The translations under genes and the position numbers were made by a program. DNA of 64,000 nucleotides from positions 1 through 64,000 of the forward strand of contig CAISJV010000089.1 of NCBI GenBank assembly GCA_903885795.1, in the 5' to 3' direction. Below are positions 1 through 64,000 of this stretch, one piece after another. The notes beneath the pieces were generated by a model, which did no database searches, had not been told where the DNA came from, and saw only the letters and a list, made by a program, of their open reading frames with translations. Within the stretch, counting starts at the first letter, position 1. Every line of letters begins with the position of its first letter. This DNA comes from an uncultured delta proteobacterium. GTDB lineage: Bacteria > Desulfobacterota > Syntrophia > Syntrophales > UBA8958.

Positions 1-1
1 C

Positions 2-832
2 ATCTCCAATGTGGTAACAAAACGGGAACCTAACAACGTATTCAACACCGTTGATTCCTTTGTCCTCGAGTGGAAAGACGGAAAGTTTGTAAAAATTGCC
101 GATAATCTTCCCTGGCTGTTCCGGGTAATCGATGGCAAACCTGGTGGGATTCGGGTCCTTGGCCAAAAAATCGGCTCGCAACGTCCTTTTGATACACCTA
201 TTTACGAGATGGTTTGGAGCGGCGGCAAATACCAGGAAGGCAAAAAACTTAAAATTCCTCAAGGTCTTTCTATCTACGGCCTTACCCTGGATAACCTGGG
301 AGAAGGCGCAGAAAAGATCATTTCCTTTAGCAACTATGACTATCTGTGTGTCTACCAGGAAACAGATAAGGCCCTTTATGCGGTTCAGTCCATGCTGGGG
401 AGCAAGGAGTTCATCTATAAGAGTGACGACGTCTTCGGCGGAAGCAACAGCTATGTAGAGGCCTATGGAGAGGACATGCCCGGGAATGACATCACTTTCT
501 ATTATACCTACATGAATTCGCGAATTCTCTCCTATGACACCAACAAGGACGGAAAGCGGGAACTGATTGTCGTCAAGAATCTTACGGCCAGCCGGATCCT
601 CAAAAATACCAAGATCTTCACATCCAGCGAATTCTACAATCTTGAATGGGATTCCGTGAGCCTGATGGAAAACTGGCGGACCCGGAAAATGGGGGGCTAT
701 GTAGCGGACTATCAGATCAAGGACATCGATAATGACGGTCAGGACGAGATTGTCATGGTCATAGTAACATCTTCAGGTTCTCTGGTGGGACGTGAAAGCG
801 TCATCGCCGCTTATAAGCTTCACGCACAATAG
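2..832 (+). CDS. FG-GAP/VCBS-type repeat protein, C-terminal part (5' end outside window)
   Basis: The reading frame is open to the left edge, so the start lies outside the window; the GTG at 11 is probably not the true start. The visible 270 or so residues read like the C-terminal beta-propeller part of an exported FG-GAP/VCBS protein. Two stretches have the calcium-loop pattern D-x-D/N-x-D-G: around DTNKDGKREL and, near the end, DIDNDGQDEI. The protein is rich in Tyr, Asp and Gly, as such propellers are. Proteins of this kind in deltaproteobacteria often carry an N-terminal CsgG/FlgO-like domain, but that part cannot be seen here. The exact role is unknown. The stop is directly followed by the promoter of tRNA-Met. 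Confidence 0.6.
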   Translation: MSNVVTKREPNNVFNTVDSFVLEWKDGKFVKIADNLPWLFRVIDGKPGGIRVLGQKIGSQRPFDTPIYEMVWSGGKYQEGKKLKIPQGLSIYGLTLDNLGEGAEKIISFSNYDYLCVYQETDKALYAVQSMLGSKEFIYKSDDVFGGSNSYVEAYGEDMPGNDITFYYTYMNSRILSYDTNKDGKRELIVVKNLTASRILKNTKIFTSSEFYNLEWDSVSLMENWRTRKMGGYVADYQIKDIDNDGQDEIVMVIVTSSGSLVGRESVIAAYKLHAQ

Positions 833-835
833 GAG

Positions 836-864
836 TTGACAAGACCTTCGAACTATTTTATAGG
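836..864 (+). promoter_or_regulatory. Sigma-70 promoter for tRNA-Met
   Basis: TTGACA at 836-841 and TATAGG at 859-864 are separated by exactly 17 bp. The expected transcription start, near 871, lies about 22 nt before the tRNA. The -35 box is a perfect consensus. Confidence 0.65.
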
Positions 865-892
865 ACCACCCCTTAACCGTAAAGAACACCAA

Positions 893-969
893 GGCGGTGT
901 AGCTCAGTCGGCTAGAGCATGCGGCTCATATCCGCAGTGTCCCCTGTTCGAGTCAGGGCACCGCCACCA
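893..969 (+). tRNA. tRNA-Met (CAT), elongator type
   Basis: A 77-nt cloverleaf. The acceptor arm GGCGGTG (893-899) pairs with CACCGCC (959-965), followed by discriminator A and an encoded CCA (967-969). The anticodon stem GCGG/CCGC encloses a loop with anticodon CAT. The G1:C72 pair argues against initiator tRNA, which has an unpaired first base. A CAT anticodon could also be tRNA-Ile2, where the C is modified to lysidine by TilS (tilS is present in this window). The body looks more like elongator Met, but sequence alone does not fully settle this. Confidence 0.9.
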
Positions 970-984
970 TAATGCTTCACACGA

Positions 985-1010
985 GCTCGGCTTACGGCCG
1001 GGCTTTTCTT
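985..1010 (+). terminator. Rho-independent terminator of tRNA-Met
   Basis: A 7-bp stem, GCTCGGC (985-991) against GCCGGGC (997-1003), has a 5-nt loop and is followed by TTTTCTT. It lies 15 nt after the tRNA 3' end. It also argues that the next gene does not start at the ATG at 972, which precedes the hairpin. Confidence 0.7.
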
Positions 1011-1058
1011 ATCATTGTTGACAGATTTGCATACTTTTTGCGGGTTCATCATGATTCA

Positions 1059-2030
1059 ATGAGCAAAGAATTTTCGCCGGGACTCTTTTTTCGTAATCCC
1101 CATATCCAGACATTTTTGGGGAGAAGCAAATTTCGCCTCAGGAAAGAAGAGATGTTGAGGCATGCTTCAGCTCCGGTCATCCTTGACGGCGGCAATGGCG
1201 TTCGCCTCCTTGGTTATCACGCAAAACAACAGGGAGATAACAGCCGCGGTCTGATTGCCCTTATTCATGGCTGGGAGGGGAGTGCCGATTCTACGTATAT
1301 CCTCTCCACGGCGTGTTTTTTTTTCGAGAGGGGTTTTGATATTTTCAGGCTCAATCTTCGGGATCATGGAGAGTCACATCACCTGAATGAGGGCCTTTTT
1401 CACGGCGCCCTGCTTCGTGAAACCTTAACGGCGATGCAAAATATTGCTCGCCTATGTGAGCACGGTCAGTTCTACATAATCGGCTTTTCCCTGGGTGGCA
1501 ATTACGCCCTCCGTCTCGGCATGAAACACAATTATGAAGACAGCATGCCCTCCTTGTCCCATGTCTTCGCCGTCAGTCCGGCCCTTGATCCTTACAAGTC
1601 AACATTGGCCATCGATAAGGGGCTCGCGATTTATCGCCGGTACTTTCTGAAGAAATGGAAGCGATCTCTGCTCAAAAAAGAGAAGCTTTTCCCGGATCTT
1701 TACGATTTCCGATCCATAATGAAAATCAGGACCTGTATGGAACTTACCGAGGCCATAATGCCTTATTATCCCGACTTCAGCGACTACCGTCAATACTTCA
1801 GCCATTATACCCTCACAGATAAGGCCTTTTCGGGTTTATCTGTCCCCGTTACAATCATTATTTCTCGGGATGATCCCGTCGTCCCCATTGAGGACTTTCA
1901 TGGTCTGAAGCATCAAAAAAATCTTCATCTGTCTATACAGCGCCATGGAGGTCATTGCGGTTTTATCGACATGCCGGGATTTTCCTGCTGGTATGAACGA
2001 AAGATCTATGACACTATAGGCGCAGAGTAA
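1059..2030 (+). CDS. YheT-type alpha/beta hydrolase
   Basis: A 323-residue alpha/beta-hydrolase of the YheT/EMB8 family (COG0429). The N-terminal signature NPHIQT (residues 13-18) is typical of this family. An oxyanion-hole HGWEGS segment lies at 70-75, the nucleophile elbow GFSLGG has Ser144, and the candidate acid (SRDDPVVP) and histidine (HGGHCGF) lie near the C-terminus. The substrate is unknown; relatives are annotated as carboxylesterases or acyltransferases. The frame is open back to an ATG at 972, but that codon touches the tRNA and lies before its terminator, so the ATG at 1059 is preferred. The Shine-Dalgarno sequence is weak. The Nudix gene follows after 2 bp, so the two are probably co-transcribed. 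Confidence 0.75.
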   Translation: MSKEFSPGLFFRNPHIQTFLGRSKFRLRKEEMLRHASAPVILDGGNGVRLLGYHAKQQGDNSRGLIALIHGWEGSADSTYILSTACFFFERGFDIFRLNLRDHGESHHLNEGLFHGALLRETLTAMQNIARLCEHGQFYIIGFSLGGNYALRLGMKHNYEDSMPSLSHVFAVSPALDPYKSTLAIDKGLAIYRRYFLKKWKRSLLKKEKLFPDLYDFRSIMKIRTCMELTEAIMPYYPDFSDYRQYFSHYTLTDKAFSGLSVPVTIIISRDDPVVPIEDFHGLKHQKNLHLSIQRHGGHCGFIDMPGFSCWYERKIYDTIGAE

Positions 2031-2032
2031 AT

Positions 2033-2896
2033 ATGGATCTGGACATTTTACAGCAAAACTATCGACTGCCGTTCTTGATCGAGAAAAACCTTGCCAAGTA
2101 TGATGGAGATTTTGCACACAAGTGGCAAGCCATCAGACATAACAATCATGCCGGGCAAGCCATTCAACTGGCTGCCGGGGTTCTGCTTCTTTTATGCCAA
2201 CGCTCCGATCACGTATCCGACGCAGGAGAACCGGGTGCATGGGTTTTGCAATTGATAAAAAGATCTTCCCGAGTTACCCAGAGAGGCGATGTCAGTTGTC
2301 CGGGAGGCATGCTTCATCCACTTATAGATTGGGCATTCGGCCTTTTCTTCATCAGAAGCGGTTTCCTGTCCCACTCGCTTTTATCTGTTGGATCGTCTCT
2401 TGCCAAAACCGCTTCCGTAAATAAAAACATAATCTCTTTATTTCTGGCCAATGCCCTCCGCGAATCATGGGAAGAGTTGCATTTGAACCCTCTGCACGTC
2501 TCGCTACTGGGAGCCCTACCAACTTACTCATTACATCTCTTTCGAAGGACCATCTTTCCCCTCGTCGCCATTGTGAGGAATGACTGGACACCCATTCCCA
2601 ACCCGGAGGTCGACAAGATCATCGAGATCCCCCTGACAAGCTTTTTTAGGGAAGATTCCTATGGAAGGTATGTGATCCAAGCTTCGGAAACACTGCCATC
2701 ACCCGACCAAGGGCCGTGGGAATTCCCTTGTCTGATTCATGAGGATGACCAAGGCGAGGAAATTCTCTGGGGAGCTACCTTTTATATTATCATGAACTTC
2801 CTGCGGATTGTTTTTGGTTTTCAGCTCCCCGATTTGCGTTCACGAAGAATCAGAGAGAAGACCTTGAATCCGGACTATCTGACAGGAAACCGGTAA
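2033..2896 (+). CDS. Nudix hydrolase, CoA-pyrophosphatase-like
   Basis: A 287-residue protein with a split Nudix box. The GG of the box is at 91-92 and the catalytic helix RESWEE is at 143-148. The roughly 50 residues between them, where the canonical box has about a dozen, are a hydrophobic insertion. The ending and the upstream RSSRVTQRGDVSCPGG stretch resemble the NudL/YeaB group, which cleaves CoA and acyl-CoA to phosphopantetheine and 3',5'-ADP. CoA specificity is therefore inferred, not shown. It starts 2 bp after the hydrolase stop, so it lies in the same operon. Confidence 0.7.
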   Translation: MDLDILQQNYRLPFLIEKNLAKYDGDFAHKWQAIRHNNHAGQAIQLAAGVLLLLCQRSDHVSDAGEPGAWVLQLIKRSSRVTQRGDVSCPGGMLHPLIDWAFGLFFIRSGFLSHSLLSVGSSLAKTASVNKNIISLFLANALRESWEELHLNPLHVSLLGALPTYSLHLFRRTIFPLVAIVRNDWTPIPNPEVDKIIEIPLTSFFREDSYGRYVIQASETLPSPDQGPWEFPCLIHEDDQGEEILWGATFYIIMNFLRIVFGFQLPDLRSRRIREKTLNPDYLTGNR

Positions 2897-2968
2897 ATGC
2901 CTTCTTACCTGGAGACCTTTGAAAAATGGCTTCGCGGCGGCTTAAAAATCTTTTTCGATTCTGGTTAA
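2897..2968 (+). CDS. Possible 23-residue small protein (weak)
   Basis: An ATG directly abutting the Nudix stop codon (TAAATG) opens a 23-codon frame that ends at TAA in 2966-2968. The peptide begins MPSYLETFEKWLRGG and continues with a short hydrophobic segment. It could be translated by stop-start coupling from the Nudix gene. It could equally be chance: no independent Shine-Dalgarno sequence and no homology can be claimed. Confidence 0.2.
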   Translation: MPSYLETFEKWLRGGLKIFFDSG

Positions 2969-3065
2969 TTGGCATATAATTATGATTAAATACAAGATGT
3001 TAAATTCAACCTCGGAACGGCGAAAAACATTTGTTTCACCGCCTGCGAACCATTTTTCTACGGCA

Positions 3066-3788
3066 ATGAAAAGATCTAACCTGGACTTAAAGGCCTTTGT
3101 TTTTGACTTCGATGGGACCATTGCCAGTTTGACCATTGATTTCCATGAGATGAGAGAAGCAGTTTTGGCACATCTCAATAGCTTTGGTATTCCCGTTGAC
3201 GGTCTTCGCGATCTTTACGTCCTGGAAATGATCGCTGCAGGAAAGCAACTCATCGCCGGACGCTTCCCTGGACAGGAAGAGATCTATTTTCAGCAGGCAG
3301 ACTCACTCGTAAAAGATATCGAAATAAATGCAGCCCGGCGTGGTTCTCTCATCGATGGAACCAGGGATATGTTGATCCAGCTGCGGGCGTTAAGTATCAA
3401 GACCGGCATCGTGACCAGGAACTGTCGGGACGCCTTAAATATGGTTTTCCCCGATATCCTCTCTTTCGTGGATATTGTTCTTACCCGTGAAGAGACCCCT
3501 CATGTCAAACCTGATCCGGATCATCTGATAAAGGTTTTGGAGGCATTCGCATTGCCGGCGGCAAAAGTAGCCATGGTCGGTGATCATGGGATGGACATGA
3601 AACTGGCAAAAAATGTTGGCACCTACGCTATCGGCGTGCTTACCGGCCATGCAAGCGCAGCAGAACTCAGCGGCGCCGGTGCGGATATAGTTATCAACAA
3701 AGCATCGGAAATTATCTCTTTTTTCCTGGATAGAAGTCCACGAGATACTATTCCAGGGAACTTCATTGACATAAATCTTCCACTATGA
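3066..3788 (+). CDS. HAD-superfamily phosphatase (phosphoglycolate phosphatase-like)
   Basis: A 240-residue HAD hydrolase. Motif I, DFDGT, has the nucleophile Asp14 and acid Asp16. Motif II is the TRN of the IVTRN segment, followed by KPDPDH, and motif IV is GDHGMDMKLAKNVG. A helical cap lies between motifs I and II, as in phosphoglycolate and beta-phosphoglucomutase type enzymes. The frame extends upstream to an ATG at 2982, but a perfect TATAAT at 2975-2980 would place transcription start near 2987, inside that extension. The ATG at 3066, just before the conserved domain, is therefore preferred; no clear Shine-Dalgarno precedes either. The phosphomutase gene follows after 29 bp, so a sugar-phosphate link is possible but inferred. 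Confidence 0.75.
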   Translation: MKRSNLDLKAFVFDFDGTIASLTIDFHEMREAVLAHLNSFGIPVDGLRDLYVLEMIAAGKQLIAGRFPGQEEIYFQQADSLVKDIEINAARRGSLIDGTRDMLIQLRALSIKTGIVTRNCRDALNMVFPDILSFVDIVLTREETPHVKPDPDHLIKVLEAFALPAAKVAMVGDHGMDMKLAKNVGTYAIGVLTGHASAAELSGAGADIVINKASEIISFFLDRSPRDTIPGNFIDINLPL

Positions 3789-3817
3789 TTATAGAAACTA
3801 AGAATAGGAGATGAGCA

Positions 3818-5191
3818 ATGAATACAGAAGTGTTTCGTGAATATGATGTTAGAGGCACTGTTGATAAAGATCTGACTCCCGACTTTGTTTACCATCTCGG
3901 TCGTGCGATTGGGACATATGCCCGTCGCCATGGCGTAAAGATCATGACCGTGGGCAGAGACTGCCGGCTTAGCTCGGAAAGCTATGCCGAGACCGTCGGC
4001 AGGGGCGTAAGCGATACTGGCATTTCTATAATCGACATCGGTCTCTGCGCGACACCGATGCTGTACTTTTCCATTCGTCACTTCCAGACCGACGGCGGGA
4101 TAATGGTAACGGGCAGCCATAATCCTCCCGATTTTAATGGTTTCAAGATCTGTATCGGTCCCGATACGATTTATGGCGACGACATTCAGGAACTCCGCAG
4201 GATTATGGAAAAGGGCAACTATGATCCCGTCACTACAGGAGATGTCAGCACCGGAGACATCTCCCTCACCTATCAGGATTATCTTGTCCGGAACGTGGTT
4301 GTCCGTGAAGGCTTGAACATCGTTGTGGATGCCGGTAACGGCACCGGAGGTCTATTTGCCCTTCCCATTTTCCGACGCTTAGGCTGTCGGATTACAGAAC
4401 TCTATTGCGAACCTGACGGACGTTTCCCCAACCATCATCCGGATCCGACCGTTCCCGAAAACCTCCAGGAACTCATCTCTCTTGTAAAGGAAAAGAAGGC
4501 CGATGCGGGTATCGCCTTTGACGGAGACGCAGATCGACTCGGGATAATCACCGATCAGGGCAACATCCTTTGGGGCGACGAGATACTTTTGCTATTCTCA
4601 CGATCTATTCTCAAGAAAAACCCTGGCGCCGCAATCATCGGTGAAGTCAAATGCTCCCAGACACTATATGACGATATCACTGTGAACGGCGGCAGGGCCA
4701 TTATGTGGAAAGCCGGCCATTCGCTGATCAAGGGTAAGATGAAGGAGGAGCATGCCCTCCTGGCAGGAGAGATGAGTGGGCATCTCTTTTTCGCCGATCG
4801 CTATTTCGGCTATGACGATGCTATTTACGCTGCCATCCGTCTCCTCGAGATCTTGTCTGATTCGCCAGGGAAAAAGATAAGCGACATTATGGCAGATGTA
4901 CCCAAGACCTTTACTACCCCGGAGATCCGAATTGACTGCCCTGATGATATAAAATTCAGAGTCGTCGAAGCGGTAAAAGATCACTTTCGCCAAGAATATC
5001 CAATAATCGATATCGATGGAGTGAGAATTCCCTTTGCAGATGGATGGGGTCTTCTTCGCTCCTCAAATACGCAGCCAGTTTTAGTACTCAGGTTTGAGGC
5101 AGTTTCAGATAAACGGTTAAAGGAAATACGTGATCTTATTGAAGGGGTGTTGAATCAGGTTTTGCAGAGTTTTCTATTCATCAAAAAGTAG
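3818..5191 (+). CDS. Phosphomannomutase/phosphoglucomutase (AlgC/ManB type)
   Basis: A 457-residue alpha-D-phosphohexomutase, full length for the family. The N-terminus FREYDVRG is the classic bacterial PMM/PGM start. The phosphoserine loop TGSHNP holds Ser100, the metal loop is FDGDADR (near residue 237), the sugar-binding loop GEMSGH follows, and the phosphate-binding RSSNTQP loop is near residue 417. It interconverts hexose 1- and 6-phosphates for nucleotide-sugar, LPS or exopolysaccharide synthesis; mannose versus glucose preference cannot be read by eye. A good Shine-Dalgarno (AGGAGATGAGCA) precedes the ATG. The gene ends 2 bp before the palindromic element at 5194. Confidence 0.9.
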   Translation: MNTEVFREYDVRGTVDKDLTPDFVYHLGRAIGTYARRHGVKIMTVGRDCRLSSESYAETVGRGVSDTGISIIDIGLCATPMLYFSIRHFQTDGGIMVTGSHNPPDFNGFKICIGPDTIYGDDIQELRRIMEKGNYDPVTTGDVSTGDISLTYQDYLVRNVVVREGLNIVVDAGNGTGGLFALPIFRRLGCRITELYCEPDGRFPNHHPDPTVPENLQELISLVKEKKADAGIAFDGDADRLGIITDQGNILWGDEILLLFSRSILKKNPGAAIIGEVKCSQTLYDDITVNGGRAIMWKAGHSLIKGKMKEEHALLAGEMSGHLFFADRYFGYDDAIYAAIRLLEILSDSPGKKISDIMADVPKTFTTPEIRIDCPDDIKFRVVEAVKDHFRQEYPIIDIDGVRIPFADGWGLLRSSNTQPVLVLRFEAVSDKRLKEIRDLIEGVLNQVLQSFLFIKK

Positions 5192-5193
5192 TA

Positions 5194-5320
5194 ATTCCGG
5201 TTCAAAATCAAAACGCTATCTTCGTTGGCATCGGCAATCGGTTCCCTAACGGTGTGAAAAATACGCCTACGTCGCTTCTTCCTTACTGCCTTGATTTCAT
5301 CTTTGCTTTAGAACCGGAAT
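5194..5320. repeat. MITE-like element copy A, 127 bp with terminal inverted repeats
   Basis: The ends are inverted repeats: ATTCCGGTTC at the left and GAACCGGAAT at the right, with the match continuing imperfectly inward. The interior matches the reverse complement of 37941-38066 along nearly its full length, including CATCTTCGTTGG-like, AAAATACGCCT and GCCTTGATTTCATCTTTG blocks (about 80 percent by eye). It contains no gene. It lies between two convergent genes, exactly where a non-autonomous element or a bidirectional terminator would be tolerated. Confidence 0.8.
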
Positions 5321-5337
5321 AAAAATAATAATATCTA

Positions 5338-7278
5338 CTATTCCAGAATGATAACCTGACCCTCCTTGAGAGTTACGTTTTTCTCCTTCATATTATTCAG
5401 TTCTCGCAGACGAGAAAGCTCCATCTCGTGACTTTTGGCAATGCGAGTTAGGCTATCTCCCTTCTTGACCACATAGGTCTTATCGTTCTTCTTCCCTTCC
5501 GAACTTGCTTTTGTCGACGTTGTTCCTTTGACCACTTTTTTGGAACCCTTTACATCGCTTACAGATGCTTCTTCGTTTGCGATACCGCTGACCGGTCTGG
5601 CAAGCTTGATGATCTCCCCTGTCTTGACGGTATTCTTTTTCATCCGGTTAGTTTCTTTTATTGCCGGAACCGTTGTGTTGTTCTTTTCCGCAATGGACGC
5701 AAGGGTATCTCCCTTCTTGACCCGATAGCTGATGAAATCTCCGCCAACCGTTTTTTTCTTCCTTTCCTCGGAAGCAACGCTATTAGAAACATTCTTTGCT
5801 ACTTTGGAGCTGCGTATGGGAATGGAAAGGTACTGTCCTGTTTTTACACTGCTTTTTGCCGAAAGGTGATTATAAGTTCTTATCGATTGTGGAGATGTGC
5901 GATATTTTTTCGCTATCGATCCGAGAGATTCTCCCCGCTTCACTCGATGGGCGATAACAACTGGACGGGATTGGGGCGCCGGCAGAGGTTTTTCCCAGTG
6001 AGGGATTGCATCGGCCACACTGGCATATTTCCCAGCCATATCCGTGGGGACTTTAAGGGCGTATTCATTCTCCGGCGTTATCTTGTAGCGTAGTTCCGGA
6101 TTGAGTTGCCCCATAGTCTCCTCCGGAATGTTCAGATGCTGGGCAATATCCTGAAGTCGCATTGATTTATTTGTCTTGACGACTTCATAACCCGGGCCGC
6201 GTCCTTGTTTATTCATGGGACTTCCCAAATCCATGCCATATTTTTGGGGATCTCGGACAATGTGGATCGTCGCGAGGAAACGGGGCACATACCGTGCGGT
6301 TTCATAGGGCAATTGATGGTAGAGATCCCAGAAACGGTCCAGATAGTTGATATGCTGTTTTGAGATCACCCGGAGGACCCTGTTCTCGCCGCAGTTGTAT
6401 CCCGCCAGAACCGTCAGCCAGTCTCCAAACATCCCGTGCAGGTCTTTGAGATAGGCAATAGCCGCCCGTGTCGATTTCTCGGGATCCATCCGCTCATCGA
6501 TCCATTGATCCCTTTCGAGACCGTATTTATAACCCGTAGAAGGAATGAACTGCCACAATCCCAAGGCCCGGGCACTCGACAGGGCACTGATTTTAAATCC
6601 ACTTTCCACCAGGGGCAGCCATGATAACTCTTCGGGCAGGCCCAGTCGCTTCAATTCCTTGACAATATCCGGGCGGTAAAGTCCGGAGCGCTGATAGGAA
6701 GAGATGAAAAAGTTACGTTCTCCCGTCTGGAAGGATCTAATCTCTTTCTCCACATCGGCATTAATGATAATCGGGATTTCACCCCTCTTTCCCTGCGCCG
6801 TCGTTTGCATCCCGCTGTATATGGAAAGGATTCGTTTGGAAATGAGAAGACGAAGGTCATCCTTCTGCCTGGCAATCTCGGGATCACCATTTGCATCCAG
6901 GATAAGGGCATATGCCTGATCAAGCATTTCCAGGGCACTTTCCATATCTCCCTTGACCCAGTAGTCGTGAGATTCAGATAAGAGCCGCAGCGCCGCTTCC
7001 ATCATGTCCTGTTCCTGCTGGGCTTCTCCGTCTTTGGATTTGGATTCAGAATGAGCTACCCTCACGGGCTTCTTTTCTGCGGAAACCACGATACCGGCAT
7101 TGGTTTGAGAATTTTCTGATTTTTTCTCCTCTTTCTGCCCCGTTTTAACAACGCCGCCCGGGGAATGGGTGCTTTCTTTAATGTCCTCCCCATACAGATG
7201 TGAGCTATCAACTAATGGAAAGATCAGGATAAACAGAATGATCATGAGATAGATTTTTGCGTATCTTGCTCCTGTCAT
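5338..7278 (-). CDS. Membrane-bound lytic murein transglycosylase with four LysM domains (MltD-like)
   Basis: A 646-residue exported protein. An N-terminal hydrophobic segment (residues 9-25) is followed by a low-complexity, Glu/Lys-rich linker. The transglycosylase SLT domain starts near residue 205, with catalytic Glu225 in LPLVESGF and the later GLWQF and AGYNCGE motifs. Four LysM modules follow, near 375-410, 435-475, 512-553 and 597-646; the last three begin with the YxVKxGD/ES pattern. It cleaves peptidoglycan glycan strands to 1,6-anhydro ends while LysM holds the substrate. E. coli MltD has two LysM modules, so this one is longer. It lies downstream of prfB on the same strand and is the last gene before the repeat. 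Confidence 0.88.
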   Translation of the reverse strand: MTGARYAKIYLMIILFILIFPLVDSSHLYGEDIKESTHSPGGVVKTGQKEEKKSENSQTNAGIVVSAEKKPVRVAHSESKSKDGEAQQEQDMMEAALRLLSESHDYWVKGDMESALEMLDQAYALILDANGDPEIARQKDDLRLLISKRILSIYSGMQTTAQGKRGEIPIIINADVEKEIRSFQTGERNFFISSYQRSGLYRPDIVKELKRLGLPEELSWLPLVESGFKISALSSARALGLWQFIPSTGYKYGLERDQWIDERMDPEKSTRAAIAYLKDLHGMFGDWLTVLAGYNCGENRVLRVISKQHINYLDRFWDLYHQLPYETARYVPRFLATIHIVRDPQKYGMDLGSPMNKQGRGPGYEVVKTNKSMRLQDIAQHLNIPEETMGQLNPELRYKITPENEYALKVPTDMAGKYASVADAIPHWEKPLPAPQSRPVVIAHRVKRGESLGSIAKKYRTSPQSIRTYNHLSAKSSVKTGQYLSIPIRSSKVAKNVSNSVASEERKKKTVGGDFISYRVKKGDTLASIAEKNNTTVPAIKETNRMKKNTVKTGEIIKLARPVSGIANEEASVSDVKGSKKVVKGTTSTKASSEGKKNDKTYVVKKGDSLTRIAKSHEMELSRLRELNNMKEKNVTLKEGQVIILE

Positions 7279-7374
7279 GCCTCATAACTCCTTTCGTATC
7301 TCCGCACTTTATCGCGCTCCTCGTACCATAAATAGAAATATCAGAAAATGAATTTAATTTGTTTTATGGCCCTA

Positions 7375-8482
7375 TTATCCGACAACCGGCGAATTCGTCA
7401 TCAGGTAGGCTTCAATGAAGTCGTCAATGTCGCCGTCCAGAACCCTCGTGGCATTTCCTACTTCCAGGTTCGTCCGGTGGTCCTTGATCATCTTGTAAGG
7501 ATGAAGGACATAGGAGCGGATCTGACTGCCCCAGGCAATATCTTTTTTTGTCTTATTGATTTCATTCTGCCTTTCATTCTGTTCCTGAAGCTTCATTTCA
7601 TAAATTCGTGATTTCAGATACTTCATGGCCATCGCTTTGTTCTTGTGCTGTGATCTCTCATTCTGGCACTGAACCACAATGCCCGTCGGAAGGTGGGTGA
7701 GCCTGACTGCCGAGTCTGTTTTATTTACATGCTGTCCGCCGGCTCCTGAGGAGCGGTACGTATCAACCCGCAGATCATCTTCATCAATGTCAACCACAAT
7801 GCCGTCATCAACTTCCGGATAGACATAGACGGATGCAAAGGAGGTATGCCTGCGGGCGCCGGCGTCAAAGGGTGAAATGCGAACCAGGCGATGAATGCCG
7901 ACTTCTGCCTTGGCATAACCGTATGCGTAGTCTCCTTCAATAGTTACGGAAACGCTTTTAACGCCGGCCTCATCACCAGGAAGATAATCAATGATAGTTG
8001 CTTTAAAACCCTTTCTCTCCACCCAACGCAGATACATCCTCAAGAGTATTTCCGCCCAGTCCTGGGCTTCCGTACCCCCTGCCCCGGCGTGAATGGACAT
8101 AATGGCGTGTAACTGGTCCTCCGGCGCTCCGAGCATCAGGCGCAGCTCATCTTGACGAATGACCTTTTCTAGCTTTAGAAGATCTCGCCCGACATCATCG
8201 CGGGTTCCTTCATCGCCCTCCTCCATAGCCATTTCATACAGCAGCGCCAGCTCATTGTATTGACGCATCTGGACTCGCCAATGTTCAACTGTGTCTTTGA
8301 GTCTTGTCTGCTTTTTAAGAACTTCAGAAGCCCTTTCCGGATCTGACCAAAAGTCTTCCCGGGAGGATGTTATTTCCAGCTCTCTGATTGTCTCTTCCTT
8401 TGCGGCGATGTCAAAGACATTCTCCGAGATGGTTCAATCGCTTACGCAAATCAGCTATGGTTTCATGGATTCCTTCAATCAT
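7375..8482 (-). CDS. prfB: Peptide chain release factor 2, with programmed +1 frameshift
   Basis: The protein is made from two frames. Frame one starts at ATG 8482-8480, behind an AGGAGG Shine-Dalgarno, and reads 23 codons to CTT followed by an in-frame TGA at 8413-8411. A +1 shift at CTT-TGA-C continues with Asp-Ile-Ala and reaches the stop at 7375. A GGAGA block just upstream of CTT can act as the internal Shine-Dalgarno. The joined protein has 368 residues, the normal RF2 length, with the RF2 recognition tripeptide SPF at 203-205 and the catalytic GGQ at 248-250. It terminates at UGA and UAA, and low RF2 raises the frameshift rate, which is known autoregulation. Its start overlaps the lnt stop by 8 bp. 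Confidence 0.93.
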
Positions 8483-10082
8483 GACTTTTCCTCCTGAGGT
8501 TTACTGCCGTTAGCAATATCATCAATGTCAGAAAACATATATAGATAAATACATCGCCTTGAGCCGCATAAAAAGTGTGTTCCTTGTTGATATGGACGTT
8601 ACCGTCCAGAAAGACCTTCTCAAATAAGGCCGATTTGTTTGATATCTTTCCCGTGGCATCAATAAAGGCGCTGATTCCCGTATTGGCTGCCCGCACGACA
8701 TCGAGGCGATTTTCCACGGCGCGAAAAATCGTCATGGAGAGATGCTGGTACGGCGCTGAAGTCTGCCCAAACCAGGCGTCATTAGTCAGATTGACGAGAA
8801 AATCCGCACCTTCCTGTTTATAAGTCCTGGCTGCACTAGGGAAAATGCCTTCATAGCAGATCAGCACTCCAACCCTGTAGGGTCCGAACGTCAGAGGGTG
8901 GTAGCCCGGCCCGGTTCCAAAATCCCCTATCCCTTCCACCAGTTTATTGATAAAAGGGAAAAATCGCCTTAGGGGGACATATTCTCCATAGGGAACAAGA
9001 TGAACCTTGTCGTACCTCCCCATGATCGTCCCTTCCGGTGAAAGGAGAAAGGCGCTGTTGAACAAAGTGATGTTCCTGTCATGACGGTCATAGGTCGGGC
9101 TGCCGAAAAGGAACCAGGATCCGGATTGTTTTACGGAACCGACAACTATTCGGTGCAGATCATTGATATCCTGAAAAAAGGCCGGAAACGCCGTTTCCGG
9201 CCATACAGTCAGATGAAAAGGGTGATTCCCTCCCTTTGACAAAGGTGGACGAGGGGGGCTTCCCGGTTCGGATAGTTTGCCTGGCATGGAAAGAGCGGTG
9301 TGGATTTCTATCGTTTCCAGTTGATACTGAGGATTCCACTTGACGCTTTGGTCGATATTACCCTGGGCAATCCGGACGGCGACTTTCGGAGCCGTCGTCA
9401 TCTGCCTGCCGATCTCCTGTACACGAAAGATACCGTAACCGTAAATCATTAAAAGAAGCCCGACCATGACCAGAATCTTGGCAAGAATTATCTTTTTTGT
9501 ACCGGGAACAAACAAGACTTCATAGATCATGGCATTGATCAACACGATGAAAAATGTCACGCCATAGACGCCGGTAATATCGGCGATCTGAATAAGGGGC
9601 AGATGGAGATACTGGGAATAGCCAAGGTTTTCCCAGGGGAAACCGGTTAACAAGTGAGATTTCGCATATTCCAGGCAGGTCCAGAGTAACGGCGCCCCAA
9701 TCCACAAAGGAACCTCTTTCTTTCGGAAATAGACAACGGCGGCGGAAAATAGCCCAATATAGAGACTTAGATAGGCCGATAACAGGAGCATCGCGGCAAT
9801 TCCGACGGGATAGGGCAGATAGCCGTAATTGACAACCACGTGGGTGATCCAGTACATAATTCCGACTTGCGCGGTCATACCGGTAACGAGACCCAGCATC
9901 AAACCTTGGGTGAGCGTCTTTTCCCCTCGCAGGGCGTAAAAGAGAGGGACCAAACTCACCCAGGCAAGGAGGCCCGTCCCGAATTTCGGAAAGGAAAGGA
10001 TCAGCAACCATCCTGATCCCATGGCCAGCATGAGATCATTTATTTCAAGTTTCCTGAAATTGATCTTATTCTTCCGGCTCAA
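8475..10082 (-). CDS. lnt: Apolipoprotein N-acyltransferase
   Basis: Lnt adds the third acyl chain to lipoproteins at the inner membrane. The 535-residue protein has a stretch of hydrophobic helices over roughly residues 15-220, then a nitrilase-type domain. The catalytic triad is visible: Glu in WPETAFP (near 295), Lys in GRYDKVHLVPYGEY (near 357) and Cys in VLICYEGIF (near 408). The C-terminus has one more hydrophobic segment. The TTG at 10082 is chosen as start because AAAGGGGA precedes it; it overlaps the corC-like stop by 17 bp. A short palindromic repeat is fused in frame just before the WPETAFP strand (see 9223-9264). Confidence 0.9.
   Translation of the reverse strand: MSRKNKINFRKLEINDLMLAMGSGWLLILSFPKFGTGLLAWVSLVPLFYALRGEKTLTQGLMLGLVTGMTAQVGIMYWITHVVVNYGYLPYPVGIAAMLLLSAYLSLYIGLFSAAVVYFRKKEVPLWIGAPLLWTCLEYAKSHLLTGFPWENLGYSQYLHLPLIQIADITGVYGVTFFIVLINAMIYEVLFVPGTKKIILAKILVMVGLLLMIYGYGIFRVQEIGRQMTTAPKVAVRIAQGNIDQSVKWNPQYQLETIEIHTALSMPGKLSEPGSPPRPPLSKGGNHPFHLTVWPETAFPAFFQDINDLHRIVVGSVKQSGSWFLFGSPTYDRHDRNITLFNSAFLLSPEGTIMGRYDKVHLVPYGEYVPLRRFFPFINKLVEGIGDFGTGPGYHPLTFGPYRVGVLICYEGIFPSAARTYKQEGADFLVNLTNDAWFGQTSAPYQHLSMTIFRAVENRLDVVRAANTGISAFIDATGKISNKSALFEKVFLDGNVHINKEHTFYAAQGDVFIYICFLTLMILLTAVNLRRKSHD
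9223..9264. repeat. Short palindromic repeat inserted in frame within lnt
   Basis: The core CCCTTTGACAAAGG is followed by GAGGGGGGCTTCCC on the plus strand. It encodes an out-of-place proline/glycine-rich patch (SPPRPPLSKGGNHP) in Lnt, immediately before the conserved WPETAFP segment. Related GC-rich, TTTGACAAAG-like blocks occur at 11839-11869, 34113-34156 and 61034-61073. Confidence 0.6.
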
Positions 10083-10914
10083 GCCGATCCCCTTTGGATG
10101 TTTCCGTTTTTCTGCGCATCCGCACTTTTTTTATCGTCCGTTCGTCCGCAGCAGTGATGACCATTTCAAAATCGTCCACAGCCACCGTTTCACCCGTGGC
10201 CGGTATCCTTTTGATCGCGTTTAGGATGAGCCCCCCCAGGGTCTCATATTTCCCCTCTCCGAAGGTGACGCCGAAGTGCTCCTCAAGTTGTTCAATTTCC
10301 ACCCTTCCGTCCACCAAGGTATAACCGTCCGGCTGATCAACGATCCCCAGCTCCTCAGTATCATGCTCATCGTGGATCTCTCCTACAATCTCCTCAAGCA
10401 GATCCTCCAGGGTCACCAGGCCGGATGTCCCTCCATATTCATCAATGACAATGGCCATATGATACTTTTTCTGTTTGAGTTCATGGAGGAGTTGACTGAT
10501 ATTTTTTGTTTCGGGAATGTAGTAGGGCTTGCGCAATATGGATAGAAAATCTTTTTCCGTAACCGGTTTGGACCAGAATTTGAGCAGATCCTTCACATTG
10601 ACCACGCCAATGATATGATCGATGTTCTCTCGATAAACAGGCATGCGGGTATGGCCGTGCCGGCAAATGAGCTCCATAATTTCCTCGATCTTTGCTCCGG
10701 CGCTGATCGCCACAATTTGAGTTCTGGGGATCATAACCTCACGGGCGATAGTATCCCTGAATTCAAGGATGCTCTGAATCATCTCCCCGGACTGGGGATC
10801 GATCAGGCCCTCCTCTTCACCGGCATCGATGATGGCCTGAATTTCGTCCTCCAGACGTGAGGCGTCGCGTTCCTTGAACAATTTTTTCATCAGGGATAAA
10901 AGACTTTTTCCCAT
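10066..10914 (-). CDS. CorC/HlyC-type CBS-domain protein
   Basis: A 282-residue soluble protein with two CBS domains (roughly residues 60-190) and a C-terminal CorC_HlyC (transporter-associated) domain from about 200. The N-terminal segment carries the [17 protein letters not shown] and [11 protein letters not shown] blocks typical of the CorC/TlyC family. Unlike CNNM/MgtE-type relatives it lacks the N-terminal membrane domain. Family members are linked to magnesium and cobalt efflux and to hemolysin-like annotation; the activity is not well defined. In many proteobacteria this gene lies directly upstream of lnt, as here with a 17 bp overlap. Confidence 0.85.
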
Positions 10915-10938
10915 TTCCCCCGGCTCCTTATGCCCTGA

Positions 10939-11811
10939 CTATAATCCCCGCGCATACTCGGGTCTTAATATCTCCTGATTGCCTGTCGCAATAACCTTTT
11001 GGATCAAGGCTACTGTCTTTTCCTTCTTTTCCGGTAATCTGGCGCGTATAGGCAGGTAGTTCGAGGCGTGATTGGAAGTGAAGAAACAATTTGTAAATCG
11101 AGACTGGGCGATCATTATCCCCAGTTCGTTAAGAAAGCCGAATGTATCGGGAAGTATAAAACGGCCCGCGGCATGATCTTCATAAAGGGTTGTTCCGGGG
11201 ACAAGCATCAGTGTAAGAGCCCCGGCATAATCAGGATCGATATCGGTCAGAATCCGGGCCGTATCCACGGCATGGGCGCCACTCCTCTCGATACCTCCCA
11301 GACCCAGGATAACCGTTGCGGACAAGCTGATACCTGCTTCCTTGACCCGGCGTCCCGCATCAACCGTCTGCTCATAAGTTACCCCTTTCCGGATGTCCCT
11401 GAGTATTTCTTCATTACCGCTTTCAACTCCCAGATAAATGATGCCGATCCCTAAGTCCCGCAATTCCCGGAGTTCTTCGGGCGTTTTCCTGAGAATACTT
11501 TTGGCATTTCCATAAAGTCCGATCCTCTTCACGCCCCGGATGTGATCACCGATGAGCCGCAGGATCTCCACCAGCCGCTTCTGGGGTATAATCAACGCGT
11601 CGCCGTCACAAAGAAATACCTTGTCCACACGGCGATAACGACCGGCTTCGAGAATATCTTCGGTTATCTCCTCGGTGGTTTTGATCCGGAATTTCTTCTC
11701 TTTATACGTCGGACAGAAGGTGCACCGATTATGGGAACATCCGACGGTGACCTGCAAAAGCAGGCTGTAGGCCTCACTGGGCGGCCTGATAATGATTCCT
11801 TCGTACTTCAT
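10939..11811 (-). CDS. Radical SAM protein of unknown substrate
   Basis: A 290-residue radical SAM enzyme. The cluster motif is C25-x4-C30-x2-C33 (GCSHNRCTFC), one residue longer than the usual CX3CX2C, and recurs in a COG1032-related group with the same SHNR spacer. Later motifs (GESGNEE-like GVESGNEEIL, VILGLGG) fit an SAM-binding half barrel. The product is unknown. The frame is open back to 11907, but that extension runs through a palindromic repeat, while AAAGGA lies 3 nt before the ATG at 11811, so 11811 is preferred. It is the first gene of a minus-strand run continuing with corC-like, lnt and prfB. Confidence 0.78.
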   Translation of the reverse strand: MKYEGIIIRPPSEAYSLLLQVTVGCSHNRCTFCPTYKEKKFRIKTTEEITEDILEAGRYRRVDKVFLCDGDALIIPQKRLVEILRLIGDHIRGVKRIGLYGNAKSILRKTPEELRELRDLGIGIIYLGVESGNEEILRDIRKGVTYEQTVDAGRRVKEAGISLSATVILGLGGIERSGAHAVDTARILTDIDPDYAGALTLMLVPGTTLYEDHAAGRFILPDTFGFLNELGIMIAQSRFTNCFFTSNHASNYLPIRARLPEKKEKTVALIQKVIATGNQEILRPEYARGL

Positions 11812-11838
11812 AATCCTTTGTATGAATACCTCTCCCAT

Positions 11839-11869
11839 CACCTCTTTGTCAAAGGGGGGATTTTCATCC
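11839..11869. repeat. Short palindromic repeat upstream of the radical SAM gene
   Basis: CTCTTTGTCAAAGGGGGGATTTT on the plus strand shares the TTTG(T/A)CAAAGG core with the copy inside lnt (9223-9264). It lies in the leader of the radical SAM gene, between its start and the tRNA-Asp terminator. Confidence 0.5.
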
Positions 11870-11908
11870 TTCGTTGTGAAAGTGCCGGGCATGGTGGTTA
11901 GAAGCAAT

Positions 11909-11939
11909 AAAAAAGGGGCTAACCATATCGGCCAACCCC
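11909..11939 (-). terminator. Rho-independent terminator after tRNA-Asp
   Basis: On the minus strand GGGGTTGGCC pairs with GGTTAGCCCC (with G-U pairs) around a 5-nt loop, followed by TTTTTT. It starts 10 nt after the tRNA 3' end and closes the tRNA-Val/tRNA-Asp transcript. Confidence 0.75.
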
Positions 11940-11948
11940 TGCAGTATT

Positions 11949-12025
11949 TGGCGGGGCCGAAGGGACTCGAACCCTCGCCCTCCGGCGTGACAGGCCGGCG
12001 TTATAACCAACTTAACTACGACCCC
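11949..12025 (-). tRNA. tRNA-Asp (GTC)
   Basis: A 77-nt cloverleaf. The acceptor GGGGTCG pairs with CGGCCCC (one T-G pair), followed by discriminator G and an encoded CCA. The anticodon arm GCCGG/CCGGC has loop CTGTCAC with anticodon GTC. Discriminator G73 is the known aspartate identity base. It lies 105 nt downstream of tRNA-Val on the same strand and probably shares its promoter. Confidence 0.93.
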
Positions 12026-12130
12026 GTTTTTTCTTCCTAATAGCGACTCTTCACACCGATGGAAACCCGGTCTCCGCTGCCGAGCATGGCTTTCTGGAGC
12101 CGCAGCCGAAGGTTTCATCCGTTTTCTATA

Positions 12131-12206
12131 TGGTAGGCGGAACAGGGCTCGAACCTGTGACATCCACGGTGTAAGCGTGGCGCTCTCCCAGCTGAGCTAC
12201 CCGCCC
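12131..12206 (-). tRNA. tRNA-Val (TAC)
   Basis: A 76-nt cloverleaf. The anticodon stem CCACG/CGTGG has loop CTTACAC with anticodon TAC, and CCA is encoded. The acceptor GGGCGGG pairs with TCCGCCT, giving G-U wobbles at both 1:72 and 7:66; a G-U first pair is uncommon. The D-arm (TAGCTCAGCTGGGAGAGC) and T-arm (TTCGAGC) are standard. Confidence 0.92.
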
Positions 12207-12233
12207 TTACTTGTCACCATAAGCAAGGTGCGC

Positions 12234-12262
12234 AAGCTATCAGCAATGAGCAGGCTTGTCAA
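12234..12262 (-). promoter_or_regulatory. Sigma-70 promoter for tRNA-Val/tRNA-Asp
   Basis: On the minus strand a perfect TTGACA (12262-12257) is followed after 17 bp by TAGCTT (12239-12234). The predicted transcription start is about 20 nt before tRNA-Val. Confidence 0.6.
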
Positions 12263-12280
12263 GCAAAAAAGAACTAGACT

Positions 12281-14725
12281 TTAAGCATTCATGGGCGCCC
12301 GGTCAGTGCGCATGGGCGGCAGAGATGAAGTTTCCTCTTTCTGTATGTCCGTGGCCGTGGCTATTTCTTTCTCGATCTTGTCCTCCGGGACAAATGCCAC
12401 CGCCAGAACCTCATCCATGTGTTCCGCAGGAATAATCTTCAGGGCCTTGATGACATTTGCCGGAACCTCGGCAAGATCCTTTTCGTTGTCCTTGGGAATA
12501 ATTACTGTTTTAATGTTCCCCCGGTGAGCGGCGAGCAGTTTTTCCTTTAACCCGCCAATCGGCAATATCCTTCCCCGGAGGGTTATTTCCCCGGTCATAG
12601 CCAAATCACCCCGCACCTTCTTCTTCATATACGCGGAAGCAATGGCGGTAACCATGGCTATCCCTGCCGATGGCCCATCCTTGGGTATGGCCCCTTCCGG
12701 CACATGGACATGAACATCCGTCTCTTTATAATAATGCTCCGGCAAACCAAACTCATCCGCCCGGGAACGAACATAAGTCATGGCTGCCTGCACGGATTCC
12801 TGCATGACATCGCCAAGCTTTCCGGTCATGACCATCTTGCCCGTCCCCTTCATGATAGTTGCTTCAATCACCAGGAGTTCGCCGCCGACTTCCGTCCACG
12901 CCAACCCCGTTGATAAACCGACCTGATCTTTACCCTCTGTTTCACCGTGACGAAACTTTGCCACACCCAGATATTTAGACACCGCCTTTGAGCTTACCTT
13001 GATCTGATCCTGAATCCCTTCCGAAACGATCTTGCGGGCTATTTTCCTGCAGATCGAGGCAATCTCCCTTTCTATATTCCGCACCCCTGCTTCCCGGGTA
13101 TACTCCCTGATAATGGTGAGGATTGCGCCATCGGTAAAAGCAACATTTTTTTCCGTAAGGCCATTGGCCTCCATCTCCTTGGCAACGAGGAATTTCTTGG
13201 CGATATTGAGTTTTTCCGGTTCCGTATATCCGGCAATACGAATAACTTCCATCCGGTCCTGGAGGGGCGCCGGAATAGTCTGCAGGATATTTGCCGTGGT
13301 AATGAACATAACGTCCGATAAGTCGTAATCAACTTCTAAATAATTGTCATTAAAGGCATTATTCTGTTCGGGATCGAGAACCTCCAGGAGGGCGGAGGAA
13401 GGATCGCCCCGAAAGTCGGAACTCAGTTTGTCCACCTCATCAAGGCAAAAGACGGGGTTGTTCGATCCGGCCTTTTTCATCAACTGGACAATTTTCCCCG
13501 GCAAAGCGCCGATATAGGTTCTTCTGTGACCCCGGATCTCCGCCTCATCCCGGACGCCGCCCAGAGAGAAACGAACAAATTTCCTGTTCGTTGCGCGGGC
13601 AACAGATTTGGCAACGGAGGTCTTTCCCACCCCCGGCGGACCAACAAGGCACAGAATCGATCCTTTATTTTTCTTAACCAGGCTCTGAACAGCCAGATAT
13701 TCAATGATTCTTTCCTTGACCTGTTTCAGGCCAAAATGATCCTCTTCTAGTATGGTCTCGGATTCCTTGAGGGTATGCTTGTTCTCCGTCTTTTCGTACC
13801 AGGGTAAATCAAGGAGCCAGTCAACATAGTTTCTTACTACTGTGGCCTCCGCCGACATGGGGGCCATCATCTGCATCTTCTTGATCTCCGCCTTAACCTT
13901 TTTCTGGGCCTCTTCGGGAAGCTTCTTCTGCTTTAGTCTTTTTTCCAGGTCGGCGATTTCGCTTTTTAAATCGTCTTTTTCCCCCATCTCTTTCTGGATA
14001 GCCCGCATCTGCTCATTAAGATAGTAATCCTTCTGCGTCTTTTCCATCTGTTTCTTGACGCGGCGTTTGATTTTCTCTTCTACCTGAAGGATTTCAATCT
14101 CTCCCAGGAGCATTTCATATACGGCTTCCAGCCGCTCCGGGACATTGATTATCTCAAGTATCCGTTGCTTGTCTTCAAGTTTAACGCTCACATGAGATAC
14201 GATAACATCAGCCAGTTTGGACGGGCTTTCTATAGAGGAAATCGTATTGACCATTTCCACATGAACCTTCTTGCTCAGCTTGACGTAGGATTCAAAGGCC
14301 TCATTAAGACTTCTGAGCAGAGCCTCACCTTTAACTCGATCCCCTTCCCCCTCCTCCTCGATCTCCTCGACCTTAACGGTGAAATAATCTTCCATAGAGA
14401 TGTATTCCCTGATAATCCCTCTCTTCTTTCCCTCTACGAGGACTTTCACTGTCCCGTCGGGAAGCCGGAGGAGCTGGATGATGATACCGACGGTTCCAAT
14501 TCGATATATATCGTTTTCTGACGGTTCATCTTTCTGGGCGCTTTTCTGGGCCACCATGAAGATACTCTTTTCATACTTCATGGCCGACTCAAGGGCAGCA
14601 ATCGATTTGTCCCTTCCCACAAACAGGGGAACGATCATATGGGGGAACACGACCACATCCCGCAAGGGCAGCAAGGGCATGGACTGGTTTTCATCTTTCT
14701 TATTATCTTTAATGAAATCAAACAT
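12281..14725 (-). CDS. lon: ATP-dependent protease Lon
   Basis: An 814-residue Lon of normal length. The N-terminal substrate-binding domain starts [15 protein letters not shown], followed by a coiled-coil region near 195-290 ([16 protein letters not shown]). The AAA+ module has Walker [10 protein letters not shown] near residue 363 and Walker [10 protein letters not shown]. The protease domain has the catalytic Ser in PKDGPSAG (near 684) and the catalytic Lys about 40 residues later. It degrades misfolded and regulatory proteins in the cytoplasm. The C-terminus carries a short polar tail beyond the conserved fold. It follows clpX by 34 bp, completing the tig-clpP-clpX-lon order. Confidence 0.97.
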
Positions 14726-14759
14726 ATATATTTATCTTTTCCTTGATATAATGTAGATA

Positions 14760-16025
14760 TTAGGCAGTTTCCGAGGCCGATTCAAATATCAGAATGGGGT
14801 TTTCCCTGTTCATGACCACGTCCTCACTGATGACACATTCACGCATGTCACGGCGGGAGGGAATTTCATACATGATCTCCAGCATGGTATTTTCCAGGAT
14901 CGAGCGCAGCCCTCTCGCTCCTGTTTTTCTTTCCGTCGCAAGCTTCGCAACTGCCCTCAGGGCGCCATCTGTAAATTTAAGCTTGACATTCTCAAGATCG
15001 AAAAGTTTTTTGTACTGCTTGATGATTGAATCCCGTGGCTCCTTGAGGATACGCACCATATCGTTTTCGTCAAGTTCATTAAGAGTGGCGATTACGGGAA
15101 GACGACCGATAAATTCCGGTATCAGGCCGAATTTCAATAAATCTTCAGGTTGCACTTCCGTTAGTAATTCTCCGACTTTCTTTTCCTGTTTGCTTCGTAT
15201 TTCCGCCCCGAAGCCCATATTACTGAAACCAACTCTTTTGGCTATAATATCCTCAAGGACATTGAAGGCGCCGCCACAGATGAAAAGGATATTAGTTGTA
15301 TCCACCTGGATGAATTCCTGCTGGGGGTGCTTTCTGCCCCCCTTGGGCGGAATGTTTGCCAGGGTGCCCTCGATAATTTTCAGGAGGGCCTGTTGCACCC
15401 CCTCACCGGATACATCCCGGGTAATCGAGGGATTTCCTGACTTCTTGGCGATTTTGTCAATCTCATCGATATAGACAATCCCCTTCGATGCACGTTCCAC
15501 ATCATAATCGGCGTTCTGGAGAAGGGCCAGGATAATGTTTTCTACATCCTCCCCCACATAACCAGCCTCCGTAAGGGTTGTTGCATCGGCAATGGTAAAG
15601 GGGACGTTTAGCATTTTCGCTAATGTTTTCGCCAGCAGCGTCTTCCCCGAGCCGGTGGGCCCGATGAGGAGGACATTGCTTTTCTGGATCTCCACTCCAT
15701 CCATTTCTGTCGGACGGAAAAGTCGCTTATAATGATTGTAAACCGCCACAGAAAGTACTTTCTTGGTCCTCTCCTGACCAATCACGTAAGAGTCCAGGAA
15801 TTTCTTGATCTCCTTCGGTTTGGGAGTCCCCTTGGTTTTTTCCACCGCCCCAGGCGCATCATTGTCCTCGTGGACAATGGATCGACAAAGCTCTATACAT
15901 TCGTCACATATGTAGGCCGTGGGACCGGCAACGAGTTTTCGTACTTCGTTCTGGTTCTTCCCGCAGAAGGAACAATATAAGAGCCCCTGTCCCCCTCCCT
16001 GCGCTTCTCTTCCTTTTCTGACCAT
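14760..16025 (-). CDS. clpX: ClpX, ATPase subunit of Clp protease
   Basis: A 421-residue AAA+ unfoldase. The N-terminal zinc-binding domain has Cys18, Cys21, Cys40 and Cys43. Walker A, GPTGSGKT, lies near residue 120, Walker B is [10 protein letters not shown], and the GFGAE/IGRLP segments match the ClpX ClpP-contact and sensor regions. It recognises tagged proteins, unfolds them and feeds them into ClpP. The gene lies 26 bp after clpP and shares its strand and presumably its transcript. Confidence 0.97.
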
Positions 16026-16051
16026 TTATTTATTACCTCTTGATCAACTTA

Positions 16052-16636
16052 TCATTGCCGCTTATCGATGATAACATCGATAATTCCATAATCTTTCGCC
16101 TGCTGACCATCCATGAAATAGTCCCGTTCCGTATCCGCCTGAATCTTGTCCAGTGGTTGATTTGTCATTGTTGCCAATATCTGGTTCAGTTCGTCCTTCA
16201 ATCTCAGAATCTCCCGGGCCTGGATGGCAATATCCGTGGCCTGACCCTGGAACCCTCCCAGGGGCTGGTGAATCAATATCCGCGCATGGGGCAGGGCAAA
16301 GCGCTTTCCTTTGGCCCCCGCTGCCAGTAACAGTGCCCCCATGCTGGCAGCCTGTCCCATGCAGAAGGTACTGACCGCCGGTCTTATGTACTGCATGGTG
16401 TCATAAATAGCCAATCCGGAACTGACATGACCGCCGGGGCTATTTAGGTAGAGAAAGATCTCCTTATCCGGGTCTTCCGACTCCAGATAGAGCATCTGGG
16501 CAATGATCAGATTGGCAACATTATCATCAATAGCCGTTCCCAGGAATATGATGCGGTCTTTCAGAAGGCGCGAGTAAATGTCAAAGGCCCGCTCGCCCCG
16601 TCCATCCTGCTCAACTACCATTGGAATCAGGGGCAT
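16052..16636 (-). CDS. clpP: ClpP, proteolytic subunit of Clp protease
   Basis: A 194-residue serine protease with the full triad: Ser98 in GQAASMG, His123 in ARILIHQP and Asp172 in TERDYFMD. It forms the two-ring barrel that works with ClpX. The start ATG abuts the tig stop codon, which suggests tight translational coupling with trigger factor. Confidence 0.97.
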
Positions 16637-17968
16637 TTAACTTACCTCCTGTGTCGCTGCGGATTCTTTCTTAACCATGCTTATCGTGGCCTTCTCCTCG
16701 ATAAAATTCATAACCTTCTTGTTGGCCATTTCAGCCCTGATATTTTCCATCATGTCGTCCTTGGAGAGGGTTGCAAGGAAGGTCTCATAGCTCTGGCCAC
16801 GCTTCTCGGCAAGCTCCCTTATGTGTTCATTAAGTTCTTCATCGCTCACGGAGATATTCTCTTTCTCGCCTATCTTTTTCATGAGCAAGAACGTCTGGAC
16901 GATCCGGGTTGCATCACTCTTGTACAGATCGTGATACTGGGGAAGAATTTTTGCCGCTTTGTCGGCATCAATTCCCTGCATCGACATCCGCCATCTGGTA
17001 TCTGCCATCATCGAGTGAATCTGCCTCTCAACGAGGGCTTCCGGGGCCATGATGGGGTTCTTCTCGATAAGCTTCTCCATCAGCGCCATACTCTTTTTTC
17101 CATCGGCCTGTTCCTGCTTCTGTGTTTCAATGTCCTTGCGGAGATCATCCCGTAATTCCTCCAGGGTGTTGTATTGTTCAAAATTTTTAACAAATTCATC
17201 ATTGATATCAGGTATATGCTTCTCTTTGATATTCTTTATGGTCACGGTAAAGATCGCATCCTTGCCGGCAACATCTTTATGATGATAGTCGTCGGGGAAT
17301 TTAATGGCAACCTCCCGTGTCTCTCCCTTTTTCATGCCCAGTAGCTGGTCCTCGAACCCGGTGATAAAAGTATTGGATCCAACCTCCAGGAGATAATCAT
17401 CTGCTGTGAGTTCCTTTAGTGGCTGCTCCTCTACGGCGCCTTGAAAATCGATGACTACGTGGTTTCCTGAAACAACCTCGGAATCCTCGGAGATTTCCTC
17501 CATGGTGCTGTACATCTCCTGTAGTTCCTTCAATTTAGCCTCAATATCAACATCCGTCACTTCGACTTCTTCCCGGTCAATTTCCAGTCCGACATACCCT
17601 TCCGGATCGAAGACTGGTTCAATTTCCACGGTGGCACTGAAGACAAAGGCCTTTCCCGGCTCAATGCCATGCTGATCTATTTCCGGTCTGGATACAGGGT
17701 CAATGGCATGCTCCTTCAAGGCATCCCAGAAATGTTGATTGAAAAGTTGTGTCATTGCCTCTTCTTCGGCATGGTCCTTATAGAATTTTTCCAGGACGGG
17801 ACGGGGAATTTTCCCAGGGCGAAAACCTTTTACCTTGGCCGTCTTGCTAATCTTCCGATAAACATCGTCCAGGACAACTTTTGTTTCTTCCCAAGGGATT
17901 TCAAATGATAGCTTTTGTTTAACAGGGCTTATTTCCTCAATTTTTACCCTCTGGCTTGTCTCGTTCAC
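16637..17968 (-). CDS. tig: Trigger factor, ribosome-associated chaperone and prolyl isomerase
   Basis: A 443-residue trigger factor in three parts. The N-terminal ribosome-binding domain (residues 1-150) holds the signature GFRPGKIPRPV, where the family has GFRxGK. The FKBP-type isomerase domain (about 160-250) contains VVSGNHVVIDF and ITGFEDQLLGMKKGE. A helical C-terminal cradle follows. The start is GTG at 17968 with GAAGGAGA upstream. tRNA-Leu lies immediately upstream on the same strand, and its promoter may also serve the tig-clpP-clpX-lon run. Confidence 0.95.
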   Translation of the reverse strand: MNETSQRVKIEEISPVKQKLSFEIPWEETKVVLDDVYRKISKTAKVKGFRPGKIPRPVLEKFYKDHAEEEAMTQLFNQHFWDALKEHAIDPVSRPEIDQHGIEPGKAFVFSATVEIEPVFDPEGYVGLEIDREEVEVTDVDIEAKLKELQEMYSTMEEISEDSEVVSGNHVVIDFQGAVEEQPLKELTADDYLLEVGSNTFITGFEDQLLGMKKGETREVAIKFPDDYHHKDVAGKDAIFTVTIKNIKEKHIPDINDEFVKNFEQYNTLEELRDDLRKDIETQKQEQADGKKSMALMEKLIEKNPIMAPEALVERQIHSMMADTRWRMSMQGIDADKAAKILPQYHDLYKSDATRIVQTFLLMKKIGEKENISVSDEELNEHIRELAEKRGQSYETFLATLSKDDMMENIRAEMANKKVMNFIEEKATISMVKKESAATQEVS

Positions 17969-18017
17969 CGGTTCTGTTCTCCTTCAACTCTTAATATTTG
18001 GATACGGAAAGGTCATT

Positions 18018-18104
18018 TGGTGCGAGAGAGGGGACTTGAACCCCTATCCGCTTGCGCGGGCTGGATCCTAAGTCCAGTGCGTCTTCCAGTTCCGCCACTC
18101 TCGC
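18018..18104 (-). tRNA. tRNA-Leu (TAG)
   Basis: An 87-nt class II tRNA with a long variable arm. The acceptor GCGAGAG pairs with CTCTCGC, followed by discriminator A and an encoded CCA. The anticodon stem CTGGA/TCCAG has loop CTTAGGA with anticodon TAG. The variable arm CCGCGCAAGCGG is a clear hairpin. Confidence 0.95.
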
Positions 18105-18119
18105 CGGGATATTTCATCT

Positions 18120-18148
18120 CATATATGCGCAGACAAAAAGATTGTCAA
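18120..18148 (-). promoter_or_regulatory. Sigma-70 promoter for tRNA-Leu (and possibly tig-clpP-clpX-lon)
   Basis: On the minus strand TTGACA (18148-18143) is followed after 17 bp by TATATG (18125-18120). The predicted start is about 9 nt before the tRNA. No terminator is visible in the roughly 50 bp between the tRNA and tig, so read-through is possible. Confidence 0.6.
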
Positions 18149-18204
18149 CAATATCGAAAAAGATGCGAGGCTTTATCGCAAACATAATCCTTTTGCAAGC
18201 TTTT

Positions 18205-20118
18205 TCAGTCTGCCTCTTCCCTCTCCAACTCTTGAGCCTTATCCTGGAATGGTATGGTCAACTCATAGGCCCCGGCAGAAAGAACCGCCTTGATCGGGAA
18301 TCCCGACTTCTCATAAACTCGCAGCATGGCCTTGTTTACCGCCAGGACATCAGCTGTAAATCCCCCGACGCCTTCCTCTCTGGCGATCTTAACTAACATC
18401 TCAAAGAGAAAGGAGGCCATTCCCTTCCCCTGATAAGCTTCATCCACAACGAAGGCCGTATCCGCGTAAGGACGATCTTGGGAGCGGACATAGCGTGCTT
18501 CGGCAATGATTCTTTCCGTGCCGGTCTCCTCGATAACTCCGACGACAGACATGATCCGCCGATAGTCTACATTGACGTATTCCTGCATCTTTTTATGGGG
18601 CATCGCCTTGATGGGACTGAAATAACGGTAATAAACAGCCTGATCGGAAAACCGGTAAAATAGACGCCGCATCTCGTCCTCATCGGAAGGCTTGATCGCC
18701 CGGAACCGCACCGATAAACCCTCCTTGAAGGTATGGGTGCAGGACACCTTTTCCGGATAGAGATGGCCCGAGTCGGCAAAGTAAATCTGGTCGGCATAGA
18801 TCATCTTGGCATCCTTGGCCTGCTGAACCAGTTCCGCCCGATCGTCGGGGTGGGCAATATCGATCAGGGCCTGGGCACGCTGCCGCAGAGTTCTGCCCAT
18901 AAGATAGGCCACACCATATTCGGTTACCACAATATCGAGTGACTCCCGATTGGAAAACTGATAGGGAATACTTTCCACGGACATGACGATGTTTGCTTTC
19001 CCTTCTCGATTACGACTGGGGAGGGCAAATACCGTGCGTCCATCCCTGGACAGGGCGGCGCCCATGAAAAGTTCCTGGACGGCCCCGGGACCGGAGGTAA
19101 CATTGCCTTTGCCCATGTGGAGGGCCACATTTCCCGTCAGATCCACCTTCCGTGCCGGCAGGATCGCCATGACCCGGTCGTTGCGCCCGATAACCTTGGG
19201 ACTCATGACCACATCGATAGGTTGAAATTCTACCAGGGGGTTTCTGTCGAGCCAGTCCACCAGTTCCCTTGTTCCCATAATGTAAGAAGCCGCCGACTTC
19301 CCACGGAATACCCCTTTTCTGCGATTGGTCACGGCGCCGCTTTTCACAAGATCCATCAGGGCATCTGTAAAAAATGGGGATTGGATACCTAGATGTTTTT
19401 TGTTCACCAGCTGCTGCCCCAACGCCTCATAAAGAGGACCGATGGCGAATGATATGCAGCTTCCATCCTCAACGATCGATGCGACATGCCCGGCAATCTT
19501 CAGGTAGACTTCATCCAACGGCCACCGGGGAACATAAAAAATCGGTTCCGTCGCTTCGATCAGGTGGTCAAATTCATCAATATGCACCAGGGTGTCGCCG
19601 AGGGTGCGGGGCACGGCATCGTTGATTTCTCCAACAACAACCTTGGCGCTTTCCATTGCCTGACGCTCCACGGCCATGCCCAGACCAAGACTGCAATACC
19701 CTGTTTCATCGGGAGGGGTGATCTGGATGAAGGCCATGTCAATGCTTATGGCGCCGGTCCGGAAAAGCCAGGGTATCCGGGAGAAGCGGCTGGGAATAAG
19801 GTCAACCCGCCCTTCCTGTATAGCCTCACCGGCTATCCATCCGGAAAAGAAGGTTTTCAGGCGGTATTTCTTCGAAAATCGCTCATCAATGGCGACGGCG
19901 TCCCCAAGACTTACCAATTGGATCACTTCCAGATCCTGAAGGTTCGGCTGCGCCGATGCCATAAGATGTTTCACAAGGGTCCGGGGTTCGGCCATGCCTG
20001 TTCCCAGAAAGATACTCATCCCCGGCTCGATTTTCTCCATAATGGCATCAGGGCTGACTACCCGGCATTTCCAGGCAGGTTCGCTTTTTTTTGGCGCAGA
20101 AAACGATTTAAATATCAA
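18205..20118 (-). CDS. Acetyl-CoA hydrolase/CoA-transferase fused to a GNAT acetyltransferase
   Basis: A 637-residue two-domain protein. Residues about 15-455 form a family I CoA-transferase of the acetyl-CoA hydrolase / 4-hydroxybutyrate CoA-transferase type, with TEYGVAYLMGRTLRQRAQALIDIAHP as its C-terminal signature region. From about residue 470 a GNAT domain begins (FRAIKPSDEDEM), with the acetyl-CoA loop YQGKGMA and a C-terminal YEKSGF. The fusion recurs in anaerobic deltaproteobacteria. The transferase part would move CoA between acetate and other acids or hydrolyse acetyl-CoA; the GNAT may acetylate a lysine, perhaps using the same acetyl-CoA pool. It is a separate unit between tRNA-Leu and ferritin. 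Confidence 0.88.
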   Translation of the reverse strand: MIFKSFSAPKKSEPAWKCRVVSPDAIMEKIEPGMSIFLGTGMAEPRTLVKHLMASAQPNLQDLEVIQLVSLGDAVAIDERFSKKYRLKTFFSGWIAGEAIQEGRVDLIPSRFSRIPWLFRTGAISIDMAFIQITPPDETGYCSLGLGMAVERQAMESAKVVVGEINDAVPRTLGDTLVHIDEFDHLIEATEPIFYVPRWPLDEVYLKIAGHVASIVEDGSCISFAIGPLYEALGQQLVNKKHLGIQSPFFTDALMDLVKSGAVTNRRKGVFRGKSAASYIMGTRELVDWLDRNPLVEFQPIDVVMSPKVIGRNDRVMAILPARKVDLTGNVALHMGKGNVTSGPGAVQELFMGAALSRDGRTVFALPSRNREGKANIVMSVESIPYQFSNRESLDIVVTEYGVAYLMGRTLRQRAQALIDIAHPDDRAELVQQAKDAKMIYADQIYFADSGHLYPEKVSCTHTFKEGLSVRFRAIKPSDEDEMRRLFYRFSDQAVYYRYFSPIKAMPHKKMQEYVNVDYRRIMSVVGVIEETGTERIIAEARYVRSQDRPYADTAFVVDEAYQGKGMASFLFEMLVKIAREEGVGGFTADVLAVNKAMLRVYEKSGFPIKAVLSAGAYELTIPFQDKAQELEREEAD

Positions 20119-20129
20119 AAACCTTACTC

Positions 20130-20666
20130 CTATATAGCAAGATTATAAGCGGCTGGGTCGAACGGAGATCCGGCCGGGAATATCCGGGTCCCCAATTCCC
20201 GATCCAGCATGAAGACTCCCTCTCTGCTATTTTCTACGCGCTCCATCTGTCGGACATTCTTGTCGGCGTTAGATTCCTCTTCAATCTGCTCTTTGGTAAA
20301 CCAGTTCAGCATGGTATCCGAGGCGAAATCATTTTCTTTGCGGGCAATCTTAACCAGGTTATGGATCTTTGAGGTAATGAACTGTTCATGGGCATATGCA
20401 TCCTTCCATGCCTCCAGAGGGCTGTTCCAGGATGTTTTAATCTGCTTCACGTCCAGGAGCTTTACTTCATGACCGCGATCGATGATATGGTCGAAGAACT
20501 TCATGGCATGAATCATCTCCTCGTGGGCCTGACAACGCATCCAGTGTGCCATGCCATCCAGGTTTTGAGCATGAAAATAGGCCACCATGGACAGATAGAT
20601 GTAGTACGATTCAAGTTCATGCTTGATCTGTTCGTTCATTGCTTCCAATAATTTTTTCCCGATCAT
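20130..20666 (-). CDS. Ferritin (non-heme)
   Basis: A 178-residue four-helix ferritin. The iron-binding residues are visible: Glu in KHELESYYIYLSM, the EE-H triad in CQAHEEMIHAMKF, and a Glu in the KEQIEEESNADK helix. It has no heme-binding Met of the bacterioferritin type. It stores iron as mineral in the cytoplasm and limits Fenton chemistry in an anaerobe exposed to air. The frame is open further back to 20732, but GAAAGGAG precedes the ATG at 20666, so that start is chosen. The stop is 11 bp upstream of the CoA-transferase gene. Confidence 0.92.
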   Translation of the reverse strand: MIGKKLLEAMNEQIKHELESYYIYLSMVAYFHAQNLDGMAHWMRCQAHEEMIHAMKFFDHIIDRGHEVKLLDVKQIKTSWNSPLEAWKDAYAHEQFITSKIHNLVKIARKENDFASDTMLNWFTKEQIEEESNADKNVRQMERVENSREGVFMLDRELGTRIFPAGSPFDPAAYNLAI

Positions 20667-20703
20667 TTTTGTCTCCTTTCTTTTCTTCAGTCTGTTACCC
20701 GGG

Positions 20704-20732
20704 AAAGTATGCACATCAATCCTGATTGTCAA
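20704..20732 (-). promoter_or_regulatory. Sigma-70 promoter for ferritin
   Basis: On the minus strand TTGACA (20732-20727) is followed after 17 bp by TACTTT (20709-20704), about 38 nt before the ferritin start. No Fur-box palindrome was recognised. Confidence 0.5.
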
Positions 20733-20782
20733 TAAAAAATAACCGGCAAAAAATAATCGACTCCTCTTCTGATTTGGACTAT

Positions 20783-21487
20783 ATGCAAGCTGTAAAACAA
20801 TTAAAAGATGGTTGTAAATTGCTGAAAAAATCAGATATTATAAATACTTTCATTACATCGACGCCATTTTTGGCTTTTCTTTATCTGTTTATCCGTGTCT
20901 ACTCTTGGACGTTCCGGCTCCAGATTGAAAATGAAGCGGCCTGGAAAGAATATCATAAAAAGGGCGGAACAATCCTTTTTTGTACCTGGCATCAGCATTT
21001 CTTCGGGGCCATCCGTCATTTTCAGTCTTATCGCACCTACAATCCGGGGCTTATGATCTCCAGGAGCAAGGATGGCCATATCATCGCCGAGGTTGCCAGA
21101 AGATCAGGATGGGATCCGATACGGGGCTCCTCTTCCCGAGGGGGCATCGAGGCCATGTTTGAATTGATTGAGAAATTGAAAAAGAACAGGCTTGCAGCCC
21201 ACATCGTCGACGGACCCCGCGGACCTGCTGGTGAACTTAAAGCTGGCGTCATACGTATCTCCCATGCTGCAGACGCCGTTATCGTCCCTTTTTACATCCA
21301 GGCCGACAAGGCATGGTATTTCAATAGTTGGGACCACTTCATGCTTCCCAAACCATTCTCCAGAGTCACCCTCCGTTTTGATGAAATGATCAAGTTTCCA
21401 GCAACAATGGATAATGAACTATTCGAAAGTCAGCGGCTGCAGCTTCAGCAAATCATGCGCAAAGGGGCAAAAAAACTTTTCCCTTAA
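20783..21487 (+). CDS. Lysophospholipid acyltransferase family protein (DUF374)
   Basis: A 234-residue membrane-associated protein with an early hydrophobic segment (FLAFLYLFIRVYSWTF). It resembles the DUF374/LpxL-like group of acyltransferases: CTWHQHFFGAI early (the H-x4-E/D-like motif is degenerate), SRSKDGHIIAEVARRSGW, GSSSRGGIEA, and HIVDGPRGPAGELKAGVI as a phosphate-binding region. A role in lipid A or phospholipid acylation is inferred. The frame can be opened at a TTG at 20726, but that codon lies inside the ferritin promoter. The ATG at 20783 is preferred, without a strong Shine-Dalgarno. The gene diverges from ferritin. Confidence 0.75.
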   Translation: MQAVKQLKDGCKLLKKSDIINTFITSTPFLAFLYLFIRVYSWTFRLQIENEAAWKEYHKKGGTILFCTWHQHFFGAIRHFQSYRTYNPGLMISRSKDGHIIAEVARRSGWDPIRGSSSRGGIEAMFELIEKLKKNRLAAHIVDGPRGPAGELKAGVIRISHAADAVIVPFYIQADKAWYFNSWDHFMLPKPFSRVTLRFDEMIKFPATMDNELFESQRLQLQQIMRKGAKKLFP

Positions 21488-21513
21488 TTGTAATACCCTC
21501 TAATCAATGCCTA

Positions 21514-21535
21514 AGTGAACCAACAAAAGTTCACT
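21514..21535 (+). terminator. Possible terminator after the acyltransferase
   Basis: AGTGAAC (21514-21520) pairs with GTTCACT (21529-21535) around CAACAAAA, followed by ATTTTGTT. The stem is short and the T-run is interrupted, so this is weak. Confidence 0.35.
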
Positions 21536-21631
21536 ATTTTGTTCGAAGTATTCTAATAGAAACTTCTTGGTATAGTAACGGGAAATCATCGTGAATCTCC
21601 TTCATCAACAGGGTCGATGTGAGCCTGAACG

Positions 21632-22134
21632 TTACTTTGATGCATTGCCGAATCGGATTATTTTATACTGACGGTACAGCAAATATCCACCCCAGGCTAA
21701 GGAGACGATCATGAGCAAGGCACCTATACGATTTGAGAAAACTGCCAGAGTGTGGTCGTATTTAAGGCACTCCAGGTCTCGGAGGAGGTGATGCCAATCG
21801 TGAAAGTCGGGGTTGTCGCTCCCGATGTTGCCGCCGAGGAGGGGCAGTTGCAGGGCTCGGGCGTCATTGATGTAAGGCGCAAGATCCATATCATCAAATA
21901 GGTAATAATCCTGCCCGTCCAAAACAAAGGGTTTTATTCTTCGTGGGAAATGAGGAGATAGGACTTTATCGTCTTGGTCCACCCAGCTTCCATGGTCGGG
22001 CCCGATGCTCTTATATTGATTTCCATCGGGTCATGGCTGAAGTCTTTCTGCGTTAGTTTCGCAAAAATAACGCCGCGCCACATGCACTCAATCTTTTCTT
22101 CTCCCTGCTCAGCTCCACATTTCGGACAAACCAA
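21632..22134 (-). pseudogene. Zinc-ribbon membrane protein broken by a one-base deletion
   Basis: Two overlapping frames together look like one gene. The first (22134 down to 21934) starts MVCPKCGAEQ and continues to ECMWRGVIFAKL, the start of a CxxC...CxxC zinc ribbon followed by a membrane protein, a common layout in deltaproteobacteria. The second (from 21982 to 21632) continues with DQDDKVLSPHFP and ends with one hydrophobic segment and RQYKIIRF. Adding one G in the run at GAAGCTGGG would join them into 167 residues with no further change. The fourth ribbon Cys is an Arg (CGC for TGC), a second lesion. The GTG at 21982 has no Shine-Dalgarno, so an independent second gene is less likely. 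The function is unknown. Confidence 0.6.
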
Positions 22135-22333
22135 TATTCAATCCCCGACCGGGAAAGGTGAAATGTTTATTAATATTTTGATGATAACCGCCTTTTTTGA
22201 GCGATAGGTATAGGAATAACGACCTTGTATGTCAGGTAAGGATTGACAGTATATGTTGCGGCAGGTATTGACCCCCGGGTTGCCCCAAGTTAAATGTTAC
22301 CGAGGAGGCGACAAAAAGGGAGCATAATATCCC

Positions 22334-22362
22334 TTGACAAGTAAAAAGACCCTCCCTATACT
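22334..22362 (+). promoter_or_regulatory. Strong sigma-70 promoter for the two-component operon
   Basis: TTGACA (22334-22339) and TATACT (22357-22362) are separated by exactly 17 bp, and a GGAGAT Shine-Dalgarno follows before the kinase start at 22415. This is the best vegetative promoter in the window. The rest of 22135-22414 holds nothing else recognisable. Confidence 0.75.
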
Positions 22363-22414
22363 TCGGCCCGTCGAAATCAATGTTTTATCATAGCATAAAA
22401 AGGAGATATTAAGG

Positions 22415-23377
22415 GTGATACATCGTGGCAGGCGTCGAAGTGATAAAATCACTACCCGGAGTCGGATAGAAAGAAACGGGTTGGTATTAATCGCAATTAT
22501 AGCGGTTCTGATCTACGGGATTCTTGATTCTATGACGTCGGATCAAACCCTGACCCGTTCTTTGATTGTGATCTTTGTCATCGTCTATGGTTTTTTCACC
22601 CAGTACCTGATTAACTCAAGAAAAACGGCTCTTGAAGAGAAAGAACGGACTCAACAGCGATTGATTCAGGCTGAGAGTCTTGCGGCCATCGGTCAGTTGG
22701 TCGCGGGCATTGCCCACGAACTGAACAACCCGCTGGCAAGTACATCAAGCCTGATTCAGACAGACATTGAACTCCTTAAAGAGCAGAAGGATAAAAGGGC
22801 TATCGATGACGAAATTCTTAATGATCTCGAATTTGCACTAAAAGAGCTAAGACGGGCTGAGAATATCGTAAAAAGCGTTTTGGGGCTCTCACGCCAGAGT
22901 CAGGCTTACGTTGAAGATGTGGACATCAATAAGGCGATAAATGATACGCTGAAAGCCCTCGAAAACCTTTACATAAATACCCGTATCAACATCATAAAAG
23001 ATTTCGAAGTTAGCCTGCCAATGGTGAACGGCAACTTTGCAAACTTAGGTCAGGTTTTAATCAACATCATTAAAAATGCCATACAGGCCATACCCGATGG
23101 TAACGGAACGATCAGTCTGAAGACAAGATATGAAATAGAAACCAACGGTGTTGAGATTGAATGTCACGATACTGGCGTCGGAATTCCGAAAGAGATTATC
23201 AATGATATTTTCAGGCCCTTTTTTACAACAAAGGAAGTTGGGCAGGGAACCGGTCTGGGGCTGTACATCGCCCATGAAATCATCAAAAAACACGAAGGTC
23301 TCATATCAGTAAGCAGCAAACAGGGCAGAGGTACAACTTTTACTATCGACCTTCCATGTAGAGCGAGGGAAGCATGA
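22415..23377 (+). CDS. Membrane sensor histidine kinase
   Basis: A 320-residue kinase. Two transmembrane helices (about residues 22-38 and 48-66) with almost no loop between them leave no periplasmic sensor. The HisKA helix has the phosphoacceptor His101 in GIAHELNNPL. The ATPase domain shows the N box (INIIKNAIQ), G1 (DTGVGIP), F (FFTTK) and G2 (GTGLGLYIAHEI). It therefore probably senses through the membrane or partners rather than through a domain of its own. The start is GTG with GGAGAT upstream. It overlaps the response regulator by 4 bp and presumably phosphorylates it. Confidence 0.9.
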   Translation: MIHRGRRRSDKITTRSRIERNGLVLIAIIAVLIYGILDSMTSDQTLTRSLIVIFVIVYGFFTQYLINSRKTALEEKERTQQRLIQAESLAAIGQLVAGIAHELNNPLASTSSLIQTDIELLKEQKDKRAIDDEILNDLEFALKELRRAENIVKSVLGLSRQSQAYVEDVDINKAINDTLKALENLYINTRINIIKDFEVSLPMVNGNFANLGQVLINIIKNAIQAIPDGNGTISLKTRYEIETNGVEIECHDTGVGIPKEIINDIFRPFFTTKEVGQGTGLGLYIAHEIIKKHEGLISVSSKQGRGTTFTIDLPCRAREA

Positions 23378-24156
23378 TCACGATATTAATCGTAGACGAC
23401 GAAGAAGGCATCCGAATGTCCTTGAAGAAAGTTCTTCAGAGGGACGGCTATGAAATTTTGCTGGCAGAAAATGGTACCGAGGCCATTGAAATCGTTCGAC
23501 GGCAGCTCAATGAAATCGAGACTGTCATATCTGACTTCAAAATGCCGGGACTGGATGGCTTGGAGACGCTAACGGAGATTAAGAAGCTCAAACCTGAAAT
23601 TATCCGCATTATTCTCACCGGTTATGCAACGCTGGATCGAGCCATTGACAGCGTCAATTCCGGTATAGACGGATTCTTTACCAAACCATTCGACAACAAC
23701 GATATCAGGAGCAAAATTAAGGAGTTTCATGCAAAAAAACGACTGAAACAAGTTGCGCCAGCCCAAATGGTTATTGATGAACTGGAGGTATTCAACAAGA
23801 GTCTGGCACCGGGAAACCAGAAATTCTCAATCCTTTTTTCTGATGTTCACGATTTTATGAAGAACACTGAAGATCTGACGCCTCGCGAATTATCTGATCT
23901 CCTCAATCGCCATTATTTTTATCCCCTGGACGATATTGATTTCAAACACCGCAATGAGCTCGACAAACAGATCGGCGAAACAATCATGGGGGTTTTCGGG
24001 GCGCCAATCGCCCGGGATGATGCAAATAGGGCTGATGAATGCGGAATCGAGATGAGAGCGAAAGCTTCCGGAATCAATAAAGACAAGATATGTCCGCTCC
24101 TGCCGCCGTTTGTCGTCCACGAAATCGGTAGTCTTCGGATTATTACCGCTGCGTAA
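23374..24156 (+). CDS. Response regulator with a decayed, truncated adenylate/guanylate cyclase domain
   Basis: A 260-residue protein. Residues 1-120 are a normal receiver domain: DD at 8-9, phosphoacceptor Asp54 in ISDFKMPG, Thr/Lys switch residues in LTGYATLD and FTKPFD. Residues 140-225 match the start of a class III nucleotide cyclase: FSILFSDVHDFM, LSDLLNRHYF, IGETIMGVFGAPI. The first metal Asp (157) is kept, but the second is Glu202 (GET, where the family has GDA). After residue 230 the match stops abruptly and the tail reads like non-coding DNA, so more than half of the cyclase fold is missing. The receiver may still be functional; cyclase activity is very unlikely. Confidence 0.8.
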   Translation: MITILIVDDEEGIRMSLKKVLQRDGYEILLAENGTEAIEIVRRQLNEIETVISDFKMPGLDGLETLTEIKKLKPEIIRIILTGYATLDRAIDSVNSGIDGFFTKPFDNNDIRSKIKEFHAKKRLKQVAPAQMVIDELEVFNKSLAPGNQKFSILFSDVHDFMKNTEDLTPRELSDLLNRHYFYPLDDIDFKHRNELDKQIGETIMGVFGAPIARDDANRADECGIEMRAKASGINKDKICPLLPPFVVHEIGSLRIITAA

Positions 24157-24211
24157 CGGGGGACAAAAAGTTCGAAAATAGTAACAGATGGGTAAATTTG
24201 GTGGGACAAAC

Positions 24212-24241
24212 AAAAAGGGGTTACGGAAACTCCGTAACCCC
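24212..24241 (-). terminator. Rho-independent terminator of tRNA-Pro
   Basis: An 11-bp perfect stem, GGGGTTACGGA with TCCGTAACCCC (24217-24241), has a 3-nt loop. On the minus strand it is followed by TTTTTG. It lies 10 nt after the tRNA 3' end. Confidence 0.85.
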
Positions 24242-24250
24242 GTGATTTCA

Positions 24251-24328
<78 letters not shown>

Positions 24329-24351
24329 ACCTATGGGTAAGACAGGTTAGC

Positions 24352-24380
24352 CTTCTACCACCGTGCGCAGTGCCTGTCAA
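24352..24380 (-). promoter_or_regulatory. Sigma-70 promoter for tRNA-Pro
   Basis: On the minus strand TTGACA (24380-24375) is followed after 17 bp by TAGAAG (24357-24352). The tRNA starts 23 nt after the -10 box. Confidence 0.55.
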
Positions 24381-24453
24381 GTTTAATCGAGACAAATACC
24401 AATGGAAAAAGCTATTAAAAAAGACTTGCAATTCCGCACCGAAGTCCCATATT

Positions 24454-25074
24454 ATGCTTCCTATGTTACCAGCAATAGAAATTCCCCGAAATAACTTTAT
24501 CTGGATCATCAGCCTTCTCGCGTTGCTATTGTTTGTAAACCCCCTTGCCTCCCATGCCGATATCTATAAATATGTCGACAACAAAGGGACCATTCATCTC
24601 ACCAATGTCCCCACAAACCCACAAGTCGATTATGTGCTGGTTTACCGGGAAAAAAGGGTATTGTTCAGTATCAAGGCGAACGATGTGGCAAAATACGATC
24701 AGATTATAAACCGGACCGCGGAGAAGTACAATGTTGACCCCGCCCTAGTGAAGGCCGTTATCAAGACCGAGTCCAACTTCAACCATCGGGCCGTGTCACC
24801 GAAAGGGGCACGGGGGCTGATGCAGCTCATGCCTTCGACTGCCTATGCTCTCCAGGTTCCGGATTCCTTCCAACCGGAAAACAATGTCGAAGGAGGGGTC
24901 AAATATCTCCGATATTTGATGGAATTATTCAGAAATGATCTTTCCCTTGCCCTGGCGGCCTACAATGCCGGCGAAAACGCCGTTATCAAGCATCGCGGTA
25001 TTCCCCCCTACCGGGAAACCCAGAACTATGTTCAGAGAGTCCTCAGCCAGTATCACCAGTATCGTCGGCAGTAA
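24454..25074 (+). CDS. Lytic murein transglycosylase with DUF4124 domain
   Basis: A 206-residue exported protein. A hydrophobic signal (residues 15-30) ends at a plausible cleavage site ASHA-D. A DUF4124-like segment (DIYKYVDNKGTIHLTNVP, 36-53) follows. The SLT domain has catalytic Glu106 in AVIKTESNFN, then GARGLMQLMP and LAAYNAGENAV. It cuts peptidoglycan in the periplasm. Frames begin further up at 24370, but the first hydrophobic start context is at ATG 24454 or 24463; neither has a clear Shine-Dalgarno. It converges with the ComEA-like gene, the stops being only 1 bp apart. Confidence 0.85.
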   Translation: MLPMLPAIEIPRNNFIWIISLLALLLFVNPLASHADIYKYVDNKGTIHLTNVPTNPQVDYVLVYREKRVLFSIKANDVAKYDQIINRTAEKYNVDPALVKAVIKTESNFNHRAVSPKGARGLMQLMPSTAYALQVPDSFQPENNVEGGVKYLRYLMELFRNDLSLALAAYNAGENAVIKHRGIPPYRETQNYVQRVLSQYHQYRRQ

Positions 25075-25075
25075 T

Positions 25076-25639
25076 TTATTCAATATAGAAATACCCTTTC
25101 AGCTGCTCAAATCTTTTTTCCTTGATCCCCTTGATGTTCGTCAGACTTTTCAAATTACTTATTTTACCGCCTGATGACCGGCGCAGATCAAGAATCTGCT
25201 GGGCTGTGCTTCCACCAATACCAGGAATCAGAAGTAAGTCTTCAAAGGTGGCCCGATTGATATCAATGGGCAGATTCAAGGCCAGGCGCGTGGCCGGCTT
25301 CATCTTTTCCTGCATAACTTGGCCATCGCCATGAATCCGCAGGGTCGAACCTGTTTTCATGGGTTGAAAAAGATCGAGACCGGCCGGGTTCGAATATTCG
25401 ACGCCGGCTATGTTCAAAAATTGTAGGAGGGTTGTCTTGTCAGGAAGATAATAGACGCCGGATCGAGCGGTTTCCCCCGATATTTCTACGACGACAGGGC
25501 CGCTCCGGATGTTTATCCCAAGCAGGTTCACATCCGGAGGGCAATTCCAAAACCAGGTAGATCCCGCAAAGTACATGACCATGGCGACAGCAAGGAAAAC
25601 CATCAAGCCATTGATCTGCCTTTCTTTCAGGGTCATCAA
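25076..25639 (-). CDS. ComEA-like helix-hairpin-helix protein
   Basis: A 187-residue protein with one N-terminal membrane helix (residues 12-30), a central SLBB-like beta segment (about 45-105, with GVYYLPDKTTLLQFL), and a C-terminal pair of helix-hairpin-helix motifs (from about 120). The HhH part shows INRATFEDLLLIPGIGGSTAQQILD and the later LTNIKGIKEKRFEQLKGY. In competent bacteria ComEA binds incoming DNA at the membrane; no other competence genes are visible here, so DNA uptake is only suggested. The start abuts the lysC stop on the same strand. Confidence 0.8.
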   Translation of the reverse strand: MMTLKERQINGLMVFLAVAMVMYFAGSTWFWNCPPDVNLLGINIRSGPVVVEISGETARSGVYYLPDKTTLLQFLNIAGVEYSNPAGLDLFQPMKTGSTLRIHGDGQVMQEKMKPATRLALNLPIDINRATFEDLLLIPGIGGSTAQQILDLRRSSGGKISNLKSLTNIKGIKEKRFEQLKGYFYIE

Positions 25640-26863
25640 TCAGGATTGCTGTTTTTCCAGTTCAAAGGCGTCATGAAGGACCATAACCGCCAACTCTGTA
25701 TATTTTGCCTTCACGACGCAGGAAATCTTTATTTCCGAGGTGCTGATCATCTCGATATTGATGCCTTCCTTGGCCAGGGTCGTAAACATCTTGGCAGCAA
25801 CCCCGGAGTGACTGACCATCCCCACGCCAATGATGGATATCTTGGCCACGCTGTCATCGATCACAACATCGGCGGCGCCGATATCTTTTGCCGCATCCTG
25901 AACGAGGACCGAGGCCTGCTTCACATCCTTTCGGGAAACCGTGAAGGTCAGATCCGTCAAGCTATCGACACTGGCATTCTGAATAATCATGTCCACCATG
26001 ATGTTATGTTCCGCAAGGGGCGTAAACAGGCGCGCGGCAATCCCCGGCCTGTCCGGCACATTGACGACGGTAATTTTTGCCTGATCCCGGTCATAGGTTA
26101 CGCCGGACACAACTTCTCTTTCCATATCCTTATCCTCCTTTGTCACCAGAGTTCCGCCCGTGTCTGAAAAAGAAGATTTGACATAAACGGGGACCTCGAA
26201 TTTTTTCGCCATTTCCACGGACCGGGGTTGCAGCACCTTGGCCCCCGCCCTTGCCATCTCCAGCATTTCATCATAAGATATTCTATCAAGCCGTCGCGCT
26301 TTGTCATAAACATTGGGGTCAGTCGTATAGACCCCATCCACATCCGTATAAATTTCGCAGACATCCGCTTTCAGGGCCGCCGCCAGGGCAACGGCGCTGG
26401 TATCGGAGCCGCCCCGGCCCAGGGTCGTGATATTGTTTTCCCCATCGACACCCTGAAACCCCGCCACTACAATAATAGCACCCTTTTTAAGCTCTTCCCG
26501 GATTTTCCGGGTATCAATTTTGACAATGCGCGCCTTCTTGAAAGCCTGATCCGTATTGATTTTTACCTGATGACCCTGAAAAGAACAGGCTCGATAACCC
26601 AGACGGTTGAGCACCATGGCCAGAAGGGTCACGGTCACTTGTTCACCCGTGGAAATCAGGGCGTCGTACTCCCTGGGATCGGGGTCCTCTGCCGCCTGCT
26701 GCGCCAGATTGATAAGGCGGTCCGTCTCGCCGGCCATGGCCGAAAGGACAACGACCACGTCATTGCCTGCTTCTTTTTCTTTGATGATCCGTCTGGCTAC
26801 ATGCTCGATGCGCTCCATATTCGCCACGGATGTTCCACCGTATTTCTGCACCACAAGACCCAT
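25640..26863 (-). CDS. lysC: Aspartate kinase
   Basis: A 407-residue monofunctional aspartokinase. It phosphorylates aspartate, the first step to lysine, threonine, methionine and diaminopimelate. The N-terminal KYGGTSV (residues 7-13) and the GRGGSDTSA loop mark the kinase domain; the C-terminal half contains two ACT domains ([17 protein letters not shown] and [19 protein letters not shown]) for feedback control. No leader peptide or lysine riboswitch is visible; the gene lies 3 bp from tsaE inside a minus-strand run, so it is probably controlled allosterically. Confidence 0.95.
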
Positions 26864-26866
26864 TTG

Positions 26867-27340
26867 TCAGAATCCTCCCCTTATCAAAAGGTTTTTGATG
26901 ATATTAATTTTCCCTTCATTTCCTGTTATGACCAATTCTCGGTTATGTTCATCAAGATATGTAAGGTTTATGAATAAAACCCCCTCCGGCAGAATGTCTC
27001 TCACTCTTTCCGCCCATTCGATGACTACGACGCCATCCCCGTAAAAATAGTCCTCATAACCCATGTCCTCAAGATCTTTCGATCCCTCCAGGCGGTAGAT
27101 GTCAAAATGGTAAAGAACAAACCGTCCGGGGTATTCATTTATCAGGGTGAAAGTCGGACTCGTGATCGGATACAGCGCGGGCACTTCCAAGCCGGCGGCA
27201 ATACCCTGGGTCAGGCGTGTCTTCCCCGTGCCAAGATCACCGATGAGGGCAATGATGTCGCCTTTCCCCGCCCTGGCCCCGATTATCGCTCCGATCCGAA
27301 AGGTATCTTCACTACTTAGGGAGTGAATTTTTATCTGCAT
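26867..27340 (-). CDS. tsaE: TsaE, ATPase for tRNA t6A modification
   Basis: A 157-residue P-loop protein. Walker A GDLGTGKT is followed by PITSPTFTLINEYPG, the classic TsaE/YjeE signature, and by YHFDIYRLEG and VVIEWAERV. It works with TsaB, TsaC and TsaD to make t6A37 on ANN-decoding tRNAs. The frame is open to 27382, overlapping acpS; the ATG at 27340 gives the usual length and leaves a 10 bp gap. Confidence 0.9.
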   Translation of the reverse strand: MQIKIHSLSSEDTFRIGAIIGARAGKGDIIALIGDLGTGKTRLTQGIAAGLEVPALYPITSPTFTLINEYPGRFVLYHFDIYRLEGSKDLEDMGYEDYFYGDGVVVIEWAERVRDILPEGVLFINLTYLDEHNRELVITGNEGKINIIKNLLIRGGF

Positions 27341-27350
27341 AAGTAACCGA

Positions 27351-27728
27351 TTATTTTTCGAGTACGACCATAGCCATGGCATGACGCCGTGTATGCGTCA
27401 AACTGAGATGGGCCCCTTTTACTAACTGTTTTTCCATAAATATGCGAGCCTTATCCGCAAAGATCAGGGAAGGAAATCCCTTGTCGCTCCGGGACACCCA
27501 GATATCCTTCAAGCCGACACCCATTCCCAAACCTATTCCGAGGGCCTTCAAACAGGCTTCCTTGGCGGCAAACCTGACAGCATAATGCATGGCCGGAAGG
27601 ACATGTTTTTTGCAATAGCTGATCTCCTCATCGGCAAATACCTTGTGGACAAACTGGTCGCCCCAACGCTCGATTATTCTGTCAATTCGATCAATCTCCA
27701 CCAGATCAACGCCCATACCAGAGATCAT
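27351..27728 (-). CDS. acpS: Holo-[acyl-carrier-protein] synthase
   Basis: A 125-residue AcpS-type phosphopantetheinyl transferase. GMGVDLVEIDRI at the N-terminus holds the metal Asp, and RFAAKEACLKALG holds the second metal Glu and the catalytic Lys. It transfers 4'-phosphopantetheine from CoA to ACP. The ATG overlaps the folP stop by 4 bp (ATGA), so the two are translationally coupled. Confidence 0.95.
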   Translation of the reverse strand: MISGMGVDLVEIDRIDRIIERWGDQFVHKVFADEEISYCKKHVLPAMHYAVRFAAKEACLKALGIGLGMGVGLKDIWVSRSDKGFPSLIFADKARIFMEKQLVKGAHLSLTHTRRHAMAMVVLEK

Positions 27729-28933
27729 CGGTTCCTCCCCTTGACGGCGTCTGCAACCATCACTACCTTTTTGATGGCTCCTGCATCATGAACACGGACA
27801 AGATGCGCCCCATTCATAATCGCCGCCGTCACTGCCGCCGCGGTTCCCTCGCTACGCTCTTCCGGCGCTCCACCAGTGAGCCGACCGATGAAAGCCTTGC
27901 GTGACGGGCCAATGAGAACGGGAACACCCAAGACCCGGCATTCATGCAAATCCCGCAGAATCCTAAAGTTATCTTCAGCGTCCTTGCCAAATCCCAGACC
28001 GGGATCAACCACAATCTGCCGCTCCTCGATGCCCTCCTTTTGGGCAACGACAATTCTTTCTTCAAGAAAACGGATGATATCCCCCCACAGGGATTCATAA
28101 GTCAGATCCCCGGACTGCATATCAGTGGGAGTCCCGCGCATATGCATAAGCACAACCGCAGCGCCTGCCTCGGCGATTACCGCCGGCATCTCCTCATCAA
28201 ACCTCATAGCACTGATGTCGTTGACGATTTCCGCACCCGCATCGAGCGCTGCCCGGGCAACAGCGGCTTTGGTCGTATCTACCGCAAGGGGCGTATCAAC
28301 CTGCCTGGCAACAGCTTCAATCACCGGCAAAATCCTTGCTATTTCTTCCTCATAAGACACCGGCAAGGCGCCGGGACGGGACGATTCCCCTCCAAAATCA
28401 AGGATGTCGGCGCCTTCATCGACAAGTCGCATGGCATGGGCAATTGCCTGATCCGTGGCCAGATAGCGACCGCCATCGGAAAATGAATCAGGGGTCACAT
28501 TGACAATTCCCATAATGAGGGTCCTCTCCCCCAGCGTTAGGTCCCGCCGGGCGGTCTTCAGGATATGGGATTGTTTATCGATGTTTTCAAGGAACCTCGC
28601 CACTGATAATGCCAGCAGGGATAATCCGAAAGGCTGACGGGTGATCTTTTCGGCAAATCGTCTCAGTTGTTTTTGTGTCCCCATGAGGATCACATCCGTT
28701 GCGGGAATACTACAGGCCACAGTCCCCCTGGCAACGGCAGCGTCTCCTCCTACGGCCAGCATTTCCTGCTTAATAACATTGGCAGCCCGGCACGACACCC
28801 CCTCCATCCGGATGTTAAGGTGACGCATCTTGGGCAGCATCGCCTCGATCCCGCTAGCGTCCACCCCGATTCTATCCAGGAGAGCAAGGGCCGCGGAAGG
28901 CGAATTGATCTGCAGGTCTCTTAAGAACCACAT
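27725..28933 (-). CDS. folP: Dihydropteroate synthase with N-terminal extension
   Basis: A 402-residue protein, about 120 residues longer than E. coli FolP. The TIM-barrel enzyme starts near residue 138 with the first DHPS signature IVNVTPDSFSDGG (about 143-155), followed by DFGGESSRPGA, NDISAM and the GPSRKAFIG loop. It joins p-aminobenzoate with the pterin pyrophosphate in folate synthesis. The N-terminal 120 residues form an unrecognised domain; long DHPS forms of this sort are known in some thermophiles and anaerobes. It ends within the acpS start and follows ftsH by 12 bp. Confidence 0.92.
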   Translation of the reverse strand: MWFLRDLQINSPSAALALLDRIGVDASGIEAMLPKMRHLNIRMEGVSCRAANVIKQEMLAVGGDAAVARGTVACSIPATDVILMGTQKQLRRFAEKITRQPFGLSLLALSVARFLENIDKQSHILKTARRDLTLGERTLIMGIVNVTPDSFSDGGRYLATDQAIAHAMRLVDEGADILDFGGESSRPGALPVSYEEEIARILPVIEAVARQVDTPLAVDTTKAAVARAALDAGAEIVNDISAMRFDEEMPAVIAEAGAAVVLMHMRGTPTDMQSGDLTYESLWGDIIRFLEERIVVAQKEGIEERQIVVDPGLGFGKDAEDNFRILRDLHECRVLGVPVLIGPSRKAFIGRLTGGAPEERSEGTAAAVTAAIMNGAHLVRVHDAGAIKKVVMVADAVKGRNR

Positions 28934-28945
28934 ACCTCATCCCGA

Positions 28946-30835
28946 TCAGGCCGTAGTGTCTTCCGGCTTGACCTCACTTGCTGTCAGGACAACAATCTCC
29001 TCTATTTCAGCGGGATCAGTTGTTATTTCCGGCTTAGCCTCAGTTGCTGTCGTGAGACCGATAATTACATCGATCTCGGCCGTATTAAGAACTTCCTTTT
29101 CCAGCAGTTCCTCGGCGAGACGATTGAGGATGTCAATATGTTCGTTCAACAGCTCCTTTGCCTTCTCATATCCATCTGACACAATACGGGAAACCTCGCT
29201 ATCAATCTTCTGGGCCGTCTCTTCGCTGTAATCTTTGTGGGTCGCAAATTCCCGGCCCAGAAAAATGGCCTCTTCCTTCTTGCCATAGCTCAAGGGGCCC
29301 ATCGCTTCACTCATTCCCCATTCACAGACCATCTTGCGGGCCAAAGCGGTGGCCCGCTCAATGTCATTACCCGCCCCAGTTGTGAACTCCTTCAAAACGA
29401 TTTCCTCCGCCGCACGGCCACCCAGGAGGATGACAATGTTATTAAGAAGGTAAGTCCTCGGATATGTGTGTTTTTCATCAATTGGCAACTGCTGGGTCAG
29501 GCCAAGGGCTCGTCCCCTGGGAATGATCGTCACCTTGTGAATGGGGTCCGTACCGGGCATAAGTCTTGCGACCAAGGTGTGACCGGCTTCGTGATAAGCT
29601 GTGTTGCGCTTCTCCTCGTCACTGATCACCATACTCTTACGTTCCGCTCCCATGAGGATCTTATCTTTAGCGAACTCAAAATCCGCCATGCCCACCTTAT
29701 CTTTATTCATGCGCGCCGCGTAAAGGGCAGCTTCGTTGATAATGTTCTCTATATCCGCCCCGGAAAAACCAGGCGTCCCCCGGGCAATCACCTGAAAATT
29801 CACATCCCCGTCGAGAGGAACCTTACGGGCATGGACGTCGAAAATCTTTTCCCTGCCCTTAACATCCGGCAGGGGCACCACAACCTGACGATCGAAGCGT
29901 CCCGGCCTGAGGAGGGCTGGGTCGAGGACATCGGGCCGGTTGGTAGCCGAGACCAGAATAACGCCTTCATTGGATTCAAAACCATCCATCTCCACGAGAA
30001 GCTGATTGAGAGTCTGTTCCCGCTCGTCATGGCCGCCGCCGAGGCCGGCGCCTCGTTGCCTCCCTACCGCATCGATCTCGTCAATAAAGATAATGCAGGG
30101 GGCATGTTTCTTGGCCTGGTTAAAGAGATCCCGGACCCGGGAGGCCCCGACGCCCACAAACATCTCCACGAAATCAGAACCGCTTATAGACAGAAAGGGA
30201 ACGTCCGCTTCACCGGCAATGGCGCGGGCCAGCAGAGTCTTCCCTGTTCCTGGAGCCCCGACCAGCAATAACCCCTTGGGAATTCGACCGCCAAGACGGG
30301 AAAACTTCTTGGGATCCCTCAAGAAATCAATCACTTCTTGTAGTTCCGCCTTGGCTTCGTCGATCCCCGCCACATCTTCAAAGGTAACCTTATTTGTTTT
30401 ATCGGTCATGAGGCGAGCTCGGCTCTTCCCGAAGGCCATGGCCTTGCCGCCGCCGCCCTGCATCTGGCGCATGAAAAATATCCAGACACCGATCAAAAGC
30501 AGCATCGGAAACCAGGAGATCAGAATGGTCATATACCATGGGGAATCTTCGGCAGGTTTCACGGAAATCCGCACATTTTTTGCTTTGAGAGCTCCGATCA
30601 GATCGGTGTCTTTCGGCATGAAAGTCTTGAAGCTTTTGTTGTCCGCAAGCTTGCCGGTGATGTTCTCGCCCTGAATGGTAACTTCTTTTACCTGCCCCTT
30701 ATCAACATAAGCGATAAAATCGCTATAAATGACGCTTTCCTGTTGTCCTTTCGGCTGAGTAAAAAGATGGTACAGCATGACAAATACCAGGCTGATCACC
30801 AGCCAGAGGGCAATATTTTTTTGTAGTGGATTCAA
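28946..30835 (-). CDS. ftsH: FtsH, membrane ATP-dependent zinc metalloprotease
   Basis: A 629-residue protease. Two membrane helices (residues 7-23 and about 105-123) flank a periplasmic segment. The AAA module has Walker A GAPGTGKT near residue 195, Walker B and the SRH GRFDRQV. The protease motif HEAGH (near residue 415) binds zinc. The last 40 residues are unusual: they contain two copies of a TA(T/S)E(A/V)KPE(I/D)TT-like unit. It degrades membrane and cytoplasmic proteins. It lies between tilS and folP, a widely conserved order. Confidence 0.97.
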
Positions 30836-30883
30836 TAGGATCTCTCCTCAGTGTAAAATTCGCCTCAACGGCGATGCCTCCCC

Positions 30884-32356
30884 TTACAATAACCTTTCCC
30901 GTATTTCAATGGATTTCTCTGATACTTGCTCATATATGACCTTCAAGACCTGTCTGGTCCCGGCCGTGATCCGGACCGATTCATTCATACATGATCCGGC
31001 AATCCATAGGATGCCGTCGGTGCCAGCCAACAGGGGGATACGATGTCTATCGTCGCGGGAGACCTTTTTGTCGATAAAGATAGCCTTTAACTTTTTTGTC
31101 CCCGCCATGCCGAGGGGACGCATCCGGTCACCGGGCTGGATGCTTCTGATTTTTAGAGGAAAGACCAAGCGCTCATAATCCAGATAAGCCTGACCAGCTT
31201 TCTGTCTTCCCACCGCACACTCTCGTGTAGTTACTTCTTTTTCCATCATTAATTCGACTACTTCCTGATGATTAGCGTCGATCACACTGAATTCAAGAAT
31301 CATCTTCGCTTCGGGAATATGAATTCTCCCTGGGACGGCGACAGGGTAACAATAATTAACGTTATTCCCGCTCCTTTCCCGGCTGGACAGGATCAGACGC
31401 CAGTAGTCCCTTCTTGCCTCGACAGCGAAGGGAAGATTGAGTCGACCGGAAGGCTTTCCAAAAAACGCCAGATCGAGAACCGCCTGAATGTGGGAGGAAA
31501 AAACTCCCTTCTCGTCCGGAGAAAATCGTTCCAGGAGAACCTTGATGATGCGGCGCGCCAAGGCCTCATGCAACGCCCGGAGCCTTGAGATATCCAGACA
31601 AAGGTTATCCGTTGATTCAGAAATATTCCAATCCGACAGTACCAGACGCACCTGGTCTTCCATGAAATCATCTTCCCTGCCGATGATTTCCGCCGTCCTG
31701 GCCAGGGTCCTCTCAATACCGGTTTTGTATTGATTCTCCAGCAGGGGCAGCAGTTCATGGCGGATCCGGTTCCGCAAATACTTCGGGTCTAGATTGGAAT
31801 GGTCAACGGCGAAGGACAGGCCCTCTCCCGCCAGGAATTCCCTGATCTCAAAGCTGCTTGTGTAAAGGAGGGGACGGATGTAGCGTCTATCCCGTACCGG
31901 AGTCATCCCTTTGAGCCCTTCCGGACCGCTGCCACGGAGCAGATTCATAAGTACGGTCTCCGCCTGATCGTCGAGATGATGTCCCAGGGCGATGCGGGCA
32001 GCATTGACGTGGGCCGACGCCTGATCAAGAAATGAATAGCGGACCTCTCTGGCCATATCTTCAACGGATTTACCATTTGACCGGCTCAGGTCAAGAATAT
32101 CGGCCCGGGCAGATTCCATTTGAAGCCCCATAGACAAGCAAAGCTCCCGGACAAACTGCTCTTCGTCATCCGCTTCCGACCGAAGGTTGTGATTGAGGTG
32201 CGCCACAATAAGGCTGACGCCAAGTTCCGGCGACAGTTTATGGAGAATCGCCAACAGGGCGACAGAATCCGGCCCGCCGGAGACTGCGACCAGCACCCGG
32301 TCGCCGGGCCGGATCATTTCATACTTTTCAATCACCTTCCTTACTTTAACAATCAT
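30884..32356 (-). CDS. tilS: tRNA(Ile)-lysidine synthase
   Basis: A 490-residue N-type ATP pyrophosphatase. The PP-loop SGGPDS is at residues 26-31, followed by HLNHNLRSEADDEE, LGHHLDDQAETVLMNLLRG and a YIRPLLY segment; the C-terminal domain contains RSIQPGDRMRPLGM. It makes lysidine at C34 of tRNA-Ile2 (CAU), letting it read AUA. The frame opens at a TTG at 32368 overlapping the preceding stop, but TGAGGT lies 6-7 nt before ATG 32356, so that start is preferred. Confidence 0.92.
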   Translation of the reverse strand: MIVKVRKVIEKYEMIRPGDRVLVAVSGGPDSVALLAILHKLSPELGVSLIVAHLNHNLRSEADDEEQFVRELCLSMGLQMESARADILDLSRSNGKSVEDMAREVRYSFLDQASAHVNAARIALGHHLDDQAETVLMNLLRGSGPEGLKGMTPVRDRRYIRPLLYTSSFEIREFLAGEGLSFAVDHSNLDPKYLRNRIRHELLPLLENQYKTGIERTLARTAEIIGREDDFMEDQVRLVLSDWNISESTDNLCLDISRLRALHEALARRIIKVLLERFSPDEKGVFSSHIQAVLDLAFFGKPSGRLNLPFAVEARRDYWRLILSSRERSGNNVNYCYPVAVPGRIHIPEAKMILEFSVIDANHQEVVELMMEKEVTTRECAVGRQKAGQAYLDYERLVFPLKIRSIQPGDRMRPLGMAGTKKLKAIFIDKKVSRDDRHRIPLLAGTDGILWIAGSCMNESVRITAGTRQVLKVIYEQVSEKSIEIRERLL

Positions 32357-32364
32357 GGATGACC

Positions 32365-33009
32365 TCAACTGAAAAGCTCCCTAATCTCCAACAGGCTCTC
32401 ACATATACAATCTGGATGTAATTTCATAAGCTTATCCCGTGGCGTCAGGCCGTTCAGGCAGGCGCAACTCCACACCCCGGCATTTTTGGCAAGGAGGATA
32501 TCGTTGGGACCATCCCCGACAATCACCGTCTCTTCACGAGAAATACGAAAGCGCTGCAAGTAAGGCTCGACAAGCCGTCGGTCCGGCTTCTTGTAGGGCA
32601 TGACATCACCTCCGACAATATCTTCAAAGAACGGGGCGATGCCGAGCCCCTGAACGATTTTGACTGTAAATTCCTGGCGTTTGTTGCTGATGATGATTTT
32701 CCGCTTGGCCAAGAAATAATCGAGACATTCCCTGACGCCGGGACAGAGAACTGTCTGATCCAACAGGTGATCTTCGTAGTGCCCAAGGAAGATCTTCATG
32801 GCCCTGGAAAATGATTCCTGATTTTCCCCTCCGAGAGCCCGCTTGATTAGTTCCTCCACCCCATCACCGACGAAGCTGATGACACGTTTCTGGTCCAGAG
32901 TTGCAAGCCCGAGGGCTTCCAGTGTATAATTGACCGCCGTGACGAGATCCTGACCTGTGTCGGCAAGGGTACCGTCGAGGTCAAAAATTAATAACTCAAC
33001 TTTAATCAT
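32365..33009 (-). CDS. HAD phosphatase, phosphoglycolate phosphatase-like
   Basis: A 214-residue HAD hydrolase. Motif I is FDLDGTLADTG near the N-terminus, motif II is ISNKRQ, the Lys follows in YKKPDR, and motif IV is VGDGPNDILLAKNAG. A cap of four-helix type lies between. It resembles Gph, which removes 2-phosphoglycolate, but similar enzymes act on other sugar phosphates. It lies 8 bp upstream of tilS on the same strand and diverges from the Tim44-like gene. Confidence 0.82.
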   Translation of the reverse strand: MIKVELLIFDLDGTLADTGQDLVTAVNYTLEALGLATLDQKRVISFVGDGVEELIKRALGGENQESFSRAMKIFLGHYEDHLLDQTVLCPGVRECLDYFLAKRKIIISNKRQEFTVKIVQGLGIAPFFEDIVGGDVMPYKKPDRRLVEPYLQRFRISREETVIVGDGPNDILLAKNAGVWSCACLNGLTPRDKLMKLHPDCICESLLEIRELFS

Positions 33010-33037
33010 GACTTATCAAACCAGCATAAAATTGTTC

Positions 33038-33066
33038 TTGACTGTATATAAAAGTCAGGCTTGAAT
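33038..33066 (+). promoter_or_regulatory. Possible promoter for the Tim44-like gene
   Basis: TTGACT (33038-33043) and TTGAAT (33061-33066) are 17 bp apart, in the AT-rich divergent region. The -10 is only a partial match. Confidence 0.4.
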
Positions 33067-33119
33067 GACAAGCAAATCAACGCAACTAAAATATAAATTA
33101 ATTAAAAAGGAGAATAAAT

Positions 33120-34094
33120 ATGAAAAGAAGCAAATGGATGAAATGTGGCGCCGTTTTCGTTATCGCCATGTTCGTGGCGGTATTTGTCCTGGAACTCGAC
33201 GCCTATGCCCGCGTTGGCGGCGGCGGTTCCATGGGAAGCCGGGGGTCGCGATCTTCGTTCAGCCCTTCAAAGCCATCGTCAAGCCAACCGGCCAGTCCTT
33301 CCAGTAACCTGACAAGTCCCGCGCCGACGGCGCCACAGGCTCAGGGGGGAGGTTTTTTAAGATCCCTCGGCGCCGGTATGGCAGGCGGGCTTCTGGGCGG
33401 GATGCTCTTCAGCAGTTTGGGTTTCGGTGGTCACGGCGGCGGCATGGGCGGTGGTGGTGGAATCGGTCTTTTCGATATTATTCTGCTCGGCGCACTGCTG
33501 TACGGCATCTACTGGTTTATCAAGCGACGCAAGCAGACGGCAGCCACCACGACGTCATCTCCCGCCTACTATCAGGGATCCGGTCCCGAACCTGTGTCCC
33601 CCGGTTACGCCCAACCGGCTTATGCAGCTCCTCAGAATGCCGTTGAAGATGATCGCCGCCGGGGCATCGGATATATCAAGCAGATGGATCCCAACTTCAC
33701 CGAAGACAAGTTCAACGACTTATGCATGGACGTCTTCTTCAAGATCCAGGGGGCTTGGGCAAATCGCGATATGTCGCCCATCCGTAGCCTGCTAACGGAC
33801 GATTTGTACCGCATCATGCAGGATGATGCAGAAAAGATGAAGCGGGAGGGAAAGTTCAACAAACTGGAAAATATCGCCGTCCGCACCGTGGAGATCTCCG
33901 AGGCATGGCAGGAGCAGGGAAAGGATTTTATTACCGTTCGTTTCCTGGCAAATCTCCTCGATTACACCGTCTCCGAAAGCGGCAATTTGCTCTCGGGAAG
34001 CAAAACCGACCCGGTCAAATTTGAGGAATACTGGACGGTTGTCCGCCCCGTAGGAAACAATCCCTGGCAGTTATCGGGGATCGATCAGGCGTAA
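33120..34094 (+). CDS. Membrane protein with Tim44-like domain
   Basis: A 324-residue protein. A signal-like helix (residues 10-28) is followed by a Gly/Ser/Pro-rich segment (35-70), a glycine-rich membrane stretch (about 75-105), a second helix (LFDIILLGALLYGIYWFI) and a C-terminal Tim44-like domain from about 195. The C-terminal fold contains FNDLCMDVFFKIQGAWANRDMSPIRSLLTDDLY and a later EYWTVVRP. In mitochondria Tim44 tethers the import motor; bacterial relatives of this layout are unassigned. A clear Shine-Dalgarno (AAAGGAG) precedes the ATG. The function is not known. Confidence 0.8.
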   Translation: MKRSKWMKCGAVFVIAMFVAVFVLELDAYARVGGGGSMGSRGSRSSFSPSKPSSSQPASPSSNLTSPAPTAPQAQGGGFLRSLGAGMAGGLLGGMLFSSLGFGGHGGGMGGGGGIGLFDIILLGALLYGIYWFIKRRKQTAATTTSSPAYYQGSGPEPVSPGYAQPAYAAPQNAVEDDRRRGIGYIKQMDPNFTEDKFNDLCMDVFFKIQGAWANRDMSPIRSLLTDDLYRIMQDDAEKMKREGKFNKLENIAVRTVEISEAWQEQGKDFITVRFLANLLDYTVSESGNLLSGSKTDPVKFEEYWTVVRPVGNNPWQLSGIDQA

Positions 34095-34112
34095 TAGGAG
34101 GAGAAGGCAACA

Positions 34113-34156
34113 GGCAATTTCCCCCTTCTCCTTCAAGGGGTCGGGGTGGGGATGGG
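34113..34156. repeat. Short GC-rich repeat in the leader of the PanG-like gene
   Basis: TTTCCCCCTTCTCCTTCAAGG followed by GGTCGGGGTGGGGATGGG on the plus strand. The reverse strand would read as proline-rich (PSPPRPLEGEGG), a pattern typical of this dispersed family. The purine-rich right end lies 4-10 nt before the TTG start at 34160 and could serve as its Shine-Dalgarno. Confidence 0.5.
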
Positions 34157-34159
34157 TTC

Positions 34160-35050
34160 TTGAACAAGAAAAAAAAAGACAGCATTGGCATCATCGGCCT
34201 GGGCAAGGTGGGTACGGCGATGGGATACCTCCTCAAAAAGGCCGGCTATCCCATTGTCGCCATCGCCGACAGGTTTCCCGAAGCCCTCGTGCAGGCCCAT
34301 CCCTTCACGGGAGGGCAGATGTGCAAAACTGCCGCAGAGGCCGCAGGCGACGCAGACGCCATTTTGATCGCCACAAGCGACGATCTCATTGCCGTCGCCT
34401 GTCGGGAGATTGCCGCCGCGGGGGCCATCCGGCCCGGTCAGAAGGTCGTCCATTTCAGCGGCGCCGGCTCCCTCGAACTTTTAGGCGCCGCCAAGGAGGC
34501 AGGGGCCTTTATCGCCAGCATCCATCCCATTCAGTCTTTCGCCGATGTGGAAGGAGCCATCCAAAACATCCCCGGAAGCACCTTCGGGATCACTTCCGAC
34601 CCAGAGATCCGCGAATGGGCGGTGGATTTTGTCCTCGCCCTGGAAGGGGTCCCCTTTTTCGTCCCCGACACGGACAAACCCTTATACCACGCTGCCGCCT
34701 GCATTGCTTCAAATTACCTGACCACGCTCCTCTATATGGTCGAGGAGATCTATCTCAGCCTCGGACTGAACCGCGAGGAGGCCATTCGCGCCTTCTGGCC
34801 CCTGGTCCGGGGGACGTTGAAAAACATCGAATCCCGGGGGTCAGTCCAGGCCCTGACGGGACCAATTGCCCGGGGAGATATCGGGACGGTAGCAAAGCAT
34901 ATCCTTGCTTTTCAGGAAAAACTGCCTGAATTTCTCCACGCCTACCAGGCCCTCGGCCTGGTCACGACGGAGCTGGGACTTAAAAAACAGAGTTTAACGG
35001 ACGAAAAGGCAAGCATGATCAAAAAACATCTTAAAGGAGGAAAATCATGA
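34160..35050 (+). CDS. DUF2520/Rossmann oxidoreductase, probable ketopantoate reductase (PanG-like)
   Basis: A 296-residue protein with an N-terminal NAD(P)-binding Rossmann fold ([10 protein letters not shown], residues 13-22; IATSDDLI) and a helical C-terminal DUF2520 domain (from about 155; [16 protein letters not shown]). PanG, a non-PanE ketopantoate reductase described in Francisella, is of this kind as far as I recall. The next gene, panB, overlaps it by 4 bp and makes ketopantoate, the substrate such an enzyme would reduce. The pathway role is therefore an inference from family plus context. TTG is the only usable start; no ATG or GTG lies in frame upstream. Confidence 0.72.
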
Positions 35051-35865
35051 GCACACAGGTACAAATCACCAGGGTGACTACCGCCAAGATCCGGGACATG
35101 AAGAAAAAAGGGGAGAAGATCACCATGCTAACCGCCTATGACTACCCGACGGCAGTAGCAATGGATTCCGTGGGCGTGGACATTTTCCTTGTCGGGGACT
35201 CGCTCGGCATGGTCGTCCTCGGCTATGACAGCACCCTCCCCGTCACGATGGAAGACATGCTCCACCATACCAAGGCCGTCGCCCGGGGAACCCAGCAGGC
35301 CATGGTCATTGGCGACATGCCTTTCATGTCCTACCAGGTATCCGCCGAGGAAGGGGTCCGCAACGCCGGACGATTTCTTCAGGAAGCGGGGGCCCAGGCC
35401 GTAAAACTAGAAGGGGGACGGGAAGTTGCCGAAGTAACACGCCGCATCGCCGCCGCCGGGATCCCCGTCATGGCCCATATCGGCCTGACTCCCCAGTCGG
35501 TCCACCAGTTAGGGGGTTACAAGGTCCAGGGCAAAGGGGATAAAGCCGGTCAACGCCTTATCGAAGACGCCAAAATTCTTGAAGAGGCAGGAGCCTTCGC
35601 CATCGTCCTCGAATGCGTCCCCAAAGGCCTGGCCAGGGAGATCACCGCCTCCCTCCAGATTCCCACCATCGGCATCGGCGCCGGCGTCGACTGCGACGGT
35701 CAGGTCTTGGTCGTCCACGACATGCTGGGCCTCTATGAAAGGTTCACCCCGAAATTTGTCAAGAAATACGCGAAGATCAACGATCACATCCGGGAGGCGG
35801 TAAAGACCTATTGCGATGAAGTACGCAGCGGCGCCTTCCCTGACGACGCCCACTCGTTCCTGTAA
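35047..35865 (+). CDS. panB: 3-methyl-2-oxobutanoate hydroxymethyltransferase
   Basis: A 272-residue TIM-barrel enzyme that transfers a hydroxymethyl group from methylene-THF to ketoisovalerate, giving ketopantoate. Characteristic blocks are [37 protein letters not shown] and GIGAG. Length and motifs are normal. Its ATG overlaps the stop of the PanG-like gene (ATGA), and a GGAGG Shine-Dalgarno lies within that gene's end. panC and panD are not in the window. Confidence 0.95.
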
Positions 35866-36272
35866 TATTAAGGAAGCAAAATCGCCGGCAATGTCACTTA
35901 TTGCTGAATAATATCATGATTGTAGATTGTATCGTCGCGACGATATTTTCTAACCTCCCCAACGTCCCGGCGTTTGTGGGTTGCTTATATGATTGGGATG
36001 GAAGATGCCGTCTTTCAACCCATAATTATTGTTGGTATTCCCTGAGCAATTTTGGTATGGGCGACCGAGATATGGATATTTGGAGCTGCAAGGGTTGACG
36101 GTTGCTGTAGATTGGTACATGAATGAACCATTGTGTCTCAGCCGGTCAACCAAGCGGTAAACAGAGAAAACAAACCCCCTCCTTTGGCATCGGGAGCAAC
36201 CAGTATCCTCAACTCAAAACATTGCGAACGCCAATGATTTTGTGTTGAAGGTATTTAAAACGGAATTCGCCA
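35866..36272. other. 407-bp region without a recognised gene
   Basis: Short frames exist on both strands (for example a 67-codon frame on the minus strand at 35950-36153 and a plus-strand frame at 35901-36098), but none has a Shine-Dalgarno or recognised motif. One plus-strand frame reads like a decayed membrane segment (GMEDAVFQPIIIVGIP, then a stop, then AILVWATEIWIFG), which suggests a pseudogene remnant rather than a live gene. No tRNA or clear hairpin was seen. Confidence 0.35.
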
Positions 36273-37874
36273 ATGTCTTTTTTTCGTTCATTAACCCAGG
36301 AAAAATCGAAGAAGATATTTCTGATATCTTTTTTTATGTCCACCCTGTTTCCTGTCCTGATTGTTATAATCTCAGGTTATTATTACGTGTTCCCGCTCCT
36401 CGATGCAGATGAGATCGACAAACTCAGAGACGTTTTTGCTTATGGTGTTATGCTTCTCCTCTTCTTTCCCCTGCTGACCTTTTTTCTCATGTACAGGTGG
36501 TTCAGTTTTCTGGAAAGGGTCACGGCCGAGATAACTGTAAAGACAACGGAGGTCAGTTCGGGGATAAAGGAATTTGCGGGGCAGAATCTGCAAGTCGACG
36601 ATGTTTATCTGTCCGACGTACAGAGCAAATCACCGCAAGGAAACGAAGAAAATGAAATACAAAGTATCGTCCGTTCCTTCAACGAGATATTCCAGACCGC
36701 AACAGATCAGATCGAGGAGCGAAACCGTATCAAGGAACTTCTCGCCGGGCTGATCGCCATGGCCGCGGATCTGACCTCAGAGCTGGATTTTGATCGCCTC
36801 TTTCCGTTGATCATCGGCAAGGTTACGAATGCCATGGCGGCTGAACGCACCAGCCTTTATGTGATTGACTGGGAAAAGCGTGAAATTTGGACGCGAGTCG
36901 CCGAAGGCATTGGTCAGATACGCCTTCCGCTGGGCGAGGGCATCAGCGGTCGCGTTGCCGAGTCCGGAGAAATGATCAATGTGGCCGATGCCTGGGATTT
37001 ACCCTACTTCAATCGAATCTATGATGAGACGAACCAGTTCCGAACCCGCTCCGTCTTATGTATACCAATCAAAGGCCGTCGCATACGCCATATCGGGGTG
37101 ATTCAGGTTATCAATAAAAAGGGGGCGGATTATTTTGATCAGGATGATGAAGCGCTTATTAAAGGTTTCGTGTCTCAGGTCGGGATCGCCCTTGAGAATT
37201 CCCTGCTTGTCGATGAGCTGAAACTATCCTTTGAAAGCTCCATCAGTTCCCTCTCCGCTACAGTGGACGCGAAGCATCCTTTCACGGCAGGCCACTCGGA
37301 AAGGGTTACTGAATATTCCCTGCTTATGGCCGTAGAACTGGGGCTCAGCCAAGACCGATATGAAGTGCTAAAGTATGCATCCCTGCTCCATGACATCGGC
37401 AAAATTGGCATTCGCGACGAGGTCCTCACTAAAAATGGCGCCTTCACTCCCGACGAGTTGAAGGAGATGCAGCTCCATCCTGTCAAGACGAAGGTCATCC
37501 TTGAAAAGTTCCATTTCCCCGAGCATCTCCGTATGGTTACTGAAATAGCCAGTTGCCACCACGAAAAGGTCAATGGTAAGGGGTACCCGGCGGGGCTTAA
37601 GGGTGACGAAATCCCCCTGGAATCAAAAATCATGGCCGTTGCCGATGTCTTCGACGCCCTGACATCGAAACGTGATTACCCCAAATACGCTCTTGGCGAG
37701 ATTCTGCCAGATGATCGTGTTCCCATGAAAAAGGTGATTGCCATTTTACGGGGCGATGCGGGGAGTCATTTCGATCCCGTTGTCGTTGATGCGTTTCAAC
37801 GATGCCTGAAAAAGGCGCTTCTCCGATACCGGGGCAAACACTTCCCACCGGAATATGTGGATGAATTTTTGTAG
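36273..37874 (+). CDS. GAF and HD-GYP domain protein, probable c-di-GMP phosphodiesterase
   Basis: A 533-residue membrane signalling protein. Two transmembrane helices (about residues 15-37 and 52-72) are followed by a short coiled linker, a GAF domain (about 165-310), and an HD-GYP domain (about 330-533). The HD motif is LLHDIGKIG (near residue 372), with HHEKVNGKGYP (near 429-439) giving the GYP, and ADVFDALTSKRDY after it. HD-GYP proteins hydrolyse cyclic di-GMP; all key residues look intact. The GAF domain probably senses a small ligand. The operon seems to be single-gene, ending just before the second palindromic element. Confidence 0.88.
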   Translation: MSFFRSLTQEKSKKIFLISFFMSTLFPVLIVIISGYYYVFPLLDADEIDKLRDVFAYGVMLLLFFPLLTFFLMYRWFSFLERVTAEITVKTTEVSSGIKEFAGQNLQVDDVYLSDVQSKSPQGNEENEIQSIVRSFNEIFQTATDQIEERNRIKELLAGLIAMAADLTSELDFDRLFPLIIGKVTNAMAAERTSLYVIDWEKREIWTRVAEGIGQIRLPLGEGISGRVAESGEMINVADAWDLPYFNRIYDETNQFRTRSVLCIPIKGRRIRHIGVIQVINKKGADYFDQDDEALIKGFVSQVGIALENSLLVDELKLSFESSISSLSATVDAKHPFTAGHSERVTEYSLLMAVELGLSQDRYEVLKYASLLHDIGKIGIRDEVLTKNGAFTPDELKEMQLHPVKTKVILEKFHFPEHLRMVTEIASCHHEKVNGKGYPAGLKGDEIPLESKIMAVADVFDALTSKRDYPKYALGEILPDDRVPMKKVIAILRGDAGSHFDPVVVDAFQRCLKKALLRYRGKHFPPEYVDEFL

Positions 37875-37940
37875 GATAATTGCAGAAGCACGGTTCGACT
37901 TCTTTTTCCGACAGACCCGAAGGACAGTGGTGAGCCACTT

Positions 37941-38066
37941 ATTCCAGTTCTAAATCAAAGATGAAATCAAGGCGGCAAGACAGAGGCGACGCAGGCGTAT
38001 TTTGCATACGTCGAGGAGCCGTTTGCCGATACCAACGAAGATGGCGCTTTGATTTAGAACTGGAAT
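37941..38066. repeat. MITE-like element copy B, 126 bp, inverted relative to copy A
   Basis: Ends ATTCCAGTTC and GAACTGGAAT are inverted repeats. The reverse complement aligns with 5194-5320 over its whole length (about 80 percent by eye). The last base overlaps the TAA stop (38066-38068) of the thioesterase gene. Like copy A it lies between convergent genes. Confidence 0.8.
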
Positions 38067-38521
38067 TATCTATGCTTTCTTGCCTCAAGGGCAGCAAGAT
38101 AAATGGGGCGATTTCCCCCAATATATTCCGGAGACAAAGTCATCCCGTGGGCGTAAGGGGTCCCGTTTTTATCGACGGTCACGAAGGTTACCATGCCCGT
38201 GACTGAGGGTGTGTCATCCTTCCCATTCACAAATACCTTGGCGTCAACGGTAATGCTTTTCTCCCCCAGGTGAGCAATCCGGGACTTGATCTCGATGATA
38301 TCGCCGGTTGTTGACGACTTGTGAAAATTCATCCCGTGAATGCGGGCGCAGACAATGTCCTCCGGCTTTCTCAACAGGTCGATAGTAGAAATAAGACAAG
38401 CCTCTACGAGCCACTCGGCCATCCTGCCCGCAAACAGGGTCCCATGATGGTTGAGATCTTCCGATTTGATGATCCGGGAAATCAGTATTTCCCGGATCTC
38501 ATTTTTTTCCTGAGTTGACAT
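38066..38521 (-). CDS. Acyl-CoA thioesterase, hotdog fold (YciA-like)
   Basis: A 151-residue hotdog-fold protein. It carries DLNHHGTLFAGRMAEWLVEAC near the N-terminus, where YciA/BACH enzymes have N-x-x-G-x-x-FGG with the catalytic Asp on the helix; here that helix position is a Glu. It then has a VCARIHGMNFHKSSTTGDIIEI strand. It would hydrolyse acyl-CoA esters; chain length is unknown. It lies in a run with the SDR and CoA-transferase genes. A 12-bp perfect palindrome sits inside codons 8-17 (see 38471-38498). The stop overlaps the element at 37941-38066. Confidence 0.8.
   Translation of the reverse strand: MSTQEKNEIREILISRIIKSEDLNHHGTLFAGRMAEWLVEACLISTIDLLRKPEDIVCARIHGMNFHKSSTTGDIIEIKSRIAHLGEKSITVDAKVFVNGKDDTPSVTGMVTFVTVDKNGTPYAHGMTLSPEYIGGNRPIYLAALEARKHR
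38471..38498 (-). promoter_or_regulatory. Strong hairpin inside the start of the thioesterase gene
   Basis: GATCCGGGAAAT (38471-38482) and ATTTCCCGGATC (38487-38498) are perfect 12-bp arms around a 4-nt loop. On the minus strand the hairpin covers codons 8-17 and could affect translation or be an operator. The function is unknown; it may be chance, since the arms encode real protein. Confidence 0.4.
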
Positions 38522-38547
38522 GACTTGTCCTTCCTAATCCTTTATGA

Positions 38548-38591
38548 AAAATATGACGGGGAGGGAACAAGCCAGTTCATTCCCTCCCCGT
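38548..38591 (-). terminator. Terminator of the SDR / CoA-transferase run
   Basis: ACGGGGAGGGAA (38556-38567) and TTCCCTCCCCGT (38580-38591) form a perfect 12-bp stem. On the minus strand it is followed by ATATTTTT and begins 34 nt after the SDR stop. Confidence 0.75.
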
Positions 38592-38624
38592 AAAGATCTG
38601 GTAATCCTCAAGGCAATCTGCCGA

Positions 38625-39419
38625 TCAGCCTCTCGAACCGAGGCGAAGACCGCCATGGATAAAGAAGACATCTCCGGCCAAAGCCTCATTCCGATAAAGC
38701 TCTCCTACCAGGGAGGCCACTTCTTCCGGTTCTATCAACCTGCCGATGGGAACATCAGACAATATCTTATCGAGGGCGTTCTGATCCATCTTCTTGACCA
38801 TTGCCGTGCCTACATAACCAGGGGCCACAGCGACGCAGCGGATTCGGTTGGACAGACCGCGTCTCAGAAATTCAGCCGTGATCACCTTGGGCATTACGGA
38901 CATGGCGGCCTTGGACGAGGAATAATTAATCTGACCGGCCGTCCCCAAGGAACCGGTTGAGGAAACGAGACAGATCAGTCCCTTGCAGTTGTTGTTGATC
39001 ATCCGCTCCGCACATTCCCGGACGGTCAGGAAGACCCCCGTCAGATTGATGTCAATAACCGCCTTGAACTGGTCAAGAGACATCTTTCTGTTCACCTTGC
39101 CCGTTTCCTTGCTCGTGGCCACCATCATGGCATCCTTGATGATGCCGGCAAAAGGCGCAACCAAGTTTATCTGACCAAAGCGTTCAATCGCCGTGTCGGC
39201 AAGGAGGGCATTGTCTTCTTCCTTTGTCACGTCGCAGACCACGGTCACTACTTCGCCGCCTAATTCCTTCAATTGGGCTTCCGCACCATCCAGAAAAGAC
39301 TGGGCGATATCGGCAATCACCACCTTGCCGCCATTTTTTACCCAATATTTTGCGATTTCCAGACCGATTCCACCGCCGCCACCGGTAATGACGGCTACTG
39401 ATCCCTTAATCTCCAGCAT
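38625..39419 (-). CDS. Short-chain dehydrogenase/reductase (FabG-like)
   Basis: A 264-residue classical SDR. The cofactor loop TGGGGGIG is at 12-19, the NAG-like motif is APFAG, the catalytic Ser is at 153-154, and Y166-x3-K170 complete the triad. An Asp at the end of the second strand (VIADIAQ) suggests NAD over NADP preference. It follows two CoA-transferase subunits in the same run, so a 3-hydroxyacyl-CoA or hydroxy-acid substrate is suggested by context. It ends 34 nt before the terminator. Confidence 0.85.
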   Translation of the reverse strand: MLEIKGSVAVITGGGGGIGLEIAKYWVKNGGKVVIADIAQSFLDGAEAQLKELGGEVVTVVCDVTKEEDNALLADTAIERFGQINLVAPFAGIIKDAMMVATSKETGKVNRKMSLDQFKAVIDINLTGVFLTVRECAERMINNNCKGLICLVSSTGSLGTAGQINYSSSKAAMSVMPKVITAEFLRRGLSNRIRCVAVAPGYVGTAMVKKMDQNALDKILSDVPIGRLIEPEEVASLVGELYRNEALAGDVFFIHGGLRLGSRG

Positions 39420-39456
39420 ATTTTTTCTCCTTTTATTCAGGTTCTTTAGAATCGAA

Positions 39457-40806
39457 TCAAATGATACCTTTTTCTGTCATTTCCCAGAGTTTTACCGGGC
39501 CATACCCCATGTATTTCAGGTAGACAAACCCGTTATCGTAGCCGACGGGACGGCACGCCCATTTGGTCCGGGGCGGCGTCTCCGTTGATTTCCACTGGGC
39601 CTGGGCGCAGACTATGGAGCCATAGACGGGGTCCTGCACCGGCGTGAAGACGCCCCGATCCCGCCACACTTCATCATGCATAGCGCTCCAGGGAGGCACG
39701 ATTTCCGCGACGACCGGGGTGATCGGGGCCAATCTGCCTTTCTTGGCGTACTCAATGGATTTCATGGTCAATTCCTGGCTCGTGTATCTCAAAGTTTCCG
39801 GGTTGATCATGGCCTGATACTTCAACTGCCAGTCCTTCTTCATGAACGGCGCAAGGGTGGTCCACTGCTCCGCCCCCCACTCGTCATACTTGCCGACGAT
39901 GTCGACAAAGGCCTTCCACATCTCCAGACGCAGCCCCCCGAGAAAGACGCCGCCGTCCTTGGTCGGATAGAAACCGTAGAGCCAGAGACAGGTATCGAGG
40001 TTCCCGAATCGCTCGTTGACGACCCCCTGATCGGCATACCAGTGGAGCATATAGTCGTTCAGGCGCTCATATGCCTCCGGCGTGCTGACGTCTAAGGCCT
40101 GCCCCTCCCCTGTCATTTCCCGGTAATAAACAGCCGCCAGGATGCCAACGGCGGCAAAGGTTCCGGAAACCGCCCAGGCGATCCAGGGACCAGCCTTGGT
40201 TGACGTGGCGTAAGGCATATCTTCAAGAGTCTTGCCTTCTGGCAATACCTCGCCGGTGGCGTACTGAACACCGGAGCGGGCCTGGGCCACGTTGTCGTAA
40301 TCATATTGATTCCGGCCGCTTTCCGGACCGAACTGGCCATAGCCCGTAATGGAAGTATAAATCAGGCGGGGATTGATCTTCGCCAGTTCCTCGTATCCGA
40401 TGCCCCAGGCGTCCATCTTCCCGGCGGGAAAGGTCTCGATAAGAATATCCGCCTGACCCACGAGGGATTTCAGGATATCCCTGCCCTCCTCCGTCTCCAG
40501 ATTCAGGGTAATATGATACTTGTTCCGTCCTTCCTGAATATAAGCCATCCCCGTACCCCGGTGCATGAAACCGTTGGGTGAATAGGAACGTACCAGATCC
40601 CCCCCCGGCGCTTCGATACGAATCGTCTCCGCCCCCAGCTCGGCAAGGAGGGATGAGCAGTAAGGTCCCGCCATGCTTCGGGAACTAAGGTCAATTATCG
40701 TGAGGTCGCCCAGGGCCTCGGGTTTTTCATAGTTTTTCGCCGGGTCGTCCAGGGAGCGGATATGATCAGCCCAGTCGGCCCATTTCGGTCTTTTTTGTTC
40801 TGTCAT
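39457..40806 (-). CDS. Family III CoA-transferase subunit lacking the catalytic Asp (CaiB/BaiF)
   Basis: A 449-residue CaiB/BaiF protein. The N-terminal ALGDLTIIDLSSRSMAGP and EAPGGDLVR blocks are intact, and VGILAAVYYREMTGEGQALDVS is the usual middle region. At the position where the family has the catalytic Asp, before the helix leading to this region, the sequence reads TKAGPWIAWAVSG, with no Asp. It would act as the non-catalytic partner of the next subunit. AGGAGGTGAGACAT gives the start at 40806; the frame is open to 40884, inside the other subunit gene. The gap between the two genes is 5 bp. Confidence 0.85.
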   Translation of the reverse strand: MTEQKRPKWADWADHIRSLDDPAKNYEKPEALGDLTIIDLSSRSMAGPYCSSLLAELGAETIRIEAPGGDLVRSYSPNGFMHRGTGMAYIQEGRNKYHITLNLETEEGRDILKSLVGQADILIETFPAGKMDAWGIGYEELAKINPRLIYTSITGYGQFGPESGRNQYDYDNVAQARSGVQYATGEVLPEGKTLEDMPYATSTKAGPWIAWAVSGTFAAVGILAAVYYREMTGEGQALDVSTPEAYERLNDYMLHWYADQGVVNERFGNLDTCLWLYGFYPTKDGGVFLGGLRLEMWKAFVDIVGKYDEWGAEQWTTLAPFMKKDWQLKYQAMINPETLRYTSQELTMKSIEYAKKGRLAPITPVVAEIVPPWSAMHDEVWRDRGVFTPVQDPVYGSIVCAQAQWKSTETPPRTKWACRPVGYDNGFVYLKYMGYGPVKLWEMTEKGII

Positions 40807-40811
40807 ATGTC

Positions 40812-42140
40812 TCACCTCCTGATGATGTAGCCGGCCTGTCCATCCCAGTCGGATGGGGGCCGTCGGCCCTGCATGTCTTTCCATTTTCCGAGGACGCCAT
40901 GCAGATAAAGTTCATCTATCTGGGTCTGGTTCCTCCCCAGGATCTTAGCCATAATGAACTCATTGTCAAAACCGACAGGGCGAACGGTCCATTTGATCTT
41001 GGGCGGCGTCTTGGACATCATGACGGGAAACTCATGTTCCACATATTGGCCATAAAGAGGATCATCGATTTCCTTCACAAATCCCCGTTCGCGGCGCTGG
41101 GGATCTTCATTCATATCCTTGGCGTTGTGAAGGCGCGTGGCGGCAAAACTGAATTCCTTGCCAAGGGCCTCAATTTCATCGGCCGTCTTGGTTCGCGCCC
41201 AGTCGGCAATAATTTTCAGGATAGCCAAGGCGTTTTCATCCTGAAGACGCACGGTATGATCCTGGAATCGGGGGTCGACGGCAAGCTCCGCCTTGCCCAT
41301 GGCCTGGCAGAGGCCAAGAAATTCATCCGGCCCCGGGGCGGCCAGGGCGGCCAGGAGATTGTCGGCGCAGAGAAAGGTATCGGCGGGACAGATGCACTGA
41401 TCGCGGTTCCCCGTCGGTTCCACGCCTTTTCCTGTCAACTGTTGATAAGGCCATACCCAGTTCATGACCCGCATGATGTTTTCCGTTTGGGACATCTCGA
41501 TAAACTGCCCTTTCCCCGTTTTCCGGCGATGATGGAGGGCTGCAAGGACTGCCACCTCTCCCATAAGGCCACCGTAGTAATCGCAGATCCAGATGGATTG
41601 TTTCAGGGGCGGGCGTTTGGGGAAACTCGACATCCAGGCATACCCGGCGAGGGCTTGCGACGCCCCGTCATTGGATGGACGATCCTGTTCAGCGTAGGTG
41701 CCCCATTGGCCGAAACCGTTCTTTTCGATATAAATGATGCCGGGATTGACCTCCTTGATATGCTCATAACCGATGTTCCAGCGTCTGGTCACACCGGGAC
41801 GGAGGTTGAATTCAACAATATCCGCCTTGGCGGCTAATTCTTTAAAAATCTGCTGCCCCATGTCGATATGGAGGTCGAGGGCCATGTAGTATTTGTTAGG
41901 ATTGATGTGCATGAACATGGGGGACTGCTCTTTGTAGAACCAGCCGAAGGGATTGAGTGACCGCGTCACATCTCCCGCAGGAGGCAGCTCGATCTTGATG
42001 ACCTCGGCCCCCATCTCGGCCAGGAAAGACGGCCCGGACGGACCAAAAAGGAGCGTACAGACCTCGAGGACCCGGACGCCCTTCAGGGGGCCGGGTTTGG
42101 AAAATTTCTTCTTTACATAATCCTTGAAGACATCGGGCAT
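40812..42140 (-). CDS. Family III CoA-transferase catalytic subunit (CaiB/BaiF)
   Basis: A 442-residue CaiB/BaiF protein. The start GPLKGVRVLEVCTLLFGPSGPSFLAEMGAEVIKIE is typical. The catalytic Asp187 lies in WICDYYGGLMGE, immediately before AVLAALHHRRKTGKGQ. The pair with 39457-40806 resembles the BbsE/BbsF benzylsuccinate CoA-transferase, in which a catalytic and a non-catalytic subunit combine. The acid activated here is unknown. The gene is the first complete one of the run; its upstream neighbour is a 3-hydroxyacyl-CoA dehydrogenase stub. Confidence 0.88.
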   Translation of the reverse strand: MPDVFKDYVKKKFSKPGPLKGVRVLEVCTLLFGPSGPSFLAEMGAEVIKIELPPAGDVTRSLNPFGWFYKEQSPMFMHINPNKYYMALDLHIDMGQQIFKELAAKADIVEFNLRPGVTRRWNIGYEHIKEVNPGIIYIEKNGFGQWGTYAEQDRPSNDGASQALAGYAWMSSFPKRPPLKQSIWICDYYGGLMGEVAVLAALHHRRKTGKGQFIEMSQTENIMRVMNWVWPYQQLTGKGVEPTGNRDQCICPADTFLCADNLLAALAAPGPDEFLGLCQAMGKAELAVDPRFQDHTVRLQDENALAILKIIADWARTKTADEIEALGKEFSFAATRLHNAKDMNEDPQRRERGFVKEIDDPLYGQYVEHEFPVMMSKTPPKIKWTVRPVGFDNEFIMAKILGRNQTQIDELYLHGVLGKWKDMQGRRPPSDWDGQAGYIIRR

Positions 42141-42449
42141 AAGGTTCCCTCCTTTAAACCGCAGATCATAAATGATTATGGTGCTTAAAAGTTTTATCTG
42201 TTAAACGTCTGATACTCACCCCCATGATATTATTAATATATGTTGGCCGTTTTCCGGTTAAGAGCTTCGAAACCAAGATTTGCATTTTTTTACATCGTGG
42301 AGCTACCGGAAAATAGAAACGCTACGATGTTAACTTGGCCGCTCTTTTTGGTTATCGAAACGGAGTTTATGCCAGATGATGGACTCTGCCAAATTCGTAT
42401 TTTTGTTAACATGATGTCATCGACGAAGCAAGAATTTTCATTTCGCCGC

Positions 42450-42554
42450 TTATATCCTCGTGGCACTGGTCTGAATGGCAAGTCGCCAGGCGATCTGGCT
42501 TCCCATGGTCCCGGCGCCAACAATCAATATCCGTTTAACCTCTTCTGCTTTCAT
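42450..42554 (-). pseudogene. 3-hydroxyacyl-CoA dehydrogenase, N-terminal stub
   Basis: Behind a good Shine-Dalgarno (AAGGAGAACC) an ATG opens a 34-codon frame beginning MKAEEVKRILIVGAGTMGSQ, the NAD-binding start of 3-hydroxyacyl-CoA dehydrogenase. It then hits TAA at 42452-42450. The rest of the gene is absent: the following DNA to 42141 has different composition and no similar motif. It sits directly upstream of the CoA-transferase genes, where a dehydrogenase would fit. The remainder of 42141-42449 shows nothing recognisable. Confidence 0.75.
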
Positions 42555-42590
42555 GGTTCTCCTTAATAACCCTGACCAGAAAAATGCCGG

Positions 42591-43508
42591 TCAGCCGCTT
42601 AATCGTTCGTTAAATTCATCAATAGTGAAACTGTATTCCTGGGTACCGTAGGACTCAACGGCAAAGGAGGCGCAGACGCTGCCCATCCGGGCGCATTCCT
42701 CAATATCCTTACCCTTGACCAGGCCGCTGATCAGGCCGCCCCGGTAAGAATCGCCGGCCCCCGTCGGGTCCTCAACCTTCCTTGCCTTGACGGGGGGAAT
42801 GCAGATTTCGCTGCCCTGCGTAGCAACCTGGGAACCAAACTCTCCCCGGGTGGTGATGATCGTCCTTGTCAGGCTCTGCAAGGCTTCCTTGTTCAAGCCG
42901 GTCTTGCTTATGATCAGGTCCAGCTCGTAATCATTGACGATGAGGATTCCGCAACCATTTATGGCCTGGATCAGATCTTTTGCGTCCCACATGGGCAAAG
43001 ATTGTCCGGGGTCAAAGATATATTCGATTCCTCTGACTTTACAGGCCTGGGGGTAACAAATCATGTCTTCAAGATTACCGGGAGAGACAATAACAATCGT
43101 ATCCTTGGGACGGAATTTGTCAAAGTCCAATGCCGATGTATATTTCATGGCCCCAGGGTTGAACCCGGTTATCTGGTTATCGGACTGGTCGGTGGTGATA
43201 TAGGCGCCGGCGGTGAATTCGTCTTCTATGATTTTGATGTTTTCCGTAGCGATCCCGTTCTTTGCCAGCCATGCGAAGTACCTTTCATAATCATGGCCGA
43301 TAGCGGAAGAGATGATTGGCTTTTCACCCATCAGGGACAGGGAATAGGCGATATTACCCGCCGTGCCGCCGTATTTTTCCTTCATGCCGTTTACCTGGAA
43401 GCAGACGTTCAAAATGTGAATTTTCTCAGGCAGGATGTGATCGGAGAAGCGTCCTGGAAAGTCCATAATCCTGTCATATGCAAGTGATCCGGAAACAATA
43501 ATGTTCAT
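42591..43508 (-). CDS. PfkB-family carbohydrate or nucleoside kinase
   Basis: A 305-residue ribokinase-fold enzyme. The N-terminus is IVSGSLAYDRI; KYGGTAGNIAYSLSLMG matches the PfkB substrate region, and DPTGAGDSYRGGLISG is the PfkB signature with the catalytic Asp. The YDRIMDFPGRFSDHI block is shared with adenosine-kinase-like members. Substrate: adenosine or a sugar; not distinguishable by eye. Adenine deaminase lies about 1 kb away, which weakly supports a purine link. The ATG at 43508 has AAAGGATT upstream; the frame runs to 43589 without a better signal. Confidence 0.8.
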   Translation of the reverse strand: MNIIVSGSLAYDRIMDFPGRFSDHILPEKIHILNVCFQVNGMKEKYGGTAGNIAYSLSLMGEKPIISSAIGHDYERYFAWLAKNGIATENIKIIEDEFTAGAYITTDQSDNQITGFNPGAMKYTSALDFDKFRPKDTIVIVSPGNLEDMICYPQACKVRGIEYIFDPGQSLPMWDAKDLIQAINGCGILIVNDYELDLIISKTGLNKEALQSLTRTIITTRGEFGSQVATQGSEICIPPVKARKVEDPTGAGDSYRGGLISGLVKGKDIEECARMGSVCASFAVESYGTQEYSFTIDEFNERLSG

Positions 43509-43704
43509 GCGTACAATCCTTTCAAATCGATTCGAAGTCAATAAGCAGCAATTCGCGCAGACACATGTTGCGCTGATCAATATTGACAACTGAGCCTTTT
43601 TAATCTTTCAGGGTAACCCCCCCGAAGCTTGCTGAGGGGTGTTCATTACCGATTTTAGATTCTATGTCAAGGAGATGTAAGATGGTCATACCCCTTTTCT
43701 CTCC

Positions 43705-43733
43705 TTGACTCACAACGATTCATTCCTTAGAGT
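43705..43733 (+). promoter_or_regulatory. Possible promoter for the 43775 gene
   Basis: TTGACT (43705-43710) and TAGAGT (43728-43733) are 17 bp apart, about 40 nt before the start. Confidence 0.4.
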
Positions 43734-43774
43734 CTTTCCCTGAAAAAACTTTTCCATCAAAAGGTATTTGAGAC

Positions 43775-44212
43775 ATGATTTATCAACCTTTTCTTTTTGA
43801 AGAAAACCTCTGGAGCGCCACGGGAGCCTATATTGACGATCAGGGGCGGTATCATCCGGTGGCGGGGGAAACAAAGATAATCCATACGGAGGGGCTGTGG
43901 ATTAATGATTCCCGGATAACCCTGCAAGGAGATCATGAGGTGGAATATAAAACCCGTTACGAGATTGTCCCCCTTGAACGCGGGCAGGAACGGACGTCCT
44001 GGATCTCCGAGAACCCGTCCTTGGGAAAGATGCTCGGGAGCCTTATCATCGTTGATGATTCCATCCTTTCTATTTTCTATTCCGAAAGCGGCGCCTTCCA
44101 GGGCACGGAATATTTTCGTCTCATCGACGACGACCTCTATTCTAATCGGGGATGCCTTTTACGGGGAGACAAGAAAATTTCTTCATGGGCGGTGGAACTA
44201 CGTAAGAAATAG
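43775..44212 (+). CDS. Conserved-looking hypothetical protein, lipocalin-like
   Basis: A 145-residue protein that I do not recognise. It is acidic, has no membrane segment or signal, and consists mostly of short alternating beta-strand-like stretches (WIIHTEGLWIND, RYEIVPL, SLIIVDDSILSIFYSE, YFRLIDDDLY), as in DUF1579/lipocalin-type barrels. No catalytic motif is visible. It stands alone on the plus strand between minus-strand genes, with a possible promoter at 43705. The codon use looks like that of its neighbours, so it is probably a real gene. Confidence 0.6.
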   Translation: MIYQPFLFEENLWSATGAYIDDQGRYHPVAGETKIIHTEGLWINDSRITLQGDHEVEYKTRYEIVPLERGQERTSWISENPSLGKMLGSLIIVDDSILSIFYSESGAFQGTEYFRLIDDDLYSNRGCLLRGDKKISSWAVELRKK

Positions 44213-44439
44213 ATTCACATTACAGACCTTTAACCAAACTGGAATGCGATGTCAATCATGCATCTTTGAGCCCGCCGAGAAACTATGTTTATTGAAGGGT
44301 TCATTTTCATGAAAACACCACACGTCATCGCCATAGTAGTTACCCGTGGTTATTAATTCGTGTTACAGCCAAGATAATCTTCTCCAAAGGCGTATTGCAA
44401 CTATACTGTTCAACGTCCGGACAGGGCGTACGGTCCCTG

Positions 44440-46170
44440 TCAATCCACAAACAGCGGTACGAAGTCGAATTTGTTTACATCCACGAGGCCCCTGTCTGTC
44501 ATCTTGAGTTCGGGAATTACCGGCAGGGCCAGAAAGGAAAGGTGCATGAAGGGCTCCCGCAATTGACAACCCAACTGCTGCGCTTTATAGCGGATGTGTT
44601 CCCAGCCCCGGCCAATCTCTGCAAGGGGACGGTCGGACATCAAGCCGGCAATTGGCAGGGCCAGACGGGCCGTTATCAAACCGTCACAAGCAATGGCGAG
44701 ACCTCCCTTCATCGCTTCTACCTCCCTTGCCGCGGCATACATGTCTGCGTCTGAACACCCCACACAGATGATATTGTGGGAATCATGAGCTACGGAAGTA
44801 GCCAATGCCCCTCTGTTCAGGCAGAATCCCCGTACCAAGCCCAGGGCGATGTTGCCTGTTCCCCGGTGGCGTTCGATCACGACAATTTTCAAGATATCCC
44901 GCTCGATGTCCTGAATAACCCGGCCATCCCGGACGGACGCCTCAAGGATGGCCGCCCCCGTGAGAATCTGATCCGGGATGAGATCGATGACCCGCACCCG
45001 CCTTCCCGATGCGGGGATTACAAAAGCACTTTTGTCATATGGTTTGACATGCATGGATGTGACATCGACGTGCAGGACGCTCGCCGGGATATCTGCCGTT
45101 AGCTTACCATGATCGACGACCTGCCTGCCGTTTTTAAAAACAGCCGCTACCTTTACCGGGTTGAGAGAAGAAAGGAGGACCAGATCGGCGTGATAGCCGG
45201 GGGCTACGGCGCCGTAATCCCGGAGGCCGAAATACCGGGCCGTGTTGATGGTCACCATGGCAATGGCCCAGAGCGGATCCAGTCCCTGGGCAATCGCCAG
45301 ACTCATGACCGCATCAAGATGGCCATAACGCATGATATCGTGAGGATGGAGATCGTCCGTCACCAGACTGCATTGCCGAAGCGTCATGGCATTGACCAGG
45401 GGAAGGAGGGTGGAAAGATTCTTGGCCTGGGTCCCTTCGCGGATCATGATCTGCATGCCGCCACGAAGCTTTTCTCTTGCCTCTGCCAAATTGGTGCATT
45501 CGTGGTCGGAACGGATACCGGCACTGATATAGGCGTTGAGGGCTTTCCCAGACAACAGGGGGGCGTGGCCGTCCTTGATGCGGTCACAGTAGGCGGTGAT
45601 CTTCTCCAGAACTATGGGATCACAGAAGGTCACACCGGGAAAGTTCATCATTTCCGCCAGACCGAGGACGCATCTCTCCTGTTTGAACCCTTCCAGGTCT
45701 TCCGTCTCCAGACATGCCCCTGATGTTTCCAAATGGGTAGCGGGGACGCAGGAAGGGGCCATCAGATAGAAATCAAGGGGAAGCCCCTCGGTCTCCTCAA
45801 GAATATACCGAAACCCCCTGCTCCCCAGGACATTGGTGATTTCATGGGGATCGGCGACAATTGACGTTGTCCCATGGGGTAGAACCGCCCTGGCTAATTC
45901 CCGTGGTGAAAGCATGGAGCTTTCGATATGGAAATGACCATCCATGAATCCTGGAGTGACATGATAATTCGATGCATCCACGAGGTGCGGGCCGTCATAA
46001 TCCCCCAAACCGACGACTATCCCGTCAAAGATGGCCACATCTGTCCTGATGATTTCGCCGGAGAAAAGATCCGCAACCAGACCGTTTTTCAGAATTAGAT
46101 CCGGAGATACTTCCCCTTTGGCCGCCTTAATTCGAGCCGTCAGCTTCTTCACCATTTCCGGCAAAAGCAA
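44440..46170 (-). CDS. ade: Adenine deaminase
   Basis: A 576-residue amidohydrolase-fold protein that converts adenine to hypoxanthine and ammonia. The metal motif GHFHIESSMLSP, then GTTSIVADPHEI, DLHPHDI and the C-terminal SVAHDSHNIICVG are diagnostic of Ade. The start is taken as TTG 46170 because AGGAGG precedes it by 7 nt; the next ATG (46155) lies too far from the Shine-Dalgarno. The gene belongs to a minus-strand run with the channel and patatin genes. Its role is purine salvage. Confidence 0.93.
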   Translation of the reverse strand: MLLPEMVKKLTARIKAAKGEVSPDLILKNGLVADLFSGEIIRTDVAIFDGIVVGLGDYDGPHLVDASNYHVTPGFMDGHFHIESSMLSPRELARAVLPHGTTSIVADPHEITNVLGSRGFRYILEETEGLPLDFYLMAPSCVPATHLETSGACLETEDLEGFKQERCVLGLAEMMNFPGVTFCDPIVLEKITAYCDRIKDGHAPLLSGKALNAYISAGIRSDHECTNLAEAREKLRGGMQIMIREGTQAKNLSTLLPLVNAMTLRQCSLVTDDLHPHDIMRYGHLDAVMSLAIAQGLDPLWAIAMVTINTARYFGLRDYGAVAPGYHADLVLLSSLNPVKVAAVFKNGRQVVDHGKLTADIPASVLHVDVTSMHVKPYDKSAFVIPASGRRVRVIDLIPDQILTGAAILEASVRDGRVIQDIERDILKIVVIERHRGTGNIALGLVRGFCLNRGALATSVAHDSHNIICVGCSDADMYAAAREVEAMKGGLAIACDGLITARLALPIAGLMSDRPLAEIGRGWEHIRYKAQQLGCQLREPFMHLSFLALPVIPELKMTDRGLVDVNKFDFVPLFVD

Positions 46171-46206
46171 TAAAGCGCCTCCTTACCCCTCAAGTCCTGT
46201 CAGTCT

Positions 46207-47199
46207 CTAACCGGCACAGACCTTGGTAAACCTCATGACATTGTCATCTTCGCCAAGAGCGATGAGTTTATCGCCGCTTTCTATGGGATAAGAGGCGGCG
46301 GGATTGAAGACCATCTTACCGGAATCTTTCTTCACCGCAACAATGATCAGGCCGTAGTTCAGCCTGATTTCCGATTCTTCCAAGGTCTTCCCGGCCACCA
46401 CCGAACCATCGCAGATAGAAACTTCCGCCATCCTCAGCTCCAGGCTCTGCCGTCTGGTCGTAATTTCAATAAAATCAAGCATCGCCGGTCTCAGGATGGC
46501 CATGGCCATCCTCATGCCTCCGAGGGTGTAAGGCGATATGACCCGGTCCGCACCTGCTCTCAGCAAGCGGTGTTCCGACTGTTCTTCCTCAGAGCGGGAA
46601 AGGACGAACACGTCGGGATTCAGTTCCTTGGCCGTCAAAATCACATAGAGGTTCTCCGCATCCGTGGGCAGGACACAGACAATTCCCTTAGCCCGTTTGA
46701 TCCCCGCTTCGATGAGGGACTTGTCGCTCGTGGAGTCGCCATGACAGCAAAGAAATCCTTCGTCCTCTATTTTCTGGATTACCTCGGGATTTTTTTCGAT
46801 AACCACGAAGGGGACCTTCTCCGCTGCCAGTTCCCGGCAGATCAGGAAACCGATTCTTCCGCAACCGCAGATGATATAATGATTTTTCATTCTCTTAATA
46901 ATCCTTTTCAGCTTTCCTTTCCCCATAATGGCCCGCAGGCGCCCTTCGACGATGGTTTCCGCAACAAGACCTACGGTGTAAAACATCGTCCCCACACCGA
47001 CAATGATCAAAAATATGGTAAACACCATACCACCGGTGCTACGGGCATAGACATCTCCGTAACCGACCGTGGAGATGGTGACGACGGTCAGGTAAAGGGC
47101 CTGGAAAAAACCGAATCCTTCCAGAAAATGATAGCCCAAGGAGCCGATCATAAGCGTCAGGAACAGCATGGCAAATGCAATACCCAGTTTCTTATTCAT
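46207..47199 (-). CDS. Potassium channel with RCK/TrkA domain
   Basis: A 330-residue two-helix channel. The first helix (7-23), pore loop with filter TVGYGD (44-49) and second helix (about 57-80) are followed by an RCK/TrkA-N domain (IICGCGRIGFLICREL, about 110-125) and a TrkA-C domain (from about 255, with DGSVVAGKTLEESEI). It would conduct K+ gated by a cytoplasmic ligand, like MthK or Kch. It overlaps the patatin stop by 4 bp. Confidence 0.9.
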   Translation of the reverse strand: MNKKLGIAFAMLFLTLMIGSLGYHFLEGFGFFQALYLTVVTISTVGYGDVYARSTGGMVFTIFLIIVGVGTMFYTVGLVAETIVEGRLRAIMGKGKLKRIIKRMKNHYIICGCGRIGFLICRELAAEKVPFVVIEKNPEVIQKIEDEGFLCCHGDSTSDKSLIEAGIKRAKGIVCVLPTDAENLYVILTAKELNPDVFVLSRSEEEQSEHRLLRAGADRVISPYTLGGMRMAMAILRPAMLDFIEITTRRQSLELRMAEVSICDGSVVAGKTLEESEIRLNYGLIIVAVKKDSGKMVFNPAASYPIESGDKLIALGEDDNVMRFTKVCAG

Positions 47200-48191
47200 C
47201 GTGCTCCTATGGCGTCGTGCAAGATGGGGAGAATCAACTCTACTGCTTTACGTCCTTCCTCGATTGCCTCCTCTGCCCGGTTGAACTCCAGCAGACCGAT
47301 ATGGGCAAGCCGGGGAAGGATCAGGACATCCGGGGGATCCGTAGCCAGGCGGTGCTTCGTGATCTGATCCTGCATTATATAGACGGATGTGGCAATAACC
47401 TCAAAGAGCGTTGGTCCCTTGCTGGGTTGGTTCTGGGCAAAACGCTTGAAGATCGATAATTGTCCTGACTTGATCTTGCCGTTGAAAAAAGAGGCGAGCC
47501 TGCTGGGAAGGTACTGACCATTCCCTTCCCTTCCCTTCTCTTCCTGGAGCGGTGTTGTCTCCTGGTTCTCGGAACGATTGAAGCTTCGACCCATAATATC
47601 GTTATTGAGATCGACAGCAAGGACAATATCAGCTCCCATGTTCCGGCAAAGGGACACGGGCACGGGGTTGATGAGCCCGCCATCGACAAACCATCCTCCC
47701 TGGCGATAAAATGGGGTCAAGATACCGGGCATGGACATGCTTGCACGAATTGCATCCATGAGAGAGCCCTCCCTGATCCAGACCTCACGACCTGATTTGA
47801 GATTCGTCGTCACCGCGGCAAATGGCATGGGGAGGTCTTCGATATTAGAATCGGAAATCTTTTCCCGAAAATATCTGGTCAGTTTATCCCCTTCAATCAG
47901 ACCCGAGCGCGGGAGCCTGACATCCATGAAGCCAAGGATATCTGGCCAGGTCAAACCACGAACCCAATCATCCATCACATCAATAAAACCGGCGGCAAAG
48001 GCCCCGGCAACCATAGCCCCCATTGACGTCCCACAAACCATATCGATGCGGATACCCGCCTCCTGCAGGCCCCTAATAACGCCTATATGAGACCAGCCCC
48101 GGGCGGAACCGCTACCCAGGGCGAGGCCAATTTTTCTTGGAGCAGGGTTGCTGGTTAAAGGGTCATTTCTCAGGCTCCCCGTTTTTCTCAT
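47196..48191 (-). CDS. Patatin-like phospholipase family protein (RssA-like)
   Basis: A 331-residue serine lipase. The glycine-rich oxyanion loop is LGSGSARGW (25-33), the nucleophile Ser56 lies in GTSMG, and the catalytic Asp lies in WFVDGGLINPVP. It has no signal sequence, so it is cytoplasmic, like RssA/YchK. The substrate is unknown. It diverges from the htrA-type gene. Confidence 0.87.
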   Translation of the reverse strand: MRKTGSLRNDPLTSNPAPRKIGLALGSGSARGWSHIGVIRGLQEAGIRIDMVCGTSMGAMVAGAFAAGFIDVMDDWVRGLTWPDILGFMDVRLPRSGLIEGDKLTRYFREKISDSNIEDLPMPFAAVTTNLKSGREVWIREGSLMDAIRASMSMPGILTPFYRQGGWFVDGGLINPVPVSLCRNMGADIVLAVDLNNDIMGRSFNRSENQETTPLQEEKGREGNGQYLPSRLASFFNGKIKSGQLSIFKRFAQNQPSKGPTLFEVIATSVYIMQDQITKHRLATDPPDVLILPRLAHIGLLEFNRAEEAIEEGRKAVELILPILHDAIGAR

Positions 48192-48263
48192 TTATGCTAT
48201 TCTCCTTTGACGGCGGAACCTAACACAATAAAAAGGATATGGAAAGGCGAGTTTTTATATCCG

Positions 48264-48293
48264 TTGACAGGGACAATGACACTAAGATATATT
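48264..48293 (+). promoter_or_regulatory. Sigma-70-like promoter for the HtrA-type protease
   Basis: TTGACA (48264-48269) is followed after 18 bp by TATATT (48288-48293). A strong Shine-Dalgarno (AAGGAGGT) follows at the start codon. Confidence 0.6.
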
Positions 48294-48329
48294 TTGCGGG
48301 AAATTTTAGGAATTTTAAGGAGGTCGATC

Positions 48330-49775
48330 ATGGGATCATGCAGGACAAGAAGCATATATTGGCTTTGTATCACTATTTCAACTATCTTGTGCCTTTTTCT
48401 GGCGGCGGCGGGAGTTGGCTTGACAGTCGTCGAGGCTCGTACACCCGTAAAGGATGGTGGAAAGCCATTTTCCTTTGCTGATTTAGCGGAGAAATGGAGC
48501 CCGACCGTCGTTAACATCAGCGCCACCCAGACCATCAAGTCCAATCGTGGCTTCTCTGGCAATATGCCTCGCGGCAACTTTGGTAATGACGACTTCTTCC
48601 AAAGGTTCTTCGGGGAAATTCCGGAAAGAGAATCAAAGCAAAACAGCCTTGGCTCCGGCTTTATTATCTCCAGTGATGGATATATTTTCACTAATAATCA
48701 TGTTGTAGCCAAAGCTGACAAGATCAAGGTCAAGCTTTCCAACGGCAAGGAATATGATGCCGAAGTGAAAGGCAAAGATCCCAACACGGATCTCGCCCTC
48801 ATCAAGATTAAGCCCGATGGGGACCTTCCCTGCGTTCAGCTCGGTGATTCGGACAAGTTGCGCGTCGGCGACTGGGTTTTCGCCATTGGCAATCCTTTCG
48901 GTCTCGACCATACGGTTACGGCCGGGATCGTCAGCGCCAAGGGCCGGGTTATCGGCGCCGGGCCCTATGACAATTTCATTCAGACCGACGCCTCGATAAA
49001 TCCAGGCAACAGCGGCGGCCCTCTCTTCAACATCGACGGCGAGGTGGTTGGCATAAACACGGCCATCGCTGCTCAGGGCCAGGGAATCGGCTTTGCCGTC
49101 CCCATTAACCTGGCCAAAGATATACTCAAGGATCTGAAAACCAAAGGCTATGTAACCCGGGGCTGGCTAGGGCTTTCCATTCAGGACATCACACCGGACA
49201 TGGTGGAAAACATGAAACTTAAAGATCGCCGTGGCGCCTTGGTTGGCCAGGTCTTCCCGGGCGATCCTGCGGACAAGGCAGGAATAAAAACGGGCGACAT
49301 TATTATCGCCATCGCCGGACGGCCGGTTCAGGATACCCATGAGTTGCTAAGAATCGTCGCTGCCCTGCCCGTAGGTAAGAAAGTTGTGGCCCGGATTGTC
49401 CGTGATGGACAGGAAAAGGATATGGATGTCGTCACCGCCGAAAGAAAGGATCTGCGCGAAATAGCTGCCAGCGGCAAACTCGTCGAGCAAATGGGAATGA
49501 CCCTGCAGGAGATCACACCGGAAATGGCCCGCAACCTGGGGCTATCGGAAAAGGGTGGCATCGTAATCACCCGAGTCAATCCCAATTCCCCCGCTGATGA
49601 GGCTGGACTGAAAACCGGAGATATAATCCTTAACGTCAATCGCACCAGGATACAAATGATGAAGGATTTCACAGACGAACTTGCCCGGAGCGGTAAACAG
49701 GAAACCATAATGCTCCTGATCAAGCGGGAGGAGGCCAGTATGTTTGTAACCATCCGCAGAGGAAATAATAAATAA
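48330..49775 (+). CDS. Periplasmic serine protease Do (DegP/HtrA family)
   Basis: A 481-residue exported protease. A signal anchor (residues 9-27) is followed by the trypsin-like domain with the full triad: His124 (NNHVV), Asp154 (DPNTDLALIKI) and Ser228 (NPGNSGG). Two PDZ domains follow (about 285-370 and 390-480, LVGQVFPGDPADKAG and VITRVNPNSPADEAG). It degrades or refolds damaged envelope proteins. The frame is open from 48207, but TAAGGAGG lies just before ATG 48330, which also starts the signal. Confidence 0.94.
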   Translation: MGSCRTRSIYWLCITISTILCLFLAAAGVGLTVVEARTPVKDGGKPFSFADLAEKWSPTVVNISATQTIKSNRGFSGNMPRGNFGNDDFFQRFFGEIPERESKQNSLGSGFIISSDGYIFTNNHVVAKADKIKVKLSNGKEYDAEVKGKDPNTDLALIKIKPDGDLPCVQLGDSDKLRVGDWVFAIGNPFGLDHTVTAGIVSAKGRVIGAGPYDNFIQTDASINPGNSGGPLFNIDGEVVGINTAIAAQGQGIGFAVPINLAKDILKDLKTKGYVTRGWLGLSIQDITPDMVENMKLKDRRGALVGQVFPGDPADKAGIKTGDIIIAIAGRPVQDTHELLRIVAALPVGKKVVARIVRDGQEKDMDVVTAERKDLREIAASGKLVEQMGMTLQEITPEMARNLGLSEKGGIVITRVNPNSPADEAGLKTGDIILNVNRTRIQMMKDFTDELARSGKQETIMLLIKREEASMFVTIRRGNNK

Positions 49776-49881
49776 GGAGATTGTTGAAAACAGATTAATC
49801 AAACTTGTTCGCATATGGCGATAGAGTAATTTTAGTTGAGCAGTAAATAGCATAGCTTATGAAACAATCCATCCGATTGAC

Positions 49882-50805
49882 ATGTTGAAGCTGAAGGTCC
49901 TTCTCCACAACAGGAACTTCATATTCTTATTGGCAACGGTTAGCGGATTGCTGACGGACAAGGCCGCCCCATGGACAGAACCTCTGATCCTGCCGGGTCT
50001 GGCAGTGGTGATGACCGTTTCCACAATGAGCATTCCGAATCGCGCCTTCCGCTTGGCCCGCACCATGATCATGCCGGCCTTTCTTGGCAGTGTGATGAGT
50101 TATCTTGTCCTGAGCAGTGTCATCCTGATCTTAACGCGGCTGATGATTCAAGAACCATCGCTTCAGGCCGGCTTTGTCCTCATTGCCGCCGTCCCTCCCG
50201 CCGTGGCCGTCATACCTTTCACCACTATCCTGAAAGGCAATGAATCTTTCACTCTTTTCAGCACTATCGGGGCTTATCTTATCGCTCTCGTGATCCTGCC
50301 CCTGATGGCCTATTTTTTCCTGGGTATAAAGAATATTGACCCCATGAAGCTGATGGTGATCACCGGCGAATTGATCCTCCTGCCAATTCTCATATCCCGC
50401 GTTTTGCTATTTAAAGGCTGGCATAAACCGATCGCACCCTTCAAGGGTCCGATAACAGACTGGTCTTTTTTTCTCATCATTTACACCATCGTCGGCCTCA
50501 ACCGCCAGATCATTATTGGCAATCCGGCCCTGATCCTCCCGGTGGCAACTATCGCCTTTCTCAGTATTTTTGTCCTTGGTTATTTGATTAATACCGCAGG
50601 CAAGTTGATCCGGGTGGAAAGAAAGACCCTGATCAGCCTCACCCTTCTCGGTACGCTGAAGAATTATGGCCTCTCGGGTGGACTGGCCCTGGTTTTTTTC
50701 AATCGAGAATCTTCCCTTCCCTCGGCAGTATGTTCCATTTTTCTTGTTTTTTTTATTATCTGGATGGATCACCGGCAGAAAAGAAGCAAACCCGTGATCG
50801 TTTAA
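49882..50805 (+). CDS. Bile acid:sodium symporter (SBF) family transporter
   Basis: A 307-residue membrane protein with about nine to ten hydrophobic helices. The block AAVPPAVAVIPFTTILKGN and the later TLLGTLKNYGLSGGLALVFF match the two crossing helices of the SBF/BASS fold, where the sodium and substrate sites lie. It could transport organic acids, but the substrate is unknown. It lies 107 bp after the HtrA-type gene. Confidence 0.78.
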   Translation: MLKLKVLLHNRNFIFLLATVSGLLTDKAAPWTEPLILPGLAVVMTVSTMSIPNRAFRLARTMIMPAFLGSVMSYLVLSSVILILTRLMIQEPSLQAGFVLIAAVPPAVAVIPFTTILKGNESFTLFSTIGAYLIALVILPLMAYFFLGIKNIDPMKLMVITGELILLPILISRVLLFKGWHKPIAPFKGPITDWSFFLIIYTIVGLNRQIIIGNPALILPVATIAFLSIFVLGYLINTAGKLIRVERKTLISLTLLGTLKNYGLSGGLALVFFNRESSLPSAVCSIFLVFFIIWMDHRQKRSKPVIV

Positions 50806-50830
50806 AAACTATCAAGAGGAGGGCTTGGCC

Positions 50831-51355
50831 ATGATGAATTATCCACTGCTGCTAAGGATATTGCTGCTACGGGGGGCGAAATATTTCCCCAAAAAGGAAA
50901 TCGTCTCTGTCTTTCCAGGCGAAATCTTTCGTTATACCTACGCTGACTACTACCGGCGGACCTGTCAATTAGCTCACGCCCTCACCTCACTGGGAATCAA
51001 AAAGGGTGATCGGGTCGCCAGCCTCGCCCTGAACAACCATGGGCATCTTTAGTTGTATTTCGGAGTCCCCTGCATGGGAGCAACACTGCACACGGTCAAC
51101 TTTCGCCTGCCCTCCCATCATCTGGAACGATTCAATGATAAATACGGCTTCCCCATCATCCAGGCTTACGGCATGACGGAAACCTCGCCCCTGGCCCTGG
51201 CGGCCATTCCCAAGAGCTACATGGCCGACTGGTGGATTCCTGACGAATTCGTCCTTCTCGATCAGATTCCCAAGACCAGCGTGGGCAAGTTCAACAAAAA
51301 GGAACTTCGGGAGATGGTTGCCGATGGACGCATTAAAATCCCTTGCCAACCATAA
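50831..51355 (+). pseudogene. Fatty acyl-CoA synthetase (AMP-forming) with stop codon and large internal deletions
   Basis: One reading frame with an in-frame TAG at 51050-51052. The first 74 codons read as the start of an acyl-CoA synthetase (EIFRYTYADYYRRTCQLAHAL, LGIKKGDRVASLALNNH). After the TAG the frame continues YFGVPCMGATLHTVNFRLP and then jumps directly to IQAYGMTETSPL, dropping roughly 200 residues, including the ATP-binding loop. A second deletion follows before EFVLLDQIPKTSVGKFNKKELRE, which still holds the C-terminal Lys region. The frame stays intact across both deletions. About 175 codons remain of about 540. AGGAGGGGC precedes the ATG at 50831. Confidence 0.85.
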
Positions 51356-51411
51356 GATTAGTTGTTAACTTAGCGCTCAAAATACAACCTAAATAAGAAA
51401 GGAGTCATCTC

Positions 51412-52005
51412 ATGGCCATTATTTTCCCCGAACTGCCCTATGGGAAGGATGTTCTGACGCCCTATATCAGCGCCACAACCCTTGAATTCCATCACGGCAA
51501 GCATCACAAGACCTATGTTGACAATGCCAACAAGCTGCTGGCGGGAACGGAGCTGGAAAATGCTTCCCCCGAAGACATCATCCGGAAAACAGCTGGCGAC
51601 GACGCCAGAATCGGCATTTTCAACAATGTCGCCCAGGCTTGGAACCATTCCTTTTACTGGCAGGGCATCAAGACCAACGGCGGGGGACTTCCGACCGGCG
51701 CGATCGCGGGAAAGATCAACGCCACTTGGGGAACATATGAAAAATTTGCAGAAGAGCTTAAAAACGCCGGACTCACCCAGTTCGGAAGCGGCTGGGCCTG
51801 GCTTGTCCTTGAACAGGGCGCCCTCAAGATCGTCAAGACTGCCAACGCTGACAATCCCCTGACTAAGAACATGAAACCCCTTTTGACCATCGACGTCTGG
51901 GAACACGCCTATTATCTTGACTACCAGAACCGTCGCGCTGATTACTTGGCTGCCTTCATTGACAAATTGATCAACTGGGATTTCGTTAACGCGAACCTGG
52001 GCTGA
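51412..52005 (+). CDS. sodB: Superoxide dismutase, iron type
   Basis: A 197-residue Fe/Mn SOD. Metal ligands are His27, His in AWNHSFYW (near 79), and Asp/His in DVWEHAYY (near 160-164). The Gln in NNVAQAWNH and the FGSGWAWL block favour iron over manganese. It detoxifies superoxide, useful for an anaerobe that meets oxygen. AAAGGAG precedes the ATG; there is a GC-rich palindrome downstream. Confidence 0.93.
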   Translation: MAIIFPELPYGKDVLTPYISATTLEFHHGKHHKTYVDNANKLLAGTELENASPEDIIRKTAGDDARIGIFNNVAQAWNHSFYWQGIKTNGGGLPTGAIAGKINATWGTYEKFAEELKNAGLTQFGSGWAWLVLEQGALKIVKTANADNPLTKNMKPLLTIDVWEHAYYLDYQNRRADYLAAFIDKLINWDFVNANLG

Positions 52006-52037
52006 CAATAAGCAGCAAGGGCTGGACCCTGTACTAT

Positions 52038-52067
52038 CCCCCATTGACACTCTCCCGTCAACGGGGG
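52038..52067. repeat. GC-rich palindrome after sodB
   Basis: CCCCCATTGAC (52038-52048) and GTCAACGGGGG (52057-52067) form an 11-bp inverted repeat with one mismatch. It may end sodB transcription, although the run after it is not T-rich, or it may be another member of the dispersed GC-rich palindromes. Confidence 0.45.
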
Positions 52068-52101
52068 AGGTGATTTTGGGACCGGCCCGAAGTGACAGAA
52101 T

Positions 52102-52806
52102 ATGACTACTTGCACTACGGGCGAAAAACCCAAGCCTCATTATCATGGGCACCGGCAACGTCTAAAAGACAAATACCTTGAGGTGGGCCTGGAGGGATTC
52201 CATGACTACGAAATTATGGAGTTTCTCCTCACCTACGGGCTCCCGCAAAAAGACATAAAACTTCTGGCCAAGGATTTGCTCAAGCGTTTCGGCGGCCTGA
52301 AGGGGGTTGTTGACGCCAACATCGAGGAGCTGCAACAGGTCAAAGGCATCGGTTCTCACACCGCCATTCTGATCAAACTTGTCAAGGATATCGGTTCAGA
52401 GTACCTGCTGCAGAAGGCTCAGGAAAGGCCACAGGTCTCCTGCACAGCCGAACTGCTAAATTTCTGCAAGACCTCCATGGGGTCCCTGAAGGACGAGGAG
52501 TTCCGGGTTTGTTACCTCGACGCCCAGAACAAGATCATAACCTTTGAAACCATCCAGGAAGGCGTCGTCAACCAGGCCGTTGTCTATCCTCGCAAGGTCC
52601 TCGAAAAGGCCCTTCAGTGCAAGGCCTCGGCGATCATTCTGGTGCACAATCATCCCTCCGGCCATGTCCGGCCGTCAGATGCGGACATCCGTCTGACCAA
52701 AACCATTCAGGAAACGGCGCGGACGCTGGATATCCTCGTTCATGATCACATCATTATCGGGGAAAACCGTTTTTTTAGTTTCCGGGAAGAGGGCCTGATG
52801 GCCTGA
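52102..52806 (+). CDS. radC: RadC family JAMM-domain protein
   Basis: A 234-residue protein. The N-terminal helix-hairpin-helix region (KGVVDANIEELQQVKGIG) precedes the JAB/MPN domain, with HNHPSGHVRPSDAD giving the H-x-H-x7-S-x2-D metal site and the catalytic Glu earlier. RadC was named for a repair phenotype that is now doubtful; its true function is not settled. It is a single gene, 96 bp after sodB. Confidence 0.9.
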   Translation: MTTCTTGEKPKPHYHGHRQRLKDKYLEVGLEGFHDYEIMEFLLTYGLPQKDIKLLAKDLLKRFGGLKGVVDANIEELQQVKGIGSHTAILIKLVKDIGSEYLLQKAQERPQVSCTAELLNFCKTSMGSLKDEEFRVCYLDAQNKIITFETIQEGVVNQAVVYPRKVLEKALQCKASAIILVHNHPSGHVRPSDADIRLTKTIQETARTLDILVHDHIIIGENRFFSFREEGLMA

Positions 52807-52930
52807 CGGTCTGCCCCAAGCTATGACGGGGCATTTCTTCAATAAAAAAGGATCACCATCGAGCTAGATACAGCCCCAAGATGATCCCCGACTAATGGTA
52901 TGATGAACGGCCAGAAATTAAGAATGCAGG

Positions 52931-53212
52931 CTATTTCTGCTGATCAACCTTTTCTTTCAACTCCTTGCCCACCTTGAAAAAGGGCAGCTTCTTGGGAGAT
53001 ACCTTTATATTCTTTCCCGTCTTCGGGTTCCTTCCCGTATAAGCTTCATAATCGCGCACCACAAAGCTTCCCAGGCCGCGAATTTCAATTCGTCCGCCCT
53101 TCTTCAATTCTTCGGTGAAACCCTTGAAGATAAGATTGACAACCTCCACGGCCTTCTTCTCAGTGATATTCTCTTTCCTGCTTACTGCCTCAATCAATCC
53201 CGATTTATTCAT
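52931..53212 (-). CDS. HU/IHF-type DNA-binding protein
   Basis: A 93-residue histone-like protein of normal length. The helical dimer region (residues 1-45, with AVSRKENITEKKAVEVVNLIF) is followed by beta arms GSFVVRDYEAYTGRNPKTGKNIKV, in which NPKTG marks the DNA-intercalating tip. It is more like IHF-beta than HU in the arm tip, but the two cannot be separated by eye. AGGAGGAAGGT precedes the ATG at 53212. Confidence 0.88.
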   Translation of the reverse strand: MNKSGLIEAVSRKENITEKKAVEVVNLIFKGFTEELKKGGRIEIRGLGSFVVRDYEAYTGRNPKTGKNIKVSPKKLPFFKVGKELKEKVDQQK

Positions 53213-53310
53213 ACCTTCCTCCTGAAAATTGCGAAAGACAACCGTCATTCCAAATAACAATATAATATAGCTTACTTTTTGGCCGACTATTATTTATTTT
53301 ATTGCGAATG

Positions 53311-54099
53311 TCAAGATATTTTTGAATATTTTTTAGTACTTCTCCGATCTTTCGGCGGCAGGCATGCTGCTACCTCCTGTGGAGAAAGAAAGCGGCTCTG
53401 GCCCTCCTCCAGACCTTGGAGCGTTAAATCTCCAATGGCAGTGCGGATGAGACGGATGACAGGAAGCTCTAAATACTCAAAAACCCTCCTGAGGATACGG
53501 TTTCGCCCCTCCCTGATGGTGATGTCTATCCAGCAGCTCTTGTCATTCATCCTCCCGACCTGAAAGCGAAGCGGCCGGAATGGACCATCTTCCAAATCAA
53601 AGCCTTTCTCCAAGCGCCGTATCTCTGACGATGTAATATTGCCTTTGACCTTGACCAGATATGTCTTTTGCTGAAGAAAACGGGGATGCTGAAGGCTAAA
53701 GGCCCAATCACCGTCATTGGTAAACAGCAGCAGCCCCTCGGAGTCATAATCAAGCCTGCCGACAGGAAAAACTCTTCCTGCCTCCTCTGGAAGCAGCTTC
53801 GTGACAACAGGTCTCCCTTCCGGATCTTTCATTGTGGTTACATATCCCCGAGGTTTATTCAGCATGAGATAAACCTTATCTGGCCGGGGACCAATCAGCC
53901 GCCCGTCCACACGGATCTCGTCGTCTCGATGAACCCTTACCCCCATCTCTTTGATAACGAGGTCATTCACCATCACCCTTCCCTGACGGATCATCTCTTC
54001 CGCCGCCCGGCGGGAGGCAATCCCCGCCCCAGCCAGAACTTTTTGCAGTCGCTCACCTGGCAGAGGCACCTTTCCCAATATTTTTTTCCCCTCAGTCAT
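53311..54099 (-). CDS. 23S/16S rRNA pseudouridine synthase (RluB/RsuA family)
   Basis: A 262-residue enzyme with an N-terminal S4 RNA-binding domain (ERLQKVLAGAGIASRRAAEEMI, residues about 16-37) and the RsuA-type catalytic domain. The catalytic Asp lies in GRLDYDSEGLLLFTNDG (near 120), and NRILRRVFEYLELPVIRLIR is the typical later motif. It isomerises a uridine of rRNA, probably U2605-like of 23S as RluB. It ends the trpS-scpA-scpB run. Confidence 0.88.
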   Translation of the reverse strand: MTEGKKILGKVPLPGERLQKVLAGAGIASRRAAEEMIRQGRVMVNDLVIKEMGVRVHRDDEIRVDGRLIGPRPDKVYLMLNKPRGYVTTMKDPEGRPVVTKLLPEEAGRVFPVGRLDYDSEGLLLFTNDGDWAFSLQHPRFLQQKTYLVKVKGNITSSEIRRLEKGFDLEDGPFRPLRFQVGRMNDKSCWIDITIREGRNRILRRVFEYLELPVIRLIRTAIGDLTLQGLEEGQSRFLSPQEVAACLPPKDRRSTKKYSKIS

Positions 54100-54182
54100 C
54101 TCTGATAACCTCGCAAAAAGTAGGTGTAATGGTCAATAATTAACGGCGTCACAACAAAACGTCTGGCCTTCTCCCACAGCCT

Positions 54183-54710
54183 TCACTTTGTCAAATCTTT
54201 TAATTCTCCCATGGTCGGCAATTCAGAAAGATCCCTCAGACTAAAGACCTCCAGAAATTTCCGGGTCGTCCCGTAAATCATGGGCTTTCCAGGCACGTCC
54301 TTTCTGCCCACCAACCTGACAAGCTTTCTTTCCAGGAGGGTACGCAGGGGACGGGAAACATCTACACCCCGTAACCGCTCCACCTCCGCCTTGACGACGG
54401 GCTGCCGGTAGGCAATGATGGCAAGGGTTTCCAGGGCGGCAGTAGTAAGCGCCACCGGTCGGGTTCCTTTCAGTTTTGCGATCCACGCCGACAACTCCGG
54501 TCTGGTCCGGAACTGATACCCCCCGGCTACCTCGTGAAGACAAAACCCACCGCACCGCGCGTCGTATTCGTTCACCAGTCCGTGAAGATGGGCCGTGATC
54601 TCCTGGCGGCTGAGATTTCGCTCCTGGAAGATCTCGACGATTTTATCAATTGCCAGCGGCGTTTCCGAAGCAAAAATCAACCCTTCGATGACGGCCTTCG
54701 TTTCATCCAT
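54183..54710 (-). CDS. scpB: Segregation and condensation protein ScpB
   Basis: A 175-residue winged-helix protein. Signature blocks are AVIEGLIFASETPL at the N-terminus, ALTTAALETLAIIAYRQPV and VEIERLRGVDV-like VEVERLRGVDV, and the late YGTTRKFLEVFSL. It binds the middle of ScpA and forms the SMC-ScpAB condensin. It overlaps scpA by 8 bp. Confidence 0.93.
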   Translation of the reverse strand: MDETKAVIEGLIFASETPLAIDKIVEIFQERNLSRQEITAHLHGLVNEYDARCGGFCLHEVAGGYQFRTRPELSAWIAKLKGTRPVALTTAALETLAIIAYRQPVVKAEVERLRGVDVSRPLRTLLERKLVRLVGRKDVPGKPMIYGTTRKFLEVFSLRDLSELPTMGELKDLTK

Positions 54711-55437
54711 GCTCTTCCTCTACGGCCACAGCTAAAAACAACCGGATCACTCCAAAAGGACCAGACTGACAGATGCGGATCATTCGCTGCTTGACCAGTT
54801 CCAGCAAGGCCAGCAAGGTATAGATAACCAGACGCCGCTCCCGCTGACCGTTTAGCAGCTCTGTAAAAGTCAGTGATTGACGCTCCCGCAATCGATCCAT
54901 AATCTCATTGATCCGGTCCGCCAGGGAAGTCCTGTCCAGGTCAATTTTCATCAACTCCGGTTGCCCAAGATTGCTGAGAACCTGCCGGAAGGCATCCACC
55001 AGTTCAAATAGTCCGATCTCCAACCACGCCTGGTTATCATAATCAGCCGGCGGCGTCTCTGCCGGGGCGGCGCCCCTTATGAAGACGTCCCGTTCGAGAA
55101 CTTCCCGCGCCTGCAGTGACTGGGAGGCATTCTTGAACGCCTGATATTCCAAGAGTTGCTGCACCAGTTCCTGGCGGGGATCGCTCTCCTCTTCCCCCTC
55201 TTCTGGCGTTTCGGGCAACAACAGCTTCGATTTGATATGCACCAAGGTTGCCGCGAGTACGAGATATTCCCCCGCCAGATCGAGATTCAACGTCTTGAGA
55301 ATATCAATATATTCAAGATATTGTTTCGTAATAAGGGCAATGGGAATATTGTAGATATCAAGTTCGTTCTTCTTGATCAGATACAGCAGCAGATCAAGAG
55401 GACCTTCGAAGATGTCGAGCTTGACCTCATAATCCAT
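54703..55437 (-). CDS. scpA: Segregation and condensation protein ScpA
   Basis: A 244-residue kleisin. The N-terminus FEGPLDLLLYLIKKNELDIYNIPIALI contains the SMC-binding helix, the middle is acidic (ETPEEGEEESDP), and the C-terminus holds the second winged-helix domain. It bridges the SMC heads in chromosome condensation. It overlaps trpS by 11 bp and scpB by 8 bp. Confidence 0.93.
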   Translation of the reverse strand: MDYEVKLDIFEGPLDLLLYLIKKNELDIYNIPIALITKQYLEYIDILKTLNLDLAGEYLVLAATLVHIKSKLLLPETPEEGEEESDPRQELVQQLLEYQAFKNASQSLQAREVLERDVFIRGAAPAETPPADYDNQAWLEIGLFELVDAFRQVLSNLGQPELMKIDLDRTSLADRINEIMDRLRERQSLTFTELLNGQRERRLVIYTLLALLELVKQRMIRICQSGPFGVIRLFLAVAVEEEHG

Positions 55438-56428
55438 AACTGATTTTCATGGCCGCCCGAACCTCGTCCATCGTCTTCCTCGCCTCAACTGTGGCCCGAA
55501 TATCACCATCGGCAATAATGTCCCTGACTTCCTGGAGATGATTCCGATAATAGGCCTGACGTTCATGAATTGGGTTCATTCCGTTTTGAATGCTCACCCC
55601 GAGGATCTTTTTGCAGTCCGTGCAGCCAATGCCGGCATTACGACATTGTTCTTTAATATCAAGAGCATTTTCGGCAAATGTGTACAATTGGTGGAAGGTG
55701 TATACGTTGCACAATTCGGGGCGTCCCGGGTCTTTGCGTCGTTGCCGCTGGGGATCGGTAAACATGGCAGCAACCTTCTGCTTCAAAATATCTCCCGTAT
55801 CACTCATATAGATAGAATTCTCATAGGACTTGCTCATTTTTCGGCCGTCGATCCCTAACAATTTCGGGACCTGCGTCAGCAAAGGCTCCGGGGCAGGGAA
55901 TATCTCCTGATAAAGAAAATTGAAGCGCCGGGCGATCTCCCGGGTCAGCTCTATATGGGGCAATTGATCCACCCCTACGGGCACGCCATAGGCCTTGTAC
56001 ATGATAATATCCGCCGCCTGGAGGACCGGATAGCCTAAAAACCCTAAATTGGTGAGATCCTTACTGGTTAGCTCCGCTTTCATCTCCTTGTAGGTAGGGT
56101 TTCTTTCCAGCCAAGGCAGGGGTGTGATCATGGTGAGGAGGAGAAACAGCTCGGCGTGCTCCTTAATGTTCGACTGGATGAAAAGGGTGCTTTTTTCCGG
56201 GTCCAGACCGGCGCTCAACCAGTCAATAACCATATCTATAATGTTATCGGCGATCTCGCCCGTCTCGGCATAATCACTCGTCAGGGCGTGCCAGTCGGCA
56301 ACAAAATAGAAACACTCATAGGCGCCGTCGTTCTGGAGATCCACCCAATTCTGGAGCGCTCCATGCAGATTCCCCAGATGCAGCTTACCTGTCGGCCTCA
56401 TACCGCTCAAAATTCTCTTCAGTGCCAC
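55427..56428 (-). CDS. trpS: Tryptophanyl-tRNA synthetase
   Basis: A 333-residue class I aminoacyl-tRNA synthetase. The HIGH-equivalent motif is PTGKLHLGN (residues 12-20), and the KMSKS loop (KMSKSYENSI) is near residue 196. It charges tRNA-Trp. The frame is open to 56479, but ACGCGGAGGTTCG lies just before the GTG at 56428, which gives the normal length, so GTG is chosen. It starts the trpS-scpA-scpB-rluB run. Confidence 0.94.
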   Translation of the reverse strand: MALKRILSGMRPTGKLHLGNLHGALQNWVDLQNDGAYECFYFVADWHALTSDYAETGEIADNIIDMVIDWLSAGLDPEKSTLFIQSNIKEHAELFLLLTMITPLPWLERNPTYKEMKAELTSKDLTNLGFLGYPVLQAADIIMYKAYGVPVGVDQLPHIELTREIARRFNFLYQEIFPAPEPLLTQVPKLLGIDGRKMSKSYENSIYMSDTGDILKQKVAAMFTDPQRQRRKDPGRPELCNVYTFHQLYTFAENALDIKEQCRNAGIGCTDCKKILGVSIQNGMNPIHERQAYYRNHLQEVRDIIADGDIRATVEARKTMDEVRAAMKISYGL

Positions 56429-56460
56429 CGAACCTCCGCGTAACATGTTAATGTGCCCGC

Positions 56461-56489
56461 TGCATAACAGAAAGACCATCCCCTGTCAA
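56461..56489 (-). promoter_or_regulatory. Possible sigma-70 promoter for trpS
   Basis: On the minus strand TTGACA (56489-56484) is followed after 17 bp by TATGCA (56466-56461), about 33 nt before the GTG start. Confidence 0.45.
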
Positions 56490-56687
56490 GGCACCGCGGG
56501 GCAAACCGGGGTCAGACTTACATATTGACATTTGATAGTGATTCTCTTGGCCTCTCCCCAAGGCAAGAAAAAAGACGTTGTCATAACCCGACATATTGGA
56601 GGGAGAGGGTCTTCAGAAAAAGTAGTTGAAGGGGTGCTGATCGCTCCTAAAAAAGGAAGAAATTACAATAATAAAGACTGATCCCGG

Positions 56688-57896
56688 TTATTTTTTCTTT
56701 ACCAAAAAATACAGCTCCCCGTTCTCCTTCATGGCCCCGGCGGTCCTTTCCGCCTTCTCACCGGTGCCGCAGTAAAGATCTACTCTCCCCGGCCCTTTTA
56801 TGGCGGCGCCTGTGTCGTGGTTCAGGACAAAGCGGGAAAAGGACTGCCAAGAAGATATCCTTCCCTCCTCGTCAAAAACAGGTTTCCGTGTTTTGATCAA
56901 GGCCAGTGCCCCTCTCGGATAAATATCGAGATCGGTAGCAATGGACCTTCCCGCCACCAGGGGTAGATTTAAGGCCCCCAGGGGACCTTCCGTGGCTATC
57001 CTGAAGAAGACATACCGTTCGTTGTAATTCATCAGTTCCTGGCGCTCCTCAGGGTGATCGAGAAGAAACCTTTTCATCTGTTCGTAAGACTTTCCGTTCT
57101 CCGGCAAAAGCCCCTTTTCGACCATCATTCCAGTCAACCCCCGGAATGGTCGTCCGTTGGACTGGGCATAAGTCACGTGAAGCAGGCTGCCTTCGGGAAG
57201 CCGTATCTTTCCTGATCCCTGGATATGAAGCATAAATAGGGCAACCGGATCGCCGACCCAGGCAATTTCCAGTCCCCTGCCGGCGAGAACACCATTCTCG
57301 TCAATTTCCCTGCGGCTGAAATGGGGAATCACCTCCCCGTTATATAATCGTCCCACGAACTTATCACGGCCATCTTGACTATCAGAGCGATCCACAGGTA
57401 CGACTACTGTTTCCCCGGGGGTTTTGTACAGGGGATAAGGGAAGCGATCCGTCTTGGTACGCGATCCCTCCAGGATGGGCTCAAAATACCCGGTAAAAAG
57501 TACATTGCCGTCAGCTCCGGCCGAACCTGCAGCTCTGACAAGTATAAACTCATCCCTAATCGTCCGCTCTACTTCTTCCGGTGTCATATCTCTCCTTATG
57601 ATCCTCAGGAATTTCTTCAGCCCGTCGATCATTTCCCGGGAGGAGTAGCAATGATCCCGCAAACAGTACGACCCTTTTGAGCCGACCTTTTCATAATACT
57701 GAATGCTCAAGGCAACGGCTTTTTCCAGGGAATCAAGATTGAGATCATCCATCTGTCCCACACCATGGACAGAAGTAAAAGGGGGCTGGCCGCCCCGGGA
57801 TTCCTCACGTGGCATTTCCGAAATGGGCGCGCATCCGGCAAGAAAAAAGGCCGGAAGCAAGATCAGAAAGATGATGATCCTTTCCCGGGCCTTCAT
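56688..57896 (-). CDS. mltA: Membrane-bound lytic murein transglycosylase A
   Basis: A 402-residue lipoprotein. The signal peptide ends in lipobox FFLAGC with lipidated Cys22. The MltA domain follows (about 110-290, GYFEPILEGSRTK, RGLEIAWVGDPVALFMLHIQGSG), and a 3D (DxxD) domain lies at the C-terminus (ATDLDIYPRGALALI, NHDTGAAIKGPGRVDLYCG). It cuts glycan strands of peptidoglycan. It overlaps the GNAT gene by 4 bp. Confidence 0.92.
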   Translation of the reverse strand: MKARERIIIFLILLPAFFLAGCAPISEMPREESRGGQPPFTSVHGVGQMDDLNLDSLEKAVALSIQYYEKVGSKGSYCLRDHCYSSREMIDGLKKFLRIIRRDMTPEEVERTIRDEFILVRAAGSAGADGNVLFTGYFEPILEGSRTKTDRFPYPLYKTPGETVVVPVDRSDSQDGRDKFVGRLYNGEVIPHFSRREIDENGVLAGRGLEIAWVGDPVALFMLHIQGSGKIRLPEGSLLHVTYAQSNGRPFRGLTGMMVEKGLLPENGKSYEQMKRFLLDHPEERQELMNYNERYVFFRIATEGPLGALNLPLVAGRSIATDLDIYPRGALALIKTRKPVFDEEGRISSWQSFSRFVLNHDTGAAIKGPGRVDLYCGTGEKAERTAGAMKENGELYFLVKKK

Positions 57897-58351
57897 AATT
57901 CGATGATCATCGCTATTTCATCACAATAGTCAGGATACTTCGAGCAGCGGAAGCAGTCGGTCCATATCTTTTCCGACAGGGAGGAACGGTCCACGACATG
58001 GAACCCCACATGTTGGAAAAACTCTTTTTTATAAGTAAGAGTAAATATTCTAAATAGTTCCAGCGTAATCGCCTCGGATATGCAGGCCTCAACGAGGATT
58101 CTACCGATACCCCTGCGACGGTAAGCTTCATCGACGTAAAGAGAGCGGACCTCGGCCAGGTTCTCCCAAATAATGTTCATGGCGCAAACCCCGGTGATCA
58201 GTTGCTCCTGCTCATCATAATAGACGAAGAAGTCGCGAAGACTGCCGTAGATGTCCATCAGGGACCGGGGAAGGATCTCCTCTTTACTGGCAGAAACATT
58301 GATCATCTTGTGAATTGTTTTCACATCGCCGACTTTGGCTTTTCTCAGCAT
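57893..58351 (-). CDS. GNAT acetyltransferase, short N-acetylglutamate-synthase type
   Basis: A 152-residue GNAT protein. It opens LRKAKVGDVKTIHKMI, has the acetyl-CoA loop YRRRGIGRILVEA and ends with FRCSKYPDYCDE-AM. This C-terminal Cys-rich signature recurs in the ArgA-type GNAT proteins that make N-acetylglutamate, the first step in arginine synthesis. The identification is by motif; other acetyl acceptors are possible. It overlaps the recN stop by one base (TAATG). Confidence 0.78.
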   Translation of the reverse strand: MLRKAKVGDVKTIHKMINVSASKEEILPRSLMDIYGSLRDFFVYYDEQEQLITGVCAMNIIWENLAEVRSLYVDEAYRRRGIGRILVEACISEAITLELFRIFTLTYKKEFFQHVGFHVVDRSSLSEKIWTDCFRCSKYPDYCDEIAMIIEL

Positions 58352-60033
58352 TATTTACTCCTTTGCGCCATCATAAGCATCTCCCGGGCATGCCTTCTCG
58401 TTGTATCCGTCATTTTCAGCCCACTAAGCATCCGGGCGATCTCTTCAATCCGCTCTTCCTCCGACAGCGCCCGGACCATTGTCATGGTCCTGTCTCCGGC
58501 GATCGCCTTGGTCACGAGAAAGTGCCTGTCCCCGAAGCAGGCAATCTGGGGGAGATGGGTGATGCATAGAACCTGATGACGCCCAGCAACATCTTTTATC
58601 TTTTTACCTACTATCTCCGCCGTGGCGCCGCCGATACCGCTGTCCACCTCATCAAATACCATCGTCCCCACGGAACCCGTCCGGGCCAGAACATGCTTCA
58701 TGGCCAGTATCACCCGCGACAATTCACCTCCCGAGGCCACGCGTTGAAGGGGCTTGGGTATTTCTCCCGGATTTGCCGAAAGATGGAACTCAATCCGGTC
58801 TATCCCTTTGGGAGTAAAGGAATCCTCCCTTTTATCCTCTTCCTTAAAGACAACCTCGAATACCGCCGCTTTCATCCTCAGGGCATGAATTTCTCTCTCA
58901 ATATCCACCTTCAAGCGGCGGGCGGCGGCATGACGATTTACGGATAGCTCCCGGGATTTTTTCTCCAAATCCTTATAAACATCCTTCATGGTTACGTCTA
59001 CCTCTTCAAGGGACTCCCCAATGGAAATAATCCCTTTAAGCTCTTCTTCCAGGTCCGCTTTCTTCTTTATTACCTCAGAGAGGGTAGGACCATGTTTCCG
59101 CTTCAATTTGTGGATGAGTTCGATCCGGTCTTCAATCTGTTCCAGACGCCTGCCGTCAAAGGACAATTCCCTGGTATAATCACGCAGGACATAGGCGGCA
59201 TCCTCCAGGCGGTAGTAGCTGTCCTCCAGATCCGTTTCCGTGATATTCAGCCGGGAATCGATCTTTTTTATGTCTCCGACGGCAGCGATGACGCTTTTCA
59301 ACTCTTCGAGGAGTGACCGTTCCCGACCATAGAGGATCTCATGGGCTGCCGTTGCAAGTTCCATGAGTTTCTGGACGTTCATGAGGACAGTTTTCTCCTC
59401 AGCGAGGATAACGTCTTCCCCTGGCAAAAGTTCCGCTTCCTCAATTTCCCGAATCTGAAAGCGAAGGAAGTCTTCCCGTTCTTCCCGCCGTCGGTTCAAG
59501 GCCTCCAGGGACCGGCGCTTCTCCTTCAGGGATTGAAAGCGGCCATAGAGTGTCTCGTAGTCACCTCTTAAACACAGATGCTCGCCGAAGGCATCAAGGA
59601 TGTCGATATGGTTTTCTTCCTTCAACAGGAGCTGATGCTCATGCTGTCCACAGATATTGATCAGGGATTCACCCAGTTCGGCAAGCATAGCGAGGTTGGC
59701 AAGATTTCCGTTGATATATACACGGTTCTTTCCCGAGCGGGAGATTACCCGCCGCACCAGGAGATCCTCATTTCCACCCATTCCCCAGGCAGCAAGTTTA
59801 TCCCGCAGCCCATCCCCGGCGTGAAGATGAAACAAGGCCTCTACTGTTGCCGTGTCCTCGGCTGAACGTATCATATCGATAGACGCCCGATCCCCCAGCA
59901 AGAGACTGACCGCCCCCATGATTATGGACTTACCCGCTCCGGTCTCTCCCGTAAGGATATTAAGCCCCTCACTGAACGTTACATTCATTGCATCGATGAT
60001 GGCAAAATTACGGATGGTCAGCTCAGATAACAT
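58351..60033 (-). CDS. recN: DNA repair protein RecN
   Basis: A 560-residue SMC-like ATPase for double-strand break repair. Walker A GETGAGKS is at residues 29-36. A long coiled coil occupies the middle (about 155-365), the ABC signature is VASGGELSRVILAMKH, and Walker B is MVFDEVDSGIGG. The frame extends upstream to 60072; the ATG at 60033 gives the usual MLSELTIRNFAIID start. No strong Shine-Dalgarno is seen. Confidence 0.92.
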   Translation of the reverse strand: MLSELTIRNFAIIDAMNVTFSEGLNILTGETGAGKSIIMGAVSLLLGDRASIDMIRSAEDTATVEALFHLHAGDGLRDKLAAWGMGGNEDLLVRRVISRSGKNRVYINGNLANLAMLAELGESLINICGQHEHQLLLKEENHIDILDAFGEHLCLRGDYETLYGRFQSLKEKRRSLEALNRRREEREDFLRFQIREIEEAELLPGEDVILAEEKTVLMNVQKLMELATAAHEILYGRERSLLEELKSVIAAVGDIKKIDSRLNITETDLEDSYYRLEDAAYVLRDYTRELSFDGRRLEQIEDRIELIHKLKRKHGPTLSEVIKKKADLEEELKGIISIGESLEEVDVTMKDVYKDLEKKSRELSVNRHAAARRLKVDIEREIHALRMKAAVFEVVFKEEDKREDSFTPKGIDRIEFHLSANPGEIPKPLQRVASGGELSRVILAMKHVLARTGSVGTMVFDEVDSGIGGATAEIVGKKIKDVAGRHQVLCITHLPQIACFGDRHFLVTKAIAGDRTMTMVRALSEEERIEEIARMLSGLKMTDTTRRHAREMLMMAQRSK

Positions 60034-60098
60034 CGCTATTTGTCCACAGTAAGAATAAATGACATTTTCCAATTACCCTTGCGCTGCCAATGCCGGTT

Positions 60099-60989
60099 TC
60101 AGACGGTCCTGTTGAAACCCACAGGCAATCCCCCCCAGCCAAGCTTGGAACGGAGGATCTCCAAATAATCACGGTGCGGTGAGGCGACCAGCATCGTCAC
60201 ATAGCGCGATCTCTGGATCGTCATGACATCTCCTGATTTAAGGGTATGGAAAACCTGCCCGTCCAGGGTCACCGTGGCCCCTTGCTCCTTGGACCAGATT
60301 ATCACCCGGATAGCTGCCTCGCCGGGGAGGATCACCGGCCGGTTCGTCAAGGTATGGGGACAGATGGGATTGATGATTATGGAATCATGCTGGGGAAAAA
60401 CGATCGGCCCTCCTGCGGAAAGGGAATAGGCCGTCGATCCCGTGGGAGTGGAAACAATAAGCCCATCTGCCTTGAAGGTATTGAGGTATTTGCCATCTAC
60501 CTCCGTTTCCATCTCTACAATCCGGGAAAGGTTCCCGCGATTGATAACAGCGTCGTTAAGGACTGTCCGCTTTTTGACGACTGTCCCTTCGCTTTCCACC
60601 GTAACATCCAGCATCATTCGTTTCTCGGTCATAAACCCTTGCTGCCGGAAGATCTCAAAAGCATCGATCATCTCGTTAAGGTTAACTTCCGTCAGATAAC
60701 CGAACGCCCCCAAATTAATTCCTACAATCGGAACATTAAACTCCCTCACCGCCCGGGCCGTTCTGAGCATGGTGCCATCGCCACCGAAGACGGCGATTAT
60801 GTCCACCATCGCCGCCAGCTGTCGCCGTTCATATCCGGGACCGGCGCCGATGGCTTCGGCAATCCCTTTATCCAGATAGACCTCCAAACCTTTTTCCAGG
60901 CACCAGGTCCTGAGCCTCTTCGTATAGTCTCCGGCCTTCTCCTTGGCTGTATTGGCTACAATCCCGACCTTTTTCACCTGAAAATGCAC
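60099..60989 (-). CDS. nadK: NAD kinase
   Basis: A 296-residue ATP-NAD kinase that makes NADP. The motif GGDGTMLR is at residues 69-76, NLGAFGYLTEV follows, and the conserved NDAVI...VSTPTGSTAYSLSAGGPI block is the second signature. It lies 66 bp upstream of recN on the same strand. Confidence 0.94.
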   Translation of the reverse strand: MHFQVKKVGIVANTAKEKAGDYTKRLRTWCLEKGLEVYLDKGIAEAIGAGPGYERRQLAAMVDIIAVFGGDGTMLRTARAVREFNVPIVGINLGAFGYLTEVNLNEMIDAFEIFRQQGFMTEKRMMLDVTVESEGTVVKKRTVLNDAVINRGNLSRIVEMETEVDGKYLNTFKADGLIVSTPTGSTAYSLSAGGPIVFPQHDSIIINPICPHTLTNRPVILPGEAAIRVIIWSKEQGATVTLDGQVFHTLKSGDVMTIQRSRYVTMLVASPHRDYLEILRSKLGWGGLPVGFNRTV

Positions 60990-61033
60990 CCCTGAATATT
61001 CGACTTTCTCATTTATTTCACAAAAAACCCTTT

Positions 61034-61073
61034 AACCACCCTTTGAAAAGGAGGAGCAAGGGGAGATTTCCCT
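61034..61073. repeat. Short GC-rich repeat between nadK and the CsgG-like gene
   Basis: CACCCTTTGAAAAGGAGGAG followed by CAAGGGGAGATTTCCCTT. It resembles the TTTGACAAAGG-type elements at 9223, 11839 and 34113, but the match is looser. Confidence 0.4.
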
Positions 61074-61104
61074 TAGTCTTTATAACGGCTGCCAGTCATG
61101 CTGC

Positions 61105-61713
61105 TTAAAAATATTTCAGCAACTTCTTCTTTTCCTTAAAAGAATCGGCCATTTCCGTGACAATCTCATCGAGGAGTTTGCCAGCCGATTCCGCCTCCGT
61201 CTCACCGCCGATGAACTTTTTCTGGCCTACATTTTTGGCCTTTGATATCTTGAGAATCTCTGCCGACCATAGCACCTCTCCCGTGTCCACTCGTAACATC
61301 TTGGCCGTCAGATAGACCTCTGCATAGAGTATGAGGTCATTCGAATCTTTTCTTTCCGTGTAGGTATGCATGCTCCCCGTCATTACGGTGTCGGCGCCAA
61401 GATGTTTCAGTTTCTGACGGGTGTTCTCATCAATGACGCCACTGGCGAGATTCTGAAAGTTGGCTTCGGCCATGATCTTTTTGATATCGGAACGATCGAC
61501 CAGTTTGAACCGGGAGCCGACGAGAGCCGTAGTAAATTTATCAACAATTACATCTCTCTTCATGGATATGTTATTGGGAACATCAAAATTAACTATGGCC
61601 AGGCGTTGGATTTTGTCAGGAGAATAATCACTGGCAAAATTTATTTTATGAACGACGGCGCCGCCACAGGCGATAACACACAATATTATTAATAACATTC
61701 CAATTTTTTTCAT
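61105..61713 (-). CDS. CsgG/LpoB-like lipoprotein
   Basis: A 202-residue lipoprotein. The signal peptide ends in VIACGG with a likely lipidated Cys16. The rest resembles the CsgG/FlgO/LpoB group: RLAIVNFDVP, VDKFTTALVGSRFKLVDRSDIKKIMAE, GADTVMTGSMHTY and the DTGEVLWSAEI strand. Such proteins work in outer-membrane secretion pores or activate peptidoglycan synthases; which one is unknown. It follows the NMO/FabK-like gene by 13 bp. Confidence 0.78.
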   Translation of the reverse strand: MKKIGMLLIILCVIACGGAVVHKINFASDYSPDKIQRLAIVNFDVPNNISMKRDVIVDKFTTALVGSRFKLVDRSDIKKIMAEANFQNLASGVIDENTRQKLKHLGADTVMTGSMHTYTERKDSNDLILYAEVYLTAKMLRVDTGEVLWSAEILKISKAKNVGQKKFIGGETEAESAGKLLDEIVTEMADSFKEKKKLLKYF

Positions 61714-61726
61714 GGCACTCCTCTCT

Positions 61727-62695
61727 TTACGTGTTCTCCGTTAAAATCACCTTTGCCGGCAGCTCTTGGATGACCCTTTCACAATCCCGGGCAATATCAA
61801 GCACCAACGCCCGTGCCGATGGTAAATCCCTGATCGCCCCCACCGCCTGCCCAATCTGAAGTTCCCCTTCCTCCAGGTCACCGTCAAACATGCCGATTTT
61901 TGTCCTTTTCTCTCCGATAATCCGGAGGAGCTCTTCTTCCATTGCCCCTTGCTTCTCCGCCTCGAGTACTCTTTCAAACCAGGTGTTCTTGATGACCCGG
62001 GCCGGTATCAGCTTCCGAAGAATGAGAAAGGTATCCGTCGGGGAAGCCTGGAGCATGGCCTTCTTGAAATGATCATGGGCGCTCGATTCTACAGTCGCCG
62101 CAAAACGGGTGCCAATCTGGACTCCCTCCGCACCCATCGCCAGGGCCGCGGCCATCCCCCGGCCATCGTAAATCCCTCCGGCAGCAATCACAGGAATATT
62201 CACGGCATCCACCGTCTGGGGAACAAGGACCATGGTCGTCAGTTCATCCCGACCGTTATGGCCCCCGGCCTCAAATCCTTCCACGACCACGGCATCTACC
62301 CCTGCTTCCTCACATTTAACGGCGAGATCAGGCGTCGCCGTAACATGGACCACCTTGATCCCCTGTTCTTTAAAGGGGCGGGTATATTTCTTTGGACTAC
62401 CGCCGGAAGTAAAAACGACCTTCACCTCTTCTTCCAGGATGATTGAAACCATCTCCTCGGCATGCTGGAAAAATATGGGCAGATTCACCCCCCAGACACC
62501 TTGGGGATCTTCTTTTTTTATCTTCCGGATATGCTCCCGCAGTAGTTCCGGGGTCATGGAACCGGCGCCGATGAGGCCGACGGCCCCCGCCTTCGCTACC
62601 GCCGCGGCCAGGCGCCAGCCGCTGACCCAGATCATCCCCCCCTGAATGATGGGATATTTTACGCCGAAAAGGTCCGTTATTCTAGTTCTGATCAT
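61727..62695 (-). CDS. Nitronate monooxygenase / FabK-type flavoprotein
   Basis: A 322-residue FMN-binding TIM barrel. YPIIQGGMIWVSG at the N-terminus, GEGVVVEGFEAGGHNG-like VVVEGFEAGGHNGRD, and AAGGIYDGRGMAAALAMGAEGVQIGTRF are the FMN and phosphate sites shared by nitronate monooxygenase and enoyl-ACP reductase FabK. NMO needs oxygen, so in an anaerobe the FabK-like or another reductase role is at least as likely. It overlaps the cupin gene by 4 bp. Confidence 0.82.
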   Translation of the reverse strand: MIRTRITDLFGVKYPIIQGGMIWVSGWRLAAAVAKAGAVGLIGAGSMTPELLREHIRKIKKEDPQGVWGVNLPIFFQHAEEMVSIILEEEVKVVFTSGGSPKKYTRPFKEQGIKVVHVTATPDLAVKCEEAGVDAVVVEGFEAGGHNGRDELTTMVLVPQTVDAVNIPVIAAGGIYDGRGMAAALAMGAEGVQIGTRFAATVESSAHDHFKKAMLQASPTDTFLILRKLIPARVIKNTWFERVLEAEKQGAMEEELLRIIGEKRTKIGMFDGDLEEGELQIGQAVGAIRDLPSARALVLDIARDCERVIQELPAKVILTENT

Positions 62696-63426
62696 GGAGC
62701 CCTCCTTTTTGAAACGGTTATCGCCGCTTCGTATTCTTCTTTGACATAATCGGGCAGGGGATTGACAAGGGCGCCTTTCAGAATATCATCCCCCGAGCCC
62801 ATTGCCCCGATGGTCCTGACCATCAGCACCTCCTTGTAAGTTCTGGGAGGATAGACCCGCTTCACCGTTTTTCTTTCCCGGTCAAAGAACTGAAGATAGC
62901 CCCGGCGCACCGTCCGACCATAGACATTTAGAGTAACAGCTATTTCTCCGGAAAGGTTTTCCATCTGATGAATACCTTCATTCAGAGGGAGAACGTGGGT
63001 AATTTCCCCGGGCTTCAAGACCTTCGTAACTGTCTCCTCGATTTCAGCATAACCCGCCACTGTGCCGTCATCCTGCCGCCGGAATTTGACTTCCTTGATG
63101 TCATTGATGAAGCTCCCTACTATCCCCCAAGATCCATGGTCGTGAATCGCATCCACAGAAAAAGGCTCCCAGATATATGCCAGGACCAGAAAAGATTGAT
63201 CGGGGCTCCGGTAAAGGGTCAATTCGTTTGGCCAGAGGGTCGGCTGCTGCTGTTTTAGCCATGATCTTTCGATTAATGCCTCCTTTAGGAAATCCCGGAA
63301 CCAGAGATCCGAGGAAATGAGATCCTGAACGATGGGAAGTCCTTTTCCGAGGATTACAGAAATATCCTCGTTCTTTCCTGCCAACTCCTGAAAACGCTGA
63401 CAAAAAAACTCAAAATCATTTTGCAT
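62692..63426 (-). CDS. Cysteine-dioxygenase-type cupin
   Basis: A 244-residue cupin. The first metal motif is AIHDHGSWGIVGSF (H-x-H), and the third His lies in LNEGIHQMEN; PGEITHVLP separates them. The spacing and the PYxYExx-like flanks fit the cysteine dioxygenase family (PF05995), which uses Fe(II) and O2. Its role in an apparent anaerobe is unclear; it may bind another thiol. It is coupled to the NMO/FabK-like gene by a 4 bp overlap. Confidence 0.75.
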   Translation of the reverse strand: MQNDFEFFCQRFQELAGKNEDISVILGKGLPIVQDLISSDLWFRDFLKEALIERSWLKQQQPTLWPNELTLYRSPDQSFLVLAYIWEPFSVDAIHDHGSWGIVGSFINDIKEVKFRRQDDGTVAGYAEIEETVTKVLKPGEITHVLPLNEGIHQMENLSGEIAVTLNVYGRTVRRGYLQFFDRERKTVKRVYPPRTYKEVLMVRTIGAMGSGDDILKGALVNPLPDYVKEEYEAAITVSKRRAP

Positions 63427-63456
63427 TAATAAAGTACCTCAGATTACACATCGCCC

Positions 63457-64000
63457 CTACCCGGGTTCTTTGACACCGTATCGGCGTAAGTGCTGCCAGG
63501 AACTGTAAACCGGATCTCGGGGGTCGGCTGTCAGGGCTTCCTTTTCCCGGAGATATTTTTTTACGGTCCCCGGTTGCTTGTATAGTTTTCGATCCTCTCC
63601 GACGGGGCAGACCTTAGTGCAGATACCACAGGGATAGGTCCGACTCATGGTCAGTTCTTCCGCCATTTTGAGACAAGCCTTTTTATCATAATCAGCGATG
63701 AGGCAATCATCGCGAACCAGAAGCGCGCCCTTGGGACAACACTTCGCACAGGCCTCACATTTTATACAGAGGTCTTTTTCCATCAGGGGATCCGGAGGCA
63801 AGGCCAAGGCAGTAAATACTGACACAAATCGGACCCGGGGGCCGAATTCCGTGGTCAGCAGGCAGTGGCTGAGTCCGATATTGCCTAGTCCCGCGTATTT
63901 CGCCGCCATGACATGCCCAAAAGGAGCGCCGGGCCATCTTTTGAAAGCTTTGAGGCTGTTGTAGCCATCACGGCTGAAAAACATGGCGCCATGGCCGAGA
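63457..64000 (-). CDS. Epoxyqueuosine-reductase-like 4Fe-4S protein, C-terminal part (5' end outside window)
   Basis: The reading frame runs open through the right window edge (LGHGAMFFSRDG reads on upstream of the first ATG at 63984), so the start lies outside. About 180 residues remain. YAGLGNIGLSHCLLTTEFGPRVRF resembles the QueG-type N-terminal half. Then CIKCEACAKCCP holds one full ferredoxin 4Fe-4S set and CGICTKVCP, with an upstream Cys, a second. QueG proteins reduce epoxyqueuosine with cobalamin; many anaerobes carry QueG-like proteins of unknown function. It lies 30 bp upstream of the cupin gene. Confidence 0.72.
   Translation of the reverse strand, partial: LGHGAMFFSRDGYNSLKAFKRWPGAPFGHVMAAKYAGLGNIGLSHCLLTTEFGPRVRFVSVFTALALPPDPLMEKDLCIKCEACAKCCPKGALLVRDDCLIADYDKKACLKMAEELTMSRTYPCGICTKVCPVGEDRKLYKQPGTVKKYLREKEALTADPRDPVYSSWQHLRRYGVKEPG

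Follow-up and report, generated by a model that had tools for sequence, protein, structure and literature searches.

Two copies of the element in the window

The window, that is, the whole 64-kb stretch of DNA analysed here, contains two copies of a short inverted-repeat element on opposite strands, both starting with TTCC and ending with GGAA. Each copy lies between convergent open reading frames, as the first-pass annotation had noted, with recognised genes on both sides: copy 1 between phosphoglucomutase and SLT/LysM genes, and copy 2 between HD-GAF and 4HBT thioesterase genes. Nucleotide comparison within the window revealed that copy 1 matches the reverse complement of copy 2 with an identity of 83.2% over 125 nt (E = 3e-32), in agreement with the annotated match of the interior, and the next best match is an 11-mer (E = 3). 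The ends mirror each other as described earlier, forming terminal inverted repeats of 19 nt with 89% complementarity in copy 1 and of 20 nt with 100% complementarity in copy 2. The folding of copy 2 is much stronger than that of shuffled sequence (z = -5.6 and -6.0).

Direct 3-bp repeats flank both copies exactly, TAA/TAA for copy 1 and TTA/TTA for copy 2 (Table 1). The first-pass annotation had set the limits at 5194-5320 and 37941-38066; the element does lie there, but each reported end takes in one base of the target duplication. Its size, previously described as fixed, is nearly constant, with complete copies of ~119-128 bp and internally deleted ones of 109 and 113 bp.

Table 1. Coordinates of the two copies and their parts in the window
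Feature	Position	Strand	Basis and remarks
Left 3-bp target duplication TAA, copy 1	5192..5194	+	Sequence and TNA rule; immediately follows, in frame, the TAG that ends the phosphoglucomutase gene upstream
Copy 1, 125-bp element TTCC...GGAA, somewhat decayed	5195..5319	+	Sequence searches, alignment
Left terminal arm, copy 1	5195..5213	+	Arm pairing
Central hairpin core, copy 1, diverged form of CTCCTCGACGTA..TACGCCTGCGTCGCC	5242..5276	+	Alignment; position counted on sequence
Right terminal arm, copy 1	5301..5319	+	Arm pairing
Right 3-bp target duplication TAA, copy 1	5320..5322	+	Sequence
Distal target duplication, copy 2 (TTA on +, TAA on -)	37939..37941	-	Sequence
Copy 2, 124-bp element, perfectly matched arms	37942..38065	-	Sequence searches, arm pairing
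Central hairpin core, copy 2, fits the cross-phylum scan pattern	37985..38018	-	Pattern scan, sequence
Target duplication, copy 2, doubling as the TAA stop that ends the thioesterase gene (38066-38521, - strand)	38066..38068	-	ORF calls, ortholog comparison, sequence

Copy number, insertion and candidate movers

BLAST search of the whole genome (4.0 Mb, 95 contigs) revealed 33 near-complete copies and ~7 fragments at ~40 dispersed places, copy counts that rest on searches. The element is thus short (124-125 bp), non-coding and multicopy. Among seven genomes of the same genus, four carry many copies and three carry none, and the element also occurs in several other families of the order. The genome G036 has ~10 near-identical copies of 123 bp (TACCATTTCGC...GCGAAATGGTA; L137-L145), mostly 100% identical; this family, with other arms and the same core, is recently active. 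In G060 (L164 onward, VGTG01 records), ~124 copies of a 184-bp relative are flanked by CTAG. Searches of phage sequences gave no match to the element, and the plasmid matches come from a single Geobacterales plasmid, the mobilizable pGLOV01 of Trichlorobacter lovleyi SZ, where a copy of the element's own type sits directly after a stop codon (L303:2501-2623). It overlaps the annotated start of cobN, an annotation that may be too long. A fragment of the element elsewhere (L037; G000 C64, ~92461-92496) adjoins sequence that looks like a tRNA gene end. A literature search with strings of the element sequence returned unrelated primer-like matches only.

Analysis of the 82 copies with both ends readable showed that 36 have identical three bases on both sides, compared to a mean of 17.5 and a maximum of 30 in 20,000 shuffles. 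The duplications follow TNA, and where both sides are TNA, 36 of 49 agree. The near-identical recent copies of G036 have perfect TAA, TTA, TGA and TCA duplications, and copies of the G060 lineage are flanked by duplicated CTAG (once TTAA in a related record). At orthologous sites, alignment by eye revealed the corresponding bookkeeping: where G006 and G005 read ATG-TAA-CGAT, this genome reads ATG-TAA-element-TAA-TAAAATAA (L004), with flanks of equal length, and comparison of L025 with G007 showed an empty site with the same exact TAA arrangement. At the site of copy 2, the thioesterase stop TAA is kept and the element absent in G001, G005 and G006, and G007 retains a decayed left arm at exactly this TAA. 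The orthologous sites of sister species are thus empty or hold decayed remnants, which, together with the 3-bp duplication, shows that the copies arrived by insertion. Judged by copy number, duplications and orthologous sites, the earlier call of a miniature inverted-repeat element is right in substance. In the sister species G006 (L090, C114) and G005 (L096, C224), the stop codon that holds L027 in this genome is followed by another long hairpin, which has GGGGCTGTTCAAAAATGCTC...GAGCGTTTTTCAACAGCCCC as its ends and a comparable centre, GCGTAT..ATACGT.

Each copy is very probably a non-autonomous miniature inverted-repeat transposable element (MITE) of ~124 bp, for which we propose a mover acting in trans, recognition of the core, copying between the arms and retention at stop codons. 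A trans-acting recombinase, possibly no longer in this genome, would move the element by cutting TNA, or CTAG in another lineage, in a staggered manner. Three points count against this reading: no element with these ends was seen to carry a transposase gene (see below), approximately half of the copies have non-identical duplications, which must be put down to decay, and the covariation of the arms and the cross-phylum core are not expected of ordinary MITEs.

A narrower form of this explanation, in which the element is a MITE of an IS5-family (IS5/IS1031-group) insertion sequence, is conceivable but rather doubtful. The target rules are TNA for the IS1031 group and YTAR for the IS5 group, which the TNA duplications here and the CTAG and single TTAA of the G060 lineage resemble. 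However, a search of 60 genomes of the order detected DUF4096 (PF13340), typical of part of the family, in a single genome that is not the one studied here, and the four DDE_Tnp_1 loci present here lack ends matching the element. Neither an IS1031-type DUF4096 gene nor the DDE_Tnp_1 genes as a same-ended mover were therefore retained as candidates. The assembled draft sequence of this genome yielded no larger element in which these ends enclose a transposase gene, and neither did ~100 listed of the 248 ends in G060; the transposase encoded elsewhere that the first-pass annotation had invoked thus stays a proposal. Such absences are not proof, because draft assemblies can miss multicopy insertion sequences. 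Six contigs of G036 that share 81 bp after the repeat had suggested a larger autonomous element, which was dismissed as an assembly effect; the shared 81 bp are part of a PEP-synthase-like gene that is intact in G020. Unpaired ends in G060 were likewise not accepted as evidence of an autonomous element, since their partners are present with mutations. With more than 100 copies in one genome, the family provides ample natural material in which to look for the missing mover.

Matched arms, hairpin core and gene ends

Further analysis of the arms revealed that they vary between copies yet stay matched within each copy. In the most variable stretch, which comprises six pairs, the mismatch is 11% within copies versus 30% between copies. 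Two-sided changes occur in 13 of 19 arm pairs, against 4.2 expected from shuffles, and none of 500 shuffles was as high. Most arm changes at orthologous sites are one-sided, and some, compared by eye, are paired in place (L014/L111, L027/L136 and L032/L105). A tree of the core gives at least 27 changes of paired arm letters, a count of little weight given the short core and the poorly resolved tree. The arm mismatches comprise 41 A-C and 35 G-T. With A-C no rarer than G-T, the arms give no hint of RNA-type selection, and selection on them at the RNA level was discarded. Template switching is a known behaviour of quasi-palindromes, and the arms may stay matched through occasional copying of one arm from the other in this manner. 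Conversion from another copy would likewise give paired arm changes, and a structural need for the stem is an alternative.

The core was searched for in 84,980 species with the pattern CTCCTCGACGTA-N(3-14)-TACGCCTGCGTCGCC. Among the scan matches listed, it occurs in records labelled Deltaproteobacteria, Geobacter, Eisenbacteria, Acidobacteria, Actinomycetota, Bacillota/Peptococcaceae and Auribacterota, many of them metagenome bins, in which errors of label or binning may occur. Matched arms (net score 9 or more) surround the core in 53 of 60 readable cases among these listed matches, compared to 1.1% of shuffled controls; numerous distinct arm sequences occur among these cases, whose lengths, delimited by script, span ~95-184 bp. 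Since the pattern itself dictates the core, exact conservation of the core among the scan matches adds no separate support. However, a whole-element BLAST search within the order likewise brought up relatives that match only in the core and possess other self-complementary arms. In RNA folding, the strand lying antisense to the written core gave the more stable structure in 77 of 82 and in 53 of 53 elements; this better-folding strand is antisense to the upstream gene. On the bottom strand, GA/GA internal loops recur outside the core at regular places of the hairpin across lineages.

Overall, the element presents a conservation pattern reversed relative to ordinary MITEs. In the latter, the ends are fixed and read by the transposase and the inside is free, whereas here the core recurs across several phyla and the arms differ between lineages, free in sequence yet almost always complementary. 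Such a pattern points to recognition of a structure or an internal site, and we propose that members of the family would be recognised by their internal hairpin core and not by their terminal sequence. A broader idea, which we regard as speculative and rather unlikely, is that of a widespread superfamily of hairpin mobile elements, recognised via an internal strand-asymmetric core (possibly in a folded single strand) and not via the ends, with arms regenerated as matched pairs and a mover of unrecognised type; if true, lineages could change their termini completely.

The position of the element relative to genes is also distinctive. In 32 of the 82 copies (~40%), the stop codon of the upstream gene coincides with the left duplication, with only two cases of the mirror arrangement at the right end. 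When random insertion on TNA sites within the same intergenic regions was simulated, either orientation being counted, ~20 stop-codon matches were expected among the 64 testable copies, compared to 31 observed, a number reached in 2 of 20,000 simulations. The enrichment at stop codons is moderate and the orientation bias strong. Independently of our own ORF calls, the annotation of pGLOV01 places the last base of a DUF2149 gene immediately ahead of TTCC. For copy 1, where the duplicated TAA follows the TAG in frame, one mutation may have shifted the stop by one codon. In the G060 lineage, with its CTAG duplication, stop codons are struck in both orientations, and some copies sit at TAG stop codons common to convergent genes. 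Insertion at stop codons partly accounts for the placement between convergent genes.

Copies at stop codons probably persist because the gene keeps an intact end through the duplicated TAA or TGA, and landing there would be a harmless way to accumulate. Retention is favoured over targeting by the recent copies of G036, which have no long reading frame ending at the duplication (a small sample of 8 sites, with some contig ends uncertain). Preservation of the stop codon does not account for the orientation bias of 32 versus two, as insertion in either orientation would preserve it. The placement of the element at stop codons affects the annotation of gene ends in environmental genomes.

The downstream position and orientation bias, together with the strong folding and the paired changes, could also be read as a functional RNA hairpin, or a bidirectional terminator or 3' UTR stabiliser, kept by selection at gene ends. 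We consider this improbable, as the orthologous sites can be empty and copies decay, the arm mismatches lack a wobble bias and the better-folding strand is antisense to the upstream gene. Moreover, no intrinsic-terminator signature was found in the surroundings of copy 1, and no Rfam family (curated covariance model) matches the element. Of the two outcomes that the first-pass annotation had named as refuting its reading, a lack of further copies and a known non-coding RNA family, neither was observed.

Comparison with known systems

The MITE reading has to be compared with other families of dispersed repeats. Similar to REP and REPIN sequences, the element is a dispersed, extragenic hairpin with strand asymmetry, and a Y1 RAYT (REP-associated tyrosine transposase) reading a folded single strand might be thought to move it, all the more as Y1 genes occur in several relatives. 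Nevertheless, this possibility appears very remote: the element is much longer than REP/REPIN, and no Y1 transposase (PF01797) was found in this genome, which led us to reject it as the mover, nor in the copy-bearing genomes G023, G042 and the one-contig G044. In addition, the element has three-base target duplications, which are not known to be a RAYT/IS200-type trait. The REP-like family offered as an option by the first-pass annotation is accordingly not borne out.

Integron-type attC recombination sites scattered after single genes are the least credible of these explanations: a ~124-bp imperfect palindrome directly behind stop codons, with matched but variable arms and one strand folding better, resembles attC in its working only, since the ends, read directly from the aligned copies, are TNA-TTCC...GGAA-TNA and lack the attC boxes RYYYAAC/GTTRRRY, and the copies are single and dispersed with direct target duplications.

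ERIC, Correia (NEMIS) and RUP sequences are imperfect palindromes of ~100-130 bp in transcribed intergenic DNA that duplicate TA. The present element shares their size class (ERIC is ~127 bp) and palindromic form, but is set apart by description, as it duplicates TNA, often a stop codon, instead of TA. Multicopy intergenic families, some of them palindromic, have also been described in Geobacter metallireducens and G. bemidjiensis, including a "class 4" (PMC2700814, PMC2996986); given the shared multicopy and intergenic character, identity with our element is a lead only.

The closest likeness is to bacterial MITEs such as Chunjie of Geobacter uraniireducens, which measures 178-235 bp (reviewed in PMC10969869) and is set apart from our element by description. 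They share short, non-coding sequence, terminal inverted repeats, target duplication and tens of mostly intergenic copies. By contrast, the inside of our element is conserved across lineages, its ends vary yet remain complementary, and no parent insertion sequence was found. Many orphan MITEs have no known parent as well, those with terminal repeats common to an autonomous insertion sequence being the type I/II MITEs. Altogether, the element is MITE-like with a reversed conservation pattern.
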